From Thermogladius calderae 1633 (GTDB taxonomy: Archaea; Thermoproteota; Thermoprotei_A; Sulfolobales; Desulfurococcaceae): DNA of 64,000 nucleotides. The notes under the pieces were generated by a model. It had not been told where the DNA came from. It saw nothing but the letters and a program-made list of their open reading frames with translations, and searched no databases. Position 1 is the first letter of the stretch. The number at the start of each line of letters is the position of its first letter. The stretch lies in NCBI RefSeq assembly GCF_000264495.1, contig NC_017954.1, forward strand, positions 310,001 through 374,000. Reading direction: 5' to 3'. Shown one piece after another: positions 1 to 64,000 of the stretch. A program made the position numbers and the translations under genes.

Positions 1-1
1 G

Positions 2-67
2 TCGTCGAGCGAGAAGAAGCCCAAGCCCGAGGAGAAACCTGAGAAGGGTAAAGAGAAGGGTAAGTAG
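2..67 (+). CDS. C-terminal tail of an upstream protein, cut by the window edge
   Basis: Twenty-one codons are open to TAG at 65-67. They encode a tail made almost entirely of Lys, Glu, Pro and Gly after a short Ser run. The next gene starts two bases downstream, which suggests one transcript. Such low-complexity charged tails occur on many archaeal proteins, so the parent cannot be named. It could also be a chance open frame, but the tight spacing and lack of a promoter before the next gene favour a real gene end. Confidence 0.5.
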   Translation, partial: SSSEKKPKPEEKPEKGKEKGK

Positions 68-69
68 GT

Positions 70-894
70 TTGGGGAATGCTGTTCACGTCGTTCTTCCCT
101 CGAGTGTTTTAACAGTAGAACCCCCTGGGCTGTCTAGGCTTCTCAAAGCCTACCAGATACTGAGGTACACCTCGATATTCGGTGTGGAGAAGGCGGTTTT
201 CTTCAAAGACTTCTCGACCAGCGAAAGAGACCACGGGACTGCGAGGGCCTTTATAGAGAAGGTCTGGAACTACTATAAGACACCCCCTTATCTGAGAAGG
301 AAACTGATCCCGATCGACAGGGATCTGAGAGGCGTGGGGATATTACCGCCTCTTAGGTTGGAGTCCTTTCACGTGTCCAAGAGACCGTATACAGGGCAGG
401 TGAGACCCGCGCTAGTCAAGCGTTCAGCGGATGGCTGTTTTGCCGACATAGGAGTCGGAGAGGACTTCGCCGTCGAAGGAGAGTGTAGAGAGGGAGTTCG
501 GCAGGTGAGAGTAGTAGACCCAGTTAAAAAGGTAGTGGAGTTGACGGAGACAAAACTCTACACGGGTCCAGAGACCGCTTTTAAAAACTCACTGAGGGAA
601 GTATTAGAGGAGTACGCTGGAAAGAGCTTTCTACTCGCTACCGACAGGAGAGGACGGGTACCGTCCCTAGTAACCGATGCTAAGAGAATGTCGGGTAAAA
701 AAGTCGTAGTCCTACTCGGGTCTCCGAGCCACGACCTCTTCGAAATGTCTGTGGCCGAAGGCTTCAACCTGAGGATGTTCGTCGACGACGTGTGGAACAC
801 GATACCTGGCCAGAAAGTTGTTACCGTGAGAACAGAGGAGGCTCTAATCATAACCCTTGGAATAGTCAATATGCTATTGGCCTCGACCACGTGA
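70..894 (+). CDS. SPOUT-class RNA methyltransferase (COG2106/DUF171 family)
   Basis: 274 aa from a TTG that follows the upstream stop by two bases. The C-terminal third carries the trefoil-knot signature of COG2106 SPOUT proteins: a GSPSHDLFEM loop near residues 218-227 and the NTIPGQ...VRTEEALIITL stretch near the end, which form the SAM pocket and knot. Homologues are predicted RNA methyltransferases (the human relative is SPOUT1/C9orf114) and in Crenarchaeota they commonly precede uL3, as here. The exact RNA target is unknown from sequence. An rRNA role fits the neighbourhood, but this is inference. Confidence 0.85.
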   Translation: MGNAVHVVLPSSVLTVEPPGLSRLLKAYQILRYTSIFGVEKAVFFKDFSTSERDHGTARAFIEKVWNYYKTPPYLRRKLIPIDRDLRGVGILPPLRLESFHVSKRPYTGQVRPALVKRSADGCFADIGVGEDFAVEGECREGVRQVRVVDPVKKVVELTETKLYTGPETAFKNSLREVLEEYAGKSFLLATDRRGRVPSLVTDAKRMSGKKVVVLLGSPSHDLFEMSVAEGFNLRMFVDDVWNTIPGQKVVTVRTEEALIITLGIVNMLLASTT

Positions 895-900
895 CGCCCA

Positions 901-936
901 GATGGTGGTCCTGACCTAGCTCGCTAGGAGGTCATC
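901..936. repeat. Palindromic inverted repeat between the SPOUT gene and rpl3
   Basis: TGACCT (912-917) pairs with AGGTCA (929-934), and alternatively CCTAGC (915-920) with GCTAGG (923-928); outer GATG/CATC ends extend the symmetry. It lies directly upstream of the TATA box of rpl3. It could be an operator for the ribosomal operon or a 3' hairpin of the upstream transcript. No function is shown by sequence alone. Confidence 0.5.
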
Positions 937-943
937 TTTAAAA
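936..943 (+). promoter_or_regulatory. Likely TATA box of the uL3 operon
   Basis: CTTTAAAA lies about 43-50 bases before the uL3 ATG, in the only A/T-rich patch of the spacer. Archaeal transcription starts about 25-30 bases downstream of the box, giving a leader of roughly 15-20 bases. Confidence 0.55.
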
Positions 944-985
944 CCTTGTCTAAGTGTTTACATTGAGTAGCCTGGGGTATGCTTA

Positions 986-2176
986 ATGGGTCATAGAAAA
1001 CTAGAAGCGCCGAGACACGGGAGCCTAGGTGTAAGGCCGAGGAAGAGGGCTAGCGAGCTATCAGTACGTGTAAGGACTTGGCCCGCCAAGACGTGGATCG
1101 AGCTACTCGAGGAAAGATACGGGAGCGAAGTCGAGAAACTCAATGTCGTTAAAAGACCCACGCTACTAGCGTTCCCTGTATACAAGGCCGGTATGACCCA
1201 TGCTATGGTCGTAGAGGACAGGCCCCACACGCCTTTAACAGGTAAACCCGTCTTTACACCTGTCACAGCATTAGACGCCCCGCCTATAGTGGTTTTAGGT
1301 CTGAGGACATACGTCTCCGAGAACGGCTCTTTGAAGACCTACGGAGAGGCGTGGAGAAGCCCTGTTAACGCTGTTGCCGAAGTCTTCGAGAAGTTTTACA
1401 AGGACAACCCGTTCTTCAAGGACGCGGCAACCAAGGACATTGTGAGAAAGTACCTCTCTGGTTTAAGGAAGGTCAACCACGGCCTAGTCAAACCGGACCC
1501 GAGCGGTGAGTACGGGTTTAAGTTTATTGAGACGGACTACGAGAGCAGGTTGAAGCAGATCTTGACGGGTGACGTGAAGGCCGTCAGCCTGATCGTCTCG
1601 ACTATACCGGTTCTCTCGGGAATCGGCAAGAAGAAGCCCGAGATCTTCGAGATCAGAGTAGGGGGTGGGAAGATCGACGAGATAACCTCGTACGCCGAAA
1701 AGGTAACCGGAGGGTACGTGAGCGTCACAGACGTCTTCATCGAGGGCCAGCTCGTCGACGTTATAGGCGTAACTAAGGGGAAGGGCTTCCAGGGCGTTAT
1801 AAAGAGGTTTGGTGTAAAGGAGCTACCCAGGTGGCACAAACACAGGAAGGGTAGTAGAAAGATCGGTGCCAGGAGCCCGGGCTTCGGCACGATGAGCGAG
1901 CCGCCTCAAGCAGGCCAAACGGGGTTCCACAGGAGGACGGAGTTGAATAAGCGGATACTCAAGATCGGCGCGAGCGGTCTCGAGGTAGTGCCGAAGGGCG
2001 GGTTCCTACACTACGGCCTGATCTACGGCCCATACATATTAATCGATGGTAGCGTCATAGGGACTGTTAAGAGAGCCCTGTTGCTGAGACACCCCGTTAG
2101 GCCGCCTGCTGGCTGGATACCTTTAACACCCCCGCAAATAACATACCTGAGCCTTGAAAGCAAGCAGGGTGTGTAG
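986..2176 (+). CDS. rpl3: Large-subunit ribosomal protein uL3
   Basis: 396 aa, ATG start. The archaeal/eukaryotic form of L3 begins with the typical MGHRK segment. It has the conserved finger region [17 protein letters not shown] and the basic [20 protein letters not shown] stretch that reaches the peptidyl-transferase centre. It nucleates 50S assembly. It is longer than the roughly 330-360 residues I expect for archaeal L3, with extra sequence around residues 105-170. It opens the S10-like superoperon and is followed two bases later by uL4. Confidence 0.97.
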
Positions 2177-2178
2177 CG

Positions 2179-2997
2179 GTGACCTGGCAACTACTAGTCA
2201 GAGTTTCCTCGTCGGAGAGAAAAAAGGTGGGTGTGCTAGACGAGAACGCTAACAAAGTAGGCGAGATAGAGCTACCTCCAGTATTCAACGTCCCTGTTAG
2301 AGCAGACCTGGTCAGGAGAGCATTCCTAGCGGCCTTCACAGCGAGACTCCAACCCAAGGGTAGGGATCCTCTAGCAGGCAAGAGAACTACTGCCTACAGC
2401 TGGGGTGTAGGGTACGGTATAGCGAGGGTTCCTAGAAACCCTAACGGGAGAGCGAGGTTTGTTGTTAGCGCTAGAGGTGGGCGCGCAGCATTCCCGCCGA
2501 CCCCTGATAGGGTGCTGAGAGAGGAGATCAACAAGAAGGAGAAGGCCCTCGCTCTCGCAAGCGCTTTGGCAGCGACAAGCGATGTCGGGCTGGTCAGGAG
2601 AAGAGGGCACATATTCGGTGTGAACCAGCTACCAGTCGTTTTAGCCGATAGTGTCGAAGACTCTGTCGACTCGACTCAAAAAGCTAGAGAGTTGTTGGTC
2701 AAGCTTGGTCTATGGAGCGACGTGGAGAGGAGCCGGGACGGAACCGGGATAAGGGCTGGTAAAGGGAAGATGAGGGGCAGAAGGTATGTGGAGCCCAAGA
2801 GCATCCTATTCGTTGTGTCCAGTACTGAGAAGCTGTTTGCTAAGGCTGTAAGGAACTTGCCGGGAGTCGACGTAGCTACGCCCAAAGACCTAAGCGTCCT
2901 TCACCTCGCCCCGGGTGGCGTACCAGGAAGGCTCACCGTCTTCACGAAGAGCGCTCTTGAGGAGATAGGAAGGCGGTTCGAGGTGATATCCCTGTGA
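2179..2997 (+). CDS. rpl4: Large-subunit ribosomal protein uL4
   Basis: 272 aa from a GTG two bases after the uL3 stop. The extended loop that lines the exit tunnel is visible as a Gly/Arg-rich segment ([17 protein letters not shown], then GGRAAFPP) near residues 68-110, and the C-terminal archaeal domain follows ([17 protein letters not shown]-like motif at about 190-210). It binds 23S rRNA domain I. Its stop overlaps the uL23 start, showing translational coupling. Confidence 0.97.
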
Positions 2998-3266
2998 GCG
3001 AGCAGGACAGGTTGGCTAAAGTCATCATCAGGCCCGTCCACAGCGAGAAGGCCTTGACACTCATAGACAAGAACAATACACTAGTATTCATAGTCGACAG
3101 AACCGCTAATAAGACTCTCATAAAAGAGGCCGTTGAAAAGCTCTTCAACGTTAAAGTAGTTAGGGTTAATACGGTGATCACGCCTAGAGGTGAAAAGAAG
3201 GCTTACGTCAAGCTGGCCAGCGAGTACAAGGCTAGCGATGTAGCCACCCAATTAGGCTTACTGTGA
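2994..3266 (+). CDS. rpl23: Large-subunit ribosomal protein uL23
   Basis: 90 aa from a GTG that overlaps the uL4 stop by four bases. It starts with the family segment [19 protein letters not shown] and has the Lys-rich strand [21 protein letters not shown]. uL23 sits at the polypeptide exit site and is the docking point for SRP and the Sec translocon, both partly encoded further along in this window (FtsY, SecY, SecE). Length is normal for archaea. Confidence 0.96.
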
Positions 3267-3276
3267 GGTGGGTTGT

Positions 3277-3993
3277 ATGGGTAAGAGGATTCTCACCCAG
3301 AGAATGGGTAGGGGCTCACCTACATTCAGGAGTCCGGGACACTTACATATCGCCCCTGCTAAGTATCCCCAACTACCCGTAGACAAGACCTTTAAAGGGA
3401 AAGTCGTAGACCTAGTTCACGACCCTGGCAGGTGGGTGCCACTCGCTAGAGTAGTACTAGAGACGGGTGAAGAGTTCTATATTCCAGCAGTAGAGGGGAT
3501 GTACGTAGGACAGGTGATCGAGGTAGGTCCTGAGGCCAAGATCGAGAACGGTAACATCCTACCAGTAGGTAAGATACCCGAGGGTACTCAAGTCGCCAAC
3601 ATAGAGAAAAACCCTGGTGATGGAGGGAGGTATGCTAGGGCTGGCGGGACGTATGCTGTGGTTGTGGGGAGGTCGGGGAACAGGACGCAGATACAGTTGC
3701 CTAGCGGGCGTGTAGTCGAGGTATCTAACGAGGCTAGGGCCACTATAGGCGTGATAGCTGGAGGAGGTAGGGTCGAGAAGCCGCTCTTGAAGGCTGGTGC
3801 TTCCTACTACAAGTGGAAGGCAAAGGCCCACAAGTGGCCTAGAGTACGCGGTCTCGCGATGAACCCCGTCTCGCACCCACATGGAGGCGGTAGGCACGTA
3901 GGTAGGCCTACTACGGTCGCTAGGAACACCCCGCCCGGTAGGAAGGTCGGTCACATAGCGGCGAGAAGGACTGGGAGAAGAAAGGGTAAATAA
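3277..3993 (+). CDS. rpl2: Large-subunit ribosomal protein uL2
   Basis: 238 aa. I chose ATG 3277 rather than the GTG nine bases upstream because the family begins MGKRI and GAGGTG (3265-3270) is then correctly spaced as a ribosome binding site. The C-terminal motif [17 protein letters not shown] is the conserved segment next to the peptidyl-transferase centre, with the essential histidine. Normally uS19 follows directly. Here a short T run (3996-4000) and an unrelated two-gene unit come next. Confidence 0.97.
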
Positions 3994-3995
3994 CC

Positions 3996-4000
3996 TTTTT
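3996..4000 (+). terminator. Short T run after uL2, possible terminator
   Basis: Five T residues follow the uL2 stop within three bases. Archaeal RNA polymerase can terminate at such runs without a hairpin. This would separate the first ribosomal block from the AAA+/VWA pair, but a five-base run is weak evidence. Confidence 0.3.
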
Positions 4001-4054
4001 ACACAATGCTGTTCTGGAAAAAGAGCTCACACCTGCTCATAGGTCTCGGTCGAG

Positions 4055-4990
4055 ATGGCAATTAACGGCGATAAAGCCACTGACCCGATAGTAAGTAAAG
4101 TCCGTGAGATCTACTCCCAGACTATCCGGAAGTACCCGGTGATAAGAAACCCGCCCGATATTATCAGGTATCTTAGGGAGCACTTCAAGCTCATAGTTAA
4201 ACCGTATATAGTGTATATCACAGTGGCGGCGTTCTTAAACAACAGACCTGTCCTGTTCGAGGGGCCGCCTGGTACCGGGAAAACAGAAATAGGAGAGGCG
4301 ATTTTAAGCCTCTGGAGCGGCAAGTCGGCGTTCATCCTGCCCTGTAGCGAAAACTACGACGAGTACCGTGTCATAGGGGACTTTCACCCCGCGATGGCGA
4401 TGAGCAAGGGCTTCAACGAGGAGAGCTTTATACCGAGACCCCTACTAGCAGCCATGATACTTGGCACAGGGGTCTTAATAGACGACATAAGGAGGAGTAG
4501 CGAAGAGTTCCAGAACCTCTTGCTGGATATAATAGATAAGAGGAGGATCATAATCCCGGAGCTGAAGCGGGTGTACTACCAGAAGGATGACGGCTTTCAG
4601 ATCATTCTCACGAGCAACCCCTACGACATAGCACAGGGTGAGCTGAGCGACGCTTTTCTGAGGCGGGTTGTCAGGGTGGAGTTCAAGTACCCGACCCTCG
4701 AGGAGGAGTTCGAGGTGATAAAGTTGAGGCTAGGAGACCTGGTTAATAGACTAGAGCCCAGGCTGATCGAGGAGGCTCTTCAAATAGTCAGGACCCTTCG
4801 CCAGAAAGCCGTGTACAAGCCGGGTATTTCAGATAGCGTCATGTGGCTTACGCTAGCCTCCCTACTCGCAGAGGCGCGGGGGCTAGACAAGGCTGGCAGA
4901 AACGAGTTAGCAGATGCAGGTAGGGCAGTACTGCTCAAGAACGTCGAGGACGAGGCGTTGTTGAATGAGCTACTACCAACACGTGAGTGA
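4055..4990 (+). CDS. MoxR/CoxD-like AAA+ ATPase
   Basis: 311 aa. Walker A is GPPGTGKTE at 70-78, Walker B GVLIDDI at 139-145 (second acidic residue is Asp rather than the usual Glu), sensor 1 TSNP at 186-189, and candidate arginine fingers are in SDAFLRRVVR near 198-207. The RSSEEFQNLL...IIIPEL segment after Walker B resembles CoxD, the ATPase that helps mature the CO dehydrogenase cofactor. MoxR ATPases remodel target proteins with a VWA partner, and that partner overlaps this gene by 26 bases. No CO dehydrogenase or other metalloenzyme gene is nearby; the pair lies inside the ribosomal superoperon, so its client is unknown. Confidence 0.88.
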   Translation: MAINGDKATDPIVSKVREIYSQTIRKYPVIRNPPDIIRYLREHFKLIVKPYIVYITVAAFLNNRPVLFEGPPGTGKTEIGEAILSLWSGKSAFILPCSENYDEYRVIGDFHPAMAMSKGFNEESFIPRPLLAAMILGTGVLIDDIRRSSEEFQNLLLDIIDKRRIIIPELKRVYYQKDDGFQIILTSNPYDIAQGELSDAFLRRVVRVEFKYPTLEEEFEVIKLRLGDLVNRLEPRLIEEALQIVRTLRQKAVYKPGISDSVMWLTLASLLAEARGLDKAGRNELADAGRAVLLKNVEDEALLNELLPTRE

Positions 4991-6806
4991 CGGGTTCAAC
5001 AGCCTAGTAAACAAGGTCCTCGACGAACTATACGAGAAGGTGAAGAGTGCGGAGAGAATCCCAACGGGACAGCTCGAGGACTTAGCGAGGATAAGGTTGA
5101 CGCTCGAGCTCTTAAACTACGAGAAGGGCGCGGTAAAGAGCGAGGTAATAGAGGAGTTCTACAAGTCCAACCTTGCGGAGCAAGAGCTAGCAGGCTATGG
5201 GGGCTGGCTCTATATACCGGGTAAAGAGAGTATTCACAGAGTCCTGTCCAACAAGGGTAGGAGGCTGAGGCTAGGCGATGTCATCAGGGAGGGCACAGCA
5301 GAGGAGGTTCTTAACTACGTGTGGTTCAGGGCGAACAAAGTCCTTTACAGAGACAAGAGCGGTAAGCTCGTCATGGACAGGAATGGAGCCTATAGGGCCT
5401 TTGCGGAGGAGAGACCAATAACGGCTAGGGACGTACTTAAGTACCTGAAAGAAGTTCCAAGTAGGTACTGGGCCAGTGTGATAACGAGCGACCTACTCAC
5501 GTCGTTGGACTATGACGAGATCGAAGAGCTTGTAAGATATTATTACGGTCACAATAAGACTGTGGACAAGAGAGTCCTAGACTTTGTGTTAACAAAAGCT
5601 AGTGGGACCGGTGGTAAGGACGATAAGCTAGGCGTTGTACTGCGTCTGTCAAAAAAGCTGGGTAAGCAGGCGTCTAACAAGATGAGGACGCTGGTAGACG
5701 AGCTAGTGTCTACAACCGACTTGAAAGACATAGAGAAACAACCCCTCGCAGAGAGGTGGAGCATCGTGTCTAGCCTCTACAGGGATAGCAGGCTCAGGAG
5801 CAGAATGTCTACGCTCTCACCACTATCTCTAGCCGGTTTGACGAGCGTAGAGAAACTAGACGACATCACAAGAAACAAGGCCCTGCTCGGCAAGGCTCTT
5901 AGACACTACTTAAACTACGTAGTGACCAGTGACCAGGCCGAGAGACAAGCCGCCTTGTACTACGCAGGAAAAATAGAGCCCTCTGCCCTTGAGCCACAAT
6001 ACAGAGCGATTCTAGAGAGGATACTGAGCGACGACCAGAGGCTTCTACTTCACCTGGTCTCGAAACTCTATCCAGACGACACCTTGGAGCTGATTTCAAT
6101 GAAATTGTCGGACGTTTCCTCAACGAGAGGCCTCGACTACGCTGTACTAGAAAGGGCAATAAAACTGGGTTGCCGGGTCTTCGAGAGGGCGCGGCGCGGT
6201 TTACCGATCGGGGGCAGAAAAGTCAGGTCCGCCAAGGGGAGGCTCGATGTCAGGTCAACAGTATTCAACTACACTAGGTTTAACTACAAAATGGTATTCG
6301 AGGATTCGCCTAGGAAGAAGAGCATTACGGCCGTTGTAGACGTCAGTGGTAGTATGCTTAGGTACAGTATGTGGACGCTGGTAGCGCTGGCTAGCGTAAT
6401 AGAGCTTGTAGACAAGATAGTCTTGTTCTGGGATAGAACCGAGGTCGTGAAACCTCCTGTGAAGAAGACAAGGCCCCTCATCTACAGGTTCCTTGAGAGA
6501 GTCTACACGCAGAGGTTCAAGGGGTATACGAATATCAGCCAGGCTATTAGAGTGGCGGTAAGTAGACACCCCGGGAGGGTGGTAGTTCTCGTGTCCGATC
6601 TTCAGCAGACCGTAAGAGACGTAGATCCCTGGCTGGAAGTGCGGAACCTGGTCGATAGAGGCATTAGAGTAGTCGTGGTCGCGCCGCCGAGGCACAATAG
6701 AGATGTCTTGAGGAGGCTCGAGAGTATAGGTTGCGAGACGGTAATCGTTAAAAATCCCAGCAAGATACCCATTTACCTTAAAAAGAGGTTAAACATTAAA
6801 ATCTAG
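4965..6806 (+). CDS. CoxE-like VWA-domain protein, partner of the AAA+ ATPase
   Basis: 613 aa, ATG start overlapping the ATPase gene by 26 bases. Residues 1-440 are a charged, mostly helical region without a domain I recognise. The C-terminal third is a von Willebrand A domain with an intact metal site: DVSGSM at 459-464, Thr at about 522 (GYTNI) and Asp at about 545 (VSDLQQ). A basic patch ([21 protein letters not shown]) precedes it, as in CoxE. MoxR/VWA pairs act as metal-dependent chaperones. The location between uL2 and uS19 hints at a role in ribosome or translation-factor assembly, which is inference only. Confidence 0.88.
6795..6802 (+). promoter_or_regulatory. Likely TATA box restarting the ribosomal operon before uS19
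   Basis: ATTAAAAT lies at the very end of the VWA gene, about 46-53 bases before the uS19 start. It would allow uS19 and the genes after it to be transcribed independently of the inserted AAA+/VWA pair. Confidence 0.5.
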
Positions 6807-6847
6807 ACGCAGGCATATCAGGATCGAGTGCTTACAGGTGTGTTAGT

Positions 6848-7285
6848 GTGTCTTTGGACTTGAAGGAGATGCCGCCCGAGTGGAAGAAGTTCAGGTACAG
6901 GGGGAAGACCCTCGAGGAGCTACTGTCAATGCCGATGGACGAGCTGATCGAGCTGTTGCCAGCCAGGGCTAGGAGGAGCCTGAAGAGAGGGTTCACGAAG
7001 GCCCAGATCAGATTGCTCGCGAAGATAAGGAAGATCAGACAGAACCCCGATCTCGCGAAGAAAGCCGTTATAAAAACCCACGTGAGGGACATGGTCGTGT
7101 TACCCGAGATGGTGGGATTGACGATAGCCGTTTACAACGGAAAAGAGTTCGTCCCAGTGAAGGTGACCCCCGAGATGATAGGACACTACCTTGGCGAGTT
7201 CAGCCCGACGACCAAGAAGGTCGTCCACGGAGAGCCGGGTCTTAAGGCGACCCGGAGCAGTATGTTCGTAGCCCTGAAGACGTAG
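6848..7285 (+). CDS. rps19: Small-subunit ribosomal protein uS19
   Basis: 145 aa, GTG start. It has the archaeal N-terminal extension ([21 protein letters not shown]) and the core motifs [21 protein letters not shown] and LGEFSPTT. It binds the 30S head next to uS13. In other archaea it directly follows uL2; here it is displaced by about 2.8 kb and has its own upstream TATA-like box. uL22 follows after nine bases. Confidence 0.96.
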
Positions 7286-7294
7286 GGTGGTCCT

Positions 7295-7768
7295 ATGCCG
7301 ACTTGGCACTACTCATTACAGTTGAGAGACGAGTCGAAAATCGCAAAGGCTGTTAGGTACGATATACCAGTCTCTATAAAGTACATGAGAGAAGTTGTTT
7401 CAGTCCTCAGAGGGATGAAACTAAAGGACGCCAAGACACTTCTGGAAAACGTCGTCAAACTAAAAGAGCCGATCCCGTTCAGGAGGTACCACGGCAAAGT
7501 CAGCCATAAGAGAGGGCTGGCCGACAAGTACGGTTGGCCTGCCGGCAGGTACCCGGTTAAGGCGGCGAAGTTCCTCCTCGAACTCCTCGAGAACGTGGAG
7601 GCAAATGCCGAAAACAAGGGGTTAGACAAGGACAAGCTGGTAATAATACACATAGCAGCACACAAAGGGATCACGCTTAAGAGGTACATGCCCAGGGCTT
7701 TTGGTAGGGCAACTCCCAAGTTCCGTAGAACAACTAATGTGGAGGTCATAGTTAGAGAGGCGAGCTGA
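7295..7768 (+). CDS. rpl22: Large-subunit ribosomal protein uL22
   Basis: 157 aa, ATG start preceded by GGTGG. Family features include the ISIKYMREVVSVLRG-like helix near residue 25 and the long hairpin with HKGITLKRYMPRAFGRAT that lines the exit tunnel (near 123-140). An archaeal insertion (RYHGKVSHKRGLADKYGWPA) is present at about 65-85. Next gene uS3 begins one base after its stop. Confidence 0.96.
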   Translation: MPTWHYSLQLRDESKIAKAVRYDIPVSIKYMREVVSVLRGMKLKDAKTLLENVVKLKEPIPFRRYHGKVSHKRGLADKYGWPAGRYPVKAAKFLLELLENVEANAENKGLDKDKLVIIHIAAHKGITLKRYMPRAFGRATPKFRRTTNVEVIVREAS

Positions 7769-7769
7769 C

Positions 7770-8456
7770 ATGGTGGGCTCGAGGGTAAAACAGTACTTCA
7801 TAAACCTTGGGCTGAAGAAGACGATGATCGACCAGTTCCTAGCGAGCTACTTCGTTGACGCGGGCTACGCAGGAGTAGAGCTCTACAAGACCCCCACAGG
7901 GCACAGAGTTGTGATATACGCTGAGTACCCTGGGAGGCTGATCGGTAGGGGAGGCTCGGTGATCAGGAAGCTCACAGCGATCTTCCAGACGAGGTTCGGG
8001 CTGGAGAACGTAAACATCACGGTTTCCCCAGTGACGGACGCAGACCTGAACGCCAGAGTCGTCGCGTTCCGCATAGTTAGAGCCCTCGAGAAAGAGATAC
8101 CTTACAGAAGAGTTATGATGGCCATGCTAAAGAGGATTATGGACGCGGGAGCGCTCGGGGCCGAGATCGTGATCAGCGGTAAACTCAGAGGCGAGAGAGC
8201 AACATACGAGAAGATGAGAACCGGGAAAATCTACAAGGCGGGGGACCTAGTCGACTACATAGTGGACAGGGCTGTTGCCAAGACTCTACTAAAGCCTGGT
8301 ATATTCGGTGTCGAGGTAATCATAGTCAAACCGTCTATCCCGCTACCGGACCAGGTCGAGCTGAAACAGCTGAAACCCGAGGAGTTGCAAGAACTGGCGC
8401 AGCCCCAGGTCAAAGGGGAGGCACCAGTAGGGGGTGGTAGTAGTGAAGGCCAGTGA
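7770..8456 (+). CDS. rps3: Small-subunit ribosomal protein uS3
   Basis: 228 aa. The N-terminal KH domain has the RNA-binding loop IGRGG at 58-62, and the C-terminal uS3 domain includes GAEIVISGKLRGERA near 130-144. The protein forms part of the mRNA entry channel with helicase activity. The C-terminus is Pro/Gly-rich and its last codons overlap the uL29 start region. Confidence 0.97.
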   Translation: MVGSRVKQYFINLGLKKTMIDQFLASYFVDAGYAGVELYKTPTGHRVVIYAEYPGRLIGRGGSVIRKLTAIFQTRFGLENVNITVSPVTDADLNARVVAFRIVRALEKEIPYRRVMMAMLKRIMDAGALGAEIVISGKLRGERATYEKMRTGKIYKAGDLVDYIVDRAVAKTLLKPGIFGVEVIIVKPSIPLPDQVELKQLKPEELQELAQPQVKGEAPVGGGSSEGQ

Positions 8457-8703
8457 AATAAGGAAAATGCCGCCCGAGGAGAGAGTCAGGAAACTCATAG
8501 AGCTCAGGATAGAGCTGGTCAAGCTGAAAATGCAGTCGAGGGTGGGGACTCTCACCAATACTAGTAGAATTAGGAACATTAAGAGGGACATTGCCAGAAT
8601 CCTCACGGTTATGAGAGAGGAAGCCTCGAGAGAGAGCTCTGTAGAAGAGACCACTAGAGAGAGGACTAGTGAAGGTAGTCCAGCAGTTGAGAATAAACAG
8701 TAA
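8443..8703 (+). CDS. rpl29: Large-subunit ribosomal protein uL29
   Basis: 86 aa from GTG 8443, giving MKASEIRKM, the usual archaeal N-terminus; a GTG nine bases upstream is also possible. The compact helical hairpin ends near residue 65 (NTSRIRNIKRDIARILTV), followed by a Glu/Ser-rich tail of about 20 residues that overlaps the start of rnp1. uL29 sits beside uL23 at the tunnel exit. It overlaps the uS3 gene by 14 bases. Confidence 0.93.
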   Translation: MKASEIRKMPPEERVRKLIELRIELVKLKMQSRVGTLTNTSRIRNIKRDIARILTVMREEASRESSVEETTRERTSEGSPAVENKQ

Positions 8704-8974
8704 GAACATTCTTTTCCACGAGATAATAGGCCTAAGAGTGAGGGTCTTATCCTATACTGACACCAACCTCAACGGGCTCGAAGGAGTAGTGATAGATGAG
8801 ACCTTGAAAACTCTTCTCATAGAGACCGCGGAGGGCAGAAGGATCAGGGTTTTTAAACCGAGCGGTGTATTTGAATTCAAGCTCCCACACGGCGAGGTAG
8901 TGGTTATAAAGGGGGATTTAATTTTAGGTAGACCAGCTGAAAGGCTTAAGAGGTTGAAGAGGCGGTTAAAGTGA
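8669..8974 (+). CDS. rnp1: RNase P protein component 1 (Rpp29/Pop4 homologue)
   Basis: 101 aa, GTG start overlapping uL29 by 35 bases. The Sm-like barrel of archaeal Rpp29 is recognisable: NILFHEIIGLRVRVLSYTD, then LNGLEGVVIDETLKTLLIE and the VFKPSGVFEFKLP segment. With Rpp21 (Rnp4, encoded at 41.0 kb) it binds the specificity domain of RNase P RNA. Placement between uL29 and uS17 is the standard archaeal arrangement, which makes the assignment secure. Confidence 0.92.
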   Translation: MKVVQQLRINSKNILFHEIIGLRVRVLSYTDTNLNGLEGVVIDETLKTLLIETAEGRRIRVFKPSGVFEFKLPHGEVVVIKGDLILGRPAERLKRLKRRLK

Positions 8975-9318
8975 GCGCTGCGCAGGTCCGGGACGTGGGT
9001 ATAAGGGGCGTGGAGCCTCCCAGCGAGACTTGTAATGACCCTAAATGTCCATGGCACGGTCACCTGAAAGTCCGCGGCGTTATTTTGACTGGTGTTGTTA
9101 AGAGCGCGAAGATGCAGAAGACGGTTGTTGTAAGGCACGACTACTTGTACTACGACCCGAAGTACAAAAGATACGAGAGGAGGCATAAACACATCCACGC
9201 ACACCTACCACCCTGTATTAAAGTCAGAGAAGGAGATGTTGTAGTAATCGGCGAGACAAGGCCTTTAGCCAAGAGCGTATCTTTCGTAGTCCTAGGTGTT
9301 GTGAAGAAAGGTGGTTGA
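8971..9318 (+). CDS. rps17: Small-subunit ribosomal protein uS17
   Basis: 115 aa, GTG start overlapping rnp1 by four bases. The OB-fold core contains [20 protein letters not shown] and the [25 protein letters not shown] segment. The archaeal N-terminal extension carries C21, C26, H29 and H31 ([13 protein letters not shown]), a plausible metal-binding set; zinc binding is inferred, not shown. It binds 16S rRNA early in assembly. Confidence 0.96.
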
Positions 9319-9319
9319 G

Positions 9320-9748
9320 ATGGGCGCGAAGAGAGCAGTAGCAGGTAAGCCCGCCTTCTCGCGGCGTAAGGTAAATACTGGTCTTCAGGTTGGGTCGAGA
9401 GTCGTTGTGACCGATAACAGTGGTGGAAAAGAAGCGATGATCATAGGAGTGCCAGGGTATAAGGGTAGGCTGAGAAGAGTGCCGCCTGCTGGAGTAGGAG
9501 ACCTAGTAGTAGTGACCGTGAAGAAGGGGAGTCCGAGCGTAAGGAAGCAGGTCTTCAAGGCCATTGTAGTCAGGCAGAGAAGACCTTACAGAAGACCGAA
9601 TGGCGTGTGGGTGGCATTCGAGGACAACGCCGTGGTCCTGTTAACACCCGAGGGTACTCCTAAAGGCAGTGAAATCAGAGGCCCAGTCGCTAGGGAGGCA
9701 GCGGAGAGGTGGCCTCAGATAGCGAACCTTGCGACGATGATAGTCTAG
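9320..9748 (+). CDS. rpl14: Large-subunit ribosomal protein uL14
   Basis: 142 aa from ATG 9320, one base after the uS17 stop, with GGTGG at 9310-9314 as ribosome binding site; an upstream GTG would add three residues. The barrel motif [20 protein letters not shown] and the [20 protein letters not shown] and [21 protein letters not shown] segments are the family signature. It forms an intersubunit bridge and is the binding site of aIF6, which is encoded at 43.0 kb. Confidence 0.97.
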
Positions 9749-9757
9749 GTGGTATGA

Positions 9758-10138
9758 ATGGCCTTAACCAGGTCCAAGAAGCCGTCTAAACAGAGAAAGG
9801 CCCTTTACAACGCGCCACTCCACGTAAGGCACAAGTTCATGACAGCTAAACTTAGCGACGAGTTGGCAGAGAAGTACGGGGTTAAAAGACTGCCTGTACG
9901 CAAGGGGGACACCGTTAAGATCCTGAGGGGTGACTGGAGAGGCCACGAGGGTAAAGTAGTCGACGTCGACCTAAAGAGGGGGCGCATCTTTGTCGAGGGC
10001 GTTCAAGTTAAGAAGGCAGACGGTACACTAGTGTACTACCCTATACACCCCAGCAAGGTCGTCATCACTAAACTAGACCTGAGCGACAAATACAGAACGA
10101 GGATCATAGAGCGACGGAAGGAGGGTGAGAGCAAGTGA
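9758..10138 (+). CDS. rpl24: Large-subunit ribosomal protein uL24
   Basis: 126 aa, ATG start. The KOW motif is clear: [20 protein letters not shown] near residues 47-66, followed by [15 protein letters not shown]. The N-terminus [17 protein letters not shown] is the archaeal form. uL24 initiates 50S assembly. Its stop overlaps the eS4 start by four bases. Confidence 0.97.
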
Positions 10139-10887
10139 CAGGCTCTAGGCACTTAAAAGCTCTTGCGGCACCATACTACTGGCCTATCCTGAGGAAAGAG
10201 TACAAGTGGACGGTAAGGCCCTCCCCAGGCCCACACCCCACCGAGTACTCGCTACCCCTACTAATAGTCGTCAGGAATGTCTTAGGCTACGCAGAGACGG
10301 CGAGAGAGGCTCGGAGACTTATCTCCGAGGGGCACTTCGAGATCGACGGACGCGTTGTCCGGGACTACAAGTTCCCGGTAGGGTTCATGGACGTCCTCCG
10401 CATTAAACCAACCGACGAGTACTACAGGGTGGTACCAGTCCCCACGAAAGTAATAGGCTTCGTGAAGATCCCCAAGGAAGAAGCAGCGTTCAAGTTGTGC
10501 CGGATACAGAACAAGACCACCGTGAAAGGCGGTCATATACAGTTGAACCTACACGACGGTAGAAATGTGTTGATTAGAGTGAACGACCCGAGAAACCCGG
10601 TAGAGGACGTTTACGAGACGCTGGGGACAGTCCAGTTGTCTTTAGCAGACAACAAGATCGTGGATTACGTTCCGCTCGCCGAGAATAACCTGGTAATAAT
10701 ATCGGGCGGAAGGAACGTGGGGAGGGTCGGCTTACTGAAAAAGGTACATAGAGGTATGGGAGTGAAGAGGAGTGTAGCTGTCATTGAAGACAAAAACGGG
10801 AACTTGTTCCAGACTAGCCTGAGCTACGTCTTCGTAATAGGCAGAGACAAACCACTAATAACACTCCCCGAGGCGGTGTGGAAATGA
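10135..10887 (+). CDS. rps4e: Small-subunit ribosomal protein eS4
   Basis: 250 aa, GTG start overlapping uL24. It begins [16 protein letters not shown], then an S4-type RNA-binding domain ([20 protein letters not shown] near 49-68), a central barrel and a C-terminal KOW segment ([16 protein letters not shown]). eS4 occurs in archaea and eukaryotes only and takes this position in the archaeal superoperon between uL24 and uL5. Confidence 0.97.
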
Positions 10888-11450
10888 GCACCGGGCTCGC
10901 CGTAGACGAAGAAAAGATTTTGTCAAAGTGGAACAGTAACCCCATGCTCAAGCCAAGGATAGTCAAAGTAACCGTCAACATCTCGGTCGGCTCGGAGACC
11001 GAGAGACTAGGCAAAGCCATAAAGGTTCTCGAAGAGTTGACGGGTGCGAAGCCTGTACCCCGGAGAGCGAAGAGGTCCATCAGGGACTTCGGTATCAGGA
11101 AAGGAGAGAACATAGCGGCGATCGTCACGCTACGGGGAGGAGAGGCCATAGACTTTCTTAGGAAAGCATTCGAGGCCGTAGGGTACAGGCTGAAGGAGTC
11201 CAGCTTCGACGACTACGGTAATGTTTGCTTCGGGATCAAAGAGCACATCCACATACCCGGCGTTAAGTACGACCCGGAGGTGGGCATCTTCGGAATGGAC
11301 GTCTGTATCACAATTGAGAGACCGGGTTACAGGGTCATGAGGAGGAGAAGAGTTAGAAAAAGGAGAGTGCCCAGGAGACACAGGGTCTCGAAAGAGGAGG
11401 CGATGGTATTGCTTAAGCGAGAGCTCGGAGTCGAGATAGTCCCAGAGTAG
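10884..11450 (+). CDS. rpl5: Large-subunit ribosomal protein uL5
   Basis: 188 aa from ATG 10884, whose bases overlap the eS4 stop. A GTG six bases upstream would add two residues, but GGTG at 10875-10878 suits the ATG. Motifs include [38 protein letters not shown] and a [16 protein letters not shown] segment. It binds 5S rRNA and contacts the P-site tRNA. The tail is Arg-rich. Confidence 0.96.
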
Positions 11451-11459
11451 GTGGTGGCG

Positions 11460-11624
11460 GTGGGGAAGTACAGGCCACCTAAGGAGAGGAGCTACGGGAA
11501 GGGGAGTAGAAGGTGCCAGAGGTGCGGGGCGAGAGACGCTGTGATACAGGCCTACGGCCTCTACTTGTGCAGGCAGTGCTTCAGAGAACTAGCCTACTCG
11601 ATAGGGTTCAAAAAATATGGTTAA
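11460..11624 (+). CDS. rps14: Small-subunit ribosomal protein uS14, zinc-binding form
   Basis: A 54-codon gene between uL5 and uS8, read from the sequence because it is short. Start GTG 11460 gives MGKYRPPKERSYGKG; GGTGG just upstream (11450-11454) fits as ribosome binding site. C19-x2-C22 and C37-x2-C40 form the zinc knuckle of the archaeal uS14 type, and it ends SIGFKKYG as expected. Order uL5-uS14-uS8 is conserved across archaea. Confidence 0.95.
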   Translation: MGKYRPPKERSYGKGSRRCQRCGARDAVIQAYGLYLCRQCFRELAYSIGFKKYG

Positions 11625-11663
11625 ATAAGTCTTTTAACCCGATATAAAGGAGAGGTGTTGCTT

Positions 11664-12065
11664 ATGGTGATGATGGACACGCTCGCTAACGCCCTCGCGG
11701 CAATACAGAACGCGTCGATGAGGTCGAAGAGCGAAGTGCTCATCATGCCCGCCTCCAAGCTCATACTCAACGTCTTGAAAGTCCTCCAGAAGGAGGGGTA
11801 CATTGGCGAGTTCGAGTACATCGACGACGGGAGATGGGGTAAAATTAAGGTACAGCTACTCGGCAGGATTAACAAGATCGGTGTCATAAAGCCGAGGTAC
11901 AGTGTGACATATAGGGAGCTATCAGAGTTCCCGGACTGGTTGAAGAGGTACCTCCCGGCGTACAACATAGGTATCTTGATAGTGAGCACGTCGAAGGGGG
12001 TCATGAGCCACAGGGAGGCGGTGGAGAAACACGTTGGTGGCATACTACTAGCGTACGTCTACTAG
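11664..12065 (+). CDS. rps8: Small-subunit ribosomal protein uS8
   Basis: 133 aa from ATG 11664, placed six bases after GAGGTG (11652-11657). It begins [17 protein letters not shown], the archaeal form, and ends with the [12 protein letters not shown] motif near 107-118 that binds the central domain of 16S rRNA. A/T-rich sequence at 11622-11648 before the gene may hold a secondary promoter. Confidence 0.96.
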
Positions 12066-12074
12066 GTGGTGGCA

Positions 12075-12638
12075 ATGGTCAAAATGATACACTATAGTTC
12101 GACAGTTGAAGTGCCAGAAGGGGTAAGTGTTCAGGTAGACGGGATGAGGGTCAAGGTAAGAGGTCCTCTCGGCGAGCTAGAGAGAGACTTTAGCCACGCG
12201 AGGGGTATTGTCATCAGGGTTGAGGACGGCAAAGTAATCGTAGAAGGCTTTTACGTGGACAGAAAGAAAAAGGCGCTCGTCGGCACTATTGCGGCGCATA
12301 TCAGCAACATGATCACAGGTGTCACAAAGGGCTTCACGTATAAGCTGAAGATAATCTACTCGCACTTCCCAATAACCGTACAGGTAGACGAGAAAAACCG
12401 CGTTGTCAGGATAAAGAACTTCCTCGGCGAGAAGGCTGACAGAATTGCTGAAATCTTCGGTGAGAAGGTGAAAGTAAAGGTGTCAGGCGAAGACATAATA
12501 GTTACAGGTATAGACATAGAGGAGGTTGGGCAGACAGCAGCCAATATAGAAAGGGCTACTAGGATCAAGGACTTAGACCGGAGGATATTTGCTGACGGGA
12601 TCTACATATACGAGCGGGGTGTGGGGATTGAAAAGTAG
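12075..12638 (+). CDS. rpl6: Large-subunit ribosomal protein uL6
   Basis: 187 aa from ATG 12075, preceded by GGTGG at 12065-12069; an in-frame GTG at 12066 is the alternative. Two uL6 repeats are visible, the first around RVKVRGPLGELERDFSHA and the second with NFLGEKADRIAEIFGEKVKV. It lies near the factor-binding site of the 50S subunit. The 3' end overlaps the eL32 start by 11 bases. Confidence 0.95.
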   Translation: MVKMIHYSSTVEVPEGVSVQVDGMRVKVRGPLGELERDFSHARGIVIRVEDGKVIVEGFYVDRKKKALVGTIAAHISNMITGVTKGFTYKLKIIYSHFPITVQVDEKNRVVRIKNFLGEKADRIAEIFGEKVKVKVSGEDIIVTGIDIEEVGQTAANIERATRIKDLDRRIFADGIYIYERGVGIEK

Positions 12639-13035
12639 AATAGAACGCTTACTCGAGTTGAGAAGGAAGATCAAGGAGAAGAAGCCAGAGTTCCTCAGGT
12701 ATCTCTGGTGGAAGAAACCGAAGTTCGAGAACGACCTAAAGTGGCGCAAGCCTAAGGGTATCGACAACAAGGTCAGGAGGAAGTTGAAGGGATACCCGCC
12801 GCTGGTGTCGGTGGGTTACGGTGGTCCAGCTGAAGTAAGAGGGTACCATCCTTCGGGGTTAATACCAGTAACAGTTTCGAATGTGGACGAGATCGATAAA
12901 CTAGACCCTTCGAAGAACATCATATATATTAGCGCGACTACGGGATTGAAGAAGAAGATTGAGATATACAGGGCAGCGGTAGCAAAAGGCTTTAAGGTAG
13001 CAAACCCGCCGGCGGTGGCCGAGGGGATGCGGTAA
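12628..13035 (+). CDS. rpl32e: Large-subunit ribosomal protein eL32
   Basis: 135 aa from TTG 12628 (MKSRIERLLELRRKIKEKKPEF), with GGTGTGGGG just upstream; GTG 12619 is an alternative. The family core is visible as FLRYLWWKKPKFENDLKWRK and the GYGGPAEVRGYHPSG segment, then a Rossmann-like half with NIIYISATTGLKKK. eL32 is restricted to archaea and eukaryotes. The stop and the next ATG share one base. Confidence 0.94.
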   Translation: MKSRIERLLELRRKIKEKKPEFLRYLWWKKPKFENDLKWRKPKGIDNKVRRKLKGYPPLVSVGYGGPAEVRGYHPSGLIPVTVSNVDEIDKLDPSKNIIYISATTGLKKKIEIYRAAVAKGFKVANPPAVAEGMR

Positions 13036-13487
13036 TGGTGGACCTAAGCCTCCAGAAAAGACTTGCCTCGGAAATACTAGGTGTAGGGGTCTCGAGAGTT
13101 AGAGTCGACCCCGCTAGAGTAGAGGATGTAGCCGACGCCATTACGAGAGAGGAGATCAAGAGGCTCATCAAAGACGGGGCCATATACGCGGAGCCCGCAC
13201 GCGGGAACACGGGTTATAGCAGTAAAGTTAGGCGTGAGCAGAGGAGGAAAGGTAGGAGAAGAGGGCATGGTAAGAGGAAAGGAGTCAGAACGGCGAGGAC
13301 CGACGAGAAGGAGGTGTGGATGAGCAAGATCAGGAAGATCAGAAGGTATCTACGGTATCTCAGAGACAACAAGATCATAGACAGGAAGACGTACAGAAGG
13401 CTCTACAGGCTTGCTAAGGGTGGTTTCTTCAAGTCTTTCAACTCCCTCAGAACCTATCTAATCGAGCACGGGTACTTGAAGCGGTAG
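13035..13487 (+). CDS. rpl19e: Large-subunit ribosomal protein eL19
   Basis: 150 aa, ATG overlapping the eL32 stop by one base. It starts [20 protein letters not shown], has the highly basic linker [18 protein letters not shown] near 68-85 and the long C-terminal helix with [20 protein letters not shown]. It contacts both subunits as a bridge. Archaeal/eukaryotic specific. Confidence 0.97.
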
Positions 13488-13497
13488 GGTGTTAAAC

Positions 13498-14088
13498 ATG
13501 GCAAGAGGACCTAGGTATAAAGTCCCGAGGAGAAGAAGGAGAGAGGGTAAAACGAACTACTACAAGAGGTACAAGATGGTCTTATCGGGTAAGCCGAGGT
13601 TCATCGTGAGAAAGACCCTAAACTACATATGGGTGCAGGTGGCAGTGGCCAGACCAGAGGGCGACCATATAATAGCGGCAGCCCACTCGTACGAGCTCGT
13701 GAAGAAGTACGGCTGGAAGGGTGGTACAGCGAACACGCCGTCCGCTTACTTGACTGGTCTACTGGCTGGCTTAAGAGCCCTAAAGAAAGGTATTAAAGAG
13801 GCGATTCTCGATATAGGGCTTCACTCGCCGACAAGAGGTGGTATAGTGTTTGCGGCGGCTAAAGGAGGCATAGACGCTGGTCTGCAGATCCCGGTGGGTG
13901 AAGGGGTGTTCCCCAGCGAGGAGAGGATTAAGGGCGAGCACATAGCCGCGTGGTCTAAGACCCTCAGGGAGAAAGGGCTTTTAGAGAGGTACTTCTCAAG
14001 GTATTTAGCTAGAGGTCTTAACCCGGAGGAGTTGCCCCAACACTTCGAGGAGGTAAGGAAGAAGATTATTGTGGAGTACGGTGGTTGA
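13498..14088 (+). CDS. rpl18: Large-subunit ribosomal protein uL18
   Basis: 196 aa from ATG 13498; an in-frame GTG nine bases upstream is less likely because AGGGTG is then the ribosome binding site. The N-terminus [20 protein letters not shown] and the 5S rRNA-binding core ([17 protein letters not shown], then [16 protein letters not shown]) are archaeal uL18. The C-terminal extension is helical and charged. Confidence 0.96.
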
Positions 14089-14089
14089 T

Positions 14090-14734
14090 ATGAGTATGAG
14101 TGCTGTGGATAAAGGGGCTTTGGAGAAGTGGGTTCCAAGGACGAAAGTCGGTAAGATGGTACTAGAGGGCAAGATCACCTCTCTTAAGGAGATATTCGAC
14201 AAGAACCTGCCATTACTAGAGCCGGAGATAGTCGACTACCTCTTACCCAATCTCAAGTACGAGAGGATAGACGCGGGCCTCGTACAGAAGATGACCGACG
14301 CTGGTAGGAGGACTAGGTTCAGGGTTGTGGTAGTAGTGGGTAACGAGGACGGTTTTGTCGGGGTAGGACTAGGTAAAGCCAAACAGTACGTGGAAGCACT
14401 GAACAAAGCGATAAGAGACGCCAAGTTGAACATCACCCCCGTCAAGAGAGGTTGCGGTAGCTGGGAGTGTAGGTGCGGAGAACCCCACAGCGTCCCGTTC
14501 ACAGTCGTCGGGAAGAGTGGTAGTGTCAGGATCGTGATTAAGCCTGCGCCTAAGGGTACAGGTCTTGTTGCCGGCGAGGTTGCTAAAGTCGTGTTGAGAC
14601 TCGCGGGCATAAGGGACGCCTGGACGGAGACTTTCGGCGAGACGAGGACGTCGGTCAACTTCGCCAAGGCGACTCTAAACGCCCTCAGGAACACCTACAA
14701 GTTTGTTACTTCGCTCGACTGGCTGAGAGGCTAG
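14090..14734 (+). CDS. rps5: Small-subunit ribosomal protein uS5
   Basis: 214 aa from ATG 14090, with GGTGG six bases upstream. The double-stranded-RNA-binding fold is marked by [20 protein letters not shown] near 74-93. The [14 protein letters not shown] segment (cysteines 122, 127, 129; His133) is a Cys-rich feature often seen in archaeal uS5 and could bind metal. The protein controls decoding fidelity. Confidence 0.97.
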
Positions 14735-14744
14735 GGGTTGAGCG

Positions 14745-15221
14745 ATGCCAGTGCTCTACGCAATAATCAGGATTAGAGGTGTTCCAGACACCCCGCCCGA
14801 CGTCGAGCACACACTAAAGTTGCTGAGGTTGAGAAGAAAGTACCACATGGTAGTATACCCAAAGGACCTACCGGGCCTCGAGGGGATGTTGAGGGTAGTA
14901 AAGGACTGGGTAACCTGGGGCGAGATCGACGAGGAGACGCTCGCGCAAGTCCTGGAGAAGAGGGGTAGGGTCGTAGGCGGCTCCAAGCTAACCACTGAGC
15001 TGCTGAAGAAGTACTTCAACGCGGGCAGCTACGAGGAGATGGCGAGGAAGATCTTCGCAGGCAAGGTCCTCCTCCACAAACAGGAGGTCATAAAACCCGT
15101 TTTCAGGCTACACCCGCCGAGAGGTGGGTTTAAGGGTAGTATTAAAAAGCCTGTTGGAGATCATGGCGAACTAGGTTACCGCGGGCCCGCGATCAACGAA
15201 CTAATCAAAAGAATGCTGTGA
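14745..15221 (+). CDS. rpl30: Large-subunit ribosomal protein uL30
   Basis: 158 aa, ATG start. The core is [20 protein letters not shown] followed by [15 protein letters not shown]. The archaeal C-terminal extension ends with [19 protein letters not shown], like eukaryotic L7. It precedes uL15, as usual. Confidence 0.96.
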
Positions 15222-15231
15222 GGTGTCGGAG

Positions 15232-15678
15232 ATGGCGGTTAGGAAGAGGAAGAAGAGCAGGAAGCTACGGGGTAGGACACGTACAATGGGTTGGGGTAGG
15301 GTAGGACAGCACAGGAAGAGTGGTTCGCGGGGTGGCTTCGGCGCGGTTGGGATGCACAAGCACAAATGGGTCTGGATGTTGAAGTACGCGCCTGACTGGT
15401 ACGGGAAACACGGCTTTGTCAACCCGACTAGTAAGACAGTGGACATCCGCGAGATCAACGTGGGGTTACTAGACGAGATAGCAGAAAAACTAGTCAGGGA
15501 GGGGAAGGCTGTCGTCGAGGGAGACCTGATAGTCATCGACGTTACTAAACTCGGGTTTAACAAAGTGACAGGTTCAGGGAAGGTCACCAGGAGAATGAAG
15601 ATCATCGCAGAGTACATAACAGAGAACGCTAAGAAGAAAGTAGAGGAAGCTGGCGGGCTGGTTCAACTCCTCGAGTGA
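15232..15678 (+). CDS. rpl15: Large-subunit ribosomal protein uL15
   Basis: 148 aa from ATG 15232, with GAGGTG partly inside the uL30 stop as ribosome binding site. The Gly/Arg/His-rich N-terminus ([20 protein letters not shown] near 19-38) threads into rRNA, and the globular part contains [20 protein letters not shown]. It closes the ribosomal block before secY. Confidence 0.96.
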
Positions 15679-15701
15679 CGTTAACGTTCTCAACGGATAA
15701 G

Positions 15702-15710
15702 TTTTATTAA
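15702..15710 (+). promoter_or_regulatory. TATA box upstream of secY
   Basis: TTTTATTAA in the spacer after uL15. A transcription start 25-32 bases downstream would fall near 15730-15735, beyond the first in-frame ATG (15721). This is the main reason to place the SecY start at 15772. Confidence 0.6.
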
Positions 15711-15771
15711 GCTACTTGATATGTCTAACCCAGATAGCCTGGTTTACGGCAGTAACCCGCTGGTGTCCACG

Positions 15772-17205
15772 ATGGGAGCCTTGGACGTAATGGCGAGAAT
15801 AGCAGACTATTTGCCTGCTGCTAAAAAGCCGGATAGGAAACCGTCCTTGTACGAGAGGTTGTTCTGGACCGCTATGGCGTTGATAGTGTACCTAGTACTC
15901 GCTAACACACCGCTATACGGTATCCCTATCCAGCCGGCCTCGCAACAACAGATACTGCTAATACAGGTGATCTTCGCGTCTAATAGGGGGACGCTAATGG
16001 AGCTAGGCATAGGCCCGATTGTGACTGCGGGCCTGATAATGCAGATCCTGGTTGGAGCTAAGCTGGTCGACCTCGACCTTACAGACCCAGACGACAGGAA
16101 GAAGTTTACCTCAGCCCAGAAGACGCTGGCAATCATCCTGGCCGTCTTCGAGGCCGCGATGTACGTCTTGTCGTGTAGGTATTGGGTAGTCACGGGGCCC
16201 AACCCCTTCACTGCGTGTACTGCCTCGTGGTCTACTAGGTTGATAGTGGGGCTCCAGATCTTCGCGGGAGCTTACATCGCGATACTACTCGACGAGATGA
16301 TACAGAAGGGGTGGGGTATAGGGTCGGGTGTCAGCCTCTTCATCCTATCCGGTGTAGCAACTATCATCTTCTGGAATATATTCAGCCCAGTTGTGATAAA
16401 CGGCACAGCTGTCGGGTTGATACCCTACATCATACAGGCTATTTCTACTGGTAGTAGCCTGTCGAGTATAATGATTAGACCCGGCGGGAGGGACCTAGTC
16501 GGTCTCATAGCTACGATCGTTGTAGCGGTTCTTGTGATCTACTTAAGTAACATGAGGGTCAACATCCCCATTACAACACCGAGACTTCAGTCAATTAAAA
16601 CACGGATACCCCTACAGTTCCTTTACGTTTCGAACATTCCTGTCCTGTTTGTGGGTATATTGTACGCGGATATTCTAGTGTTCGCGTCGTTGTTCAGGAC
16701 ATACGGGGGAGGCTTGATACCCCAGTGGCTGGTCAACACGCTCGCGACGTACGACCAGAACGGCAACCTTGTGGGCGGGATCGCATATTACCTGAACTCC
16801 CCGCTCGGAGTGTATAGCGCCTATGCTGACCCCGTTAAGACCGTTGTCTACATCGTGGTACTCGTACTTTTATCGGTGGTCTTCGGCTACATGTGGGTCG
16901 AGGTCTCTGGGCTAAACGCGGCCGCTCAAGCACAACAACTAGTTGATAGCGGGCTGGAAGTCCCCGGTATGAGGAGGAACCCCAAGGTCTTGGAGAAGAT
17001 GCTCGACAAGTACATAACACCTCTAACAGTGTTGTCCAGTATTATAGTGGGTGTTATAGCAGCGCTATCAGACGTGCTCGGTGTTTACGGCGGAGGAATG
17101 GGCCTCTTACTGGCAATCGGTATCGTACAGCAGTACTACATGCTTATAGCGTACGAGAGAGCGCTCGAGGCGTACCCGTTACTGAAGAGAATCATAGGGG
17201 AGTAG
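15772..17205 (+). CDS. secY: Protein translocase channel subunit SecY (Sec61 alpha homologue)
   Basis: 477 aa from ATG 15772 (MGALDVMARIADYLP), the usual archaeal start, six bases after GGTG; the longer frame from 15721 adds 17 residues but precedes the predicted transcription start. Ten hydrophobic helices are visible. Conserved elements include RKPSLYERLFWT at the N-terminus, LGIGPIVTAGLIMQ (second helix) and GSGVSLFILSG. It forms the conducting pore with SecE, encoded at 45.3 kb. SecY follows uL15 in most archaea and bacteria. Confidence 0.96.
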   Translation: MGALDVMARIADYLPAAKKPDRKPSLYERLFWTAMALIVYLVLANTPLYGIPIQPASQQQILLIQVIFASNRGTLMELGIGPIVTAGLIMQILVGAKLVDLDLTDPDDRKKFTSAQKTLAIILAVFEAAMYVLSCRYWVVTGPNPFTACTASWSTRLIVGLQIFAGAYIAILLDEMIQKGWGIGSGVSLFILSGVATIIFWNIFSPVVINGTAVGLIPYIIQAISTGSSLSSIMIRPGGRDLVGLIATIVVAVLVIYLSNMRVNIPITTPRLQSIKTRIPLQFLYVSNIPVLFVGILYADILVFASLFRTYGGGLIPQWLVNTLATYDQNGNLVGGIAYYLNSPLGVYSAYADPVKTVVYIVVLVLLSVVFGYMWVEVSGLNAAAQAQQLVDSGLEVPGMRRNPKVLEKMLDKYITPLTVLSSIIVGVIAALSDVLGVYGGGMGLLLAIGIVQQYYMLIAYERALEAYPLLKRIIGE

Positions 17206-17208
17206 AAG

Positions 17209-17217
17209 GATTTATTA
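17209..17217 (+). promoter_or_regulatory. Likely TATA box of the eL34 transcript
   Basis: GATTTATTA lies right after the secY stop and about 55-63 bases before the eL34 TTG. It would start the small eL34-cmk-eL14 unit. Confidence 0.45.
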
Positions 17218-17271
17218 GTCTCCGAGCCGATTTTCAGGATAACACGATAACGCTTACGGGGGTCGACAGCG

Positions 17272-17544
17272 TTGCCTAGACCGATGTACAGGACTAGGAG
17301 CTGGAGAAGGGTTGTGGTGAGGACGCCCGGCGGCGAGCTTAGAGTCCACTACGAGAAGAGAAGACCCTCCCCTGCTCACTGTGCTATATGTGGACGACCG
17401 CTCAATGGTGTTCCGAGGCTCAGGCCGAGTCAGTTGAGGAAACTTGCTAAGACTGAGAAGAGGCCCGAGAGGATCTACGGCGGGGTTATTTGCCCGAGTT
17501 GTCTTGCCAAGCTTATCAGGCGGTCTGTGAGGGCTGCCAGCTAG
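17272..17544 (+). CDS. rpl34e: Large-subunit ribosomal protein eL34
   Basis: 90 aa from TTG 17272. The N-terminus [13 protein letters not shown] is the family hallmark. Zinc ligands C37-x2-C40 and C74-x2-C77 are intact. eL34 is found in archaea and eukaryotes. It is followed by cytidylate kinase and eL14, a common crenarchaeal order. Confidence 0.96.
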
Positions 17545-17569
17545 ATAGTCTACTTTTGTGGTGCTGAAG

Positions 17570-18121
17570 TTGGTAAGGATAGCTGTAAGCGGCCCTCCTG
17601 GGAGTGGGAAGACTACACACGCTAAGAGGATCGCGGACACATACGACCTGGTCTACTACTCCGCTGGTGGTATTTTCAGAGAGCTGGCCAGAAGCAGGGG
17701 GTTGTCGCTGGAGGAGTTATCTCTCATAGCGCTGAAAGACCCAAGCATCGACCTAGAGATAGACAAGAGGACGTTCCAATTAGCGCACGAAGACAACGTA
17801 GTGCTAGACGGGCACCTGACAGCGTGGATCGCGAGCGACATCGTAGACTTTAAGATCTACATAACAGCCCCTCTAAAAGTCCGAGTAGCCCGGATCGCGG
17901 CAAGGGATAACAAGCCTTTCGAGGACGCTTTACGCGAGACAATAGTACGCGAGAGTGTCCAGCGGAGGAGGTTCATAGAGTTCTACGGGATAGACCCGCT
18001 TGATCTGTCGGTTTTCGACCTAGTCATAGACACGTCAAAGCTGGGTGTTGAGGAGACGTTTGCGATCATAAAGTATAGTATAGACAAGTTTTTAAAAACA
18101 CATAAAACTGCTAATCTTTGA
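17570..18121 (+). CDS. cmk: Cytidylate kinase
   Basis: 183 aa from TTG 17570; GTG codons at 17558 and 17561 are possible but GGTG there suits the TTG as ribosome binding site. P-loop GPPGSGKTT is at 8-16, followed by the CMP-binding segment [18 protein letters not shown] and a [11 protein letters not shown] strand. It phosphorylates CMP and dCMP for nucleotide supply. The archaeal short form lacks the long insert of bacterial Cmk. It is embedded between eL34 and eL14. Confidence 0.93.
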
Positions 18122-18138
18122 GAGAGAGGGTGTGGATT

Positions 18139-18429
18139 ATGCCGGCTATTGAAATAGGCAGGGTCTGCGTCAAGGTGTCGGGTAGAGAGGCAGGTAGGAA
18201 GTGCGTCATAGTCGACATAATAGACGACAGCTTCGTCCTGATTACAGGCCCGAAGAGCCTTACAGGTGTGAAGCGGAGGAGGGTCAACATAAAGCACATA
18301 GAGCCTCTAGACAAGAAAATAGCGATATCGAGAGGGGCGAGCGACGAGGAGGTACTGAAGGCCATTGGCGAAAGCGGGTTAACGGATTTCATGAAAGAGA
18401 GAGTAAAGGTCTCAACCAGCGTCGTCTAG
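18139..18429 (+). CDS. rpl14e: Large-subunit ribosomal protein eL14
   Basis: 96 aa from ATG 18139, preceded by GAGGGTG. Begins [20 protein letters not shown], continues with [20 protein letters not shown] and [12 protein letters not shown], the KOW-like eL14 core. Length is normal. Archaeal L14e is present mainly in Crenarchaeota, consistent with the lineage call. Confidence 0.95.
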
Positions 18430-18570
18430 ACAGCGGTATCCACCTGAACACAGCAGACCTGCACGGCTATTTTAGTATAGGTTTTCAGCTCATCGCCTCA
18501 TCCTTATCGGGTATTAAGGTCCTTAATAGGTGCTGACTCGTGCATTAAAGACTTAGGGTGACACTGCCCG

Positions 18571-19635
18571 ATGGGTCTAGTAGAGAGAGGGCTGGAATTC
18601 CTAGACCACATAACGGAGAGAGCCGGCTACAAAAACGACTGGATAGTAGTGAGAGAAGCCGACACGTCGAGCGATTACGGTAGACTTCCCTACGAGAGGC
18701 CGATCAAGGAGCACATAGTCAACGGAGTGATAAACTTAGACAAACCACCAGGGCCTACAAGCCACGAAGTAGTAGCATGGGTTAAAAAACTGGTAGGGGT
18801 TAGCAAGGCAGGACACGGGGGTACCCTAGAGCCCCTGTAGATGGGGCGGGGATACCCCAAAGTAACAGGTGTCCTGCCAGTAGGTCTAGAGAACGCCACT
18901 AAAGTGATCGGCAACGTAATTCACACGGTCAAGGAGTATGTCATGGTGATTCAGCTCCACGACGTAGTCAATGAAGAGAGTTTAAGGAGGGCAGTCGAGT
19001 ACTTTAAAGGCGAGATCTACCAGAGACCGCCCTTGAGATCGAGCGTGAAGAGGACTTTGAGGAAAAGGAATGTCTACGAGATCGAGTTGCTCGAGTACAG
19101 GGACAAGTTTGCCTTAGTCCGCGTACTCTCCGACCCCGGTACTTACATGAGGAAGATAGCTCACGACATAGGGTTAATCCTGGGTGTAGGGGCCCACATG
19201 AGGGAGCTCAGGAGGACTAGGACAGGGCCGTTCAAAGAGGACGAGACTCTGTCTACAATGCAGGAGGTCATGGAAGCGGTCACTCTATGGAGAGAGAAAG
19301 GAGACGAGAGACTACTCAGGAGGGTGGTACAACCCGTCGAAGTCTCGGTTGTACACCTACCTAAAGTAATGGTACTGGACACGGCTGTTGACGCTATAGC
19401 CCACGGGGCGAATCTCGCCGCGCCAGGTGTGGCGAGTGTCACGAGCGACGTGAGGAGAGGGTTCGCGGTGGCGGTTTTTACACTAAAGGGCGAGCTGGTA
19501 TCACTGGGCGTGTCCCAGCACGACGCCGCCGAGATCAAAAACATGAACAAAGGTATCGTAGTTAAGACTAAGAGAGTATACATGCAACCAGGCATATACC
19601 CACAAGCCTGGAAAAGGCAGGTCTCGAAGAGTTGA
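18571..19635 (+). CDS. cbf5: Cbf5, tRNA/rRNA pseudouridine synthase, split by a 24-nt intron
   Basis: Two adjacent open frames encode one protein: exon 1 is 18571-18829, exon 2 is 18854-19635, 346 aa after splicing. Unspliced, the frame hits TAG at 18838 within the most conserved motif. Removing 18830-18853 restores GHGGTLDPKVTGVLP and turns the genomic Glu codon into the catalytic Asp87. Exon 2 carries the C-terminal PUA domain (near LPKVMVLDTAVDAIAHGANL). Cbf5 is the catalytic subunit of H/ACA RNPs and also makes tRNA pseudouridine 55. Introns in cbf5 are known in several Crenarchaeota. It overlaps the next gene by four bases. Confidence 0.92.
18830..18853 (+). other. Bulge-helix-bulge intron in cbf5 (24 nt)
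   Basis: The RNA can fold as CCCU/GGGG central helix (18824-18827 with 18848-18851), flanked by 3-nt bulges AGA (18828-18830) and AUA (18852-18854), with an inner stem GCCCC/GGGGC (18831-18835 with 18843-18847) closing a 7-nt loop. Cutting after the second base of each bulge, as the archaeal splicing endonuclease does, removes exactly 18830-18853 and joins the exons in frame. Outer pairing can use GGGG/CCCC, with two exon bases opposing the second bulge, so the motif is slightly relaxed. Confidence 0.85.
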
Positions 19636-20213
19636 CCCACTACTTTAAGAAGGGCACTACGGGGGATAAAGTAGTAGTAACTTACGTCTACAAGGGTGTG
19701 CCTCTTCAGTTCGTCTCGTACACGAGCCTGTTCTCCGGCAGCGAGGTCGACGAGGGCACTCGCCTATTACTCGAACACCTAAGGATACCCGAGGAGGGGG
19801 AAGTGCTAGATGTCGGATGCGGTTTTGGCGTCATAGGTATAGCGGTCGCAAGCGTTGCACCTCGTCTGAAAGTGTACATGGTGGATGTAAACCCGCTCGC
19901 AGTTAAGGTCTCAAAGCTAAACGCTAAACTGAATAAGGTGGAGGATAGGGTAGTAGTGGTCTTGGGAGATGCCTACGAGCCTTTCAAAGGAAAGAACTTT
20001 GATGCGATATACTCAAACCCCCCTCTCGCGGTGGGTATGGAGGTGGTGGAAAAGATAGTACTGGGGGCTGTCCAATACCTGAAAAGCGGTGGATGGGCTC
20101 AGTTCGTGCTAGCTAAGGGTGGAGAGAGGATTCTTAGCAAGGCGAGAGATGTATACAAGCGTGTTGAAAAAATTAGTAAGAAAGGGTACACTCTAATATA
20201 CGCGGAACCGTAG
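19632..20213 (+). CDS. RsmC-like class I SAM methyltransferase
   Basis: 193 aa, TTG start overlapping the cbf5 stop by four bases. SAM-binding motif I is VLDVGCGFGVIGIAVA near 58-73, motif II is VDVNPLAV, and the catalytic NPPL is near 132-135 (SNPPLAVG), the pattern of N2-guanine rRNA or tRNA methyltransferases such as RsmC. Its N-terminus (HYFKKG...YTSLFSGSEVDEGTRLLLEHL) also fits this family. Coupling to cbf5 suggests a role in RNA modification. The exact base is not evident. Confidence 0.82.
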   Translation: MTHYFKKGTTGDKVVVTYVYKGVPLQFVSYTSLFSGSEVDEGTRLLLEHLRIPEEGEVLDVGCGFGVIGIAVASVAPRLKVYMVDVNPLAVKVSKLNAKLNKVEDRVVVVLGDAYEPFKGKNFDAIYSNPPLAVGMEVVEKIVLGAVQYLKSGGWAQFVLAKGGERILSKARDVYKRVEKISKKGYTLIYAEP

Positions 20214-20275
20214 TATTCCAACTTTTCATGGTAAGGAAACTTTGTAAAAGGCCGTCTTCAGCGGTCTGCTGTTAG

Positions 20276-20285
20276 ATTAATAAAG
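20276..20285 (+). promoter_or_regulatory. Likely TATA box of the kdp operon
   Basis: ATTAATAAAG in the 164-base spacer before kdpA, about 93-102 bases upstream of the start, which leaves a leader of some 60-70 bases. I see no KdpD/KdpE regulators in the window and no clear operator. Confidence 0.4.
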
Positions 20286-20377
20286 GTTTCTATTTCATAC
20301 TCATGATTATGTCTAGAACAGACAGGTGCCATGGAGCAGTAATGCTAACAGTAGTCCATCAACTTTAGGGTGTTTCT

Positions 20378-21985
20378 ATGATTCAATCGCTAATTGTCTA
20401 CTGGCTTAACATCTTCTTGGTCACCGTTATGACGGGTTACGTTCTGAGCGGGGTTATTAGAAAAATGGTCGTTGAATGGCACAAGAAGCCGCCGAGAGTC
20501 CTGGAGGTAGTCTACAGGTGCTTAGACCGCATAGGCCTAGACACTACTAACAAGTCCTTCACCGACTACGCTAAAGACTTACTGTTTTTCAATTTCATCT
20601 TAATAGCCATCGACACAGTGCTACTCGCTAAACAGGGACTATTCTTCGGCGGAGCCGACCTTTCTTGGGACCTGGCTTTCAATACAGCAGTATCCTTTGC
20701 TACGAACACGAATCTCCAGCACTACATCGGCGAGACGACTCTCACGAACATGGCTCAGAGCGTAGTCATTGGCTCGACAATGTTTTTGGCTCCCGCTACA
20801 GGTATAGCAGTCTCGCTAGCCTTCCTCCGGTCGCTGATTGGGGAGAGCGCAGGTAACTTCTATCGCGACTTGGTAATGGCAGTAGGACTACTGTTGCTAC
20901 CATTATCCATTGTCAGCGCAGTACTGTTGTCCGTCCTAGGCGTCCCGCAAACCTTCAACGAGTGGATTCGAGTAGACAACCCGTATTCCGGGTCCTTTAT
21001 GTTGAGATTAGGCCCAGTAGCCTCGTTCGAGGCGATAAAACTCCTGGGTACTAACGGCGGTGGTTTCTACGGGTCGAACTCCGCCTACCCTCTCGAAAAC
21101 CCGAGCGGGCTCACAAACTTCATAGAGTCTGTTTTAATGCTCCTCATACCCACGAGTATGCTCTTTGCTTTCGGTAGGGTTTTAGGGAAGCGAAGAGGTC
21201 TCTCTCTGTTCGCCGTAGCTTACGTAACGGCTTTCATAATCGTCGGCGTCTCCGTAGCAAGCGGTGTGCCCCCTCTAAACAGCCTGGTAGAGCCGAGGCT
21301 CGGCTACCCTGGCTCCCTAGTTTTCAACACGGCCTCTCTTTTATCGGATACAGGGGCTACAGCTTCGAGTCTGCTAGCCATGAAGCCCTCGGCCATAGTC
21401 GCCTTCCTCACCGCTATGTTCATACAGGCTGTCCCCGGGGCCGATGGAGTAGGACTACTGTATCTGCTCGTCTACGTCTTCATAATAATTTTCATCGGTT
21501 CGTTAATGGTAGGTAAGACTCCGAGATTCATTAACATCCCTATATCTCCTAGAGTGGTCAAGCTATCTACAGTGATATTCCTGATACACCCCGCAATCAT
21601 TCTCGTGCCAACCTCCATAGCTCTAGTACTAAGGCAGTACACAGCTTTTTCGAATAGATTGGACCCTCTCACGTACACAATGGTCTTGTACGAGTACACC
21701 TCGGCGGCGGCCAACAACGGTTCCGGCTACCTAGGGCCTCTCGGTAACACGGTCTTCTGGAACCTGTCGACAGCTATAGTCATGCTCTTGGGCAGGTATC
21801 TACCTATTTTCCTTTTCCTACTGATAGCCGATGACATCAGTAAAGCCAAGAGAAGCGTTGCCGAGGAGCCCGTCGAAACTCAGGGGTTGCTGTTCGTAGT
21901 ATTCTCTGTGGTTATGATCCTAATTCTGACAGCGTTAACGTTTTTCCCGTTCCTAGCGATAGGCCCCCTGCTCATGGGTGGGTAA
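20378..21985 (+). CDS. kdpA: Potassium-transporting ATPase, potassium-binding subunit KdpA
   Basis: 535 aa, ATG start, about ten membrane helices. All four pseudo-repeat selectivity-filter segments are visible: SFATNTNLQ at 106-114, GTNGGGFYGSNSA near 224, DTGATASSLLA near 324 and ANNGSGYLG near 444. It forms the high-affinity K+ pathway of the Kdp pump and hands ions to KdpB. Length is near the usual 550-560. The stop overlaps the upstream end of the kdpB frame. Confidence 0.96.
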   Translation: MIQSLIVYWLNIFLVTVMTGYVLSGVIRKMVVEWHKKPPRVLEVVYRCLDRIGLDTTNKSFTDYAKDLLFFNFILIAIDTVLLAKQGLFFGGADLSWDLAFNTAVSFATNTNLQHYIGETTLTNMAQSVVIGSTMFLAPATGIAVSLAFLRSLIGESAGNFYRDLVMAVGLLLLPLSIVSAVLLSVLGVPQTFNEWIRVDNPYSGSFMLRLGPVASFEAIKLLGTNGGGFYGSNSAYPLENPSGLTNFIESVLMLLIPTSMLFAFGRVLGKRRGLSLFAVAYVTAFIIVGVSVASGVPPLNSLVEPRLGYPGSLVFNTASLLSDTGATASSLLAMKPSAIVAFLTAMFIQAVPGADGVGLLYLLVYVFIIIFIGSLMVGKTPRFINIPISPRVVKLSTVIFLIHPAIILVPTSIALVLRQYTAFSNRLDPLTYTMVLYEYTSAAANNGSGYLGPLGNTVFWNLSTAIVMLLGRYLPIFLFLLIADDISKAKRSVAEEPVETQGLLFVVFSVVMILILTALTFFPFLAIGPLLMGG

Positions 21986-21986
21986 G

Positions 21987-24092
21987 TTGAGCGAGTTTAA
22001 AGTAGAATGGACTAGCGTTTTAACCGAGTCTGTCAAAAGGCTAAACCCCCTCTACCTACTGAAGACAAGCCCGATAATGTTCATTGTAGAGCTGGGAGCG
22101 TTCTTCGAGTTACCCCTCGTGTTATACCCCTCGCCTTATTTGGGCACGTGGTTCTATGTAGGCGTCTTCGCCATTCTACTAATCACAGTATGGTTCTCGA
22201 CGCTGTCGGAGTCCTTCTCGGAGCACGAGGCGAAGGCTAGGGTTGACTTCCTGAAACGGTTCGAGAAAGAGATTGTCGCACATAAACTGGTCGGCGACAA
22301 GGTGGTCGACGTCAAGTCTAGTGAGCTGAGGATCGGGGACTATGTAGTGGTAGAACAGAACGAGTACATCCCTCAGGACGGCTTTGTAGTCGAGGGGGAG
22401 GCCTTCGTCGACGAGTCGATGCTCACAGGAGAGTCGGAGCCCGCCTTCAAGGGTAAGGGCGACAGAGTCATATCTGGAACCAGAGTGGTAACGGGCAAGA
22501 TCGTTGTAGAGGTCGCTGCTGAACCGGGCAAGAGCTACCTCGACAAAATGATAGCCCTGATCTCGGGGGCCAAAAGAGCGAGGATGAGGAGCGAGGTAAT
22601 GTTGTCGATGCTACTACTCGGCCTCTCGCTGATCTTCCTGGTAGTAGTGGCGTCACTCTACTTCGTATTGGGCGCCTTCGGTAATTACCCAGACCCGTCT
22701 CTTATGATATCACTACTAGTGGCCTTAATGCCGACAACTATAGGGGGGCTACTGCCTGCGATAGGGATATCGGGTGTACTGAGGCTCGCGAGCCACAACG
22801 TTATCGCCAAGTCGGGTAAGGCGGTGGAGGCAGCGGGCGACGTAGACGTCGTGATCTTCGATAAGACTGGCACTATTACCGAGGGTATCAGGAGCGCCGT
22901 CGAATACATCCCGCTGAACAACTATAGCGAGAGAGACGTCGCGATCGCAGCGTACCTGTCTTCTGTAGGCGACTCCACTCACGAGGCGAAGTCGATAATC
23001 GAGCTGGCTGAAGACAAAGGTTACGTCCCAGCCAAAGTACTGGTGGAAGAGGCGATGGTCGCGTCGAGGATAAACTACACTCCTAGTAAGAGGTACGGCG
23101 GTATAGTATTCGCGTGGCGGGGAGGTAAGAGAATGTTCGGGGAGCCGGAGGGTCAACCACTGTCCAGGATTGAGAAGGAGATTTTAGCCATGAGGAGTCT
23201 CGGCGAGGAGGTAAGGATAGTAAAAGGAGCTCCAGACGCCATATTAAGACTCCTGGGCATCGACAAAGACCCTAGGATAGAGGACATTGTGAAGACTATA
23301 GGATCTCATGGGGACACCCCACTACTAGTGGCCTTCAACGACGTCCTAGTTGGCTTCGTCGTGTTGAGGGACAGGTTGAAGAAGGGCATCAGAGAAAAGA
23401 TCCACGAGCTGAAGCTAATGGGTATAAAAACGGTCATGATCACGGGTGACAACCCGTATACTGCGGCTAGTATCGCAAAAGAGGCCGGTATCGAGGACTT
23501 CTACGCCCAGGCTAAGCCCGAGGACAAGTTGCTGCTGGTAGAGAGAGAAGAGAAACAGGGGCATGTTGTGGCGGTTATGGGCGACGGAACAAATGACGCC
23601 CCGGCGCTCGCGAGGGCTGACGTTGGTGTTGCAATGCACACGGGTACAAGGCCCGCTAAAGAGGCTGCCAATATGATAGACCTCAACTCCAACCCCGCCA
23701 GGATAGTCGACATTATCAAGCTCGGCAGGTCTATACTGACGACCAGGGGCGCTCTAACGACTTTCAGTATAATGAACGACATAGCCAAGTACTTCACTAT
23801 ACTCCCGTTCATCATCTCAACAGTTGTCCCCCAGGCGAGTTTCCTAAACTTCCTCAACCTGTACAACACCGTGACAGCGGTTTTAGCGACCATGATTTTC
23901 AACGCCATCATAATCCCGTTGTTAATACCGCTCGCAGTAAGAGGGGCTGGTTTCAAGGTCTCCACTTTCAAGAAGCTCCTGGTGCGGAACCTTATCGTGT
24001 ACGGTATCACCGGGGCTATTATACCGTTTGTCGCGATCAAGTTGATCGATACTGCGGTCGCATGGTCTATTTACGGGGTGGTCCACTGGTGA
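21987..24092 (+). CDS. kdpB: Potassium-transporting ATPase, ATP-hydrolysing subunit KdpB
   Basis: 701 aa from TTG 21987; a GTG at 21978 inside kdpA is the alternative, but GGTG there fits as ribosome binding site. P-type ATPase landmarks are intact: actuator TGES at 147-150, phosphorylation DKTGT at about 292-296, and hinge GDGTNDAPA at about 532-540. Type IA pumps such as this use ATP to import K+ against steep gradients. The C-terminal membrane helices (FFNA-type segment, IIIPLLIPLA) are complete. Confidence 0.96.
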   Translation: MSEFKVEWTSVLTESVKRLNPLYLLKTSPIMFIVELGAFFELPLVLYPSPYLGTWFYVGVFAILLITVWFSTLSESFSEHEAKARVDFLKRFEKEIVAHKLVGDKVVDVKSSELRIGDYVVVEQNEYIPQDGFVVEGEAFVDESMLTGESEPAFKGKGDRVISGTRVVTGKIVVEVAAEPGKSYLDKMIALISGAKRARMRSEVMLSMLLLGLSLIFLVVVASLYFVLGAFGNYPDPSLMISLLVALMPTTIGGLLPAIGISGVLRLASHNVIAKSGKAVEAAGDVDVVIFDKTGTITEGIRSAVEYIPLNNYSERDVAIAAYLSSVGDSTHEAKSIIELAEDKGYVPAKVLVEEAMVASRINYTPSKRYGGIVFAWRGGKRMFGEPEGQPLSRIEKEILAMRSLGEEVRIVKGAPDAILRLLGIDKDPRIEDIVKTIGSHGDTPLLVAFNDVLVGFVVLRDRLKKGIREKIHELKLMGIKTVMITGDNPYTAASIAKEAGIEDFYAQAKPEDKLLLVEREEKQGHVVAVMGDGTNDAPALARADVGVAMHTGTRPAKEAANMIDLNSNPARIVDIIKLGRSILTTRGALTTFSIMNDIAKYFTILPFIISTVVPQASFLNFLNLYNTVTAVLATMIFNAIIIPLLIPLAVRGAGFKVSTFKKLLVRNLIVYGITGAIIPFVAIKLIDTAVAWSIYGVVHW

Positions 24093-24556
24093 ACGTCTCC
24101 AAGGCTGTGGTTAGGCTCGCTGGTCTGGTGGCTCTCCTCTTAATTCTAATGATCGTGTTGGGGTTCGTGTACCCGGCCGTAGTATGGCTGGTCTCACATG
24201 CGATAGCACCATGGCAAGCTGAGGGAAGTCTACACGTGGCTTGCGAGAGGGTTATAGCCTCCTCTCTAGTGGCGCACTACAACGAGTCGAGCCCTCTGTT
24301 CCACCCCTTCAGTACTAATATGACCTCTTCAGGTGCGGACCCGTACGTACCACTAAACTACGCGTTGGAGCAGGTAGATAGAGTGTCTAATGAAACAGGT
24401 TTACCACGTCATCTACTCGTGAAGCTCCTACTAGAAAATGCCGCAAAGAACAACGTAGCGAACCTGCACTTGTTTTCCCCAGGTTACAACATAGTCAATG
24501 TAGAAGAGGTCAACTTAGAGATTTTACAAATCCTCAACAAGACCTGTGGGTGGTGA
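24089..24556 (+). CDS. kdpC: Divergent, shortened KdpC subunit of the potassium pump
   Basis: 155 aa from GTG 24089, overlapping the kdpB stop by four bases. One N-terminal membrane helix (ALLLILMIVLGFVYPAVVWL) is followed by an extracellular domain. The late conserved part is recognisable (SGADPYVPLNYALEQVDRV, then GLPRHLLVKLL), but the early PSGS/NxGP region of usual KdpC is reduced to about 45 residues, making the protein some 30-40 residues short. Identity rests on position after kdpB and the SG-DP segment. KdpC stabilises the complex. Confidence 0.82.
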   Translation: MNVSKAVVRLAGLVALLLILMIVLGFVYPAVVWLVSHAIAPWQAEGSLHVACERVIASSLVAHYNESSPLFHPFSTNMTSSGADPYVPLNYALEQVDRVSNETGLPRHLLVKLLLENAAKNNVANLHLFSPGYNIVNVEEVNLEILQILNKTCGW

Positions 24557-24642
24557 AAGTGAGTGTACAGGTGGCCCTCTTCGTGGTGTTCCTTCTGTTC
24601 TCAGCGGTAGTTTTGTTGGTTGCGCTGGCAAAAGAGGGATAA
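24553..24642 (+). CDS. KdpF-like single-helix membrane peptide (29 aa)
   Basis: A 29-codon frame starts at GTG 24553, overlapping the kdpC stop by four bases (GTG 24559 is an alternative), and ends with TAA at 24640-24642. It encodes MKVSVQ, then about 18 hydrophobic residues (VALFVVFLLFSAVVLLVA) and a charged end KEG. Length and topology match bacterial KdpF, a lipid-like stabiliser of KdpA, which is usually upstream of kdpA; here it is at the operon end. Assignment is by size, topology and coupling, not sequence identity. Confidence 0.6.
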   Translation: MKVSVQVALFVVFLLFSAVVLLVALAKEG

Positions 24643-24670
24643 GGGTGAGGAGGACGTGTTTGAGCCGAAT

Positions 24671-24745
24671 GCGGCGGCCGGGATTTGAACCCGGGATCTC
24701 CGGCTTGGGGGGCCGGCGTCCTATTCCAGGCTAGACGACCGCCGC
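24671..24745 (-). tRNA. tRNA-Gly (anticodon CCC)
   Basis: A 75-base cloverleaf on the minus strand: acceptor GCGGCGG/CCGCCGC, D stem GUCU/GGAC, anticodon stem CCGGC/GCCGG, loop CCCCCAA, T stem CCGGG/CCCGG with loop UUCAAAU. Discriminator is A; no encoded CCA. The anticodon is CCC, but position 33 is C instead of the near-universal U. It sits just after the kdp operon, convergent with it. No intron is needed to fold it. Confidence 0.9.
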
Positions 24746-24773
24746 GTCCAAGAATATCATCTACACTGCATTG

Positions 24774-24783
24774 TTTTATAAAC
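24774..24783 (-). promoter_or_regulatory. TATA box of tRNA-Gly
   Basis: GTTTATAAAA read on the minus strand, 29-38 bases before the tRNA 5' end, the normal archaeal distance. Confidence 0.6.
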
Positions 24784-24854
24784 CTATAAGCCCAGGTCTA
24801 CGCGTAGCGTGGATTAGTAAAAAAGCGATTATTGTGGGGAGGACTGTAATACAG

Positions 24855-25223
24855 CTACGAGAGAGACCTTTCCTCCTCGGGTTCGCCGCGTTTTTTGCTC
24901 CCGGATCTTATCACCCTTACGACGTAGTCTATGAAGGCTCTGACCTCGTCAAGCTCCTCCTCTGGTATGTCCTTTATCTTGTGGTTCTTGTTCTTATTAG
25001 TCAGTAACTTGAGAAGTAGCAGTCTCCCTATAGCGGTTTTAGTCGTTATCTTCCCCTCGTTCCAGTCCCTCCAGATCGCGTTGGCAATACCGTAGAACTC
25101 TGGTATGCTGTCTAAACCAGGGTCACCTACATCTATGACTTCTTTACCCAAATACTTGAAACGTTCTTCTTTCTCGCTTTCCGAGAACTCTTTAGTCTTT
25201 TCCTTTATGTACTGATGGACCAC
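24855..25223 (-). CDS. Hypothetical charged helical protein
   Basis: 122 aa from GTG 25223. I do not recognise it. The sequence is rich in Glu, Lys and Arg, with predicted helices and no signal or membrane segment. The middle contains a moderately hydrophobic helix (IGRLLLLKLLT). A TATA-like AGATATAC about 20 bases upstream would give an almost leaderless transcript. Codon use is like the neighbours. A competing plus-strand frame of 78 codons across the same region looks less protein-like. Confidence 0.6.
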   Translation of the reverse strand: MVHQYIKEKTKEFSESEKEERFKYLGKEVIDVGDPGLDSIPEFYGIANAIWRDWNEGKITTKTAIGRLLLLKLLTNKNKNHKIKDIPEEELDEVRAFIDYVVRVIRSGSKKRGEPEEERSLS

Positions 25224-25317
25224 AATTACACCAGTATATCTTAAGGTGCCTCATTGTAATAAGTTTTTCAGGAAACTCTATCCCAGAGGAGGATTAGCGG
25301 GGCGTGATAGCAAACTG

Positions 25318-25326
25318 TTTTAAAAG
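25318..25326 (+). promoter_or_regulatory. TATA box of the C/D box sRNA
   Basis: TTTTAAAAG on the plus strand; a start about 30 bases downstream falls at about 25350, exactly before box C of the sRNA. Confidence 0.55.
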
Positions 25327-25348
25327 ACTACTACTGTAATTAAGAAGT

Positions 25349-25409
25349 GCTGGATGATGAGAAGAGGGTCTCATGAACCGTGATGTGAGCCGGAAATGCT
25401 GATCATAGC
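25349..25409 (+). ncRNA. C/D box guide sRNA (predicted rRNA/tRNA 2'-O-methylation guide)
   Basis: The architecture is textbook for archaea: box C AUGAUGA (25354-25360), 12-nt guide (25361-25372), D'-like AUGA (25373-25376), a 3-nt spacer, C'-like GUGAUGU (25380-25386), 12-nt guide (25387-25398) and box D CUGA (25399-25402). The D guide GAGCCGGAAAUG would direct methylation of a U within CAUUUCCGGCUC; the D' guide of a C within GAGACCCUCUUC. A TATA box lies at the right distance. The end overlaps the stop of the convergent nucleotidyltransferase gene by a few bases. Targets were not searched. Confidence 0.72.
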
Positions 25410-26107
25410 TCTCCTTTAAGGACGTTTGAGATGAGGTTAGACGCCTCCTCCAAGTCTTTGTGTGTGTCTATAGCCCTCCAAAACACGTTGTCGTACCTCA
25501 CAACGCCTAGGACGCCCTCCTCAGCCATCTTAGGGAACGCGGTTTTCTCTAGATCCCCCTTCTCGGGGAAGTACCTTAAACTCTCGGGTCTCAAAGCGTA
25601 TATACCGGCGTTAATCCAGTAGTCGGATATAATAGGCTTCTCCACGAAACCTACCACTCTGTCCCCCTCAATCCTCAACACCCCGTAAGGGCTGGGCAAC
25701 GGTATCGACGCGATGACTCCCAGGAGCTTCCTGTCTTCCTCGAGTTTGACTACGAGCTTCTTGGGGTCTAGGTTTGTGAGTATATCCCCGTTTACCACTA
25801 TGAAGACGTCGTTTTTAGACAAAACATGCTCGGCGTTCTTTATAGCCCCGCCTGTGCCCAGCGGCTCGTCTTCGATAACGTAAGTTATCTTGACACCATG
25901 TCTACCCCCGCTACCCAGGTGCTCTATGAGTCTCTCCTTCTTGTAGCCGGCAAGTATCACGAGCTCCCTCACACCGTGCTTCTTCAACCACTTGATCTGC
26001 CAGTCTATGATGGCCTCCCCCGCTACTTGGACCAGGGGTTTGGGGACGTCTTCTGTGAAGGGCCTCAACCTCTTCCCGAAACCCCCCGCTAATATGGCCG
26101 CGATCAA
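25403..26107 (-). CDS. NDP-sugar pyrophosphorylase family nucleotidyltransferase
   Basis: 234 aa from TTG 26107 (MIAAILAGGFGKRLRPFTED), with GGGGTAGG upstream; the longest frame adds 24 unlike residues. Nucleotide-binding signature GGFGKRLRP, then KPLVQVAG, GTGGAIKNA and the metal Asp in VVNGDILT. Family members make GDP-mannose, UDP-glucose or dTDP-glucose; there is no C-terminal acyltransferase domain, unlike the gene at 58.8 kb. The substrate cannot be told from sequence. It likely feeds protein or lipid glycosylation. Confidence 0.85.
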   Translation of the reverse strand: MIAAILAGGFGKRLRPFTEDVPKPLVQVAGEAIIDWQIKWLKKHGVRELVILAGYKKERLIEHLGSGGRHGVKITYVIEDEPLGTGGAIKNAEHVLSKNDVFIVVNGDILTNLDPKKLVVKLEEDRKLLGVIASIPLPSPYGVLRIEGDRVVGFVEKPIISDYWINAGIYALRPESLRYFPEKGDLEKTAFPKMAEEGVLGVVRYDNVFWRAIDTHKDLEEASNLISNVLKGEL

Positions 26108-26201
26108 GATCCTACCCCACGCAACGAGAAAGCTGTGCAAATCTATTTTATTCGTTGTTAAAGTATTAAAATCCCCCATGCGTGATTCAGATTATGCAGA
26201 G

Positions 26202-26274
26202 GCCGCCGTAGCTCAGCTGGGAGAGCGCCCGGCTGAAGACCGGGATGTCCGGGGTTCAAGTCCCCGCGGCGGCA
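26202..26274 (+). tRNA. tRNA-Phe (anticodon GAA)
   Basis: 73 bases: acceptor GCCGCCG/CGGCGGC, D stem GCUC/GAGC, anticodon stem CCCGG/CCGGG with loop CUGAAGA (anticodon GAA, U33 present), T stem CGGGG/CCCCG, loop UUCAAGU, discriminator A. No intron, no encoded CCA. TATTAAAAT at 26164-26172 is a likely promoter, divergent from the sugar nucleotidyltransferase. Confidence 0.97.
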
Positions 26275-26296
26275 TTTTGACTCCTAAGGTGGTCGA

Positions 26297-26860
26297 TTGC
26301 CTAAGCTCTACATTATCCCTTTAACTCAAGCGGGCGTCGTCGAATATCTCGACACCATAATTGGCATGATTCGCGAGAGTTACAGCAAGGCTGGTGTGGA
26401 TTTTGAGGTATACAGCTGGCCAGAGGTTCTTAAGCCCAGTTTGAAGTGCTACGACTGGGACAGGATGCAGTATCGAGCTGGCTGTATAATAGAGGACTTG
26501 TACAGGGGGGTCTCGAGTCTAGACGAAGGGGGTTATTTCGTCGGGGTGGGAATGATAGACGGCTACGAGCCTGGCTTAAACTTTGTATTCGGACTCGCGG
26601 AGCCTCGTAAGAGGACGGGAGTGGTCTTCACTAAGAGGTTGAAGGAGGAGTTCTACGGGAGGCCGGCCAAGTTCGACCTCTACGTAGAACGGGTGGCGAA
26701 GGAGGTAGTGCACGAGTTGGGACACCTACTCGGCCTACCCCACTGCCACAATAAGAGGTGTGTAATGAGCTTCAGTAACAGTATAGTCGATGTAGACTCC
26801 AAGGAGAGGTTCTTCTGCGACGAGTGCTCACTTACTCTTAAAAAGCTAGTTTTACACTAG
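26297..26860 (+). CDS. amzA: Archaemetzincin, zinc metalloprotease
   Basis: 187 aa from TTG 26297, with AAGGTGG upstream. The catalytic motif HELGHLLGLPH is at 139-149, followed by C150, C155, the Met-turn M157 and a second cysteine pair C174/C177, exactly the archaemetzincin pattern of one catalytic and one structural zinc. No signal peptide, so it is cytosolic. Physiological substrates are unknown in archaea. The 3' end overlaps the convergent archease gene by four bases. Confidence 0.94.
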   Translation: MPKLYIIPLTQAGVVEYLDTIIGMIRESYSKAGVDFEVYSWPEVLKPSLKCYDWDRMQYRAGCIIEDLYRGVSSLDEGGYFVGVGMIDGYEPGLNFVFGLAEPRKRTGVVFTKRLKEEFYGRPAKFDLYVERVAKEVVHELGHLLGLPHCHNKRCVMSFSNSIVDVDSKERFFCDECSLTLKKLVLH

Positions 26861-27327
26861 ATGTCGAGAACGAAGTAAGCAGTCCATTTGTCGTCTTTCA
26901 AGATCCTCATCAAACTGTACGTGACGGCTTTGACCTCTACTCGGCCTTCGTGTAGCGTGGGATCGAAGACTTCCCCCACGCACCTACCGCTAACTCTATA
27001 GTTGAGCTCGTTATCCCTCCTCTCAATCTCTAACTTGTGTACCTCGAGGTCTCCACACATAATTCTCTCGGAGTAGTAGACTGTGAGGAGAGCCTCGAGC
27101 CACCTGTACAGCAAGTTCTCTAAGTCGAACCCTTCAGCGCTAACACCTCTCTCTAATACCGGTCTAACGCTCTTAGTGTCCACCATGCTCTCGAAAAGCG
27201 CTATTCCCGCGTTCTCGAGAAGCTCCAGTATGTCGCCCCCTACCGCCTTAACGTATATGTCACCCGTGTGTTCCAGGAAGTAGAATCTCCCCTCCGGATC
27301 CGCGTATACAATTTTTTCCTCAACCAA
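26857..27327 (-). CDS. Archease, activator of tRNA ligase RtcB
   Basis: 156 aa from TTG 27327, seven bases after GAGGGT; the longest frame would extend 44 residues into the RuBisCO promoter. The SHS2-fold hallmark is GRFYFLEHTGDIYVKAVGG, followed by ENAGIALFESMVD. A metal-binding Asp in the HTGD motif and a C-terminal VKAVTYS segment are present. Archease speeds RtcB guanylylation in tRNA splicing, relevant because this window has spliced tRNA and mRNA. RtcB is not in the window. Confidence 0.9.
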   Translation of the reverse strand: MVEEKIVYADPEGRFYFLEHTGDIYVKAVGGDILELLENAGIALFESMVDTKSVRPVLERGVSAEGFDLENLLYRWLEALLTVYYSERIMCGDLEVHKLEIERRDNELNYRVSGRCVGEVFDPTLHEGRVEVKAVTYSLMRILKDDKWTAYFVLDI

Positions 27328-27388
27328 TTTGGGTACCCTCAAACTTATTGGTTTTCCCAAGGTTGGAGATTTAATCGTGAAATAACCC

Positions 27389-27398
27389 AAAATATTCT
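27389..27398. promoter_or_regulatory. Shared A/T-rich promoter core between archease and RuBisCO
   Basis: AAAATATTCT reads as a TATA-like box on both strands, about 20-27 bases before the RuBisCO TTG and about 63-72 before the archease start. The RuBisCO message would be nearly leaderless. Confidence 0.4.
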
Positions 27399-27415
27399 TT
27401 GAGTGAGGGATCGTC

Positions 27416-28750
27416 TTGACTAAGGAGGGCTTCGAACCATACCCCGAGTATGTCGACAAAAAATACCAGCCAGACCCTGATACTCACGTGATAGTCACTT
27501 TCAGAGTCAAGCCGGCCTCCGGGTTTACTGTAGAGGACGCGGCAGGCGGGGTAGCGGCGGAGAGTAGCACTGGCACTTGGACCACGCTGTTCAGTTGGTA
27601 CGATGTCTCGAGGGTTAAGAAGTTAAGTGGTAGAGCCTACTACTTCAAGGACTTGAAGGACGGTTCCTACATTGTCAGAGTAGCCTACCCTGTCGAGCTG
27701 TTCGAGGAAGGGAACATGCCGGCATTCTTGGCAAGTGTCGCTGGCAACATCTTCGGTATGAGGAGAGTTGAGGGTCTGAGAGTGGAGGATATCTACCTGC
27801 CGAAGCAGTTCCTCCAGTACTTCAAAGGCCCCTTCAAGGGCGTTAAAGGGGTAAGAGAGATATTCAAAGTCCACGACAGACCCATTGTAGGGACTGTGCC
27901 TAAGCCTAAAGTGGGCTATACTCCCGAGGAGGTCGAGAAGCTAGCGCTCGAGCTTCTAATGGGAGGAATGGACTACATAAAAGACGACGAGAACCTGGCC
28001 AGCCCTAGCTTCTGCCGGTTCGAGGCTAGGGCAAAGTCGATCATGAAGATCATCGACAAAGTCGAGAAAGAGACAGGTGAGAGGAAAGCTTGGTTCGCCA
28101 ATATAACTGCCGACGTGAGAGAGATGGAGAAGAGGCTTAAGCTGGTGGCAGACTACGGTAACCCCTATATAATGGTCGACGTTGTCGTCACGGGCTGGTC
28201 GGCTCTAACCTACATTAGAGACCTCGCGGAGGAGTACAAGCTAGCGATTCACGCTCACAGAGCGATGCACGCTGCTATTACGAGAAACCCCTACCACGGT
28301 ATTTCAATGTTCGCACTCGCTAAGCTGTACAGGTTCATAGGTATGGACCAACTACACATAGGTACGGCGGGGGCGGGCAAGCTCGAGGGCGCCAAGTTAG
28401 ACGTGGTCAGGATAGCCAAGATGCTCAGGGCGGAGGACTACCAGCCCGATCCCGACGACGACTTCCACCTACCTCAGAAGATGTACCACATCAAGCCAAT
28501 GATGCCCGTGTCTTCTGGCGGCCTACATCCCGGTAATCTACCAATAGTGATCGAAGCCCTTGGTACAGACCTCGTCTTGCAGATAGGTGGAGGTACAATA
28601 GGGCACCCAGACGGCCCCAGGGCGGGAGCTACTGCAGTTAGGCAGGCTCTTGATGCGATAATAAAGGGGATACCCCTAGAAGAGTACGCGAAAGACCACA
28701 AAGAACTCGCGAGAGCCTTGGAGAAGTGGGGCTTCGCCAAGCCTATATAA
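27416..28750 (+). CDS. rbcL: Type III ribulose-1,5-bisphosphate carboxylase
   Basis: 444 aa from TTG 27416. Active-site pieces are intact: GTVPKPKVG, carbamylated Lys189 with Asp191 and Glu192 in GMDYIKDDEN, HAHRAMHAA, loop-6 Lys322 in TAGAGKLEG, and MPVSSGGLHPG. The sequence type is the archaeal form III, which works in AMP/nucleoside salvage with AMP phosphorylase and ribose-1,5-bisphosphate isomerase to give 3-phosphoglycerate, not in the Calvin cycle. Those partner genes and a small subunit are absent here. It is a single-gene unit ending in a T run. Confidence 0.96.
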   Translation: MTKEGFEPYPEYVDKKYQPDPDTHVIVTFRVKPASGFTVEDAAGGVAAESSTGTWTTLFSWYDVSRVKKLSGRAYYFKDLKDGSYIVRVAYPVELFEEGNMPAFLASVAGNIFGMRRVEGLRVEDIYLPKQFLQYFKGPFKGVKGVREIFKVHDRPIVGTVPKPKVGYTPEEVEKLALELLMGGMDYIKDDENLASPSFCRFEARAKSIMKIIDKVEKETGERKAWFANITADVREMEKRLKLVADYGNPYIMVDVVVTGWSALTYIRDLAEEYKLAIHAHRAMHAAITRNPYHGISMFALAKLYRFIGMDQLHIGTAGAGKLEGAKLDVVRIAKMLRAEDYQPDPDDDFHLPQKMYHIKPMMPVSSGGLHPGNLPIVIEALGTDLVLQIGGGTIGHPDGPRAGATAVRQALDAIIKGIPLEEYAKDHKELARALEKWGFAKPI

Positions 28751-28781
28751 CCCGCACTCCTAACCCTCGTAGGCCACATAC

Positions 28782-28788
28782 TTTTTTT
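28782..28788 (+). terminator. T7 run after the RuBisCO gene
   Basis: Seven consecutive T bases lie 31 bases after the rbcL stop, a typical archaeal intrinsic termination signal, before the separate PAP2 gene. Confidence 0.55.
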
Positions 28789-28847
28789 ACCCTACCTAGA
28801 CACGCTTAATTACAAGGCTCATTATAGTTAAAGGGCTGGTGCTAGCT

Positions 28848-29477
28848 ATGGTAGAAACTAGTCTCAAACTAGTTTACTCGCTAGCGCTCTTTGGAGCATT
28901 GTCTGCGGCAGTCTTGTTGGGGCTTCTGAGAGGTCTAGACTACTATGTCTACGAGCGACTAAGGTTTGACAACGTCGTGGTTGTTGCGATATCTAGTACG
29001 GCGAGCATAGTTTTTCTCGGCGTGGTCTGGATCGCAATGGCTGTTATAGACCTTGTCCGCTCAAGGGGGCTCAGAGTGCATACTTACGAGGTGGCGGTTC
29101 TACTGATGTTGTCCGTCTTGCTCGACGCAACCCTCAAGCTGATCTTCAGAGTCCCGCGACCTGGCTTGAGCGGTCTAGTTCAACCAGTGTCTGCGTTGAT
29201 GTCAGTGGAGTACTACAGTTACCCGTCCGGTCACGCCACGAGAGCAGTAGCGCTAGCGCTGTACGCTGGTAAGAGATCGAGTACCGCGTGGAGCCTGGCT
29301 ATATACACCTGGGCGTTCGCAGTCTGCCTGTCAAGGATACTCCTGGGTGTCCACTGGACATCAGACGTCTTAGGGGGGTTTGCGGCAGGTCTAATCACGT
29401 TGTATGCCTCGGAACTACTAAAAGACCCCTTAAAGAAAGTTCTCGAGGCGTTACGGCTCGGGTTCGTTTTGAAGTAG
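28848..29477 (+). CDS. PAP2-family membrane phosphatase
   Basis: 209 aa from ATG 28848, with GGTG upstream. Several membrane helices. The three acid-phosphatase motifs are complete: K97...R104-P105, PSGH 126-129 with catalytic His129, and SR...G-H-WxSD with R163, His169 and Asp173. Such enzymes dephosphorylate isoprenoid pyrophosphates or phosphatidyl phosphates at the membrane; in archaea a dolichyl or archaetidyl phosphate role is plausible. Stands alone, upstream of tRNA-Ser. Confidence 0.9.
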   Translation: MVETSLKLVYSLALFGALSAAVLLGLLRGLDYYVYERLRFDNVVVVAISSTASIVFLGVVWIAMAVIDLVRSRGLRVHTYEVAVLLMLSVLLDATLKLIFRVPRPGLSGLVQPVSALMSVEYYSYPSGHATRAVALALYAGKRSSTAWSLAIYTWAFAVCLSRILLGVHWTSDVLGGFAAGLITLYASELLKDPLKKVLEALRLGFVLK

Positions 29478-29521
29478 TGAGCACGGTTTAAAGACCTTGA
29501 AAAAGGATAAAGATAAGTAGA

Positions 29522-29605
29522 GCCGGGGTGCCCGAGCGGCCTAAGGGGCTGGCCTTGAGAGCCAGTGGGCTTACGCCCGCGCGGGTTCGAATCCCGCCCC
29601 CGGCG
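29522..29605 (+). tRNA. tRNA-Ser (anticodon UGA)
   Basis: 84 bases with a long variable arm (GGGC/GCCC stem). Acceptor GCCGGGG/CCCCGGC, anticodon stem CUGGC/GCCAG with loop CUUGAGA (anticodon UGA), T stem GCGGG/CCCGC with loop UUCGAAU, discriminator G as expected for serine. No intron, no encoded CCA. Confidence 0.96.
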
Positions 29606-29699
29606 TTCACGAGACAGTTTCGTACATCGCCAAGTAGGTTCCACCGCGGTTTGTTTTTGACATATTCCTAGTGTTGTCTCCGTAGATAATGTAGAAGAA

Positions 29700-30054
29700 A
29701 CGCTAGACCCCCCTTCTCCGACTTTTTCGTATAGCTCAAGACCCTGGTTCACAGCTTCAACGATAAGTGTTGGAACTCATAGTAGACCTGTCCACGGGTT
29801 ACCGGTGTTTCCAGTAACTTGCTTGAACCCCAACGATCTCACCGGGATCGGGTCTACACACTCTCCCTACTCCCACGAAGTAGAGCAAGCTTCAATATAA
29901 AGGATCGGGTTATCGGTCGCCCTTAACCGTGGTAGTCGAGGTGTCCCTAGTAACCTCTTGTCATACCCAGCAAGACTTACTGGGCCAAAACCTCCTCCCC
30001 GAAGCGCCGGTGGCCCCGCCTATCGAGGTACTTCGGATAAACGAGCCGGAGCAT
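29700..30054 (-). pseudogene. Decayed pyrimidine-dimer DNA glycosylase-like gene
   Basis: The 586-base stretch between tRNA-Ser and the CDF transporter has no open gene, but minus-strand translation from ATG 30054 gives MLRLVYPKYLDRRG, then GEEVLAQ, VLLGMTRGY, and far downstream TPVTRGQVYYEFQHLSLKL, then in a shifted frame LELYEKVGEG. These pieces occur in the right order for the Pyr_excise family (pyrimidine-dimer DNA glycosylase-like proteins). At least six in-frame stops and one frameshift interrupt it, so it is not functional. The family match is from memory of conserved segments. The flanks (29606-29699 and 30055-30191) show nothing more. Confidence 0.6.
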
Positions 30055-30191
30055 AAAGATCACTATACCTCCTAGTACTGGTGCAGCGCGGGTCTGTGTC
30101 TCTCGATGCTATGGGAGGGGCTTTCGCGCCTTTAGGCTAGTGACGTATTTTAGAACTTCTGTGTTAGAGGTTTGATAGAGACGGTGTTTAA

Positions 30192-31085
30192 ATGAGGATA
30201 GACCGCAAGAGAGCAGGATACCTAGAGGGCGTAGTCTCGATAGTAGTCAACACCGCTCTCTTCGTGGTTAAATACTACTATGGTGTACTCTTCAACTCGA
30301 TCGCAGTCATAGCAGACTCTGTTCACACGCTCTCCGACAGCTTGACCTCTGCGGTCGTAGTCGTGGGGTTCAGGGTGGCATACACAAAGCCCGACGAGGA
30401 GCACCCCTTCGGCCATGGAAGAGCCGAGGAAGTGGCCGCCATCATAATAGGTGTACTGCTCTGTGTGGTGGGGTACGAGTTCGCTGTATCCAGCTATGAT
30501 AGGCTCGTCTCTAGGGAGACACTAGTGTACTCGCTCACACTAGTCTTGGTTCTACTGGTCTCCGCAGCTGTCAAGGAAGCCCTGGCCATGTGGGCTTTCA
30601 GGCTGGGGGAAAAGTTTAACTCTGAGTCCATAAAAGGTGATGCGTGGCACCACAGGAGCGACGCAATAGCGACTGGGCTACTAGCTCTCGCTATATTGAC
30701 AGCCGGTGGCACGTACTGGTGGGTCGACGGCGTAATGGGGTTGGTGGTATCGGCCTTCATAGTGGTGACAGGGGGCAAGATCGTCCTCGACGCCTCGAGC
30801 GTCTTACTTGGTAGAGCCCCGTCGAGGGAGGAAGTAGAGGAGATAGTAAGCGTGGTCAAGAAAGTGAGCCCGAAAGTCCAGAGCGTACACCACATACACG
30901 TACACAAGTACGGCGAACACACAGAGGTGACCCTCCACGTGCACTTACCGGACGACATGTCTCTCTCGGAGGCGCACGAGATAGCTACTTTAATAGAAGA
31001 CGTTTTGAGGAAAGAGCTCGGGTATGAGGCTACAGTACACGTAGAGCCGGCCAGTGCTAAAAGACTCAAAAACCACGCCGACTAA
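30192..31085 (+). CDS. Cation diffusion facilitator (CDF) metal exporter
   Basis: 297 aa, ATG start. Six membrane helices with the transport-site motifs D42-x2-H45-x3-D49 (DSVHTLSD) and D150-x3-H154-x2-D157 (DAWHHRSD). The His pattern suits Zn2+-type binding. A cytoplasmic C-terminal domain follows, with a His-rich HHIHVHKYGEH segment that binds regulatory metals. It exports divalent metals against protons. It is convergent with the chromate-type transporter, leaving an eight-base gap. Confidence 0.94.
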   Translation: MRIDRKRAGYLEGVVSIVVNTALFVVKYYYGVLFNSIAVIADSVHTLSDSLTSAVVVVGFRVAYTKPDEEHPFGHGRAEEVAAIIIGVLLCVVGYEFAVSSYDRLVSRETLVYSLTLVLVLLVSAAVKEALAMWAFRLGEKFNSESIKGDAWHHRSDAIATGLLALAILTAGGTYWWVDGVMGLVVSAFIVVTGGKIVLDASSVLLGRAPSREEVEEIVSVVKKVSPKVQSVHHIHVHKYGEHTEVTLHVHLPDDMSLSEAHEIATLIEDVLRKELGYEATVHVEPASAKRLKNHAD

Positions 31086-31093
31086 GTCCCGGT

Positions 31094-31654
31094 TTACAAC
31101 CCGAGTATTAGTCTGATAAGTATGCTCAACCCCGCCGAGGCGAGGATCACATATATTGGATGTAGTCTCGCTAGGTATAGTAGCGCGAAGGCTATCACGA
31201 ATATGACCGCCGAGATCACGTCGATAAAGGGAGGTCTCTCGACGACGAGGACGCTCCTGCCGACGGTTACTAGCGCGTAGAGTATGAGCGCTACCACGGC
31301 GGAGTTTATACCTCTGAACACAATTCTAGCCGCCTCTGTGAACATGTAGCGCGTAAGGAACATCGCTATTACTAGTATCACCAGATAGGGGGGCACTACC
31401 ACGCCCATAGTAGCAAGTATCGAGCCGGGTATGCCCCCTAGCTTGTAGCCGATGTAAGTCGCGGAGTTAATCGCTATGGGACCCGGCGTACTCTCTGCGA
31501 TACCTAGTATTTTGACGAACTCGTCCTCGCTAATCCACTTGTTGATCTCAACTAGCTCCTTGTACAATAACGCTATCCCACCATACCCTCCGCCGAACAT
31601 GAAGAACCCTATCTTCATGAACTCTAGGAACAACTGGAGTAGGCTAACACCCAT
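31094..31654 (-). CDS. Short-chain chromate transporter (CHR) family protein
   Basis: 186 aa from ATG 31654, eight bases after GGTGA; GTG 31666 is an alternative. The signature FGGGYGGIALLY and ESTPGPIAINSATYIGY segments are those of ChrA half-proteins, with about six helices. Short CHR proteins usually occur as adjacent pairs; no second half is found here, so the unit may work as a homodimer. Substrate in an anaerobe need not be chromate; sulfate or another oxyanion is possible. Confidence 0.88.
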   Translation of the reverse strand: MGVSLLQLFLEFMKIGFFMFGGGYGGIALLYKELVEINKWISEDEFVKILGIAESTPGPIAINSATYIGYKLGGIPGSILATMGVVVPPYLVILVIAMFLTRYMFTEAARIVFRGINSAVVALILYALVTVGRSVLVVERPPFIDVISAVIFVIAFALLYLARLHPIYVILASAGLSILIRLILGL

Positions 31655-31841
31655 CTCATAAGTCACCTAAACATAAAGACTCGGGGCTATCTATTAAACT
31701 AGGGCTCGTAGTCTAAGCAAATACCAGTTACGCAGACTCGTGTAGAGCATGGAGGTAGGGCGAGGCGGCCAGAAACGGGGCGTAGGAGTGGTAAATTAGG
31801 GCCTCCCCCCATTTGATTAATAGGTGTCAGGAGTACAGAGT

Positions 31842-34800
31842 ATGAGAGTCGATACTAAGGCTCTGCTCGAAAGGCTGGGCTACAAGTACTACTACGAGGT
31901 AGAGGAGGCTTCTAACCCAGACTACGTGGACGTGAAGTTTTCGGACTTGGTGCCCGAGTTTAGCGGGCTGAGCATAGGGGGTAAGAGACTCTACAGGCAC
32001 CAGCTCGAAGCTCTTGAAGCCTTGAAGAACGGTGAGAACGTTATACTGATCTCCGGCACCGGTAGCGGTAAAACTGAGGCGTGGGTCTTATACGTCTTGG
32101 ACCAGGTTAGAAGGGGCACACCCCTCAAGGTAATAGCCGTCTACCCGACGCTAGCGCTCGCGAACGACCAAGTTAAGAGGATAGCAAATTACTCTGGCCT
32201 GTTGAAAATCGGGTTCACACAGCTCGACAGTATACGGGTCAAGCGGCTGTCCGCGGGAGGGAGGAGAAGGCTGGTCGAAGAGCTAGGGAAGGTCAAAATC
32301 GTGGTGACAAACCCGGCTTTCCTCTTAAACGACTTGAAAAAGTTCCTCATAACCCAGAGTTCGGCGCTCTTACACAACTTCTACAAGGGTCTAGACTTAC
32401 TCGTTATCGACGAGATAGACTTTTACGGTCCTCGCAGTTTAGCCCTCCTACTAGCTATACTCAAAATTCTAGGGAAGGTGTCGGACAAGAAGCCTCAAGT
32501 CGCCGTGCTAGGGGCGACGATATCCAACCCGGAGGATCTCGGCCTATTCCTAGAGGAGGTCACTCGAAGGAAGTACCGTGTAATTAGGGGTAAGCCGTTC
32601 AGGGTCGAAAACAGGACTTACATTGTCCTAGGTAAAAACCTCAGGGAGATATGGGAGAGGTTGAGGCGCGAAGTAGAGAGGCCTGAGCTGAGGGGCAGAA
32701 TCCCCCCGGAAGTAAGGGTGGCCATGGAAAAATTCGACGTTTTTGCCGAGAAGCCGTACTTCTACCTCCAGTTCCTCGAGTCGCTGGGATTAGAAGTGCC
32801 CCCGATTCACCCAGACTACGTTGAAATACTGAAGGGCTATTTCGAAGACGACTACGTCACAATCGTTTTCACTAAGGGTATAAGCCAAGCAGAGGAGGTT
32901 TTGAGGGACCTCAAAAACAAGTTAGGAGAAGGAATTCCTGCCGCGACACACCATCACCTGGTACCGAAGGAGAAACGGGAGGAAATAGAGGAGAAAACGA
33001 GGAAGGGGTTTATCAAGCTGTTGATATCCCCCAGAACTCTCTCACAGGGGATAGACATTGGCGAGGTAGCCAGGGTGGTCCACCTAGGTCTGCCTGACGA
33101 CGTTAGGGAGTACTACCAGCGAGAGGGGAGGAAAGGGAGGAGAGCCGAGCTGGGCTACTCGGAAACCGTAATAATACCCACTGGTCGGTGGGACAGAGAA
33201 CTGCTCGCCAACGGCTTTGAGGCGCTCAAAGAGTGGCTTAACCTCGGAGCCGAGAAGACGATAATCAACCCGAGGAACCTGTATCTCCACTTGTTCCTTG
33301 GCCTGACGAAGCTCTTGTCACCGTGGTTTAAAGAGGAGTTGAGTGAGCTCGAGAAGGAGGCCTTAGAGAAAGCAGGTCTGCTCTCGAGCGACAGAGTCAG
33401 CTTAGACTACCTGAGAAGAGTCTACGAAAAAATCAACTTCTACGAGTATGCTCCACCGTACGGTATCAAGAGGTACCTGGTAAAGGGCGGCGAAGAGGTG
33501 GCCTTAGAACCGATAGGACACTGCGACCTCGTAGAGAGGTTTCAGCCGGGTTGCATCGACTACGGGGAGGAGGCAATAGTTGTTTCCCTAGAGAAGGCTG
33601 CGAGTACGAGACGGGTCGCGAGGGTGATAGAGAAAGGTTTCAGGGAGATAGACTTCTACCAGGACGACGCGTTCAGGCTCGCCTTGGAAGAGTACAGGTA
33701 CATAAAGGACGGGTGGGGCGAGAAGCCGAACATACTGAGGGACATCCTAGCTGGAAGAATATCGTCTTACGAGCTCTGCGTGGTCTACGTGCCCTCGAGG
33801 GGGTTCGGGGTCTACAAGAAAGTCCCAAACCGCTGTATATGGACAGTGAGGTCCGAGAAACCCAAGTCGATAAGGGTCGGGGGAGAGACCATCGTCTTCT
33901 ACGATAGGAGGAACATATACCTCCCAACTCCGACAGGAGGCGAGTACAGGGACTTCACCTACGGATACAAGTTTGACGTAGACCCCGCAGAGAACGCTGA
34001 GCTCCTCAAGCTGGCCCTCGCCAGCCTGATGATAATTCTCAGGAAGAGGCTCGGTATAGCCTTCGAGACCATAATGTACGATGTCGTCAAAGTCGGTGAG
34101 ACGAAGTACTTCAACCTCCACGAACCCGAGTCAGCGGGTCTAATAGACAGCATAGACTGGGACACCGTTAGGAGGGCTGTTGAAGAATACACATTCACAC
34201 CGCTCGACAGAATATTGCTATCCCAGATAGACGAACTAGCGTACTCTACACTAGTCTCGTACGAGTTTAACTGGGAGGTCGTCAGGCAGGAGGTCCTTAG
34301 GGTCATTGATTACATTGTTGCCAAAAAGAAGCTCCCGCTTCTCGTGAGGGGGGTCAGGGTGAAAATCCCGAAACCTAGCAAGGCTTTGAAGATAGGCGCC
34401 CTCTACGCGTTTACGGAGGTGTCAGGCGAGGACTCCCCTAGACCGGTGATGATCGCGGGGCTCAGCTTCTTCGACGGCGAAGACGCGTACAACGTCGTGG
34501 AGTCCTACCCGCCAATACCCTACATTAAGCCGCCGGAGTCGTTAAGGTCTCTCGAGGCACTCATAGCCGAGAAAGTCGACTACGAGGACTACAAGCTCGT
34601 GGTCGAGTCCAAAGATAAGACGTTAGAGCAACTAAAGAAGGCCAATCTCAGAACATTGGTCAGAGTACTCGAAAACGCTGAGCCCGGTAAGCTGATCGAT
34701 ATAAGGGAGGTAGGTAGACCAGAATGGCTCAGGGGCCTGAGCTTGAGAGACGCCCTTGTCGAGACGGGGTTGCTCACGCCAGGTGTCAGTATCGAGAGCG

Positions 34801-34955
34801 TGTCCCTGTCGATTACACGCGTTTTCGAGAAGGGTAAAATGTATCCAGAGACCAAGAACGTCATAGAGGCGTTCCTAGGGGAGCAGTCTAGGTCCTTGTA
34901 CTTAAGCTACCTACTCCTCACCTCGTCGGAAGTAGAGAAAGCGAGAACCGAGTAG
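31842..34955 (+). CDS. Large SF2 DEAD/DEAH-box helicase, MrfA/YprA-like
   Basis: 1037 aa from ATG 31842 with GGAG upstream; GTG 31824 would add six residues. The helicase core has Q-like RHQ (about 53), Walker A SGTGSGKT at 72-79, motif II DEID near 190, LGATIS (motif III) near 225, and motif V/VI SPRTLSQGIDIG and YQREGRKGRR near 425, where QREGRKGRR replaces the usual QxxGRxGR. The 550-residue C-terminal part resembles the FQPG-type region of COG1205 helicases but lacks their cysteine cluster. A DNA repair or remodelling role is inferred. Confidence 0.8.
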   Translation: MRVDTKALLERLGYKYYYEVEEASNPDYVDVKFSDLVPEFSGLSIGGKRLYRHQLEALEALKNGENVILISGTGSGKTEAWVLYVLDQVRRGTPLKVIAVYPTLALANDQVKRIANYSGLLKIGFTQLDSIRVKRLSAGGRRRLVEELGKVKIVVTNPAFLLNDLKKFLITQSSALLHNFYKGLDLLVIDEIDFYGPRSLALLLAILKILGKVSDKKPQVAVLGATISNPEDLGLFLEEVTRRKYRVIRGKPFRVENRTYIVLGKNLREIWERLRREVERPELRGRIPPEVRVAMEKFDVFAEKPYFYLQFLESLGLEVPPIHPDYVEILKGYFEDDYVTIVFTKGISQAEEVLRDLKNKLGEGIPAATHHHLVPKEKREEIEEKTRKGFIKLLISPRTLSQGIDIGEVARVVHLGLPDDVREYYQREGRKGRRAELGYSETVIIPTGRWDRELLANGFEALKEWLNLGAEKTIINPRNLYLHLFLGLTKLLSPWFKEELSELEKEALEKAGLLSSDRVSLDYLRRVYEKINFYEYAPPYGIKRYLVKGGEEVALEPIGHCDLVERFQPGCIDYGEEAIVVSLEKAASTRRVARVIEKGFREIDFYQDDAFRLALEEYRYIKDGWGEKPNILRDILAGRISSYELCVVYVPSRGFGVYKKVPNRCIWTVRSEKPKSIRVGGETIVFYDRRNIYLPTPTGGEYRDFTYGYKFDVDPAENAELLKLALASLMIILRKRLGIAFETIMYDVVKVGETKYFNLHEPESAGLIDSIDWDTVRRAVEEYTFTPLDRILLSQIDELAYSTLVSYEFNWEVVRQEVLRVIDYIVAKKKLPLLVRGVRVKIPKPSKALKIGALYAFTEVSGEDSPRPVMIAGLSFFDGEDAYNVVESYPPIPYIKPPESLRSLEALIAEKVDYEDYKLVVESKDKTLEQLKKANLRTLVRVLENAEPGKLIDIREVGRPEWLRGLSLRDALVETGLLTPGVSIESVSLSITRVFEKGKMYPETKNVIEAFLGEQSRSLYLSYLLLTSSEVEKARTE

Positions 34956-34985
34956 AGAAGGGTCCCCGTATAGTATTGGCTAGGG

Positions 34986-35345
34986 TCAGACGCCCCCACC
35001 ATTACTGTGCTGCTCGTGTTTCTTGAATGCGCCGGCTATCTCGTCCCACCAGATGAATAGAATGCCCAAGACTATTATTTGTCCAATGTCGGGGTAGAGT
35101 GTCGAGCCCTTGCTAGTCGACTCCGTGATGAGTAGTGGTAGGACTGTTAACTGGACGCCAGTAGAGGTAACGACGAGATAGATCACAGTGTAATGTAGGA
35201 TTACTACCACTAGACCAAGTATGGTAACGACGACTCTGAGTAGAGGACCTCTGAGTAGGGATGAGAGGATTATCAGCACGACTACGAGGGCTCCGACGAT
35301 CGATGATAGCTCGTATACGGGGCCGGGCGAGAACACGCTCAACAC
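34986..35345 (-). CDS. Hypothetical small membrane protein
   Basis: 119 aa, convergent with the helicase. Three hydrophobic helices are visible: one near 14-31, a second near 36-60 and a third near 88-100, then a His/Gly-rich tail. No conserved motif that I know. Codon use is unremarkable and the frame is open, so it is likely a real gene. Function unknown. Confidence 0.6.
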   Translation of the reverse strand: MLSVFSPGPVYELSSIVGALVVVLIILSSLLRGPLLRVVVTILGLVVVILHYTVIYLVVTSTGVQLTVLPLLITESTSKGSTLYPDIGQIIVLGILFIWWDEIAGAFKKHEQHSNGGGV

Positions 35346-35395
35346 CGTGTCAAGCCGTCGAGCTGGGGGCTAATGTTAAATAGGGGAGGCATTGA

Positions 35396-35404
35396 AATTT
35401 AAAA
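35396..35404 (+). promoter_or_regulatory. TATA box of tRNA-Glu
   Basis: AATTTAAAA, 27-35 bases before the tRNA start, the expected archaeal distance. Confidence 0.55.
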
Positions 35405-35430
35405 CTCCTCTATTTATAGATTTAGAAGGA

Positions 35431-35533
35431 GCCGCCGTAGTATAGCCCGGTCAAGTATGCGGGCCTCTCGAGCCCGTGACACCCTAGGCCCGTGAGGGTG
35501 CGGGACACCCGGGTTCAAATCCCGGCGGCGGCA
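35431..35533 (+). tRNA. tRNA-Glu (anticodon CUC) with a 28-nt intron in the variable region
   Basis: Exons 35431-35478 and 35507-35533 give a 75-base tRNA: acceptor GCCGCCG/CGGCGGC, D stem GUAU/AUGC, anticodon stem CGGGC/GCCCG with loop CUCUCGA (anticodon CUC), variable UGAC, T stem CCGGG/CCCGG, discriminator A. The intron (35479-35506) lies at the 45/46 junction. It folds as inner stem CACCCU/AGGGUG, central helix CCCG/CGGG and bulges UGA and ACA, cut after the second base of each. Only this splice restores the normal variable loop. Confidence 0.9.
35479..35506 (+). other. Non-canonical tRNA intron (bulge-helix-bulge), 28 nt
   Basis: Located between tRNA positions 45 and 46, not at the usual 37/38 site. 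Inner helix CACCCU (35480-35485) pairs with AGGGUG (35495-35500); the exon CCCG pairs with CGGG (35501-35504). The outer helix next to the second bulge is weak, a relaxed motif of the sort processed by heteromeric crenarchaeal splicing endonuclease. Confidence 0.82.
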
Positions 35534-35551
35534 CTAGGAATAAAGTCTCCT

Positions 35552-36079
35552 CTAGCTCTTGTCCTTTAACGCTGGTGTTACACCACGTTGACCCTGGTAC
35601 TTGCCACTGTAAGGCTTGTAGACAGGGCTACTCGTTCTAAGGAAAACTACGTGGAGGAAACGCTGGCCAGGGTACACTTTAACGGAGTTGGGACCTCCAA
35701 CGATTTCAATAGTCACCTCTCCTTTGAACCCGGCGTCTATCACTGTAGGAGGTATGTAGATACCGGCTCTAGCGAAGGTACTCCTCAGATTGACCAGACC
35801 GACGAGATCGGCTGGCAGCTCCACCCATTCCAGGGTTGTTGTTAGGACGTGTTCGTACGGCTTTATTAGAAATCCCCCCTCGCCGACTCTCTCACACTCA
35901 AGGAAGTCTGTTACGTTCATCTCCCTCGTGTCTATTACACCCCCCGTCTTAAACCTGCAGAACTCGTCCCCGAACCTCAGGTCAACGCCGTTCTCTCTCA
36001 CAGTATCCTCGTGAAGAGGGTTTATCACGAGGAGTTTCTTTTCGAGATAGACCTTGATATCCCAATCGCTCAGGATCAT
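35552..36079 (-). CDS. dcd: dCTP deaminase
   Basis: 175 aa from ATG 36079, preceded by GAGGTGAC. Conserved segments are ILSDWDIKVYLE, VNLRSTFARAGI and the active-site strand DAGFKGEVTIEI with the catalytic Glu. The homologous trimeric enzymes convert dCTP to dUTP, some also to dUMP. The product feeds ThyX, which is the next gene upstream on the same strand, separated by about 310 bases. Confidence 0.93.
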   Translation of the reverse strand: MILSDWDIKVYLEKKLLVINPLHEDTVRENGVDLRFGDEFCRFKTGGVIDTREMNVTDFLECERVGEGGFLIKPYEHVLTTTLEWVELPADLVGLVNLRSTFARAGIYIPPTVIDAGFKGEVTIEIVGGPNSVKVYPGQRFLHVVFLRTSSPVYKPYSGKYQGQRGVTPALKDKS

Positions 36080-36391
36080 AACGTCACCTCGTACCACTAC
36101 TATCTACTACCTATCGTTACTCATTAAAGGGTTGGGTTAGGCGAGATGTAGTTCATCTCAGTTCAGGAAGACACAAGGACAATTCTCAAGTAGAAGTTCT
36201 CGTATATGGTCTCCGACCTGAAGTTTGCGGGGACAACGCTCTGGTAGTTCGTTGGCAGAACAACTATCACGGTCCCGTTTTCTCTTACAGCGAGCTCTAT
36301 AACAGGGATTTGTTAGCGGTCGCGCGTTACACCAATGCCCAATAGGGTATTTAATAACCTTCAGTATACTAGTGGAGTCTACTTCGTGAAC
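36080..36391. other. Spacer between dcd and thyX with a broken minus-strand frame
   Basis: No intact gene. On the minus strand a frame reads LGIGVTRDR, a TAA, then about 49 codons that look protein-like (QIPVIELAVRENGTVIVVLP and on to SETIYENFYLRIVLVSS) ending at TGA. A TATA-like TTATTAAATA (36348-36357) precedes it. It may be a gene remnant or chance. It also must contain the dcd promoter. Confidence 0.35.
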
Positions 36392-37309
36392 TCAGCTTGT
36401 CCGTGTGTACCTCTGGAACTCCGAGACCGAGTAGAAGAGACACTCTTGTATTTTGTCTCTCGGCACCAGCTCAGGGCATCTCTCAATTGTGAAAGAGCAC
36501 TTCTTACCCGCGAAGTCCTCTAGGCTACACGGACTGCTTCTGGCTCTGTTCTCCATGAGGACACAGCGTGGGCCGGAGAATTTGAATATGAGGGGGTCGA
36601 CCTTAACGAGCTCTTCTCTTACAGCCCAGGCAACCCACCTGATCTCCCACTGGGCTCTGCTACAAGTCCTTAATGGTATGAATACCTCGAGTAATTCCCG
36701 GGCGTTCATGCTCACAATGACCCTTGTCTTCACGGCCTGGGGTAGGAGGAACCTAGCGTCCTCGTAAATAACCCCGCTTTTGAGAACCTCGTAGTAGTCT
36801 CTAACGCTCTCAAGCAACCTCTCCAGAAACACCCTGTTCTTAAGCTCGACAACCTTTGGGGGCACGATGAAGGCCTCGCCGACAACGTCTAGGAGAGTAT
36901 CGAAGTCTAGCCCCATCTCGAGGAGCCTGTCTATCACCTCGACCTCGCCAACGTCATCGCCCGTCAACCCAGTTACTTCTCTGGCTCTAGACACCAAACT
37001 TCTCAGGTACTTGTCGCTGTACCTCTGGCTTAGCTGGGAAAACGAGGCATGCCTGTGCCTAACCAGTTGGTGGCTACACACCCTGCTGCAAACAACCTCG
37101 AACACGTAGATGCTGTGCTCTAGTGGGCTACCGTGCCCTCTCTTAACCAACTCGGTAATCCACGTCTCTATTTTGTTTTCGTCCATTTTCTCCGCGATAC
37201 TCTCGAAGTCTTTCGGCGTAATGGTGAGCTTAGCCGAGATGGCAATGAGTTTCTGCGCGTCGGGTAGTCTAGCTACAAGCCTGGCCGAAGGGTAGTGTTT
37301 AGTTGGCAT
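36392..37309 (-). CDS. thyX: Flavin-dependent thymidylate synthase ThyX
   Basis: 305 aa, ATG start. The ThyX motif RHR-x7-S is at 84-94 (RHRHASFSQLS), followed by QRYS, and the substrate-binding RTCSRAQWEIRW near 216-227. It makes dTMP from dUMP with FAD and methylene-folate, and replaces ThyA. It has a C-terminal extension with several cysteines (GPRC, SSPC, KKC, ERCPELV), common in crenarchaeal ThyX and perhaps metal-binding. It fits with dcd and NrdD in one dNTP gene block. Confidence 0.95.
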   Translation of the reverse strand: MPTKHYPSARLVARLPDAQKLIAISAKLTITPKDFESIAEKMDENKIETWITELVKRGHGSPLEHSIYVFEVVCSRVCSHQLVRHRHASFSQLSQRYSDKYLRSLVSRAREVTGLTGDDVGEVEVIDRLLEMGLDFDTLLDVVGEAFIVPPKVVELKNRVFLERLLESVRDYYEVLKSGVIYEDARFLLPQAVKTRVIVSMNARELLEVFIPLRTCSRAQWEIRWVAWAVREELVKVDPLIFKFSGPRCVLMENRARSSPCSLEDFAGKKCSFTIERCPELVPRDKIQECLFYSVSEFQRYTRTS

Positions 37310-37362
37310 CCAGCTATCCTACCGGCACCAGGTATCGCTGGCAGGGATTAAAACGGTGTATT

Positions 37363-38124
37363 TCAGCTGGACAACCACTTTTTTACCCTTACGCGGAAGC
37401 CCAGCTTGGTTACCGTCTCGGCAACCCCGTCTAGTAGACCGTTGTCCGGGTTACAGAAGAGCTTGCACCACTCAGGGTCTCTCGGCGTGGTAACCGGCTC
37501 ACCGAGTAGCGGCTGGACAACAACAATAAGCTTGCCGATTTTGGACAGGTAGGGTTGGATTTTAACCAGGTATTCTGCTACGAGGGCTGGTTTACTAAAC
37601 TTGGTAATAGGGATTCTCAGCTCTAGAGGTACACCGTAGTCGGCTACGAGCATAAGCCCTCTTTCGTATAGAGACCATAACTTCGAGGCCGTCTCGGAGT
37701 CGTGTCCGTACATGACTTCAGGAGGGAGCTTCAGGTCCGTGGCAATGTGGTCAACTAGCCCCTCTTTGAGGAGCCTACTCAGTGGTGAATACAACGTTAA
37801 GTTTGTGTTAACGCTGGTCCTCCCCCCTATGTTGTTCTTCACCAATCTGAGTAATCTACCCAGCTCATACCACTGTACTAGGGGCTCTCCACCGGTCACG
37901 TGAAGGTAGTCGACCAGCATCTTGGCCGCGTTTAGTTCGTCAAGCAATCTCTCGATATCAAGGAGTCTACACCTCTCCGGGTTGTTCACGGCGAGTTTCC
38001 AGTTATGGCAGAAGGGGCATCTCAAATTACAGCCACAGAGCCATAGGGTGAAAGTGACTGAGTCTACAACGTCGACTAGACTAACATTCTTCCAACCAGC
38101 TCCTACAAGTCTGATGTCCTCCAT
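37363..38124 (-). CDS. nrdG: Anaerobic ribonucleotide reductase activating protein NrdG
   Basis: 253 aa radical SAM enzyme. The cluster motif C32-x3-C36-x2-C39 (GCNLRCPFCHNW) binds 4Fe-4S and SAM; TGGEP is near 78-82. It installs the glycyl radical on NrdD, whose gene is directly upstream (stop 27 bases away). At about 250 residues it is longer than bacterial NrdG (about 155), as usual for archaeal pyruvate-formate-lyase-activating-like forms. Confidence 0.93.
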   Translation of the reverse strand: MEDIRLVGAGWKNVSLVDVVDSVTFTLWLCGCNLRCPFCHNWKLAVNNPERCRLLDIERLLDELNAAKMLVDYLHVTGGEPLVQWYELGRLLRLVKNNIGGRTSVNTNLTLYSPLSRLLKEGLVDHIATDLKLPPEVMYGHDSETASKLWSLYERGLMLVADYGVPLELRIPITKFSKPALVAEYLVKIQPYLSKIGKLIVVVQPLLGEPVTTPRDPEWCKLFCNPDNGLLDGVAETVTKLGFRVRVKKWLSS

Positions 38125-38151
38125 AACAAAAACCCGTTCATGACCCTCGCG

Positions 38152-40062
38152 CTACGCGTAGTGCTTTCTAGTCCAGAACTCCTTCCTCCTGTACGGGTTC
38201 CAGTTCTTCAGTGGTCTGTAGTACCCTATGATCCTGCTCCAGATCTCCACGTTTGTGTTGCCACACACCGGGCACTTAGTGTATAGGCCGGTAAAGGTCC
38301 TATTACACGAGGGGCAGTATGTCAGGGCAGGTGTGAAGCTCCAGTAAACGATGTCCGTCTCCATGATCCTCTTGGCGAGCTTTGCGAGGGCTTCCGGCTC
38401 CGGTTCTTCGCCGAGGAATATGTGCATCATAACTCCTCCTGTGAAATACTTCTGGACTCTAGCCTCAATCTCTATCCTCTCGGCTAGATCGATTTCGCCA
38501 TAGTACGGCGCTATACTTGTACTGTACACCGGGTTCTCCGGGTCGGGAAGGTACTCGGCTAGCTCGGGGTACAGCTTCATATCAATAGAGGCCATCTTAG
38601 GCGACGCGGACTCCGCGGGGACCTCCTCCACGTTCCACGGTGTACCGGCCTCCCTCATCCACTCCCTTGCGTGGCTGGTCGCGAACTCCACCATTTTCCT
38701 CATCAACTCGGCGGCTCTCAACCAGTCTTTCCTAGACCCCTCGAGCCATAGTTTGGGTTCTCCCATGTAGATCGCGGCGGCCTCGGGTAGTCCTACTAAA
38801 CCAATGGTGTTGAAGTGGCTAGAGGGGAACTCAGGCATGTACTCCAGTATCATACTGTAGAGACCCGGGTACTGCTTCATGAGCTTCACGTACCTCTGCC
38901 TGAACCAGTCGACAGTCTCTTTTACCAGCTCGAGCCTCTCCTCGTATAACTCCCAGAACTTGGACTCCTCTCTCTGGGACTCGAGTACAACCCTAGGTAG
39001 GTTAACGTCGACGACGTTCACGCTACCTGTTATGTCTGGCATAGCCCATAGCCCTCCGAACCTCTGCCTCTCCAGCTTACTCCAGTACTCCTCCTCAGCC
39101 TCCTCGAGGTCCTTCCTCGTAAGCGAACTACCCTTTAGGCTGAAGCCTCCTGTCTTAGAGTACGCGTACATGAGCTCGTTTCTGTCGATGGCAATCCTGC
39201 AGCACATCGCGAAAGACCCGTCGGGGTCGACAACCCTCGTGTTGAGCCAGTAGAAGCTACCCCTCTTAGCCGCGGTCTTGAACACTAGCTCGTGAATCTC
39301 GGGGTCGTCCCAGATCCAAGAGGCAGTGGTCATGAGCGTCGGTATAGGGAACGTAAACGGCTGTCCAACGGCGTCGCCCTCCATGAGCAGTTCGAACATC
39401 GCCTTCAAGAACGTCTTGGCCTCGTCCTCGTATGCCCCGAGAGGCTCGACCTTCTTTCCGTCGTACACGGCGTAATCTCCCTCAAGAGCCTTCTTGGCAG
39501 CGTTCATTGTGACGGTAAAGTTTGTGAACGGTGTTTGCATACCGACTCTAGTCGGGTAGTTGAGGTTGAAGAGCAACCTCTGTATTTGTTGCTTAACGGT
39601 CTTGAAGTCCAGCTTGTCGTTTCTAATAAATGGACCAGCATACCACTCAACGCTTGAGAATGCTTGAGCACCAGTGAAGTAGTGCTGTAGGGTTATCAGG
39701 TAGTTGGCGATGTGGTCTACATAGGTATCGAAGTGTTTGGCCGGCCTCGACACGACTGTGAAAGTCTTCAGGCCCTTCTCCAGAAGCCTGCTAACACTGT
39801 GGCCCGAGCAGTATGGTATGTATATACTGTAGGGTAGCTTGTGGATGTATATCAGCCCCGCCTTATGGGCTTTCAGAATTCTCGAGGGTATCAAGTCCAG
39901 TAGGTCTTTTTTCATATACTCCTCGAGTAGGTAGCTGAAGAAACCTGTAGGACCCATATACCTGTTAGCGTTCTCGTTTACGTCTAAACTATTCCATCTA
40001 GCGTACTCTACTAGTGGGTCGACCTTGCTCTCTATTTTATGACTCACGATCTGCTGATCCAT
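38152..40062 (-). CDS. nrdD: Anaerobic ribonucleoside-triphosphate reductase NrdD
   Basis: 636 aa, ATG start, with GGTGA eight bases upstream. The glycyl radical site is RIIGYYRP (Gly613) near the C-terminus, preceded by the zinc site CPSC and CPVC near 580-600. The catalytic CCR segment is near 308-310 (FAMCCRIAID). There is no N-terminal ATP-cone domain, so allosteric control of overall activity is probably absent. It reduces NTPs to dNTPs without oxygen, with formate as the usual electron donor. Confidence 0.95.
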   Translation of the reverse strand: MDQQIVSHKIESKVDPLVEYARWNSLDVNENANRYMGPTGFFSYLLEEYMKKDLLDLIPSRILKAHKAGLIYIHKLPYSIYIPYCSGHSVSRLLEKGLKTFTVVSRPAKHFDTYVDHIANYLITLQHYFTGAQAFSSVEWYAGPFIRNDKLDFKTVKQQIQRLLFNLNYPTRVGMQTPFTNFTVTMNAAKKALEGDYAVYDGKKVEPLGAYEDEAKTFLKAMFELLMEGDAVGQPFTFPIPTLMTTASWIWDDPEIHELVFKTAAKRGSFYWLNTRVVDPDGSFAMCCRIAIDRNELMYAYSKTGGFSLKGSSLTRKDLEEAEEEYWSKLERQRFGGLWAMPDITGSVNVVDVNLPRVVLESQREESKFWELYEERLELVKETVDWFRQRYVKLMKQYPGLYSMILEYMPEFPSSHFNTIGLVGLPEAAAIYMGEPKLWLEGSRKDWLRAAELMRKMVEFATSHAREWMREAGTPWNVEEVPAESASPKMASIDMKLYPELAEYLPDPENPVYSTSIAPYYGEIDLAERIEIEARVQKYFTGGVMMHIFLGEEPEPEALAKLAKRIMETDIVYWSFTPALTYCPSCNRTFTGLYTKCPVCGNTNVEIWSRIIGYYRPLKNWNPYRRKEFWTRKHYA

Positions 40063-40235
40063 GAAAATTTCACCTGATCCAAACCCTTGAAAAGTATTCT
40101 TGCTGTTAAACTATTGGTTTTAGTAGGTTTAAAAGAGAGTGATAATTTCGTTATTATACCTAATTATTAAACACCGTAGAAGTGAAAGATCACCATTTTG
40201 GATTATTTGATCTAGATCTAACAATAATTATTTAG
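40063..40235. other. A/T-rich spacer between nrdD and nep1
   Basis: Most A/T-rich stretch of the window. It contains the nrdDG promoter (TTTTAAAC on the minus strand near 40125-40132) and a small inverted repeat ATAA/TTAT near 40143-40154. No open frame or RNA seen. Confidence 0.4.
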
Positions 40236-40925
40236 TTAAGGGCTTAATAAACCTAGCTTTACTTCAAATGCTGTGATCAGACGCGATGCCACGATCCATG
40301 TCGGCAACGACTCTTTGTAGATGGAATATTTCACTGTAGCGATCTGAAGTGTTTTTGTATCGAAGTCCCCCTGTTGGAATCCCCCTATACCTACGGCGTA
40401 GTTGTTCTCCAGGGCCTCCGTTACTATGGTGTTAAGCCCTTTGGGCTCGCCCCTCTCCCAGAGTAGTATAATACCTTTTAAGCCGTTTCTACGAGCGAAG
40501 TCCTCTAGACCGTAGTCTTCAATCTTGATCAGGGGCTCACCTTCCCCAGGGGGGACTCTACCCTCGGATAAAAGTTGCTCCATTAGTCCCACAAACCTGT
40601 TGTAGTTGCGGGGTATTCTCACGCCCGTCTTGAAAGATATGATACGTCCATGGTAGGTGTGGACGAACACGTTGACTAGACCACTCCTGCCAGCCGGCCC
40701 GTCGAGGACCTGTAGAAGAGTCGTGTGGACTATGTCTGGGCGCCCCCTCTTAACCCAGTCTCTGAGCTTCCTGGCAGCGTGGTAGTGGATAGAGATATCG
40801 AGTAGTACCCTGGACGGGTCTTTATCCCGCCTTCTCGCGTTTTTAACAACGGATTGTTCGCGCCTTATCTCTGGCGGTACGAGCTCGAGCCCGGACTCTA
40901 GGAGTAGTATGGTCAGTGTCTTCAC
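40236..40925 (-). CDS. nep1: rRNA pseudouridine N1-methyltransferase Nep1 (Emg1)
   Basis: 229 aa from GTG 40925, six bases after GAGGTG; the longest frame adds 45 codons that run into the divergent rnp4 leader. Begins MKTLTILLLESGLELVPPEI, then NARRRDKDPSRVLLDISIHYH and KRGRPDIVH, the family signature. The C-terminal SPOUT knot holds SAM (ILLWERGEPKGLNTI, AVGIGGF). It methylates the hypermodified pseudouridine of 16S helix 35. Confidence 0.95.
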   Translation of the reverse strand: MKTLTILLLESGLELVPPEIRREQSVVKNARRRDKDPSRVLLDISIHYHAARKLRDWVKRGRPDIVHTTLLQVLDGPAGRSGLVNVFVHTYHGRIISFKTGVRIPRNYNRFVGLMEQLLSEGRVPPGEGEPLIKIEDYGLEDFARRNGLKGIILLWERGEPKGLNTIVTEALENNYAVGIGGFQQGDFDTKTLQIATVKYSIYKESLPTWIVASRLITAFEVKLGLLSP

Positions 40926-40960
40926 ACTCTCCACCTCGTCGAATGAGATCGCGGGAGGTG

Positions 40961-40970
40961 GTTTATTTAG
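40961..40970. promoter_or_regulatory. Bidirectional TATA-like core between nep1 and rnp4
   Basis: GTTTATTTAG reads CTAAATAAAC on the minus strand, so it may serve both directions: 36-45 bases before the nep1 start and 47-56 before that of rnp4. Confidence 0.45.
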
Positions 40971-41016
40971 CACGCTCTTCAGCAAGAGTCTAAATAGGGT
41001 TAGCGGAGGCACGGTT

Positions 41017-41358
41017 TTGAAAGACGTCCTCAGGGACATAGCGAAGGAGAGAATGGTCATACTCTACGACATGGCGCTAAAAGCGGTTAGGAGCGGCGAC
41101 AAGGACTTGGCGAGAAGGTACGTCGAGTTATTGGTCGACATCGCTGGTAAGAGCCGGACGAGGCCGCCCAAGAGTATTAGGAGAGGGTACTGCAGGAGGT
41201 GTTACATACCTTTAATACCCGGGTTAACAGCAAGGTATAGGATAGTTAGCGAGGGTAAGGGCTCAAGGCTGGTTGTTACATGCCTAGAGTGCGGTTGGAG
41301 AAGGAGGTTCATGATAAAATCAAGGAGGAGGTCAGGAAGAGACTCGAGGGCAAGGTAG
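41017..41358 (+). CDS. rnp4: RNase P protein component 4 (Rpp21 homologue)
   Basis: 113 aa from TTG 41017, with GGAGGC eight bases upstream; the longest frame extends 36 codons into the divergent promoter. Helical N-terminus (AKERMVILYDMALKAVRSGD) and a zinc ribbon with C59-x2-C62 and C89-x2-C92 match Rpp21. It pairs with Rnp1 on the RNase P specificity domain. The 3' end overlaps the next gene by 79 bases. Confidence 0.92.
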   Translation: MKDVLRDIAKERMVILYDMALKAVRSGDKDLARRYVELLVDIAGKSRTRPPKSIRRGYCRRCYIPLIPGLTARYRIVSEGKGSRLVVTCLECGWRRRFMIKSRRRSGRDSRAR

Positions 41359-41600
41359 ATGTACAACTAGGTAAAAGGGGTATTACAGAGGGTTTTGTGA
41401 AAGAAGTTAAGACGAGGTTGAGTAAGAGGGGCGTGGTGAAGGTCCGTGTGCTCAAGTCTTATCTAAGGGCAAGCGGGTCTGATGTAGAGGAGATAGCTAG
41501 AGAGATTGCCTCGAGAACCGGCGGCGTCGTTAGAGACGTTAGGGGGCACACGTTTATCATTGTTAAGAAGCGCGGCGCCGACTCGGCAGCTGTCTATTAA
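41280..41600 (+). CDS. CRM/YhbY-family RNA-binding protein
   Basis: 106 aa from ATG 41280, overlapping rnp4 by 79 bases; later GTG 41289 or TTG 41295 would reduce the overlap. The CRM domain is clear: VQLGKRGITEGFVKEVKTRL with the GKRG loop near 31-34, and VKVRVLKSYL, GVVRDVRGHTFIIVKK. Bacterial YhbY binds pre-50S particles; an archaeal role in ribosome or RNA maturation is inferred. It precedes eS19. Confidence 0.85.
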   Translation: MPRVRLEKEVHDKIKEEVRKRLEGKVDVQLGKRGITEGFVKEVKTRLSKRGVVKVRVLKSYLRASGSDVEEIAREIASRTGGVVRDVRGHTFIIVKKRGADSAAVY

Positions 41601-41660
41601 CATTTAAAACACCTTAACGATTTTAAACTACATCTAGCTTGCTTAAGGGAGTGCTTTGGG

Positions 41661-42128
41661 ATGGTCAACGCGCTGGAGGTCCCAGCAGACAGGCTAATAA
41701 AGAGACTGGCCGCGTACTTGAAAGAGAACGTGCCAGAGGTCAAGCCGCCCAGTTGGTACTTGTTTGTTAAAACCGGCTGCTTCAAGGAGAGGCCGCCTTC
41801 GGACCCGGACTGGTGGTACGTTAGGGCCGCGAGTATACTCAGAAAGATGTACAAGGCCGGCGAGCCGGTCGGGCTGACCGAGCTGAGAGTCGTCTACGGC
41901 GGTAGGCAGAGGAGGGGTGTCAGACCCCCTCACTTTAGGAAGGCTGGCGGAGGTGTAATCAGGAAGATCCTCCAGCAGCTCGAGCAGGCACAGCTGGTGA
42001 GGAGAACCCGTAAAGGTAGGGTACTCACCCCGCAGGCTATAGCGATAATGGACAGGGTGGCGCTCGAGGTAGCGAGGGAGTACGCTAGGGAGAATCCCGA
42101 GTACGCCAGGTACCTAGCTACCACCTAA
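41661..42128 (+). CDS. rps19e: Small-subunit ribosomal protein eS19
   Basis: 155 aa, ATG start. Winged-helix core: [18 protein letters not shown], then the conserved [18 protein letters not shown] and [16 protein letters not shown] segments, and [13 protein letters not shown] near 110-122. eS19 is specific to archaea and eukaryotes and is needed for 30S head maturation. Confidence 0.97.
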
Positions 42129-42178
42129 GCCTTAAGAGGATCAAAAACAGTTTTAGACAACTAGGTGGGTGCTTCGTC

Positions 42179-42508
42179 GTGGCGGCTGGCTACGAAGACG
42201 AGGAGTTAGAGGAGATCAAGAGGAGGAAGCTCGCCGAGTTGCAAAGAAAGATGGAGGAGGAGAGGCAGCGCAGAGCGCAGATCGATGCGGCGCTCCGGCA
42301 GATCTTGACGCCCGAGGCTAGGGAGAGGCTGGCAAACTTGAGGCTCGTTAAACCGGAGCTAGCACAGGCCCTGGAGGAGCAGTTAATCAACTTGGCTAGG
42401 AGTGGGAGAGTTAAAATACCCATAACCGATGATTTTCTCAAGAGACTGCTCGCAGAAATATACGAGCAGACACATAGGGATACAAAGATTGAGATAAGGA
42501 GGAAGTGA
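42179..42508 (+). CDS. PDCD5-like DNA-binding protein
   Basis: 109 aa from GTG 42179. Family features: a charged N-terminal helix ([20 protein letters not shown]), [20 protein letters not shown] and the C-terminal [14 protein letters not shown] helix. Homologues of eukaryotic PDCD5 in archaea bind DNA non-specifically in vitro and sit next to eS19 and eL39, as here. The true role is unsettled. Confidence 0.92.
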
Positions 42509-42510
42509 AT

Positions 42511-42666
42511 ATGGCCCGCTTCAAACCCCTAGCCAGGAAGCTCAGGTTAGCAGCTGCCCTTAAGAGTAATAGACCCATACCTATCTGGGTCACGCTCAAG
42601 ACGAACAGGAGGGTTAGGAGGGCCTTTAGGCTGAGACACTGGCGTAGGAGCAAGCTGAAACTGTGA
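42511..42666 (+). CDS. rpl39e: Large-subunit ribosomal protein eL39
   Basis: A 51-codon gene read from the sequence, starting two bases after the PDCD5-like stop with GGAAGTG before it. Sequence begins [19 protein letters not shown] and ends [10 protein letters not shown], very basic, as in all archaeal eL39. It lines the exit tunnel. eL31 follows. Confidence 0.95.
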
Positions 42667-42678
42667 GGGGTGGTATAG

Positions 42679-42972
42679 TTGAGCGAGGCACAAGTCAAGA
42701 GGTCTGTCCACATAATACCACTTTCCCGCGTCTACTTCGGTAGAAGAATGAACAGAGCTGACAGAGCCGTCAGACTCGTAAAAAAGTATGTTGCGAGGCA
42801 CTATAAACAAGCCGAGAAGATAGTCATCGACCCTCTGGTGAACAAGCTCATCTGGTCGAGGGGGAGAGAGAAGCCCCCTAGAAGAGTAGTGGTCGAAATA
42901 AGGTATAACCCCGAGGAGAAGACGGCAAAGGTGCTGCTGGCTAGGAGTACTCGCAAGACAAAGAACGCGTGA
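42679..42972 (+). CDS. rpl31e: Large-subunit ribosomal protein eL31
   Basis: 97 aa from TTG 42679, with GGGGTGG upstream. It has the family segment IPLSRVYFGRRMNRADRAVR, then IDPLVNKLIWSRGREKPPRR and VVVEIRYN. eL31 is at the tunnel exit, beside uL23. The eL39-eL31-aIF6 order is conserved in archaea. Confidence 0.96.
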   Translation: MSEAQVKRSVHIIPLSRVYFGRRMNRADRAVRLVKKYVARHYKQAEKIVIDPLVNKLIWSRGREKPPRRVVVEIRYNPEEKTAKVLLARSTRKTKNA

Positions 42973-42996
42973 AACTCAACTAGGTGTTTTAATTAT

Positions 42997-43674
42997 ATGG
43001 AGATTGTGAAGCTGAGCGTTTATGGTAACTCGAATATAGGGGTCTACATTTTCGTAAACAACGAGATCGCACTTGTACCCCCGGGTCTCCCACGGGACGA
43101 CCTGGAGATGATCAGCGAGATACTGGGCGTAAACATTCTCGAGTTCAGAGTAGCTGGCAGTCCTCTCAATGGAGTTTTTGTGGCGGGAAACGACAACGGG
43201 ATCTTGCTCCCCTATTTTGTCCACAGCTCGGAAATAGACTGGTTGAAGAAGGAGGTCTCTAGGTACGGTCTCGAAGTGAGAACCCTGAAGTCCCGTGTCA
43301 CGGCGTTGGGGAATGCGATACTCCTCAACAACAAGGCGGGTATTGTGTCTCCGGATTTCTCAGAGGAAGATGTGAAAGAGATGGTAGAAGTGCTGCGTAT
43401 CAACGTGGTAAGGAGGAGCCTGATGAACCTCCCCATACCCGGTAGCTTAGGTGTCGTGAACGACTTTGGAGGTATAGTTCACCCCGACTTACCTGAGGAC
43501 GAAGTAGGTTTCGTCAAACAGGTTCTAGGAGTCACAGTTGAGAAGGCTACAGTCAACGCTGGAGTTCCGTTTATAAAGAGTGGATTAATTGCTAATAATA
43601 GGGGTGTCATAGTCGGGGGCATAACAACGGGCCCCGAGATACTGAGGATAAAGAGGGGTTTCGGTGGTGGCTGA
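42997..43674 (+). CDS. eif6: Translation initiation factor aIF6
   Basis: 225 aa, ATG start. The five-fold pseudo-symmetric pentein fold is visible as repeated segments: NIGVYIFVNNEIALVPPG, NGVFVAGNDNGILLP, GNAILLNNKAGIVSP, LGVVNDFGGIVHPDL and SGLIANNRGVIVGG. It binds uL14 on the 50S subunit and prevents premature subunit joining. The stop overlaps the eL20 start. Confidence 0.97.
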   Translation: MEIVKLSVYGNSNIGVYIFVNNEIALVPPGLPRDDLEMISEILGVNILEFRVAGSPLNGVFVAGNDNGILLPYFVHSSEIDWLKKEVSRYGLEVRTLKSRVTALGNAILLNNKAGIVSPDFSEEDVKEMVEVLRINVVRRSLMNLPIPGSLGVVNDFGGIVHPDLPEDEVGFVKQVLGVTVEKATVNAGVPFIKSGLIANNRGVIVGGITTGPEILRIKRGFGGG

Positions 43675-43937
43675 TGGGAGAGGTGAAGGTTTACAGGGTT
43701 ACGGGTAGAATGCTCGTCAGCCACGACAGGTACCCTACATGGCAGAAGTTCACGAAGGAGGTTAGGGCCTTGACAAGAGAGCAAGCCCTGGAGAAAGTCT
43801 ACTCCTTGCTGGGGAGCAATCACAAACTCAGGAGGAAACACATAGTTGTTGAGAAAATCGAGGAGATACCGCTCGAGGAGGCTATGGACCCGCACGTGCG
43901 GGAGCTTCTGAAGGTCGAGAGGCTGGTAGTTAAATGA
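43674..43937 (+). CDS. rplX: Large-subunit ribosomal protein eL20 (LX)
   Basis: 87 aa; ATG shares its first base with the aIF6 stop. Typical segments: VKVYRVTGRMLVSHDRYPTW, KEVRALTREQALEKVYSLLG and RKHIVVEKIEEI. The archaeal LX protein is the single-domain homologue of eukaryotic L18a. The gene overlaps the prefoldin alpha start by four bases. Confidence 0.95.
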   Translation: MGEVKVYRVTGRMLVSHDRYPTWQKFTKEVRALTREQALEKVYSLLGSNHKLRRKHIVVEKIEEIPLEEAMDPHVRELLKVERLVVK

Positions 43938-44419
43938 GTAAGAAGCCGGGTGAAGAGGGGAGGGCTGTATCCCTAGAGGAACTAGTTGCGAGAGCTGAGG
44001 AGTTGAAGGAGTACGCTGGCGCGTTGCAGTCGGCACTAAACACCTACCTGACACAGTACGCAGAGTTACAGCTGGTTCTAGACACTCTGAGAAACCTGCC
44101 ACAAGGAGAAACCCAGATATACGTCCTCTTAAATAGGCTCGGCTCTGCTATGGTACCGGCTGTAGTGAAAGACGGTTGGGACAAAAATGTAATAGTGAAC
44201 CTGGGCCTAAACTACTACGCAAAGGCGAGTAGGGACCAAGGCGTCAGCCTGCTGGAAAAAAGGCTACAGGCGGTGAAGAGGATCGTTGACAAACTGCAGA
44301 GGGACTACAAGTCTGTACTAGAGGAGTACTCGTACATCCAGCAAATCCTCACCCAGGTATTTGCTCAACTACAGTCTAGGCAAGCAGGTTCTACCAGCGT
44401 AGAAAGCGGAAGTAGATAA
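43934..44419 (+). CDS. pfdA: Prefoldin alpha subunit
   Basis: 161 aa, ATG overlapping eL20 (ATGA). Long coiled-coil helices at both ends (LVARAEELKEYAGALQSAL, and the C-terminal VKRIVDKLQRDYKSVLEEY) flank a beta-hairpin core (ETQIYVLLNRLGSAMVPA, VIVNLGLNYYAKAS), the standard prefoldin alpha arrangement. It forms a hexamer with beta subunits and passes nascent proteins to the thermosome. Confidence 0.94.
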   Translation: MSKKPGEEGRAVSLEELVARAEELKEYAGALQSALNTYLTQYAELQLVLDTLRNLPQGETQIYVLLNRLGSAMVPAVVKDGWDKNVIVNLGLNYYAKASRDQGVSLLEKRLQAVKRIVDKLQRDYKSVLEEYSYIQQILTQVFAQLQSRQAGSTSVESGSR

Positions 44420-44442
44420 TAGAGAACCTATAGGGTGTTTTC

Positions 44443-45327
44443 TTGTTTCGTAGGCTCAAGAGTGTCTTCTCAAACTTCGTCGAGAGAGTTGCGTCAATAG
44501 CGTTCTCAAAGGAGAAGCTACTAGGCGAGCTAGAGGAGCTGAAGCTAGAATTATTGTCGAACGACGTCGCTCTAGAAGTAGCGGAGGACATATCAAGCAA
44601 GCTTAACAAGGCTATAGAGGACAACGTGGTCAAGTCTAGAGAAAAGCTCGTAGAGTACTTGAAGGAGACTATCCTAGGCTACTTCCGCGAAGCAGGTAGT
44701 ATCGAGTTCGACAAGGCTGTTAGAAGCGAGAGGCCTTTCAAAATAGTCTTCCTAGGCGTAAACGGTGTCGGCAAAACCACCACTATAGCCAAGATAGCCT
44801 ACTACCTTAAAGAGAAGGGCTTGAAGCCCTTGATGGTGGCCGCGGATACCTTTAGGGCTGGAGCTCAAGAACAGCTGAAGATACATGGGGACAGAATAGG
44901 GGTCCCAGTCTTTACGGGTAGGTATGGGGTGAGCCCTGCCTCGGTGGCGTTCGATAGCATAGCATATGCGAAGAGCAGGGGCTTCGACGTGGTACTCATC
45001 GACACAGCTGGTAGAATGCACACAGACGTAGACTTGGTTGAGGAGTTGAGGAAGGTAGTGAAGGTCGTTAAGCCACACATGAAAATACTCGTAGTAGACG
45101 CCTTAACAGGGAACGACGCTATAGAACAGGCACGGTTCTTCAACGAGAAAGTAGGCGTAGACGCTGTTGTGATAGCTAAAGTAGATGCTTACGAGCAGGG
45201 GGGTGTCCCCGTGAGCATAGTCTACGCGATTAAGAAGCCAATCCTGTTTATAGGCGTCGGCCAGGACTACAAAGATTTAAAACTGTTTGACCCAATTGAG
45301 TACCTGGAAAGAATTTTACCCGCTTAG
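44443..45327 (+). CDS. ftsY: Signal recognition particle receptor FtsY
   Basis: 294 aa from TTG 44443. N domain helices cover about 1-95; the GTPase domain begins with GVNGVGKTTT at 105-114, then DTFRAGAQEQLKIH, and DTAGRMHTD. NG domain only: the acidic A domain of bacterial FtsY is missing, as usual in archaea. It targets SRP-bound ribosomes to SecYE; secE follows five bases later. Confidence 0.96.
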   Translation: MFRRLKSVFSNFVERVASIAFSKEKLLGELEELKLELLSNDVALEVAEDISSKLNKAIEDNVVKSREKLVEYLKETILGYFREAGSIEFDKAVRSERPFKIVFLGVNGVGKTTTIAKIAYYLKEKGLKPLMVAADTFRAGAQEQLKIHGDRIGVPVFTGRYGVSPASVAFDSIAYAKSRGFDVVLIDTAGRMHTDVDLVEELRKVVKVVKPHMKILVVDALTGNDAIEQARFFNEKVGVDAVVIAKVDAYEQGGVPVSIVYAIKKPILFIGVGQDYKDLKLFDPIEYLERILPA

Positions 45328-45341
45328 AAAGGGTGTCCGTG

Positions 45342-45524
45342 TTGGACTTGCGGGAGATGGTCGACCAGTGGAAGAAAATTTTCACTCTCGCGTCTAAACC
45401 CGAGAGAGACGATTTCATGACCACGCTCAAGTTGAGTTTACTTGGTATGGCTATCGTAGGGGGTATCGCGTTTATCATAAGAGTGATCTTCTACGCCTTC
45501 CTCTTCCCACAGATAGCGGGGTAG
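45342..45524 (+). CDS. secE: Protein translocase subunit SecE (Sec61 gamma homologue)
   Basis: 60 aa from TTG 45342 (MDLREMVDQWKKIFTLASKP), with GGGTG eight bases upstream; GTG 45333 would add three. An amphipathic helix is followed by one membrane span (SLLGMAIVGGIAFIIRVIFY). It clamps the two halves of SecY. The following spt5 gene starts four bases after the stop, the ancient secE-nusG pairing. Confidence 0.93.
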   Translation: MDLREMVDQWKKIFTLASKPERDDFMTTLKLSLLGMAIVGGIAFIIRVIFYAFLFPQIAG

Positions 45525-45528
45525 CAGT

Positions 45529-46002
45529 ATGTCCTCGGAGGAGGCTAAGATATATGCGGTAAGGACCACCGTAGGGCGTGAGCTGGACGTAGTCCTCATC
45601 CTGGAGAGGAGGATAAAGGAGCTGGCAGAAAAAGGCGAGGACGTCGGCATAGCCAGCCTGATAATACCCCCTGGTGTAAGAGGTTACATTTTCATCGAGG
45701 CTACAAAGCCCACGGGCATATACAAGGTCATATCCGAGGTAAAGCACTTGAAGAGCTCGTCTCTCATACTAGTATCCAAGGAGGAGATAGAGAGGCTCAT
45801 CAAGCCAAAGCCGGTAGTGGAGTCCATCAAAGTCGGCGACATAGTAGAGATCGTGAGAGGGCCGTTCAAGGGCATGAGAGCTCAGGTCACCAACGTGGAT
45901 AAGAATAAAAACATGCTTACGGTTAGCATTTTAGAAGCTACTCACGCGATACCTATAACTATCTCAGGTGAGTACGTGAAGCCTGTTAAGAAGGGTGATT
46001 AG
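45529..46002 (+). CDS. spt5: Transcription elongation factor Spt5 (NusG family)
   Basis: 157 aa. An NGN domain ([30 protein letters not shown]) is followed by a KOW domain with [20 protein letters not shown] near 99-118. With Spt4 it keeps RNA polymerase on the template and couples to ribosomes. Spt4 is not in the window. It is upstream of the L11-L1-L10 block as in most archaea. Confidence 0.96.
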
Positions 46003-46004
46003 CC

Positions 46005-46517
46005 GTGGGTAAGAAAGTCGTTAGGGTTATGGTGGAGGGCGGGAAGGCTAACCCTGGTCCGCCACTGGGTCCAACCCTGTCCTCTCTTAAGTTGAACGTG
46101 CAGGAGGTCGTAAAGGCGATCAACGAAGCCACGAAGGGATTCGAGGGTCTCAGCGTCCCCGTCGAGATCCATGTAGACACCTCGACTAAGAAGTACGAGA
46201 TCAAAGTAGGCGTACCCACCACGACAGCCCTTCTATTGAAGGAAGCGGGGGCTAGCCAGTTCACAGGTGACCCGGCTCACCAGAAGATAGGCGATCTAAA
46301 GATGGAGCAGGTCATCAAAGTGGCCATCTTGAAGAAGGATAAACTGACCGCTAGGACCCTCCGGTCCGCGGTCAAGACCGTTCTCGGTACAGCCAGGTCG
46401 ATAGGTCTGACCGTGGATGGTAAGGACCCCAAGGAGGTGCAGAAGCTTGTTGACGAAGGTTTTTACGACGAGTTACTAAAGAAGTTTGAGACCGAGTGGG
46501 AGAAAGAGGTGTCTTGA
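46005..46517 (+). CDS. rpl11: Large-subunit ribosomal protein uL11
   Basis: 170 aa from GTG 46005, two bases after spt5. The [17 protein letters not shown] segment and the C-terminal rRNA-binding [19 protein letters not shown] are the family marks. It forms the base of the stalk with uL10 and bL12-like proteins. The stop overlaps the uL1 ATG by one base. Confidence 0.97.
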
Positions 46518-47161
46518 TGCCCATAACCAAGGAGATGCTTGTCCAGGCTGTAGAAAAGGCGGTATCGCACAAGCACGCTAACTTCAAGGAGACCGTGGAG
46601 CTGATAATAGTACTGAGAGACGTGAATGTGAAGGAGCTGGGCGGTAAAGTGAGAGAAACGGTGTTCCTGCCCAAGGGGAGGGGCAAAGAACGTAAAGTGT
46701 GTGTTGTGGCTGACGGCGAGATGGCGGAGAGAGCTAGGCAGGCAGGAGCTCACATGGTTCTTACGCCGGCCGACCTCCAGGGTATGACAAAAAAGAACGC
46801 AAAGAAGATTGCAGACACGTGTGATTGGGTTCTAGTCAAGACGGATCTAATGGCTGTCGTGGGTAGAACTCTCGGGCCGGCTCTTGGCCCCAGAGGTAAG
46901 GCACCGGTACCTGTCCCGCCCGGCTCGGACATGGTGGCCCTGATGAACAGGTTCAAGAACGCTGTGTTGGCCAGGCTAAAGGACCAGCCACAAGTAATGA
47001 CTTCTATAGGCACTGCTGACATGAAACCCGAGGACTTAGCCGAGAACGCACTCGCCGTGATCTCGGCCGTGGAGACAAAGCTTCCCCAAGGTGTAGCCAA
47101 TATCGACAAGGTTATAGTCAAGACTACGATGGGGATACCCGTAGAGGTTAGAGGTGTCTAG
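46517..47161 (+). CDS. rpl1: Large-subunit ribosomal protein uL1
   Basis: 214 aa from ATG 46517, preceded by GAGGTG; the longest frame adds seven residues. The two-domain uL1 is recognised by ETVELIIVLRDVNVKELGG and the GRTLGPALGPRGKAPVPVP hinge. In archaea uL1 also represses its own operon by binding mRNA; no clear target hairpin was identified here. It overlaps the next frame slightly. Confidence 0.96.
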   Translation: MPITKEMLVQAVEKAVSHKHANFKETVELIIVLRDVNVKELGGKVRETVFLPKGRGKERKVCVVADGEMAERARQAGAHMVLTPADLQGMTKKNAKKIADTCDWVLVKTDLMAVVGRTLGPALGPRGKAPVPVPPGSDMVALMNRFKNAVLARLKDQPQVMTSIGTADMKPEDLAENALAVISAVETKLPQGVANIDKVIVKTTMGIPVEVRGV

Positions 47162-47162
47162 T

Positions 47163-48188
47163 GTGCCAGCCCTCATGCAGAAAAGAGAGATCCCTGAGTG
47201 GAAAGTCAAGCAAGTAAAGGAGCTAGCAGAGGAGATCAAAAGGCACAAAACGATCCTCGTAGCGGACCTCACAGGTTTCCCTACGAACAAGCTTCAGGAG
47301 CTGAGAAAGAAGATAGGCAAGGTAGCATTTATCAAGGTCGTAAAGCCGAAGCTACTAGCCATCTCGCTGAGGGAAGCCGGGATAGACCCCGAGAAGACGG
47401 GTCTAACGAAGTACTTGACGGGCCAAGTAGCCCTCCTATTATCAGACATTAACGCGTTCGAGCTCAACAGCCTTCTCGAGAAGCACAAGTCGTACACGTA
47501 CTACAAGCCCGGCGACGTGGCGTCGAGCGAGATCGTTATACCGGAAGGGGACACAGGCATACCTCCAGGACCTATGTTGAGCGTGTTCGGGAGGCTTAAA
47601 ATACCAACAAAAGTCGTTGGGAACTCTATTCAAATAGCCAAGGACACGGTCGTGGCTAAACCGGGCGACCAGATATCACCGGAGCTAGCCAGCCTACTCC
47701 AGAAATTGGACCTCCCCTTAAAGGAGGTCAAGCTGAGAGTCAAAGTGGCTTACGACGGCGGGATCCTCATCCCCGGCGATAGACTGGCGTTGAATGTCGA
47801 CGAGTACGTAGAGCTCTTGAAGGTAGCGGCTCTGGACTACCTGAAGGTAGGCGTCGAGATAGCGTGGCCGGAGCCCGACATCCTAAGGCTAACCCTGGTG
47901 AAAGCCCACAGACAGGCACTAGGTCTAGCAGTAGAGACAGCCTTCGTGACCCCTGACACCGTGGAGCACATTATTAGGGTCGCTGAGAGTAAGGCCCTGG
48001 CGCTAGCAGCGGCCGTGTCAGAGAAGGCACCAGAACTGGGACTCAAGGTCAGCGTGGTTCAGCAACCATCTCAGCCTCAGCAGCAGGCTACCGAGAAGAA
48101 GGAGGAAGAGAAGAAAGAGGAGGAGAAGCAGGAGACGATCAGCGAAGAGCAACTGGCTGAAGGGCTCGGAGCCCTCTTCGGGATGTAG
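47163..48188 (+). CDS. rpl10: Large-subunit stalk protein uL10 (P0)
   Basis: 341 aa from GTG 47163, six bases after GAGGTG (47151-47156). N-terminal rRNA-binding domain (EIKRHKTILVADLTGFPTNK), archaeal insertion domain, and C-terminal helices that bind bL12-like dimers. It ends in a charged linker of Lys/Glu repeats and [14 protein letters not shown], identical to the end of the next protein, which recruits translation factors. The last 116 bases repeat in the next gene. Confidence 0.96.
   Translation: MPALMQKREIPEWKVKQVKELAEEIKRHKTILVADLTGFPTNKLQELRKKIGKVAFIKVVKPKLLAISLREAGIDPEKTGLTKYLTGQVALLLSDINAFELNSLLEKHKSYTYYKPGDVASSEIVIPEGDTGIPPGPMLSVFGRLKIPTKVVGNSIQIAKDTVVAKPGDQISPELASLLQKLDLPLKEVKLRVKVAYDGGILIPGDRLALNVDEYVELLKVAALDYLKVGVEIAWPEPDILRLTLVKAHRQALGLAVETAFVTPDTVEHIIRVAESKALALAAAVSEKAPELGLKVSVVQQPSQPQQQATEKKEEEKKEEEKQETISEEQLAEGLGALFGM
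48072..48187 (+). repeat. 116-bp direct repeat, copy 1 (3' end of uL10 gene)
   Basis: Bases 48072-48187 match 48488-48603 with a single difference (A at 48090, G at 48506). Both copies end at the stop codons of stalk protein genes and encode the same charged tail. Confidence 0.95.
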
Positions 48189-48226
48189 CCTATTTGGTTC
48201 ACGATAGTTTTAAAACCCTTGCATTA

Positions 48227-48235
48227 ATTTAAAAA
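48227..48235 (+). promoter_or_regulatory. TATA box of the bL12-type stalk protein gene
   Basis: TTTAAAAAG; a second box TTTTAAAAC lies at 48208-48216. The two boxes would give separate, probably strong expression of the stalk protein, which is needed in several copies per ribosome. Confidence 0.5.
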
Positions 48236-48268
48236 GCCCTGAAACAATCTACAATGCGTGTAGAGGTG

Positions 48269-48604
48269 ATGTCTATAGAGTACATCTATGCTTCCCTACT
48301 ACTCTATAGAGCCGGCAAGGAGATAAATGAGGAAAACGTGAAGAAGGTCCTGGAAGCAGCTGGTGTAGCCGTAGACGAGGTAAGGGTTAAGTCCCTCGTT
48401 GCGGCGCTCAAGACGATCGACATAGGCAAGGTGCTAGAGCAAGCACTAGCGGCGCCTGTTGCGGCAGCCCCAGTAGCTCAGCCGGTACAGCCTCAGCAGC
48501 AGGCTGCCGAGAAGAAGGAGGAAGAGAAGAAAGAGGAGGAGAAGCAGGAGACGATCAGCGAAGAGCAACTGGCTGAAGGGCTCGGAGCCCTCTTCGGGAT
48601 GTAA
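48269..48604 (+). CDS. rpl12: Large-subunit acidic stalk protein P1/L12
   Basis: 111 aa from ATG 48269 ([19 protein letters not shown]); an in-frame ATG at 48254 could give five more residues on a leaderless message. The helical N-terminal domain dimerises on uL10. An Ala/Pro/Gln hinge precedes the Lys/Glu linker and the factor-binding end [14 protein letters not shown]. The stop-proximal 116 bases are a near-perfect copy of the uL10 gene end. Confidence 0.94.
48488..48603 (+). repeat. 116-bp direct repeat, copy 2 (3' end of L12 gene)
   Basis: Second copy of the repeat at 48072-48187, 416 bases downstream, one mismatch. Identity at third codon positions goes beyond protein-level constraint and indicates gene conversion or recent duplication. 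Confidence 0.95.
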
Positions 48605-48693
48605 CACACCCCAGTTCTACTCCCACGAAGCAGCAGAAGTATTTTAATATAACAGCGGGTTTCTATACTCTTTGATGCCTACCGGGGGTATTC

Positions 48694-51399
48694 TTGTCTA
48701 CAAGCGACATAGACCTAGGATACTTGAGGAGGTACGGGTACGAGAAGTACAGGTGCATCAAGTGCGAAGGAGTAATATGGAGTACGAGACCTCGAGAGAC
48801 GTGCCCCGATAGACCCTGCTCTAAGTACGAGTTCCTCTACAAGGACTATAAGAACCTGAGACCTCTCTCCCTCCGAGAGGTTAGGAGCAGGTTCATCGAC
48901 TTCCTCGTAAGGAGAGGCCACGAGGTCGTCGACCCCTATCCTGTACTAGCAAAGTGGCGCGACGACCTCTACTTGACGATTGCGTCGATAATAGTCTTCC
49001 AGCCGCACGTGACCGACGGTCTCGTCGATCCACCCTACAACCCTCTCGTGATAGTTCAGCCGTCGATCAGGCTGACAGACATAGACAACGTCGGGCTCAC
49101 TTTCGGTAGGCACATGACTAGTTTCGAAATGGGGGGCATGCACGCCTTCAACAAGCCCGGTAAGTTTGTTTACTGGGTCGAGGGAGTCCTAGACAACACG
49201 ATAGACTTCTTCACAAAGGAGATCGGGCTGAGCATGGACGACATAGTCTTCAAAGAGTCTTGGTGGGAGGGAGGGGGCAACGCTGGCCCAGCCCCCGAAG
49301 TGCTGGTCGACGGTCTAGAGGTGGCTACGCTCGTATTCATGAAGTATAAGGACGCAGGTGGTAGGTGGGTAGACAACCCCGTACTAGTCGTCGACTGCGG
49401 GTATGGTATCGAGAGGATCACGTGGCTTACTCAGAGAACCCCGACCGGCTTCCACGCAGTGTACGGTAGCCTGGTAGGCAAGTTCAAAGACCTCCTCGGG
49501 GTCGAGGAGCCCCCTAGCGATGTCCTGAAGAAGATCGTGTACGAGACTAGCGACAAGGAGATATCCTCTGTGAGCGAACTCCTAGACCTCGCTACCAAGT
49601 TGGGCTTCGGCGAGTACGCTAAAGACTTAGAGAGGAGCGTCTACACGTACTCTATACTCGACCATACGAGGACGCTAGCTCTAATGCTCGCGGACGGGAT
49701 AGTCCCGTCAAATACAGGAGAAGGCTACTTAGCGAGGCTAGTGGCTAGAAGGCTCGCGAGGAACGTACTACTCGCTGGCGTGGAGCTTAGCAAGGTAAGA
49801 GACGTTGTACTGGAGCTAATCAACGCCCAGATAAACTACTGGACCGGGGACTACGTCTTCGGCAAGCTGGCTGGTAGAAGAGACTACATCCTGGAAGTGG
49901 CACAGGCGGAGATAGGCAAGTTCGTTGACACGTTAGTCGAGAGCGAGAGCCTTGTTAGGAAAATCGTCTCCAGGAAAAAGCAGCTGGGCCTAGAAGACCT
50001 GATCTCGATATACGACTCTTACGGTATACCCCCGGAGATAGTTGTCGAGAAAGCCAGGTCTCTGGGCACCAACGTCCAGTTACCACCAGACTTCTACTCG
50101 GTCGTGGCAGCGAGGCACTCTGCGCCGCCGAGGCTAGCGAAGCAGGTCGAGAAGCAGGAGGAGTTCGAGTGGGCGAGTAACCTGTGGGAGACGGTGCCGG
50201 AGTTCCACATCGACCCCTATAAGAAGAGCACGGAGGCTAGAGTGCTAGGCGTTAAAGGTAGGCTGGTGGTCTTGGACAGGACAGTGATCTATCCGAGGTC
50301 GGGTGGGCAGGACTACGACACGGGCATCGTGAGGTTTGGCGAAGAAGTCTACAGGGTTCTCGAGGCGTACAAGTTCGGGAACGTCATAGTCCACGTGCTA
50401 GACCGTGAGCCCTCTCTCAGACCAGGTGACACCGTCGTAGTCGAGGTTGACTGGGGTAGGAGGTATAGGCTTATGAGACACCACACGGCGACCCACATAG
50501 TTCTCGCAGCCGCCAGGAAGGTACTGGGAGAACACGTTTGGCAAGCCGGCGCCGAGAAGACCGTCGAGAAGGCTAGGCTAGACATAACCCACTACAAGCC
50601 CCTGTCAAAAGAGGATGTAGAGGCCATAGAGAAAGAGGCTAATAGAATAGTCGACTTAAGGATCGATCTAAACTTCAACACCTTGAGTAGGTTTGACGCT
50701 GAGAAGAAGTACGGGATTAGGCTGTACCAGGGTGGTTCGGTCTATTCGAGTAACGTAAGAGTCGTCGAGATACCAGGTTTCGACGCTCAAGCGTGTTACG
50801 GGACGCACGTCAAGAACACAGCCGAGGTCGGCGGGATAAAGATAATCAACGTGGACAGGATACAGGAGGGCGTTGTCAGGCTGGAGTTTGTATCGGCAAC
50901 CAGGATACCAGAGGTCATGAGAGACTTCATGGATGAAGAGCAGAAAGCCCTGAGTATCCTGGGCGGGGACAACATAGTTGCGGCTGCCGAGAGAATAGTA
51001 AACGAGCTCAAGGAAAAGACATCCCTCTTAAGCAGGTACAGGGGTCTCCTCAAGGAGATCCTCCTCGAGAGGAGCGTTGTGAGCGCGAGTTGCGGGTTCG
51101 AGTACTACTTCGTCCTCATACCGATAGAGGACGAGGCGCTTAGGAAGGAAGTCGTTGAAGAGGCCGCCTTGAAGAGGAGAGCAATGGTTGTCGTCTTAAT
51201 GGGCGACTTACTCGAGATAGCGGTAGACCCTACTAAGGCGAGAGAGAGGGGTTTGGACCTCACAAAAGTGGTAAAGGAGCTCGGTCAGTACGGTAAAGGC
51301 GGGGGTAAACCAGACCACGTGATAGTCAAGCTATTCAAGCCCACAGACCCCGGTCTTATCAACCATGTAATCGAGAAGGCTGTTTGCTCCAGTAAATAG
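48694..51399 (+). CDS. alaS: Alanyl-tRNA synthetase
   Basis: 901 aa from TTG 48694. The archaeal N-terminal zinc-finger-like segment has C21, C24, C37 and C42. The class II catalytic core contains FQPHVTDG, VQPSIRLTDIDNVGLTFGRH and DCGYGIERITWL. The editing domain has HHTATH at about 594-599 and CYGTH at about 701-705, and the C-terminal dimer/DHHA1 region is present (NIVAAAERIVNEL, GKGGGKPD). It charges tRNA-Ala and clears Ser and Gly. Confidence 0.97.
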   Translation: MSTSDIDLGYLRRYGYEKYRCIKCEGVIWSTRPRETCPDRPCSKYEFLYKDYKNLRPLSLREVRSRFIDFLVRRGHEVVDPYPVLAKWRDDLYLTIASIIVFQPHVTDGLVDPPYNPLVIVQPSIRLTDIDNVGLTFGRHMTSFEMGGMHAFNKPGKFVYWVEGVLDNTIDFFTKEIGLSMDDIVFKESWWEGGGNAGPAPEVLVDGLEVATLVFMKYKDAGGRWVDNPVLVVDCGYGIERITWLTQRTPTGFHAVYGSLVGKFKDLLGVEEPPSDVLKKIVYETSDKEISSVSELLDLATKLGFGEYAKDLERSVYTYSILDHTRTLALMLADGIVPSNTGEGYLARLVARRLARNVLLAGVELSKVRDVVLELINAQINYWTGDYVFGKLAGRRDYILEVAQAEIGKFVDTLVESESLVRKIVSRKKQLGLEDLISIYDSYGIPPEIVVEKARSLGTNVQLPPDFYSVVAARHSAPPRLAKQVEKQEEFEWASNLWETVPEFHIDPYKKSTEARVLGVKGRLVVLDRTVIYPRSGGQDYDTGIVRFGEEVYRVLEAYKFGNVIVHVLDREPSLRPGDTVVVEVDWGRRYRLMRHHTATHIVLAAARKVLGEHVWQAGAEKTVEKARLDITHYKPLSKEDVEAIEKEANRIVDLRIDLNFNTLSRFDAEKKYGIRLYQGGSVYSSNVRVVEIPGFDAQACYGTHVKNTAEVGGIKIINVDRIQEGVVRLEFVSATRIPEVMRDFMDEEQKALSILGGDNIVAAAERIVNELKEKTSLLSRYRGLLKEILLERSVVSASCGFEYYFVLIPIEDEALRKEVVEEAALKRRAMVVVLMGDLLEIAVDPTKARERGLDLTKVVKELGQYGKGGGKPDHVIVKLFKPTDPGLINHVIEKAVCSSK

Positions 51400-51457
51400 C
51401 CTCGAAGGCGTCGCGCTCATTCTTTTAAACCGGTTTAACTCATAGAAGCATAAAGGC

Positions 51458-51532
51458 GGGCCCGTCGCCTAGCCAGGATAGGGCGCCGGCCTTCTAAGCC
51501 GGAGGCCCGGGGTTCGAATCCCCGCGGGCCCG
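51458..51532 (+). tRNA. tRNA-Arg (anticodon UCU)
   Basis: 75 bases: acceptor GGGCCCG/CGGGCCC, D stem GCCU/GGGC, anticodon stem CCGGC/GCCGG with loop CUUCUAA (anticodon UCU), T stem CGGGG/CCCCG with loop UUCGAAU, discriminator G. It reads AGA/AGG, the dominant arginine codons in this genome. No intron. Confidence 0.96.
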
Positions 51533-51640
51533 CTTGGGCAGAATATCTCATCTTAAGGATTAACCCCGTCGCGGGGAGACTACGCCCACTTCTAGACTGA
51601 ACTCAAGAAAACACGCGTGAAAGCCGTTGGACGGAGTTGT

Positions 51641-52918
51641 CTAGTTTATTACGTAGCCGCGTAAGTCGAAGAATGTGGCTTCACTAATCGCTACCTTAAC
51701 CCACCTCCCGTAGTCTAGATCCTCCTCCGATCTCAGGACGACCGGTATGTAGTTTTCAAGCCTACACACCCAGCCTTTTTCTTTTTCTGTGGTGAAGCAG
51801 TTCTGAACCGTGTTGACGTACCTCTGTTTGTCTTCGAGACCCACCTGTTCTATTACTCTCAGTGCTTGGAGCACACGTGATTTCTTTGTCTGAGTAGGGA
51901 TCTGGGGTAGAGACGTGGCTAGCGTCCTAGGTCTTATACTGTAAGCCGCTAGGTGTACTCTTTCGAACCTTAGCTTCTTGATGACTTCTACTGTGTCCTG
52001 GAAGTCCTCGTCCGTCTCGTGTGGGAAGCCGACGAGTATGTCGGTGGCGATACTAATGCCCGGGATCTTGCTCTTCAGTTCCTCGACGTAATCGATGTAC
52101 TCTTCAACGGTGTACTTCCTCCCCATAAGCTTAAGTATCCTGTTACTGCCCGATTGGAGGGGTATATGGAGGAACTTGTAGACTTTCCTATGCTGTAGGG
52201 CTTCCACGAGGTCGTCTAGGATGTAGCTCAAGTGTTCGGGGTTGAGCATGCCAACCCTTACCATGAAGTCCCCCTCGACCTCAGCCACGGACTCGATTAA
52301 CTCCGGCAATTTCCGGGTCTTGTAGAGGTCGATCCCGTATGTGCCGAGGTCCATGCCGGTGAGTTCTATCTCTACAGCACCAAGCCTGACAGCTTCTTCG
52401 ACAGCCTTCTTGACGTCCTCGATGGGGTGGCTTACGAGCACCCTCCTAGCGTGTTTCACGATGCAGAAAGTGCAGTTGCCCAGGCAGCCCTCCTGTGCGG
52501 GTATTGGAGCTATTCTACCCGTCAAGAAGACACCTATAGACCCCCTGCTCCTAAGCCCTGTCAACAAGACGACTCTAGAGTTGGACTCGACGGCGAGGTA
52601 TATTTTGTCGGCGTTCTGAGGCGAGACGATACTGGCGTCAGGCGCCAGCTTGGCTACCTTATAGGGCTGGGCCTTGGCGAGGCAGCCCGCGACCACTAGT
52701 TTTTTACCGCTCTCCTTAGCTAGTCTGTAAAGCTCGGCGATCCTCCTCGCCATCCTATACTCGGTATCGAGCCTTACAGTACACGTGTTGATCACTAGGG
52801 CGTCAGCGCTGGTAGGGTCGTCTACTATACCATGCCCCCTATCGGTGAGAACTCTCTTCATTAATGCCTCGTCGCTCTTGTTCAAAGCACATCCATAGGT
52901 CTCTAGGTATACTTTCAT
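51641..52918 (-). CDS. tRNA methylthiotransferase, MtaB/CDKAL1-type
   Basis: 425 aa, ATG start. N-terminal UPF0004 domain binds one cluster via C10, C46 and C79; radical SAM domain has C145-x3-C149-x2-C152 (GCLGNCTFC); a C-terminal TRAM domain follows. Archaeal members of this MiaB-like family convert t6A to ms2t6A at tRNA position 37. That fits with Pcc1 of the t6A-making KEOPS complex at 57.8 kb. It is divergent from aIF2 beta. Confidence 0.92.
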   Translation of the reverse strand: MKVYLETYGCALNKSDEALMKRVLTDRGHGIVDDPTSADALVINTCTVRLDTEYRMARRIAELYRLAKESGKKLVVAGCLAKAQPYKVAKLAPDASIVSPQNADKIYLAVESNSRVVLLTGLRSRGSIGVFLTGRIAPIPAQEGCLGNCTFCIVKHARRVLVSHPIEDVKKAVEEAVRLGAVEIELTGMDLGTYGIDLYKTRKLPELIESVAEVEGDFMVRVGMLNPEHLSYILDDLVEALQHRKVYKFLHIPLQSGSNRILKLMGRKYTVEEYIDYVEELKSKIPGISIATDILVGFPHETDEDFQDTVEVIKKLRFERVHLAAYSIRPRTLATSLPQIPTQTKKSRVLQALRVIEQVGLEDKQRYVNTVQNCFTTEKEKGWVCRLENYIPVVLRSEEDLDYGRWVKVAISEATFFDLRGYVIN

Positions 52919-52994
52919 CTAGTCTTCCTCAACGTTACTTTGAATGAGAGTTATTAAAGCCCTATTAACCATTAAATCTAGGAGCGTGGTCTTG

Positions 52995-53426
52995 ATGTCA
53001 AAACGTGCTAGGGACTACGCCTACGAGGAACTACTCGAGAGAGCCTACAGTAGGCTCCCGCAGAAGACCAGTAGTGGCGAAGTCTTCGAGGTGCCCAAGG
53101 CGGAAGTTACAGTTGTAGGCGGTAAGACTATAATAACGAACTTCAGGAAAATAGCCGACGTTCTAGCACGCGACGAGTCTCTCCTCCAGCACTACTACAT
53201 CAAGGAGCTGGGTGTACCAGCTGTGATCAACGAGGCGGGCCAACTGGTGCTGCAGGGTAAGTTCAATGCTATAGTGATTAACAAGTTCCTAGACATGTTC
53301 GTGAAGAAGTACGTTAGATGCCCGACCTGTGGTAGCTATCACACCAAGCTGATAAGGAAGGGCAAGGTCTTTGTTCTCAAGTGTGAGGCGTGCGGCGCCG
53401 AGACAACAGTGGAGGCGTTCAAATGA
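52995..53426 (+). CDS. eif2b: Translation initiation factor aIF2 beta
   Basis: 143 aa from ATG 52995, with GGAGCGTGG upstream; the longest frame adds 17 residues through a promoter-like A/T stretch. The core has ITNFRKIADVLARDESLLQ and LQGKFNAIVINKFLDMFVKK; the zinc ribbon has C109-x2-C112 and C130-x2-C133. It is part of the heterotrimer that brings initiator tRNA. The stop overlaps the next ATG (ATGA). Confidence 0.96.
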   Translation: MSKRARDYAYEELLERAYSRLPQKTSSGEVFEVPKAEVTVVGGKTIITNFRKIADVLARDESLLQHYYIKELGVPAVINEAGQLVLQGKFNAIVINKFLDMFVKKYVRCPTCGSYHTKLIRKGKVFVLKCEACGAETTVEAFK

Positions 53427-53746
53427 GCGTTCGTGAAGTCGCGGTGAGGGTGTACGTCAAGACCTACAACACGGAGAGCGGGCTTCTTGTAGCAGCGTGC
53501 GACGAGGACGTTTTGGGGCTTAGGCTTGTAGACGAGTCACGGGGTATCAACTTCTACGTGGACCCGTCTTTCTTTAAAGGAGAGGTCTTGGACGTTGATA
53601 AAGCCGTGAAAGTCCTAAGGAAGGCTAGTATGGCGAACATTGTGGGTAACAGTATCGTGGGGCGGGCTATAAGCGAGGGCCTTGTCAGAGAGGATACCGT
53701 GCTTGTTGTGAACGGCGTTAAAGTAGCTATGTTCGTAACCTTGTAG
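53423..53746 (+). CDS. DUF424 family protein
   Basis: 107 aa from ATG 53423, overlapping aIF2 beta by four bases. It matches the archaeal DUF424 family: an N-terminal VYVKTYNTESGLLVAACDED, then GEVLDVDKAVKVLRKASMAN and IVGNSIVGRAISEGLV. Function is unknown; steady linkage to aIF2 beta and NMD3 suggests a translation-related role. Confidence 0.85.
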   Translation: MSVREVAVRVYVKTYNTESGLLVAACDEDVLGLRLVDESRGINFYVDPSFFKGEVLDVDKAVKVLRKASMANIVGNSIVGRAISEGLVREDTVLVVNGVKVAMFVTL

Positions 53747-53770
53747 GCGTCCCAGGAGCGGTGGGTCGTA

Positions 53771-54820
53771 GTGAGGTACTGCCTAAATTGCGGTAGAGAA
53801 GTCTCTGACGAAGACTACGTCAACGGCTACTGCATAGATTGTTTCAGGAAGATTGGAAACCCCTTTACTAAACAAGTCTCTCTGGAGCTAAAGGTCTGTA
53901 GTAGATGCGGCTCAATATTCTATAAGGGCGAGTGGCACCAGGATAGCATGGAAAACATAGTCAGGAGGTACCTCCTCGACAACCAGGCCAAGTACATGAT
54001 AGCCTCGGCAGAGCTGATCTCGGTGGAGCCCTCGGGCGAGCCTAGGGAGTCCGCTAAAGGGGTTTACGTCCAGAACTGGTTATTTGGGATAGTTCTGAAC
54101 AAGAAGCATTTCGTGCAGTTCAACCAAGACGTCAGGATATCCGTTTCAAGAACCATATGCCCGAGGTGTTTGGCTCGTGCCAGCAGGAAAATCTCGGCCG
54201 TAGTACAAGTCAGGGGAGTTAATGCTCAAGCTCACAGAGGCTTAGTGGAGGGGGTTATCATGTCAAACCCGGGTTACAGCGAGTACTTGGTAGACGTAGA
54301 AGACGCCCCGAACGGGTTTGACATAAGGTTCGTCGACCAGCTTCCTGCTCGGAGGTTGGCATACGAGCTGGCTAGGTTGCTAGGGGGTCATGTGAAAGAG
54401 ACCTTCAAGTCGACCAGGTACGACGCGCGGAAAGGTGTTTGGCAGGGTATACACACGTTCTCGGTCAGGCTTCCCGATGTCACAGAGGGCTCTATAGTCA
54501 GATACGGCGGTGAGCTGTGGGTGGTGAAGAAACTCGACGTAAGAGGGATCCAGTTAGAAGCGGTTTCTTCCTCTAGGAGAACGACTGTACCGTTATCGGA
54601 GTACTGGAGTGGACACCTCTCTATCGTCGAGAACTACTACGTTAAGGGGGTGTACGAGGTGGTTGCTGTGGACAAGTCTATGGTCTATTTGCTGGACCGC
54701 GACTCGGGGGAGGTAAAGGAGTTCCTGTTGACAAACATACCGTTTCAGGTCAAGCAGGGTGATTACGTTAAAATACTTGTTATAGATGATAAAGAGTATG
54801 TCTTGAAGTATGGTCAATAG
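53771..54820 (+). CDS. nmd3: NMD3-like ribosome assembly/export adaptor
   Basis: 349 aa from GTG 53771. N-terminal zinc sites include CLNCG, CIDCF, CSRCG and CPRCL between residues 4 and 134, followed by beta-rich domains (ENYYVKGVYEVVAVD near the end). In eukaryotes Nmd3 carries pre-60S out of the nucleus and works with eIF6; the archaeal form is thought to act in 50S maturation. Linked to aIF1A. Confidence 0.93.
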   Translation: MRYCLNCGREVSDEDYVNGYCIDCFRKIGNPFTKQVSLELKVCSRCGSIFYKGEWHQDSMENIVRRYLLDNQAKYMIASAELISVEPSGEPRESAKGVYVQNWLFGIVLNKKHFVQFNQDVRISVSRTICPRCLARASRKISAVVQVRGVNAQAHRGLVEGVIMSNPGYSEYLVDVEDAPNGFDIRFVDQLPARRLAYELARLLGGHVKETFKSTRYDARKGVWQGIHTFSVRLPDVTEGSIVRYGGELWVVKKLDVRGIQLEAVSSSRRTTVPLSEYWSGHLSIVENYYVKGVYEVVAVDKSMVYLLDRDSGEVKEFLLTNIPFQVKQGDYVKILVIDDKEYVLKYGQ

Positions 54821-54827
54821 GGTGATT

Positions 54828-55160
54828 ATGCTGTCGAGGAAATCAGTTGGGGAGCCGAGCAGTAAAGAACCACCTCTTCCCGGCGAGGGGACTATAATTT
54901 GCGGTGTCATCAAACACCTCGGTGGCGACTACGTGCTGGCTAAGTGCATGGACGGAGTTGACAGGAAGCTACGAATACCGGGAAAAATGAGGAGGCGCGT
55001 GTGGATTAGCGAGGGAGACATCGTGCTCGCGGGCGTGTGGGACTTCTCTCCAGAAAAAGGCGAGGTGTTGTACAAGTACGGTAGGAGCGAGCTAGAGAAA
55101 CTGATGGAGAAGGGTGTTGTGACGAAGGAGTTTATCGACGCGATCAGTGAACTTGTATGA
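54828..55160 (+). CDS. eif1a: Translation initiation factor aIF1A
   Basis: 110 aa from ATG 54828; an upstream ATG at 54810 would overlap nmd3 by 11 bases, and GGGTG lies between the two. The S1-like OB fold is GEGTIICGVIKHLGGDYVLA, CMDGVDRKLRIPGKMRRRVW and ISEGDIVLAGVWDF. It occupies the A site of the 30S subunit in initiation. It overlaps the RIO1 gene by four bases. Confidence 0.96.
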   Translation: MLSRKSVGEPSSKEPPLPGEGTIICGVIKHLGGDYVLAKCMDGVDRKLRIPGKMRRRVWISEGDIVLAGVWDFSPEKGEVLYKYGRSELEKLMEKGVVTKEFIDAISELV

Positions 55161-55939
55161 CTAAGGGTCATGAGAAGCGGATTAAAGACGACGATTTATT
55201 CGAGACCGTAGAAGAGGTTTTTGACACCAGAACTGTTCTGAACGTTGTCGAGTTGATGAGGAGGAAGGTCATCAAGAGGCTGGCTGGTACTATAAGCGCT
55301 GGTAAAGAGTCTAGGATTTACTTAGGCTACACCTACGACGATAAACCTGTGGCCGTGAAGATATACCTGACAAGTAGTGCTGAGTTCAGGAAAGGGATGT
55401 GGAAGTATATAGCAGGAGACCCTAGGTTCGCCGGCTTCTCGCCGCGTAATACGCGTGAACTCGTGTACGCTTGGGCTAGGAAAGAGTTCAGGAACTTGGC
55501 GAGGCTTTACGAGGCGGGTGTAAGGGTTCCAAGGCCTATTAGCGTCTACAACAACGTGCTCGTAATGGAGTTCATAGGCGAGGACGGCCTCAGATACCCG
55601 TTACTGGTCGAAGCTTACAGAGACTTAGAGTTGGAGGAGCTCGAGAAGATACACGACAAAGTCTTGGAGGAACTCGAGAAAATGGTCTGCAGGGCTAGGC
55701 TGGTCCACGGCGACCTGTCGGAGTTCAACATCATGGTGACCCCCGACGCAGACGTGGTCATAATAGACGTTAGCCAAGCACTCGACGTAGGGCACCCCAA
55801 CGCGCTTGAATTCCTAAGGAGAGACGTAGAGAGAGTTGAGAGCTTCTTCAAGGATGAGGTAGGGCTTAATAGCGTTAAAGACCCTAATAGTATCCTCGAG
55901 GTACTACTCAAATGTCTGGAGAAGAGAAAGGTAGAATGA
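55157..55939 (+). CDS. rio1: RIO1-family serine kinase/ATPase
   Basis: 260 aa. Nucleotide loop AGKESRIYLG at 49-57, ATP-binding Lys68 (VAVKIY), catalytic loop HGDLSEFN with Asp186, and metal-binding Asp204 (IIDVSQ). RIO1 associates with late pre-30S particles and uses ATP to release maturation factors. The 3' end overlaps the KH-protein gene by 28 bases; both act on 30S maturation in other organisms. Confidence 0.95.
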   Translation: MTKGHEKRIKDDDLFETVEEVFDTRTVLNVVELMRRKVIKRLAGTISAGKESRIYLGYTYDDKPVAVKIYLTSSAEFRKGMWKYIAGDPRFAGFSPRNTRELVYAWARKEFRNLARLYEAGVRVPRPISVYNNVLVMEFIGEDGLRYPLLVEAYRDLELEELEKIHDKVLEELEKMVCRARLVHGDLSEFNIMVTPDADVVIIDVSQALDVGHPNALEFLRRDVERVESFFKDEVGLNSVKDPNSILEVLLKCLEKRKVE

Positions 55940-56523
55940 TTATAGGGGTCACGAAACTTTACGAGAAAATCCCCTTGGAGAGGATTGGAGTCTTAATAGG
56001 TAACGAGGGGAGGGTTAAGAGAGAGATCGAGGAGAAGACTAGGACTAGGTTAACCGTAGACTCGACCAGCGGTATGGTCATAATTGAGCCAGCGTTTCCT
56101 TCAACAACGACATATGAGCTGATGAAGGCGAGGGAGATCGTCAGAGCGATCGCCAGCGGCTTTTCGCCCGATAAAGCCATGAGCCTCCTAGGGGAAGACC
56201 AGGTCTTGATGATCATCGAGCTCAAGCAGTACGTAGGCGACAAGCCTAACCATATACAGAGGATCCTTGGAAGGGTGATCGGGGAAGGGGGTAAAGCAAG
56301 AAGGGTTCTAGAGGAGATGACCGGCACGTATATCTCGGTATACGACACTAATGTAGCCATCATAGGCGACTACGAGTCGGCCCAGGTAGCGAGAGCAGCA
56401 GTGGAGATGCTAATCGAGGGTAGAAGGCACAGTACAGTCTACTCATACATTGAGAGAGAGATGGACAAGCTGAAGAGAAGGAGAATGAGGGAGCTATGGA
56501 GGCCTAAAGAAGAAGCTGGATGA
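55912..56523 (+). CDS. KH-domain rRNA-processing protein (Dim2/Pno1-like)
   Basis: 203 aa, ATG within the rio1 end. Two KH domains: GxxG loops at G30-NEG33 (IGVLIGNEGRVK) and G124-EGG127 (RVIGEGGKARR). The basic C-terminal helix MDKLKRRRMRELW is typical. Archaeal Dim2-like proteins bind the 3' end of 16S rRNA. Rio1 coupling supports a 30S maturation role. The spacer after it (56524-56716) carries only a TATA-like GATATAAAC at 56629-56637. Confidence 0.92.
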   Translation: MSGEEKGRMIIGVTKLYEKIPLERIGVLIGNEGRVKREIEEKTRTRLTVDSTSGMVIIEPAFPSTTTYELMKAREIVRAIASGFSPDKAMSLLGEDQVLMIIELKQYVGDKPNHIQRILGRVIGEGGKARRVLEEMTGTYISVYDTNVAIIGDYESAQVARAAVEMLIEGRRHSTVYSYIEREMDKLKRRRMRELWRPKEEAG

Positions 56524-56716
56524 GGGTCGAACCTCAGTAGCGGGCCTCGTCAGCACGTCCAATCTACGCTTAAACCCGGATTCCCTCTTCATCGGCTTGG
56601 CGTCATCTTCTTTAATTAGACCTCGCGGGATATAAACTTGAGGTACAGGCTAGGGGCACACAAGCAGGCAATTGCCGGTGTACACGTTTTCGACCGGGTA
56701 GTCCGGAGGGGTTTGC

Positions 56717-57847
56717 TTGAGCTCTATTGAGCAGGTGTTTTCGAAGAGTTTTATAAGAGTAGTGCCCCGTATAGACCTCGACTCTATTCTAGCAGCTAGT
56801 ACTATGCTTCACAACTTGTCTGAGCGCGGGGTCGATGTTGCCATTAGCTTCGACACTACGAGCATATTGGAAGGGAGAGAGGAAGTAGTCCTTCTAGGCT
56901 TGCCGCAGCCCAAGGGGGCTAAGGCTATCGTCCTAGGCAAGCACCCGAACTCTACGTTGACAGGGTCTGTTGTCTACGAGATGGAGAGGAAGTTTGGTGT
57001 TCACGCCTGGGACAAGGTCTTATCAATCGCGGCAGGCGTTTACGAGGGCGTGGATGTTGGGAGGGAAGGCCCTAAAGGGGTCGAGAAATCGATTCTTAAC
57101 GAGCTCTTAACCAAGGGCTTGATAGAGCAAGAACTGGGCTTCAGGGTATGGGGGTACAAGAGAGTGAGTATACTGAAGGCGTTGACAAGAACGATAATTC
57201 CTCCTTTGCCCGGCTTGACCGGTAGAGAGGAAGTCGTAATGAAGATGCTGGCAGAGCTAAAGTTGCAACCGGGAATGAGGGCTTCCGAGACGGGGGTTGA
57301 GCAGGACCCAAACCTACTAAGGAAGTTCATCCTGTTGCTGGAGTCGAATATCGTGGGCGACAAGGCTCTTAAAGAGAAAATAGAACGTAGGCTGGTTGGT
57401 TACGTTTACACGACGACCATAGATGGGACTCTAGTCGACCTCGTCGAGCTGTTGGGGGCCTTCTTGGTGTTCCTGAGCCTTGTAAAGGGGGCGCCTTACC
57501 AACTACTCGAGGTGACACTCCACCAGAGACTCGCCTACGACTTCCTCAACGTATACGAGGACGCAATCGACATAGTAGCCAGGGCTATGTCTACCCCCCT
57601 CGCCAGCCCCAGTAGAGTTACCGAGATGCCCGAGCCGTTGAATAGGCCTGAACTACTCGTAGAGGCGCTAAGGTTCATCTACCCGATCGAGTCCAGGAAA
57701 CCGATTATTGTCAGAAGGGACGGGGAGTTGATGACGACCGTTGGCGAGCTCTTGAGAGTCGGCTACCCGGTAGAGGAGGTTTACGAGAGTTGCGGTCCCG
57801 ACCAGCTGTGTAGGGTCAGAGAGGATGGAAGTCTCGTTAAGGCTTAG
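56717..57847 (+). CDS. Cdc45/RecJ-like DHH-fold protein without catalytic motif
   Basis: 376 aa from TTG 56717 with GGAGGGG upstream. The N-terminus RVVPRIDLDSILAASTMLHN is in the position of the DHH motif I, but the metal-binding DADG and DHH motifs of active RecJ nucleases are missing. The position just before pcc1 and eS1, where archaeal RecJ/Cdc45 genes lie, suggests the inactive RecJdbh protein of crenarchaeal CMG helicase (with GINS and MCM). This is inference from context, length and a weak motif; a fold search would settle it. Confidence 0.62.
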   Translation: MSSIEQVFSKSFIRVVPRIDLDSILAASTMLHNLSERGVDVAISFDTTSILEGREEVVLLGLPQPKGAKAIVLGKHPNSTLTGSVVYEMERKFGVHAWDKVLSIAAGVYEGVDVGREGPKGVEKSILNELLTKGLIEQELGFRVWGYKRVSILKALTRTIIPPLPGLTGREEVVMKMLAELKLQPGMRASETGVEQDPNLLRKFILLLESNIVGDKALKEKIERRLVGYVYTTTIDGTLVDLVELLGAFLVFLSLVKGAPYQLLEVTLHQRLAYDFLNVYEDAIDIVARAMSTPLASPSRVTEMPEPLNRPELLVEALRFIYPIESRKPIIVRRDGELMTTVGELLRVGYPVEEVYESCGPDQLCRVREDGSLVKA

Positions 57848-58088
57848 TATCGAGCTAAACGCAAGGGAGGCAAGGTCTGTATACGTCTCGCTTAAGCCTG
57901 ACAACGAGTACCCTGGTCGTGACCTATATATAGAGGATCGCGTAGTCGAGAGAGACGGTAAAGGGGTTTACATTCTGGAGGTTAAATGCCAAAGTAAGGA
58001 GACCTGCTTAAACACAGTTAAGGGGACAATAGACGAAGTGCTTGCTCTAGTGAGCGTAGTGGTCAAAATTGGGGACTTAGTGCACTGA
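57825..58088 (+). CDS. pcc1: KEOPS complex subunit Pcc1
   Basis: 87 aa, ATG overlapping the previous gene by 23 bases. The Pcc1 fold is recognised by a strand-helix start (SLRLSIELNAREARSVYVSL), the conserved KPDNEY, and a C-terminal helix NTVKGTIDEVLALVSVVVKI. It dimerises within KEOPS, which makes t6A on tRNA with Kae1 and Bud32. Those partners are not in the window. Confidence 0.9.
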   Translation: MEVSLRLSIELNAREARSVYVSLKPDNEYPGRDLYIEDRVVERDGKGVYILEVKCQSKETCLNTVKGTIDEVLALVSVVVKIGDLVH

Positions 58089-58144
58089 AAGCTTAAAAGT
58101 TAGTAAACTAATCTGCTTTTAACCCGAAGAGAAGGGATGCTTAC

Positions 58145-58783
58145 ATGGCGGCCAGAAAGGGAGTGATCAAGGACAAGTGGAAGTTGAAAAAGTGGTTCAA
58201 CATAGTGGCACCTCAATCGTTCGGAGGCGTTGTTCTGGCTACTACACCGTCTGATGACCCTATGAAGCTGATCGGTAGGACTGTTGAGACTACATTGTAC
58301 GATCTAACGGGCGACATATCGCAGGTTCACGTGAAGCTATACTTCCAGGTAGTCGACGTTCAAGGAGACCAGGCCATTACCAGGTTCAAGGGCCACGAGC
58401 TGGCTAGAGACTACATGAGAAGCCTTATAAGGAGGAAGAGTAGCAAGATACAGGGGATTTTCGACGTTACGACAAAAGACGGTTATGTTGTCCGGCTAAC
58501 GATCGTCACCTTGACAAGCTTTAGGTGTAACACCAGCCAAAAGAAGGCGATTAGGAGGATTATGAGAGAGTATATCTACGAGAAAGCGTCGAGCTTGACA
58601 CTGGACGAGTTGGTCAATGAGATACTGGGAGGCAAGGTGTCCGCCGACATAGCCGAGAGGACCAGGAAAATATACCCTGTTAGAAGAGTAGAGGTCTACA
58701 AGAGCAAGCTCCTCATGGTACCCGGCCCCGCCGGTCCTCAACCGGCCAAGGTCATCTCACCGATACAGAAAGGTGCTGTGTAA
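58145..58783 (+). CDS. rps3ae: Small-subunit ribosomal protein eS1 (S3Ae)
   Basis: 212 aa, ATG start. Segments KDKWKLKKWFNIVAPQSFG, TLYDLTGDISQVHVKLYFQ and RFKGHELARDYMRSLIRRKS are conserved in archaeal and eukaryotic S1e/S3a. It sits on the 30S platform near the mRNA exit. The pcc1-eS1 adjacency is widespread in archaea. Confidence 0.96.
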   Translation: MAARKGVIKDKWKLKKWFNIVAPQSFGGVVLATTPSDDPMKLIGRTVETTLYDLTGDISQVHVKLYFQVVDVQGDQAITRFKGHELARDYMRSLIRRKSSKIQGIFDVTTKDGYVVRLTIVTLTSFRCNTSQKKAIRRIMREYIYEKASSLTLDELVNEILGGKVSADIAERTRKIYPVRRVEVYKSKLLMVPGPAGPQPAKVISPIQKGAV

Positions 58784-58828
58784 GACTTTTTACGAGTAGG
58801 CTACATATAGTGCTCACAGTGGTTTATT

Positions 58829-60112
58829 TTGAAAGCGGTGATCCTAGCCGCGGGTAAAGGGGAGAGACTGAGACCGATCACCGAGACCAGGCCTAAGCCT
58901 CTGATACCTATACTGTGTAAACCACTACTCGCGTGGCAACTTGAGTGGATCGAAGGCTTGGGCGGTCTAGTCGACGAGGTTATAATCGTAGTGGGCGACA
59001 TGAAAGACAAGGTAATAGAGTTTCTATCGAAGACTGCGGCAAACAAGAAAATAAGGGTTGTCGAACAGGAGCAACAGCTTGGTACAGCCCACGCTGTCTT
59101 AAGGGCCGTGGAGGGGGTCGAGGAGGAAGAGGACGTTCTCATCGTATATGGAGATGTGTTTTTGGGTAAACCGGAGTTGCTACTCGAGGTAGCCAAGCGG
59201 GAGGGCAATGCGATACTGGGCGCGGAGGTGGACGACCCCAGTCAGTATGGGGTGCTATTAACAAAAGGCGAAGACTCGCTAGATAAAATCTTGGAGAAGC
59301 CCAAGGAACACCTCTCTAAAGTGGTCAACGCTGGGGTGTACAAGCTCAGGGTGGGAGATATACTCTCGAACAGGGACATACAGTTTAGCCCGCGTGGAGA
59401 GCTGGAGTTCACAGACATAGTTAACAAGATAGCGAGCGTAAGCGATGTAAGGGTTGTTACAGCGCCGAGAGGGAGCTGGATAGACATAGGGTTACCGTGG
59501 CAGGTCATCGAGGCAAATAAAACCGCCCTTAGCAACCTGAGAGGACAAAACATAAAGGGGGTAGTGGAGCAACCTGTCGTGATACACGGTGACGTCTACA
59601 TAGGCGAGGAGAGCCAAATAAAGGCGTTCACCTACATCGAGGGCCCGGTTTACGTAGGCAGAAGAGTAAGGGTGGGCCCCTCTGCTAGACTTAGACCTTA
59701 CAGCGTGATATGCGACGGCTCAGTGATAGGGTTCTCCGTGGAAGTGAAAGAGAGCGTTATCTTCGAGAACGTCCACGCAAATCACCTGTCCTACATCGGG
59801 GATAGTATTGTGTGCGAAGGAGTGAACCTGGGGGCAGGGACGGTCACGGCTAACTTGAGGTTCGACGAAAAAACCGTTAAGATGAGGATTAAGGACAAGG
59901 TCGTCGACTCTGGTAGGAAAAAACTTGGTAGCGTGATTGGGGGCTACGCGAAGACCGGCATAAACGTCTCGCTAATGCCAGGGGTGAAGGTGGGTTCCTT
60001 CTCGTGGATATATCCAGGAGTCGTGGTTACGGGCGACGTACCGCAGAAAACGATATTAAAGCCCGAGACTAAGGCTAGAGTTGATGTGATGAAGTTTGAG
60101 AATGAGCACTGA
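58829..60112 (+). CDS. GlmU-like sugar-1-phosphate nucleotidyltransferase/acetyltransferase
   Basis: 427 aa from TTG 58829. The N-terminal half is a nucleotidyltransferase (LAAGKGERLRP at 6-16, TRPKPLIPI, GTAHAVLRA, metal Asp in VYGDVF). The C-terminal half is a left-handed beta-helix with hexapeptide repeats (VYIGEESQIKAFTYIEGPVY, LGAGTVTANLR). Similar archaeal enzymes make UDP-GlcNAc or dTDP-sugars with amino-sugar acetylation. It is the two-domain counterpart of the single-domain enzyme at 25.4 kb. Confidence 0.92.
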   Translation: MKAVILAAGKGERLRPITETRPKPLIPILCKPLLAWQLEWIEGLGGLVDEVIIVVGDMKDKVIEFLSKTAANKKIRVVEQEQQLGTAHAVLRAVEGVEEEEDVLIVYGDVFLGKPELLLEVAKREGNAILGAEVDDPSQYGVLLTKGEDSLDKILEKPKEHLSKVVNAGVYKLRVGDILSNRDIQFSPRGELEFTDIVNKIASVSDVRVVTAPRGSWIDIGLPWQVIEANKTALSNLRGQNIKGVVEQPVVIHGDVYIGEESQIKAFTYIEGPVYVGRRVRVGPSARLRPYSVICDGSVIGFSVEVKESVIFENVHANHLSYIGDSIVCEGVNLGAGTVTANLRFDEKTVKMRIKDKVVDSGRKKLGSVIGGYAKTGINVSLMPGVKVGSFSWIYPGVVVTGDVPQKTILKPETKARVDVMKFENEH

Positions 60113-60446
60113 TGAGTTCAGAAGAAAGTACCCGAACCTCGCTAAGGAGATACTGGACGGGCAGTATGAGGGTATCAGGCTGACTGTAGACCAGGGCTTC
60201 TCCGATCCATGGCATGGTTATCTTCCTAACGTCTACGACTACTTAAGGAGGTGTAAGGACGAGAACGAGGCAGTAGAGGTCATAGAGTACCTGGTGAAGC
60301 GCGGCGAGATACCTCTAGAGGAAGGCGAGGAGCTGAAACGAGTAGTCCGAGAGCACGGGTTAGCGTACTTCGGGGAGAGGAAGTCTCACGACTACTACTA
60401 CAAGGTGGCTCAACGTTACTGGAAGTCCTTAAGGAAGAACAGGTGA
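60102..60446 (+). CDS. DUF2095-like archaeal protein
   Basis: 114 aa from ATG 60102, overlapping the preceding stop by 11 bases. Conserved-looking features are FRRKYPNLAKEILDG, a PWHGYLPNVYDYLRRC segment, and a C-terminal GERKSHDYYYKVAQRYW. I recall this as DUF2095, found in Crenarchaeota, with no known function. No signal peptide or membrane helix. Confidence 0.7.
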   Translation: MSTDEFRRKYPNLAKEILDGQYEGIRLTVDQGFSDPWHGYLPNVYDYLRRCKDENEAVEVIEYLVKRGEIPLEEGEELKRVVREHGLAYFGERKSHDYYYKVAQRYWKSLRKNR

Positions 60447-60460
60447 CAGCGCTATAGACG

Positions 60461-61690
60461 TCAACGTCTCGATTTGGCTGAAACGACCTTAATGACGTCG
60501 CCGTACTTGAGCTGGTAGTCCTCGCCGACTCTCTCCTTAGTACGTGCATTAATAGCGTACAAGAACCCTTCACCCAGGTCTGTGTGTATCATGTACGCGA
60601 GCTCCTTGGCTGTAGTCCCCCATGGAACTAGGTAGACATCAGGTAACACGTTGCCGTGGTGGTCTGTGTACTTGTTAGCATCCTCGACAGGGTAAACGGG
60701 TATTAAGCGTAGCACTTCGAATACAGCTTTGTTCAATAGCGACTGAACCCCGGTGCTACCATAGACTCTTAAGACGCTTTCTTCTATGAGCTCCAGCGCC
60801 CTCTTGTACTGTCCCGATAGCTTCTTTTCGTCGACAACCCTAAACGAGGGGTCTCCGGGCAGGTACTCTACGACTCCGTCTGCTGCGAGTTTCCTCAGCA
60901 ACAACTCTGCGAGGGAGCTTACAGGTACTACGCTCTCTTTGCCGAAGACCTCTACGAGCCTCCTAACATTCTCGCTAGCCTCCGGCACATCTATTTTGTT
61001 GGCTGCTATAACTATCGGCTTGCTCAGCCTTCTAACAGCTAGGCTAAAGGACCTGACATCGTCCAGCGACCAGTTCTTCAAGTTCTTGCTTTCCAAATCC
61101 ACTTCTCTTAGGGCCTCGACGATGTGTTGTTTCCTTATGGATAATCCCGATAGGCTTCTCGCTAGTAGGTCGACCTGGTCCACGGTACTGTGGAGGCTCC
61201 GCTGGATTTTAGTCTCCCAGAGCTTCTTGACGACGCCCCAGAACCACTCGTCAATCTCGGCCTGAATAAGTTTGACCTCTTCTACCGGGTCGAATGAACC
61301 AGGTCGTACAGGCCTCCCTTCGGGGTCAGTGGATCCGGCCGCGTCGACAACGTGGATCAACACGTCTGCTTGGCGAAGGTCATCCATGAACTTGTTGCCG
61401 AGCCCTCTACCTTGGCTCGCCCCTGGTATCAGTCCAGCCACGTCCATAATCTTAACCGGCACGAACCGCTCGCCCCTAATACAGGCACCCGTCCTAGGGT
61501 TGCACGAGGGTAGGTTTAGTTCTACGTGGGCGCATCTTATCCTGATGTACCCAACTCCCACATTGGGCTCAATAGTCGTAAACGGGTGGTTCGCTATCTT
61601 CACAGTCGCGAGCGTCATAGCGGAGAAGAGCGTTGATTTACCGACGTTCGTCTTACCCACAATACCGATGAGGCGCTCTGGTGGAGGCAT
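60461..61690 (-). CDS. YchF/Obg-family GTP/ATP-binding protein with TGS domain
   Basis: 409 aa, ATG start, convergent with the DUF2095-like gene. G1 GKTNVGKST at 11-19, G3 DVAGLIPGA near 83-91, G4 NKID near 239-242. A helical insert covers about 160-215 and a C-terminal TGS domain (YTDHHGNVLPDVYLVPWGTT, LGEGFLYAINARTKERV) is present. Archaeal YchF-like proteins bind ribosomes and may hydrolyse ATP rather than GTP. No signal peptide; cytosolic. Confidence 0.93.
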   Translation of the reverse strand: MPPPERLIGIVGKTNVGKSTLFSAMTLATVKIANHPFTTIEPNVGVGYIRIRCAHVELNLPSCNPRTGACIRGERFVPVKIMDVAGLIPGASQGRGLGNKFMDDLRQADVLIHVVDAAGSTDPEGRPVRPGSFDPVEEVKLIQAEIDEWFWGVVKKLWETKIQRSLHSTVDQVDLLARSLSGLSIRKQHIVEALREVDLESKNLKNWSLDDVRSFSLAVRRLSKPIVIAANKIDVPEASENVRRLVEVFGKESVVPVSSLAELLLRKLAADGVVEYLPGDPSFRVVDEKKLSGQYKRALELIEESVLRVYGSTGVQSLLNKAVFEVLRLIPVYPVEDANKYTDHHGNVLPDVYLVPWGTTAKELAYMIHTDLGEGFLYAINARTKERVGEDYQLKYGDVIKVVSAKSRR

Positions 61691-61817
61691 GACACTCCAC
61701 TACAACATTTAGGGGGGTGAACACGCCCTCTTAAAATGTGTGGCCCGATCCAATCTTATATAAGTTTTTTAAGCTTGTATAACGGTTAGAGTGTAGAGTC
61801 AGGTAGCGGTGGGCCGA

Positions 61818-62474
61818 ATGGCCAAGAGCATGTACCACTACATTGCGATGCTGTGGAAGAAGCCCTACGAAGGAACCATGAAAGACTTGATGAGAGAGCG
61901 GTTGATGAAGTGGAGGAGAGAAGCGGCTGTAACTAGAGTGGAGAAACCTACTCGTCTTAACAGAGCGAGAGAGCTGGGTTACAAGGCTAAAGTAGGGTTT
62001 ATTGTGGTAAGGGTCAGAGTAAGGAAGGGTGGACTAAGGAAGCAGCGACCCTCGAGTGGTCGTAGACCCAAGCGGATGGGTGTCTACGGTTATGCGCCTG
62101 CGAAGAGCCTGAGACTGGTAGCAGAAGAGAGAGCCGCGAGGAAGTACCCGGGCTTGGAGGTGCTGAACAGCTACTACGTCGGCGAGGACGGCAGATACAA
62201 GTGGTACGAGGTCATACTCGTCGACCCCAACCACCCGTCTATCTGTAAAGACCCGGAGGTAAACTGGGTCTGCGAACCGCAGAACAGAGGGAGGGTATTC
62301 AGGGGTCTAACCAGTGCTGGCAAGAAAATGAGGGGTCTGAGGAAGAGTAGGGGGCTGAAGGGCACTCATAAGCACAAGTGGAAGAAGAAAGCCAAAGAGA
62401 GGAGGCTGAAGAAGAGGCACGAGGCTAGTAGGGGAGCAAGAGAACCTTGGAGCGAGGCAGAAAAGAAGAAGTAA
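61818..62474 (+). CDS. rpl15e: Large-subunit ribosomal protein eL15
   Basis: 218 aa from ATG 61818; GGTGG nine bases upstream, and the in-frame GTG at 61809 is less likely. The family start [20 protein letters not shown], then [19 protein letters not shown] and [20 protein letters not shown] are diagnostic. The C-terminal basic tail ([17 protein letters not shown]) is normal. A TATA-like TATATAAG at about 61756-61763 precedes it. The end overlaps the next gene by 28 bases. Confidence 0.96.
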
Positions 62475-62908
62475 AACTCGGTGTAAAAGAGGTAGAGGTA
62501 TCTACACACTGCCACGCGACGGAAGACTGTTCGAGAGTCCTGGTAGCTCTCCACAACGTTATACCCGCCGAGCTTAGAGACCGCGTGAGAGTCGAAGAAG
62601 AGGACCTAGAGGGCTTCTACGGGAACAGGATAAAGGTCATGAAGATTAGAGTCGGAGAGAAAGGCGTGCTCGAGAACATACTGAGAAACCTGGGCAAGAC
62701 CGATAGGTCTCTACTAAACGCCTCGCTAGACCTGAGGTTTGATGGGAGAACTGGGAGGTTTTTCATAAGACTCGACAAGCAGAGCCTCTTTCAAGGCAAA
62801 TTCGTCTTGAACGACGCCGACGACGTGGTCAAGGTAGTCGTCCACTTTAAGGGCTTAAAGAACGTGAACGAGTTAAGGTCTCTCCTCGACTCGATCCCCG
62901 GGGAGTGA
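62447..62908 (+). CDS. COG1325-family RNA-binding protein
   Basis: 153 aa from TTG 62447, inside the end of eL15. The core reads [20 protein letters not shown] and then a [20 protein letters not shown] segment and [14 protein letters not shown], as in archaeal COG1325 (predicted exosome- or RNase P-linked RNA-binding proteins). Linkage to rnp3 and rnp2 matches the archaeal exosome/proteasome superoperon. Precise function unknown. Confidence 0.82.
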
Positions 62909-62953
62909 GGTAGGAGGCTCTACGAGCATAGGGGTGGTTTTACGCTAATCGAC

Positions 62954-63535
62954 TTGTGGCTGAAAGACTACAAGCTAGTAGATGAGGCTAAGAGACTTGG
63001 GTACAAGGTGGTTTCGGTCGAGGGGTTAGACTCAGGCGAGGTGTCAGTGGACCCCAACGTTTTCTCGAAGGTCGTCGTAGTCTCGGACAACATAGGTAAT
63101 CTTAAGAGCGCTCTTGCCGGTCTCAAGAAACCCAAAACCGTTGTGAGCGTCGTTCCACTGAATGTCGAAGTAGCAAGGTGGGTAGCCCACGATAGACGCG
63201 TCGACAGCATTATCATGACGTCGAGGAACCAGGTTGTGTTTGACAAGAAGCAGGCGTCGGTTATGAAGTACTACAATAAGCCCCTTGAGGTACCGTTTAC
63301 GGAGATAAGGGGGACGAACGAGAATAACCTCGCAGGGTTCGTTAAAAGACTCAAGTTGATGATCTCCAGGAAGGTGCCAGTCATAGTATCGAGCGGTGCT
63401 AGTGACGTTCTCGAATACCATCACCCCTTGGTGGTCTTGTCGTTTATCGTGAAACTATTAGACGTGGACTACGAGACGGCGAAGGCAATGCTTTCTACGC
63501 ATCCTTACAAAGTCCTCACTAGAACGGCGATCTGA
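62954..63535 (+). CDS. rnp3: RNase P protein component 3 (Rpp30 homologue)
   Basis: 193 aa if the TTG at 62954 is used. The TIM-barrel (PHP-like) features are KVVVVSDNIGNLKSALAGLK, RRVDSIIMTSRN, VIVSSGASDVLEYHHPLVVL. It pairs with Rnp2 (Pop5) on the catalytic domain of RNase P RNA. The reading frame continues open upstream (FTLID before the TTG) and GGGGTGG lies 16 bases from the TTG but only 7 from CTA 62945, so the true start is uncertain. Confidence 0.9.
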   Translation: MWLKDYKLVDEAKRLGYKVVSVEGLDSGEVSVDPNVFSKVVVVSDNIGNLKSALAGLKKPKTVVSVVPLNVEVARWVAHDRRVDSIIMTSRNQVVFDKKQASVMKYYNKPLEVPFTEIRGTNENNLAGFVKRLKLMISRKVPVIVSSGASDVLEYHHPLVVLSFIVKLLDVDYETAKAMLSTHPYKVLTRTAI

Positions 63536-63536
63536 C

Positions 63537-63977
63537 GTGGACATTTACCAGTTATTATCGGTCCTCTCTATAATACTGTCGGGAATCTCTCTCGTCACCG
63601 TTCTCGTAGTTCTCTTAGACCCGACGGTAGTTTGCAAGGCATTTACGTGGTTGTCGCGTGCTAGGAGAGTCGGAAGGTACAGGAAGAGGTACCTCGCCAT
63701 AATGTACTACCCTCCAGGTCGCTTTAAGGAAACAGGGGAGTTGGAGAAGGCTTTGAGATCGGTTGTGATGAGGTCTTTCGGAGTTGTCTACTTAGCTAGT
63801 ATAGACCCCAAGGTTGTATACTTCGACCCGGGCGGGTCTAAGGCTATAGTGAGGTTCAATGGTAGGTTTAAGGTCGAGTTTCTAGCTTCTCTAGCGGCTT
63901 CTAGTGAGCTGGGTTTCAAAATAATACCCGTGGGTATAGCAGGCACGTTTAAGTCTGCGAAGAAGAAGCTTGGTTGA
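63537..63977 (+). CDS. rnp2: RNase P protein component 2 (Pop5 homologue) with an N-terminal hydrophobic segment
   Basis: 146 aa from GTG 63537. Residues 5-29 (about LLSVLSIILSGISLVTVLVV) form a strong hydrophobic helix, then a short basic linker, and the Pop5 fold from RYRKRYLAIMYYPPG near 47 through VYLASIDPKVVYFDPGGSKA. Pop5 normally starts at the RYR motif. A TTG at 63651 could give the shorter protein, but no ribosome binding site precedes it. It pairs with Rnp3. A TATA-like TTTAATAA after the gene (63986-63993) may serve the next transcript. Confidence 0.88.
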   Translation: MDIYQLLSVLSIILSGISLVTVLVVLLDPTVVCKAFTWLSRARRVGRYRKRYLAIMYYPPGRFKETGELEKALRSVVMRSFGVVYLASIDPKVVYFDPGGSKAIVRFNGRFKVEFLASLAASSELGFKIIPVGIAGTFKSAKKKLG

Positions 63978-64000
63978 CTGCCTAATTTAATAACTCCGGA

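Follow-up and report, generated by a model that had tools for sequence, protein, structure and literature searches.

A MoxR-type ATPase and VWA protein pair linked to the uS19 gene in Thermogladius calderae and related archaea, a candidate remodeller of the translation machinery

Introduction

Among the described systems closest to the gene pair reported here are NorQ and NorD, in which the VWA domain sits in the pore of a MoxR hexamer, and the MIDAS site has been proposed to grip the target (PMC9976466, PMC13036017). The ATPase CoxD has been assigned to the MoxR subfamily APE2220 (PMC3893208), while RavA and ViaA are tied to respiratory complexes in published work (PMC3893208, PMC10585395). 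A crenarchaeal virus, ATV, specifies a comparable couple (p618/p892), the MoxR ATPase of which binds, and is stimulated by, the VWA protein (PMC4124505).

This study focused on a pair of this general type that is encoded within a ribosomal protein gene cluster of Thermogladius calderae 1633, the genome of which is a single contig of 1,356,318 bases. The window analysed was a stretch of 64,000 nucleotides (NC_017954.1, positions 310,001 to 374,000), and all coordinates without a locus label refer to it; families, genomes and loci used for comparison carry our own labels. In the literature searched, chiefly freely accessible papers, no prior description of a linkage between an AAA-VWA pair and uS19 was found.

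Results

The order of genes in the window was uL3-uL4-uL23-uL2-AAA-VWA-uS19-uL22-uS3. According to the table of open reading frames, the plus-strand cluster comprised uL3 (986-2176), uL4 (2179-2997) and uL23 (2994-3266) on one side, and uL22 (7295-7768) and uS3 (7770-8456) on the other, while the immediate neighbours of the pair were uL2 upstream (3268-3993, plus strand) and uS19 downstream (6848-7285, plus strand), the latter being the most conserved link. The ribosomal gene names are our own and those of the initial annotation, and a homologous block in the same order was seen in many relatives. The ATPase, P0001 (4055-4990, plus strand, 311 aa), matched Pfam AAA_5 with 70 bits against a cut-off of 22, and the VWA protein, P0002 (4965-6806, plus strand, 613 aa), matched VWA_CoxE with 58.4 bits against a cut-off of 26.4, so that the initial annotation of a MoxR-type ATPase and VWA pair between uL2 and uS19 was borne out, and the pair is intact. 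No NCBIfam family scored above cut-off for either protein. The two ORFs overlap by 26 bases (4965-4990, plus strand), which is likely to reflect translational coupling, and in all 25 loci examined they either overlapped or were at most 11 bases apart. The GC content of the pair (0.51-0.52) was the same as that of the remainder of the window, and thus gave no sign of recent import. Searches with PADLOC and PHROG returned only generic ATPase matches, and a role in anti-phage defence or an origin from phage was rejected. No structured RNA was found near the pair, the only ones detected being five tRNAs, all beyond 24 kb. The same genome has a second MoxR/VWA gene neighbourhood (G000:C1:689348-691536; L001, L203).

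P0001 has a MoxR-class core of the AAA_5/AAA_3 type, with Walker A, Walker B and sensor 1 present. The Walker A motif EGPPGTGKTE (residues 69-78; 4259-4288, plus strand) was identical in 31 of 31 orthologues. In the Walker B motif GVLIDD (residues 139-144; 4469-4486, plus strand) the catalytic glutamate is replaced by aspartate; this position (residue 144, 4484-4486) was Glu in 28 and Asp in 3 of the 31 orthologues, the carriers of Asp being Thermogladius (the window copy and L069) and L077, and the substitution may slow ATP hydrolysis. Identity to orthologues in other families was 53-60%, and at the level of sequence the conservation of the ATPase resembles that of a housekeeping protein. The structural model (pLDDT 80) had its best PDB matches to NorQ, the closest of all, and CbbQ (E 1e-11), at about 20% identity when aligned by structure, and the region of the helix-2 insert hairpin (residues 101-124) was modelled with pLDDT <50.

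P0002 consists of a basic, helical N-terminal region followed by a C-terminal VWA domain. The complete MIDAS signature (DxSxS...T...D) was kept in 30 of 30 VWA members: D459, S461 and S463 of the motif DVSGS (residues 459-463; 6339-6353, plus strand) were invariant, as were threonine T522 (6528-6530, plus strand) and aspartate D545 (6597-6599, plus strand). Identity to VWA members of other families was 18-23%, and a profile match to MoxR-linked CoxE-type partners extended over about 240 columns (E 3e-17). Members ranged from 400 to 705 aa in length; in four f9 loci (L088, L089, L090, L092) the protein was only 403-451 aa long, lacking about 200 N-terminal residues while keeping the MIDAS. The pI of P0002 is 9.7 (family range 9.4-10.7), and in 30 of 30 members the net charge was +3 to +8 per 100 aa, while among neighbouring ORFs it had a median of 0.6 and reached 3.9 at the 95th percentile, and their pI reached 9.5 at the 90th percentile; for CoxE-type partners of actinobacterial MoxR it was mostly negative or close to zero. 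Such a charge would be apt for an adaptor whose partner is ribosomal or rich in RNA, but as basic proteins are common in these organisms it is treated as no more than supportive. The single-chain model of P0002 (pLDDT 68) did not resolve a VWA finger for the ATPase pore.

In an order-wide search of 147 genomes the VWA protein was matched in 57 and a full ATPase orthologue in about 59, the latter at E below 1e-100 and separated by a wide gap from the remaining MoxR proteins (E >1e-21). A class-wide census found orthologues of the ATPase in 98 of 229 genomes. Its next relatives across the phylum appeared at E ~1e-37, and the one examined, from another lineage of the phylum, is a 608-aa AAA-VWA fusion (L184:8733-10559).

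The positions of uS19 and the ATPase were compared in 80 pair-bearing genomes. AAA, a VWA-sized gap and uS19 lay on one strand in 52 of them and the genes were within 10 kb of each other in 13 more; the remainder comprised 3 genomes in which they were far apart on one contig, 11 in which they were on different contigs (mostly fragmented assemblies), and 1 without uS19. The survey of uL2-uS19 neighbourhoods proposed with the initial annotation thus found the pair linked in relatives and not a one-off insertion, the ATPase being at most 10 kb from uS19 in 65 of the 68 genomes that had both on one contig, whereas random placement in genomes of 1.3-2.2 Mb would put roughly 1-2% within that distance. 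Gene maps showed the VWA gene filling the gap between AAA and uS19 in every mapped locus, and the AAA-VWA-uS19 arrangement occurred both inside and outside the order. Families f1, f6, f9 and f4 were recovered as supported clades in the ATPase tree, and because the tree groups by family with strong support, inheritance has been mainly vertical.

The pair was missing from whole families (the Sulfolobaceae-type f11, and f2, f3, f5 and f7) and, within f1, the family of the window, from genus g4, all census genomes of which were without the ATPase. At two g4 loci (L078, L079) the pair was absent and uL2 and uS19 were 35-54 bases apart; judging from these sequences, g4 has lost the pair cleanly. Such absences indicate that the pair is not essential to archaeal ribosomes generally. 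The earlier view that the S10-type block is normally unbroken held for relatives like L078, L079 and L107 but not for L103, L105 and L106, where the junction was broken or the genes lay apart without the pair. Since uL2 and uS19 are separated in this way in several families, their junction is evidently a frequent breakpoint in the order.

The surroundings of the pair differed between families. The order uL2-AAA-VWA-uS19 was seen in f1 and most of f9. In f6 (Acidilobaceae, including Aeropyrum), f10 and f13, uL2 had gone from the upstream side and AAA-VWA still stood immediately before uS19, with an ileS-type gene upstream and close to the pair, while the scrambled ribosomal cluster of f8 and f4 still had the pair near uS19. 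The link to uS19 was lost in two f6-type genomes (G046 and G062, which we take to be Acidilobus-like) and in G054 (presumably Caldisphaera-like); in all three, ileS and a gene for a Cas4-like nuclease lay upstream of the pair (identified in L097, and elsewhere as ORFs of the same size), and in the Acidilobus-like genomes argS was 35 bases downstream of VWA. The Cas4-like PD-(D/E)XK nuclease is a standalone gene directly upstream of AAA in Acidilobaceae-type loci (L097:9504-10067, L098:6347-7018, L185:10051-10761, L095:6524-7183), and in L097 and L185 it sits between ileS and AAA. One f8 genome has a TtuA/NcsA-like tRNA thiolation PP-loop gene about 10 bases past VWA (L087:7287-8213).

Small signals around the pair were of limited help. 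The 61-base gap between uL2 and AAA (3994-4054, plus strand) contains a short T run, and the TATA-like string ATTAAAAT (6795-6802, plus strand) falls within the final codons of VWA, 46-53 bases ahead of uS19. Both were present as first described, but neither was convincing alone, the T run being 5 T directly past the uL2 stop (3996-4000) and 4 T in the congener L069, and the box overlapping coding sequence; the significance of ATTAAAAT as a signal is doubtful. When TATA elements were scored across genomes, those before uS19 fell mostly within VWA codons, and those found before AAA in some genera rarely beat shuffled sequence. A scan for bacterial promoters and terminators is uninformative for archaea, and codon usage had no power as a proxy for expression, ribosomal and other genes overlapping completely. 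Families f8 and f4 often carried the pair on the strand opposite to uS19, and being co-transcribed with uS19 can therefore not be required in general.

Discussion

One obvious expectation from the domain content was not borne out, namely that the pair would act as CoxD and CoxE do and mature a molybdo-enzyme of the CoxL/xanthine dehydrogenase family whose gene lies in another part of the genome. In favour of such a role are the VWA_CoxE domain of P0002 and the three MoCoBD_1 (CoxL-family) genes of the genome, and the MoxR subfamily of CoxD, APE2220, apparently takes its name from an Aeropyrum gene. All three of those genes are situated away from the pair, in agreement with the early remark that no metalloenzyme was nearby, and in 67 genomes MoCoBD_1 was no commoner with the pair (20 of 40) than without it (16 of 27). 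Moreover, separate CoxD-like paralogues, 30-35% identical to P0001, were found about 2-3 kb from MoCoBD_1 in five genomes, two of them Aeropyrum (G027, G075, G050, G015, G026), and that of A. pernix is probably APE2220 itself, as inferred from its position. Co-occurrence and the distinct paralogues beside MoCoBD_1 together rule out a CoxDE role for practical purposes, leaving it the least probable of the readings considered, and the label 'CoxD/CoxE-like' had to be given up in its functional sense, as the pair does not track MoCoBD_1 and the true CoxD-like paralogues sit elsewhere.

The motifs of both proteins are intact, their ORFs are coupled, the pair is linked to uS19 and translation genes and vertically inherited, the adaptor is basic, and there is no tie to a molybdo-enzyme. 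The likeliest reading remains the one first suggested, a translation-linked client, and we give about an even chance to a dedicated AAA+/VWA remodeller that resembles NorQ/NorD or, by analogy, Midasin in its working and acts on a client in the translation machinery. The hexamer, the docking mode (after NorQ/NorD) and the class of client are inferred. The MoxR-type ATPase would assemble into a hexameric ring and the VWA protein would serve as adaptor, its VWA domain docking in the ring pore, with the MIDAS metal site gripping an acidic spot on the client and the basic N-terminal region holding a partner that is acidic, through a high content of nucleic acid or in some other way. Hydrolysis of ATP would then pull or twist the client, for which a ribosomal protein, a ribosomal subunit still being assembled and an assembly factor bound to that subunit are the candidates. 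As proximity can outlast function, the link to translation rests on three things: its persistence through rearrangement, the presence of further translation genes beside the pair, and the adaptor's charge.

The main competitor to a translation-dedicated remodeller is that the pair works as a general chaperone linked to growth and has a client outside translation; the cluster would provide it with strong growth-linked expression, or it would have stayed there because gene order changes slowly. MoxR/VWA pairs with other functions are known, and non-ribosomal genes do occur in ribosomal clusters. The opposite orientation of the pair and uS19 in f8 and f4 fits this explanation, since proximity may there be inherited order rather than co-expression, and the TATA-like elements before AAA in some genera, though mostly not beyond shuffles, hint at a promoter of its own. 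We regard it as possible but on the unlikely side, because when the cluster breaks the pair follows uS19 and not uL2, and it keeps ileS and argS as neighbours where the link to uS19 is gone; the VWA protein is also unusually basic. The recurrence of an ileS-type gene upstream in f6, f10 and f13, and of an ORF of similar size in one f8 locus, raises the idea that an aminoacyl-tRNA synthetase, particularly IleRS, is the client. This is highly improbable, given that the conserved cluster in the window and in the mapped f1 members has no ileS and that ileS may be just an inherited neighbour; synthetases are not known to require a machine of this kind.

RNA quality control of the Ro60 type, in which the VWA protein would use its basic helical N-terminus to bind RNA, misfolded rRNA included, and the ATPase would act as remodeller, derives some appeal from the basic charge, from a weak profile match to TROVE proteins, and from the top seven PDB matches of the VWA model, all of them Ro60 (E 6e-6) and some in complex with misfolded pre-5S rRNA. 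The superpositions were weak, however (TM-scores 0.25-0.30, rmsd 14-18 A, for a model of low confidence at pLDDT 68), no TROVE domain appeared in a Pfam scan at E values up to 10, and the profile-profile match to TROVE was confined to the VWA end (E 2e-5, versus 3e-17 for CoxE-type partners). Kinship with Ro60 was accordingly cut back to a likeness of architecture, and this role is considered very unlikely. A bolder form of the remodeller reading, to which we attach a rather low probability, would make the pair a two-gene archaeal functional counterpart of Midasin, in which a MoxR ring and a detachable basic MIDAS adaptor strip an assembly factor from nascent ribosomal particles, or remodel these, having been encoded in the ribosomal protein cluster and afterwards given up by several lineages.

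Few energy-driven remodellers are known from archaeal ribosome assembly, and a conserved pair of AAA+ and VWA genes linked to uS19 is a specific and testable candidate for one. Its long-kept adjacency to ribosomal genes in many heat-loving archaea suggests a role in building or repairing the protein-making machinery. If so, the design of eukaryotic Midasin, an AAA ring combined with a MIDAS domain, would also have been applied to translation in archaea.

How the pair relates to known systems can be summarised from their architecture, context and charge. CoxD/CoxE-type pairs of actinobacteria share the VWA_CoxE family, and their ATPases are mostly 25-36% identical to that of the pair over the best segment, but their CoxE-type partners are mostly 250-360 aa long and acidic to near neutral, whereas the VWA protein of the pair is basic and, at 400-705 aa, longer, and the pair shows no link to a molybdo-enzyme. 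RavA/ViaA likewise combines a MoxR ATPase with a VWA partner and is chaperone-like; no RavA or ViaA entry was among the Pfam and NCBIfam matches of P0001 and P0002. The MoxR/VWA couple of ATV, which includes a virion protein and has a proposed role in tail development, is set apart by this description. Ro60/TROVE proteins resemble the VWA protein in having a helical N-terminal part, a C-terminal VWA domain and an RNA context. Midasin (Rea1/Mdn1) shares with the pair an AAA ring, a MIDAS VWA domain and, in ribosome biogenesis, its context, but carries six AAA domains and the VWA domain on one chain, while the pair is two ORFs with a single AAA domain. Kinship with Midasin was rejected, as its top score in the PDB search with the ATPase sums six AAA domains and single domains did no better than CbbQ/NorQ (best single domain 29.8 bits, CbbQ 34.1 bits). 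In NorQ/NorD and CbbQ/CbbO, as in the pair, the MoxR ATPase and its larger partner are encoded by two genes that lie side by side, and the partner has a VWA domain of the MIDAS type at its C-terminal end. The pair differs from both in that its VWA protein is strongly basic and its conserved neighbourhood holds, in place of a nitric-oxide reductase or Rubisco gene, the genes of the ribosome.
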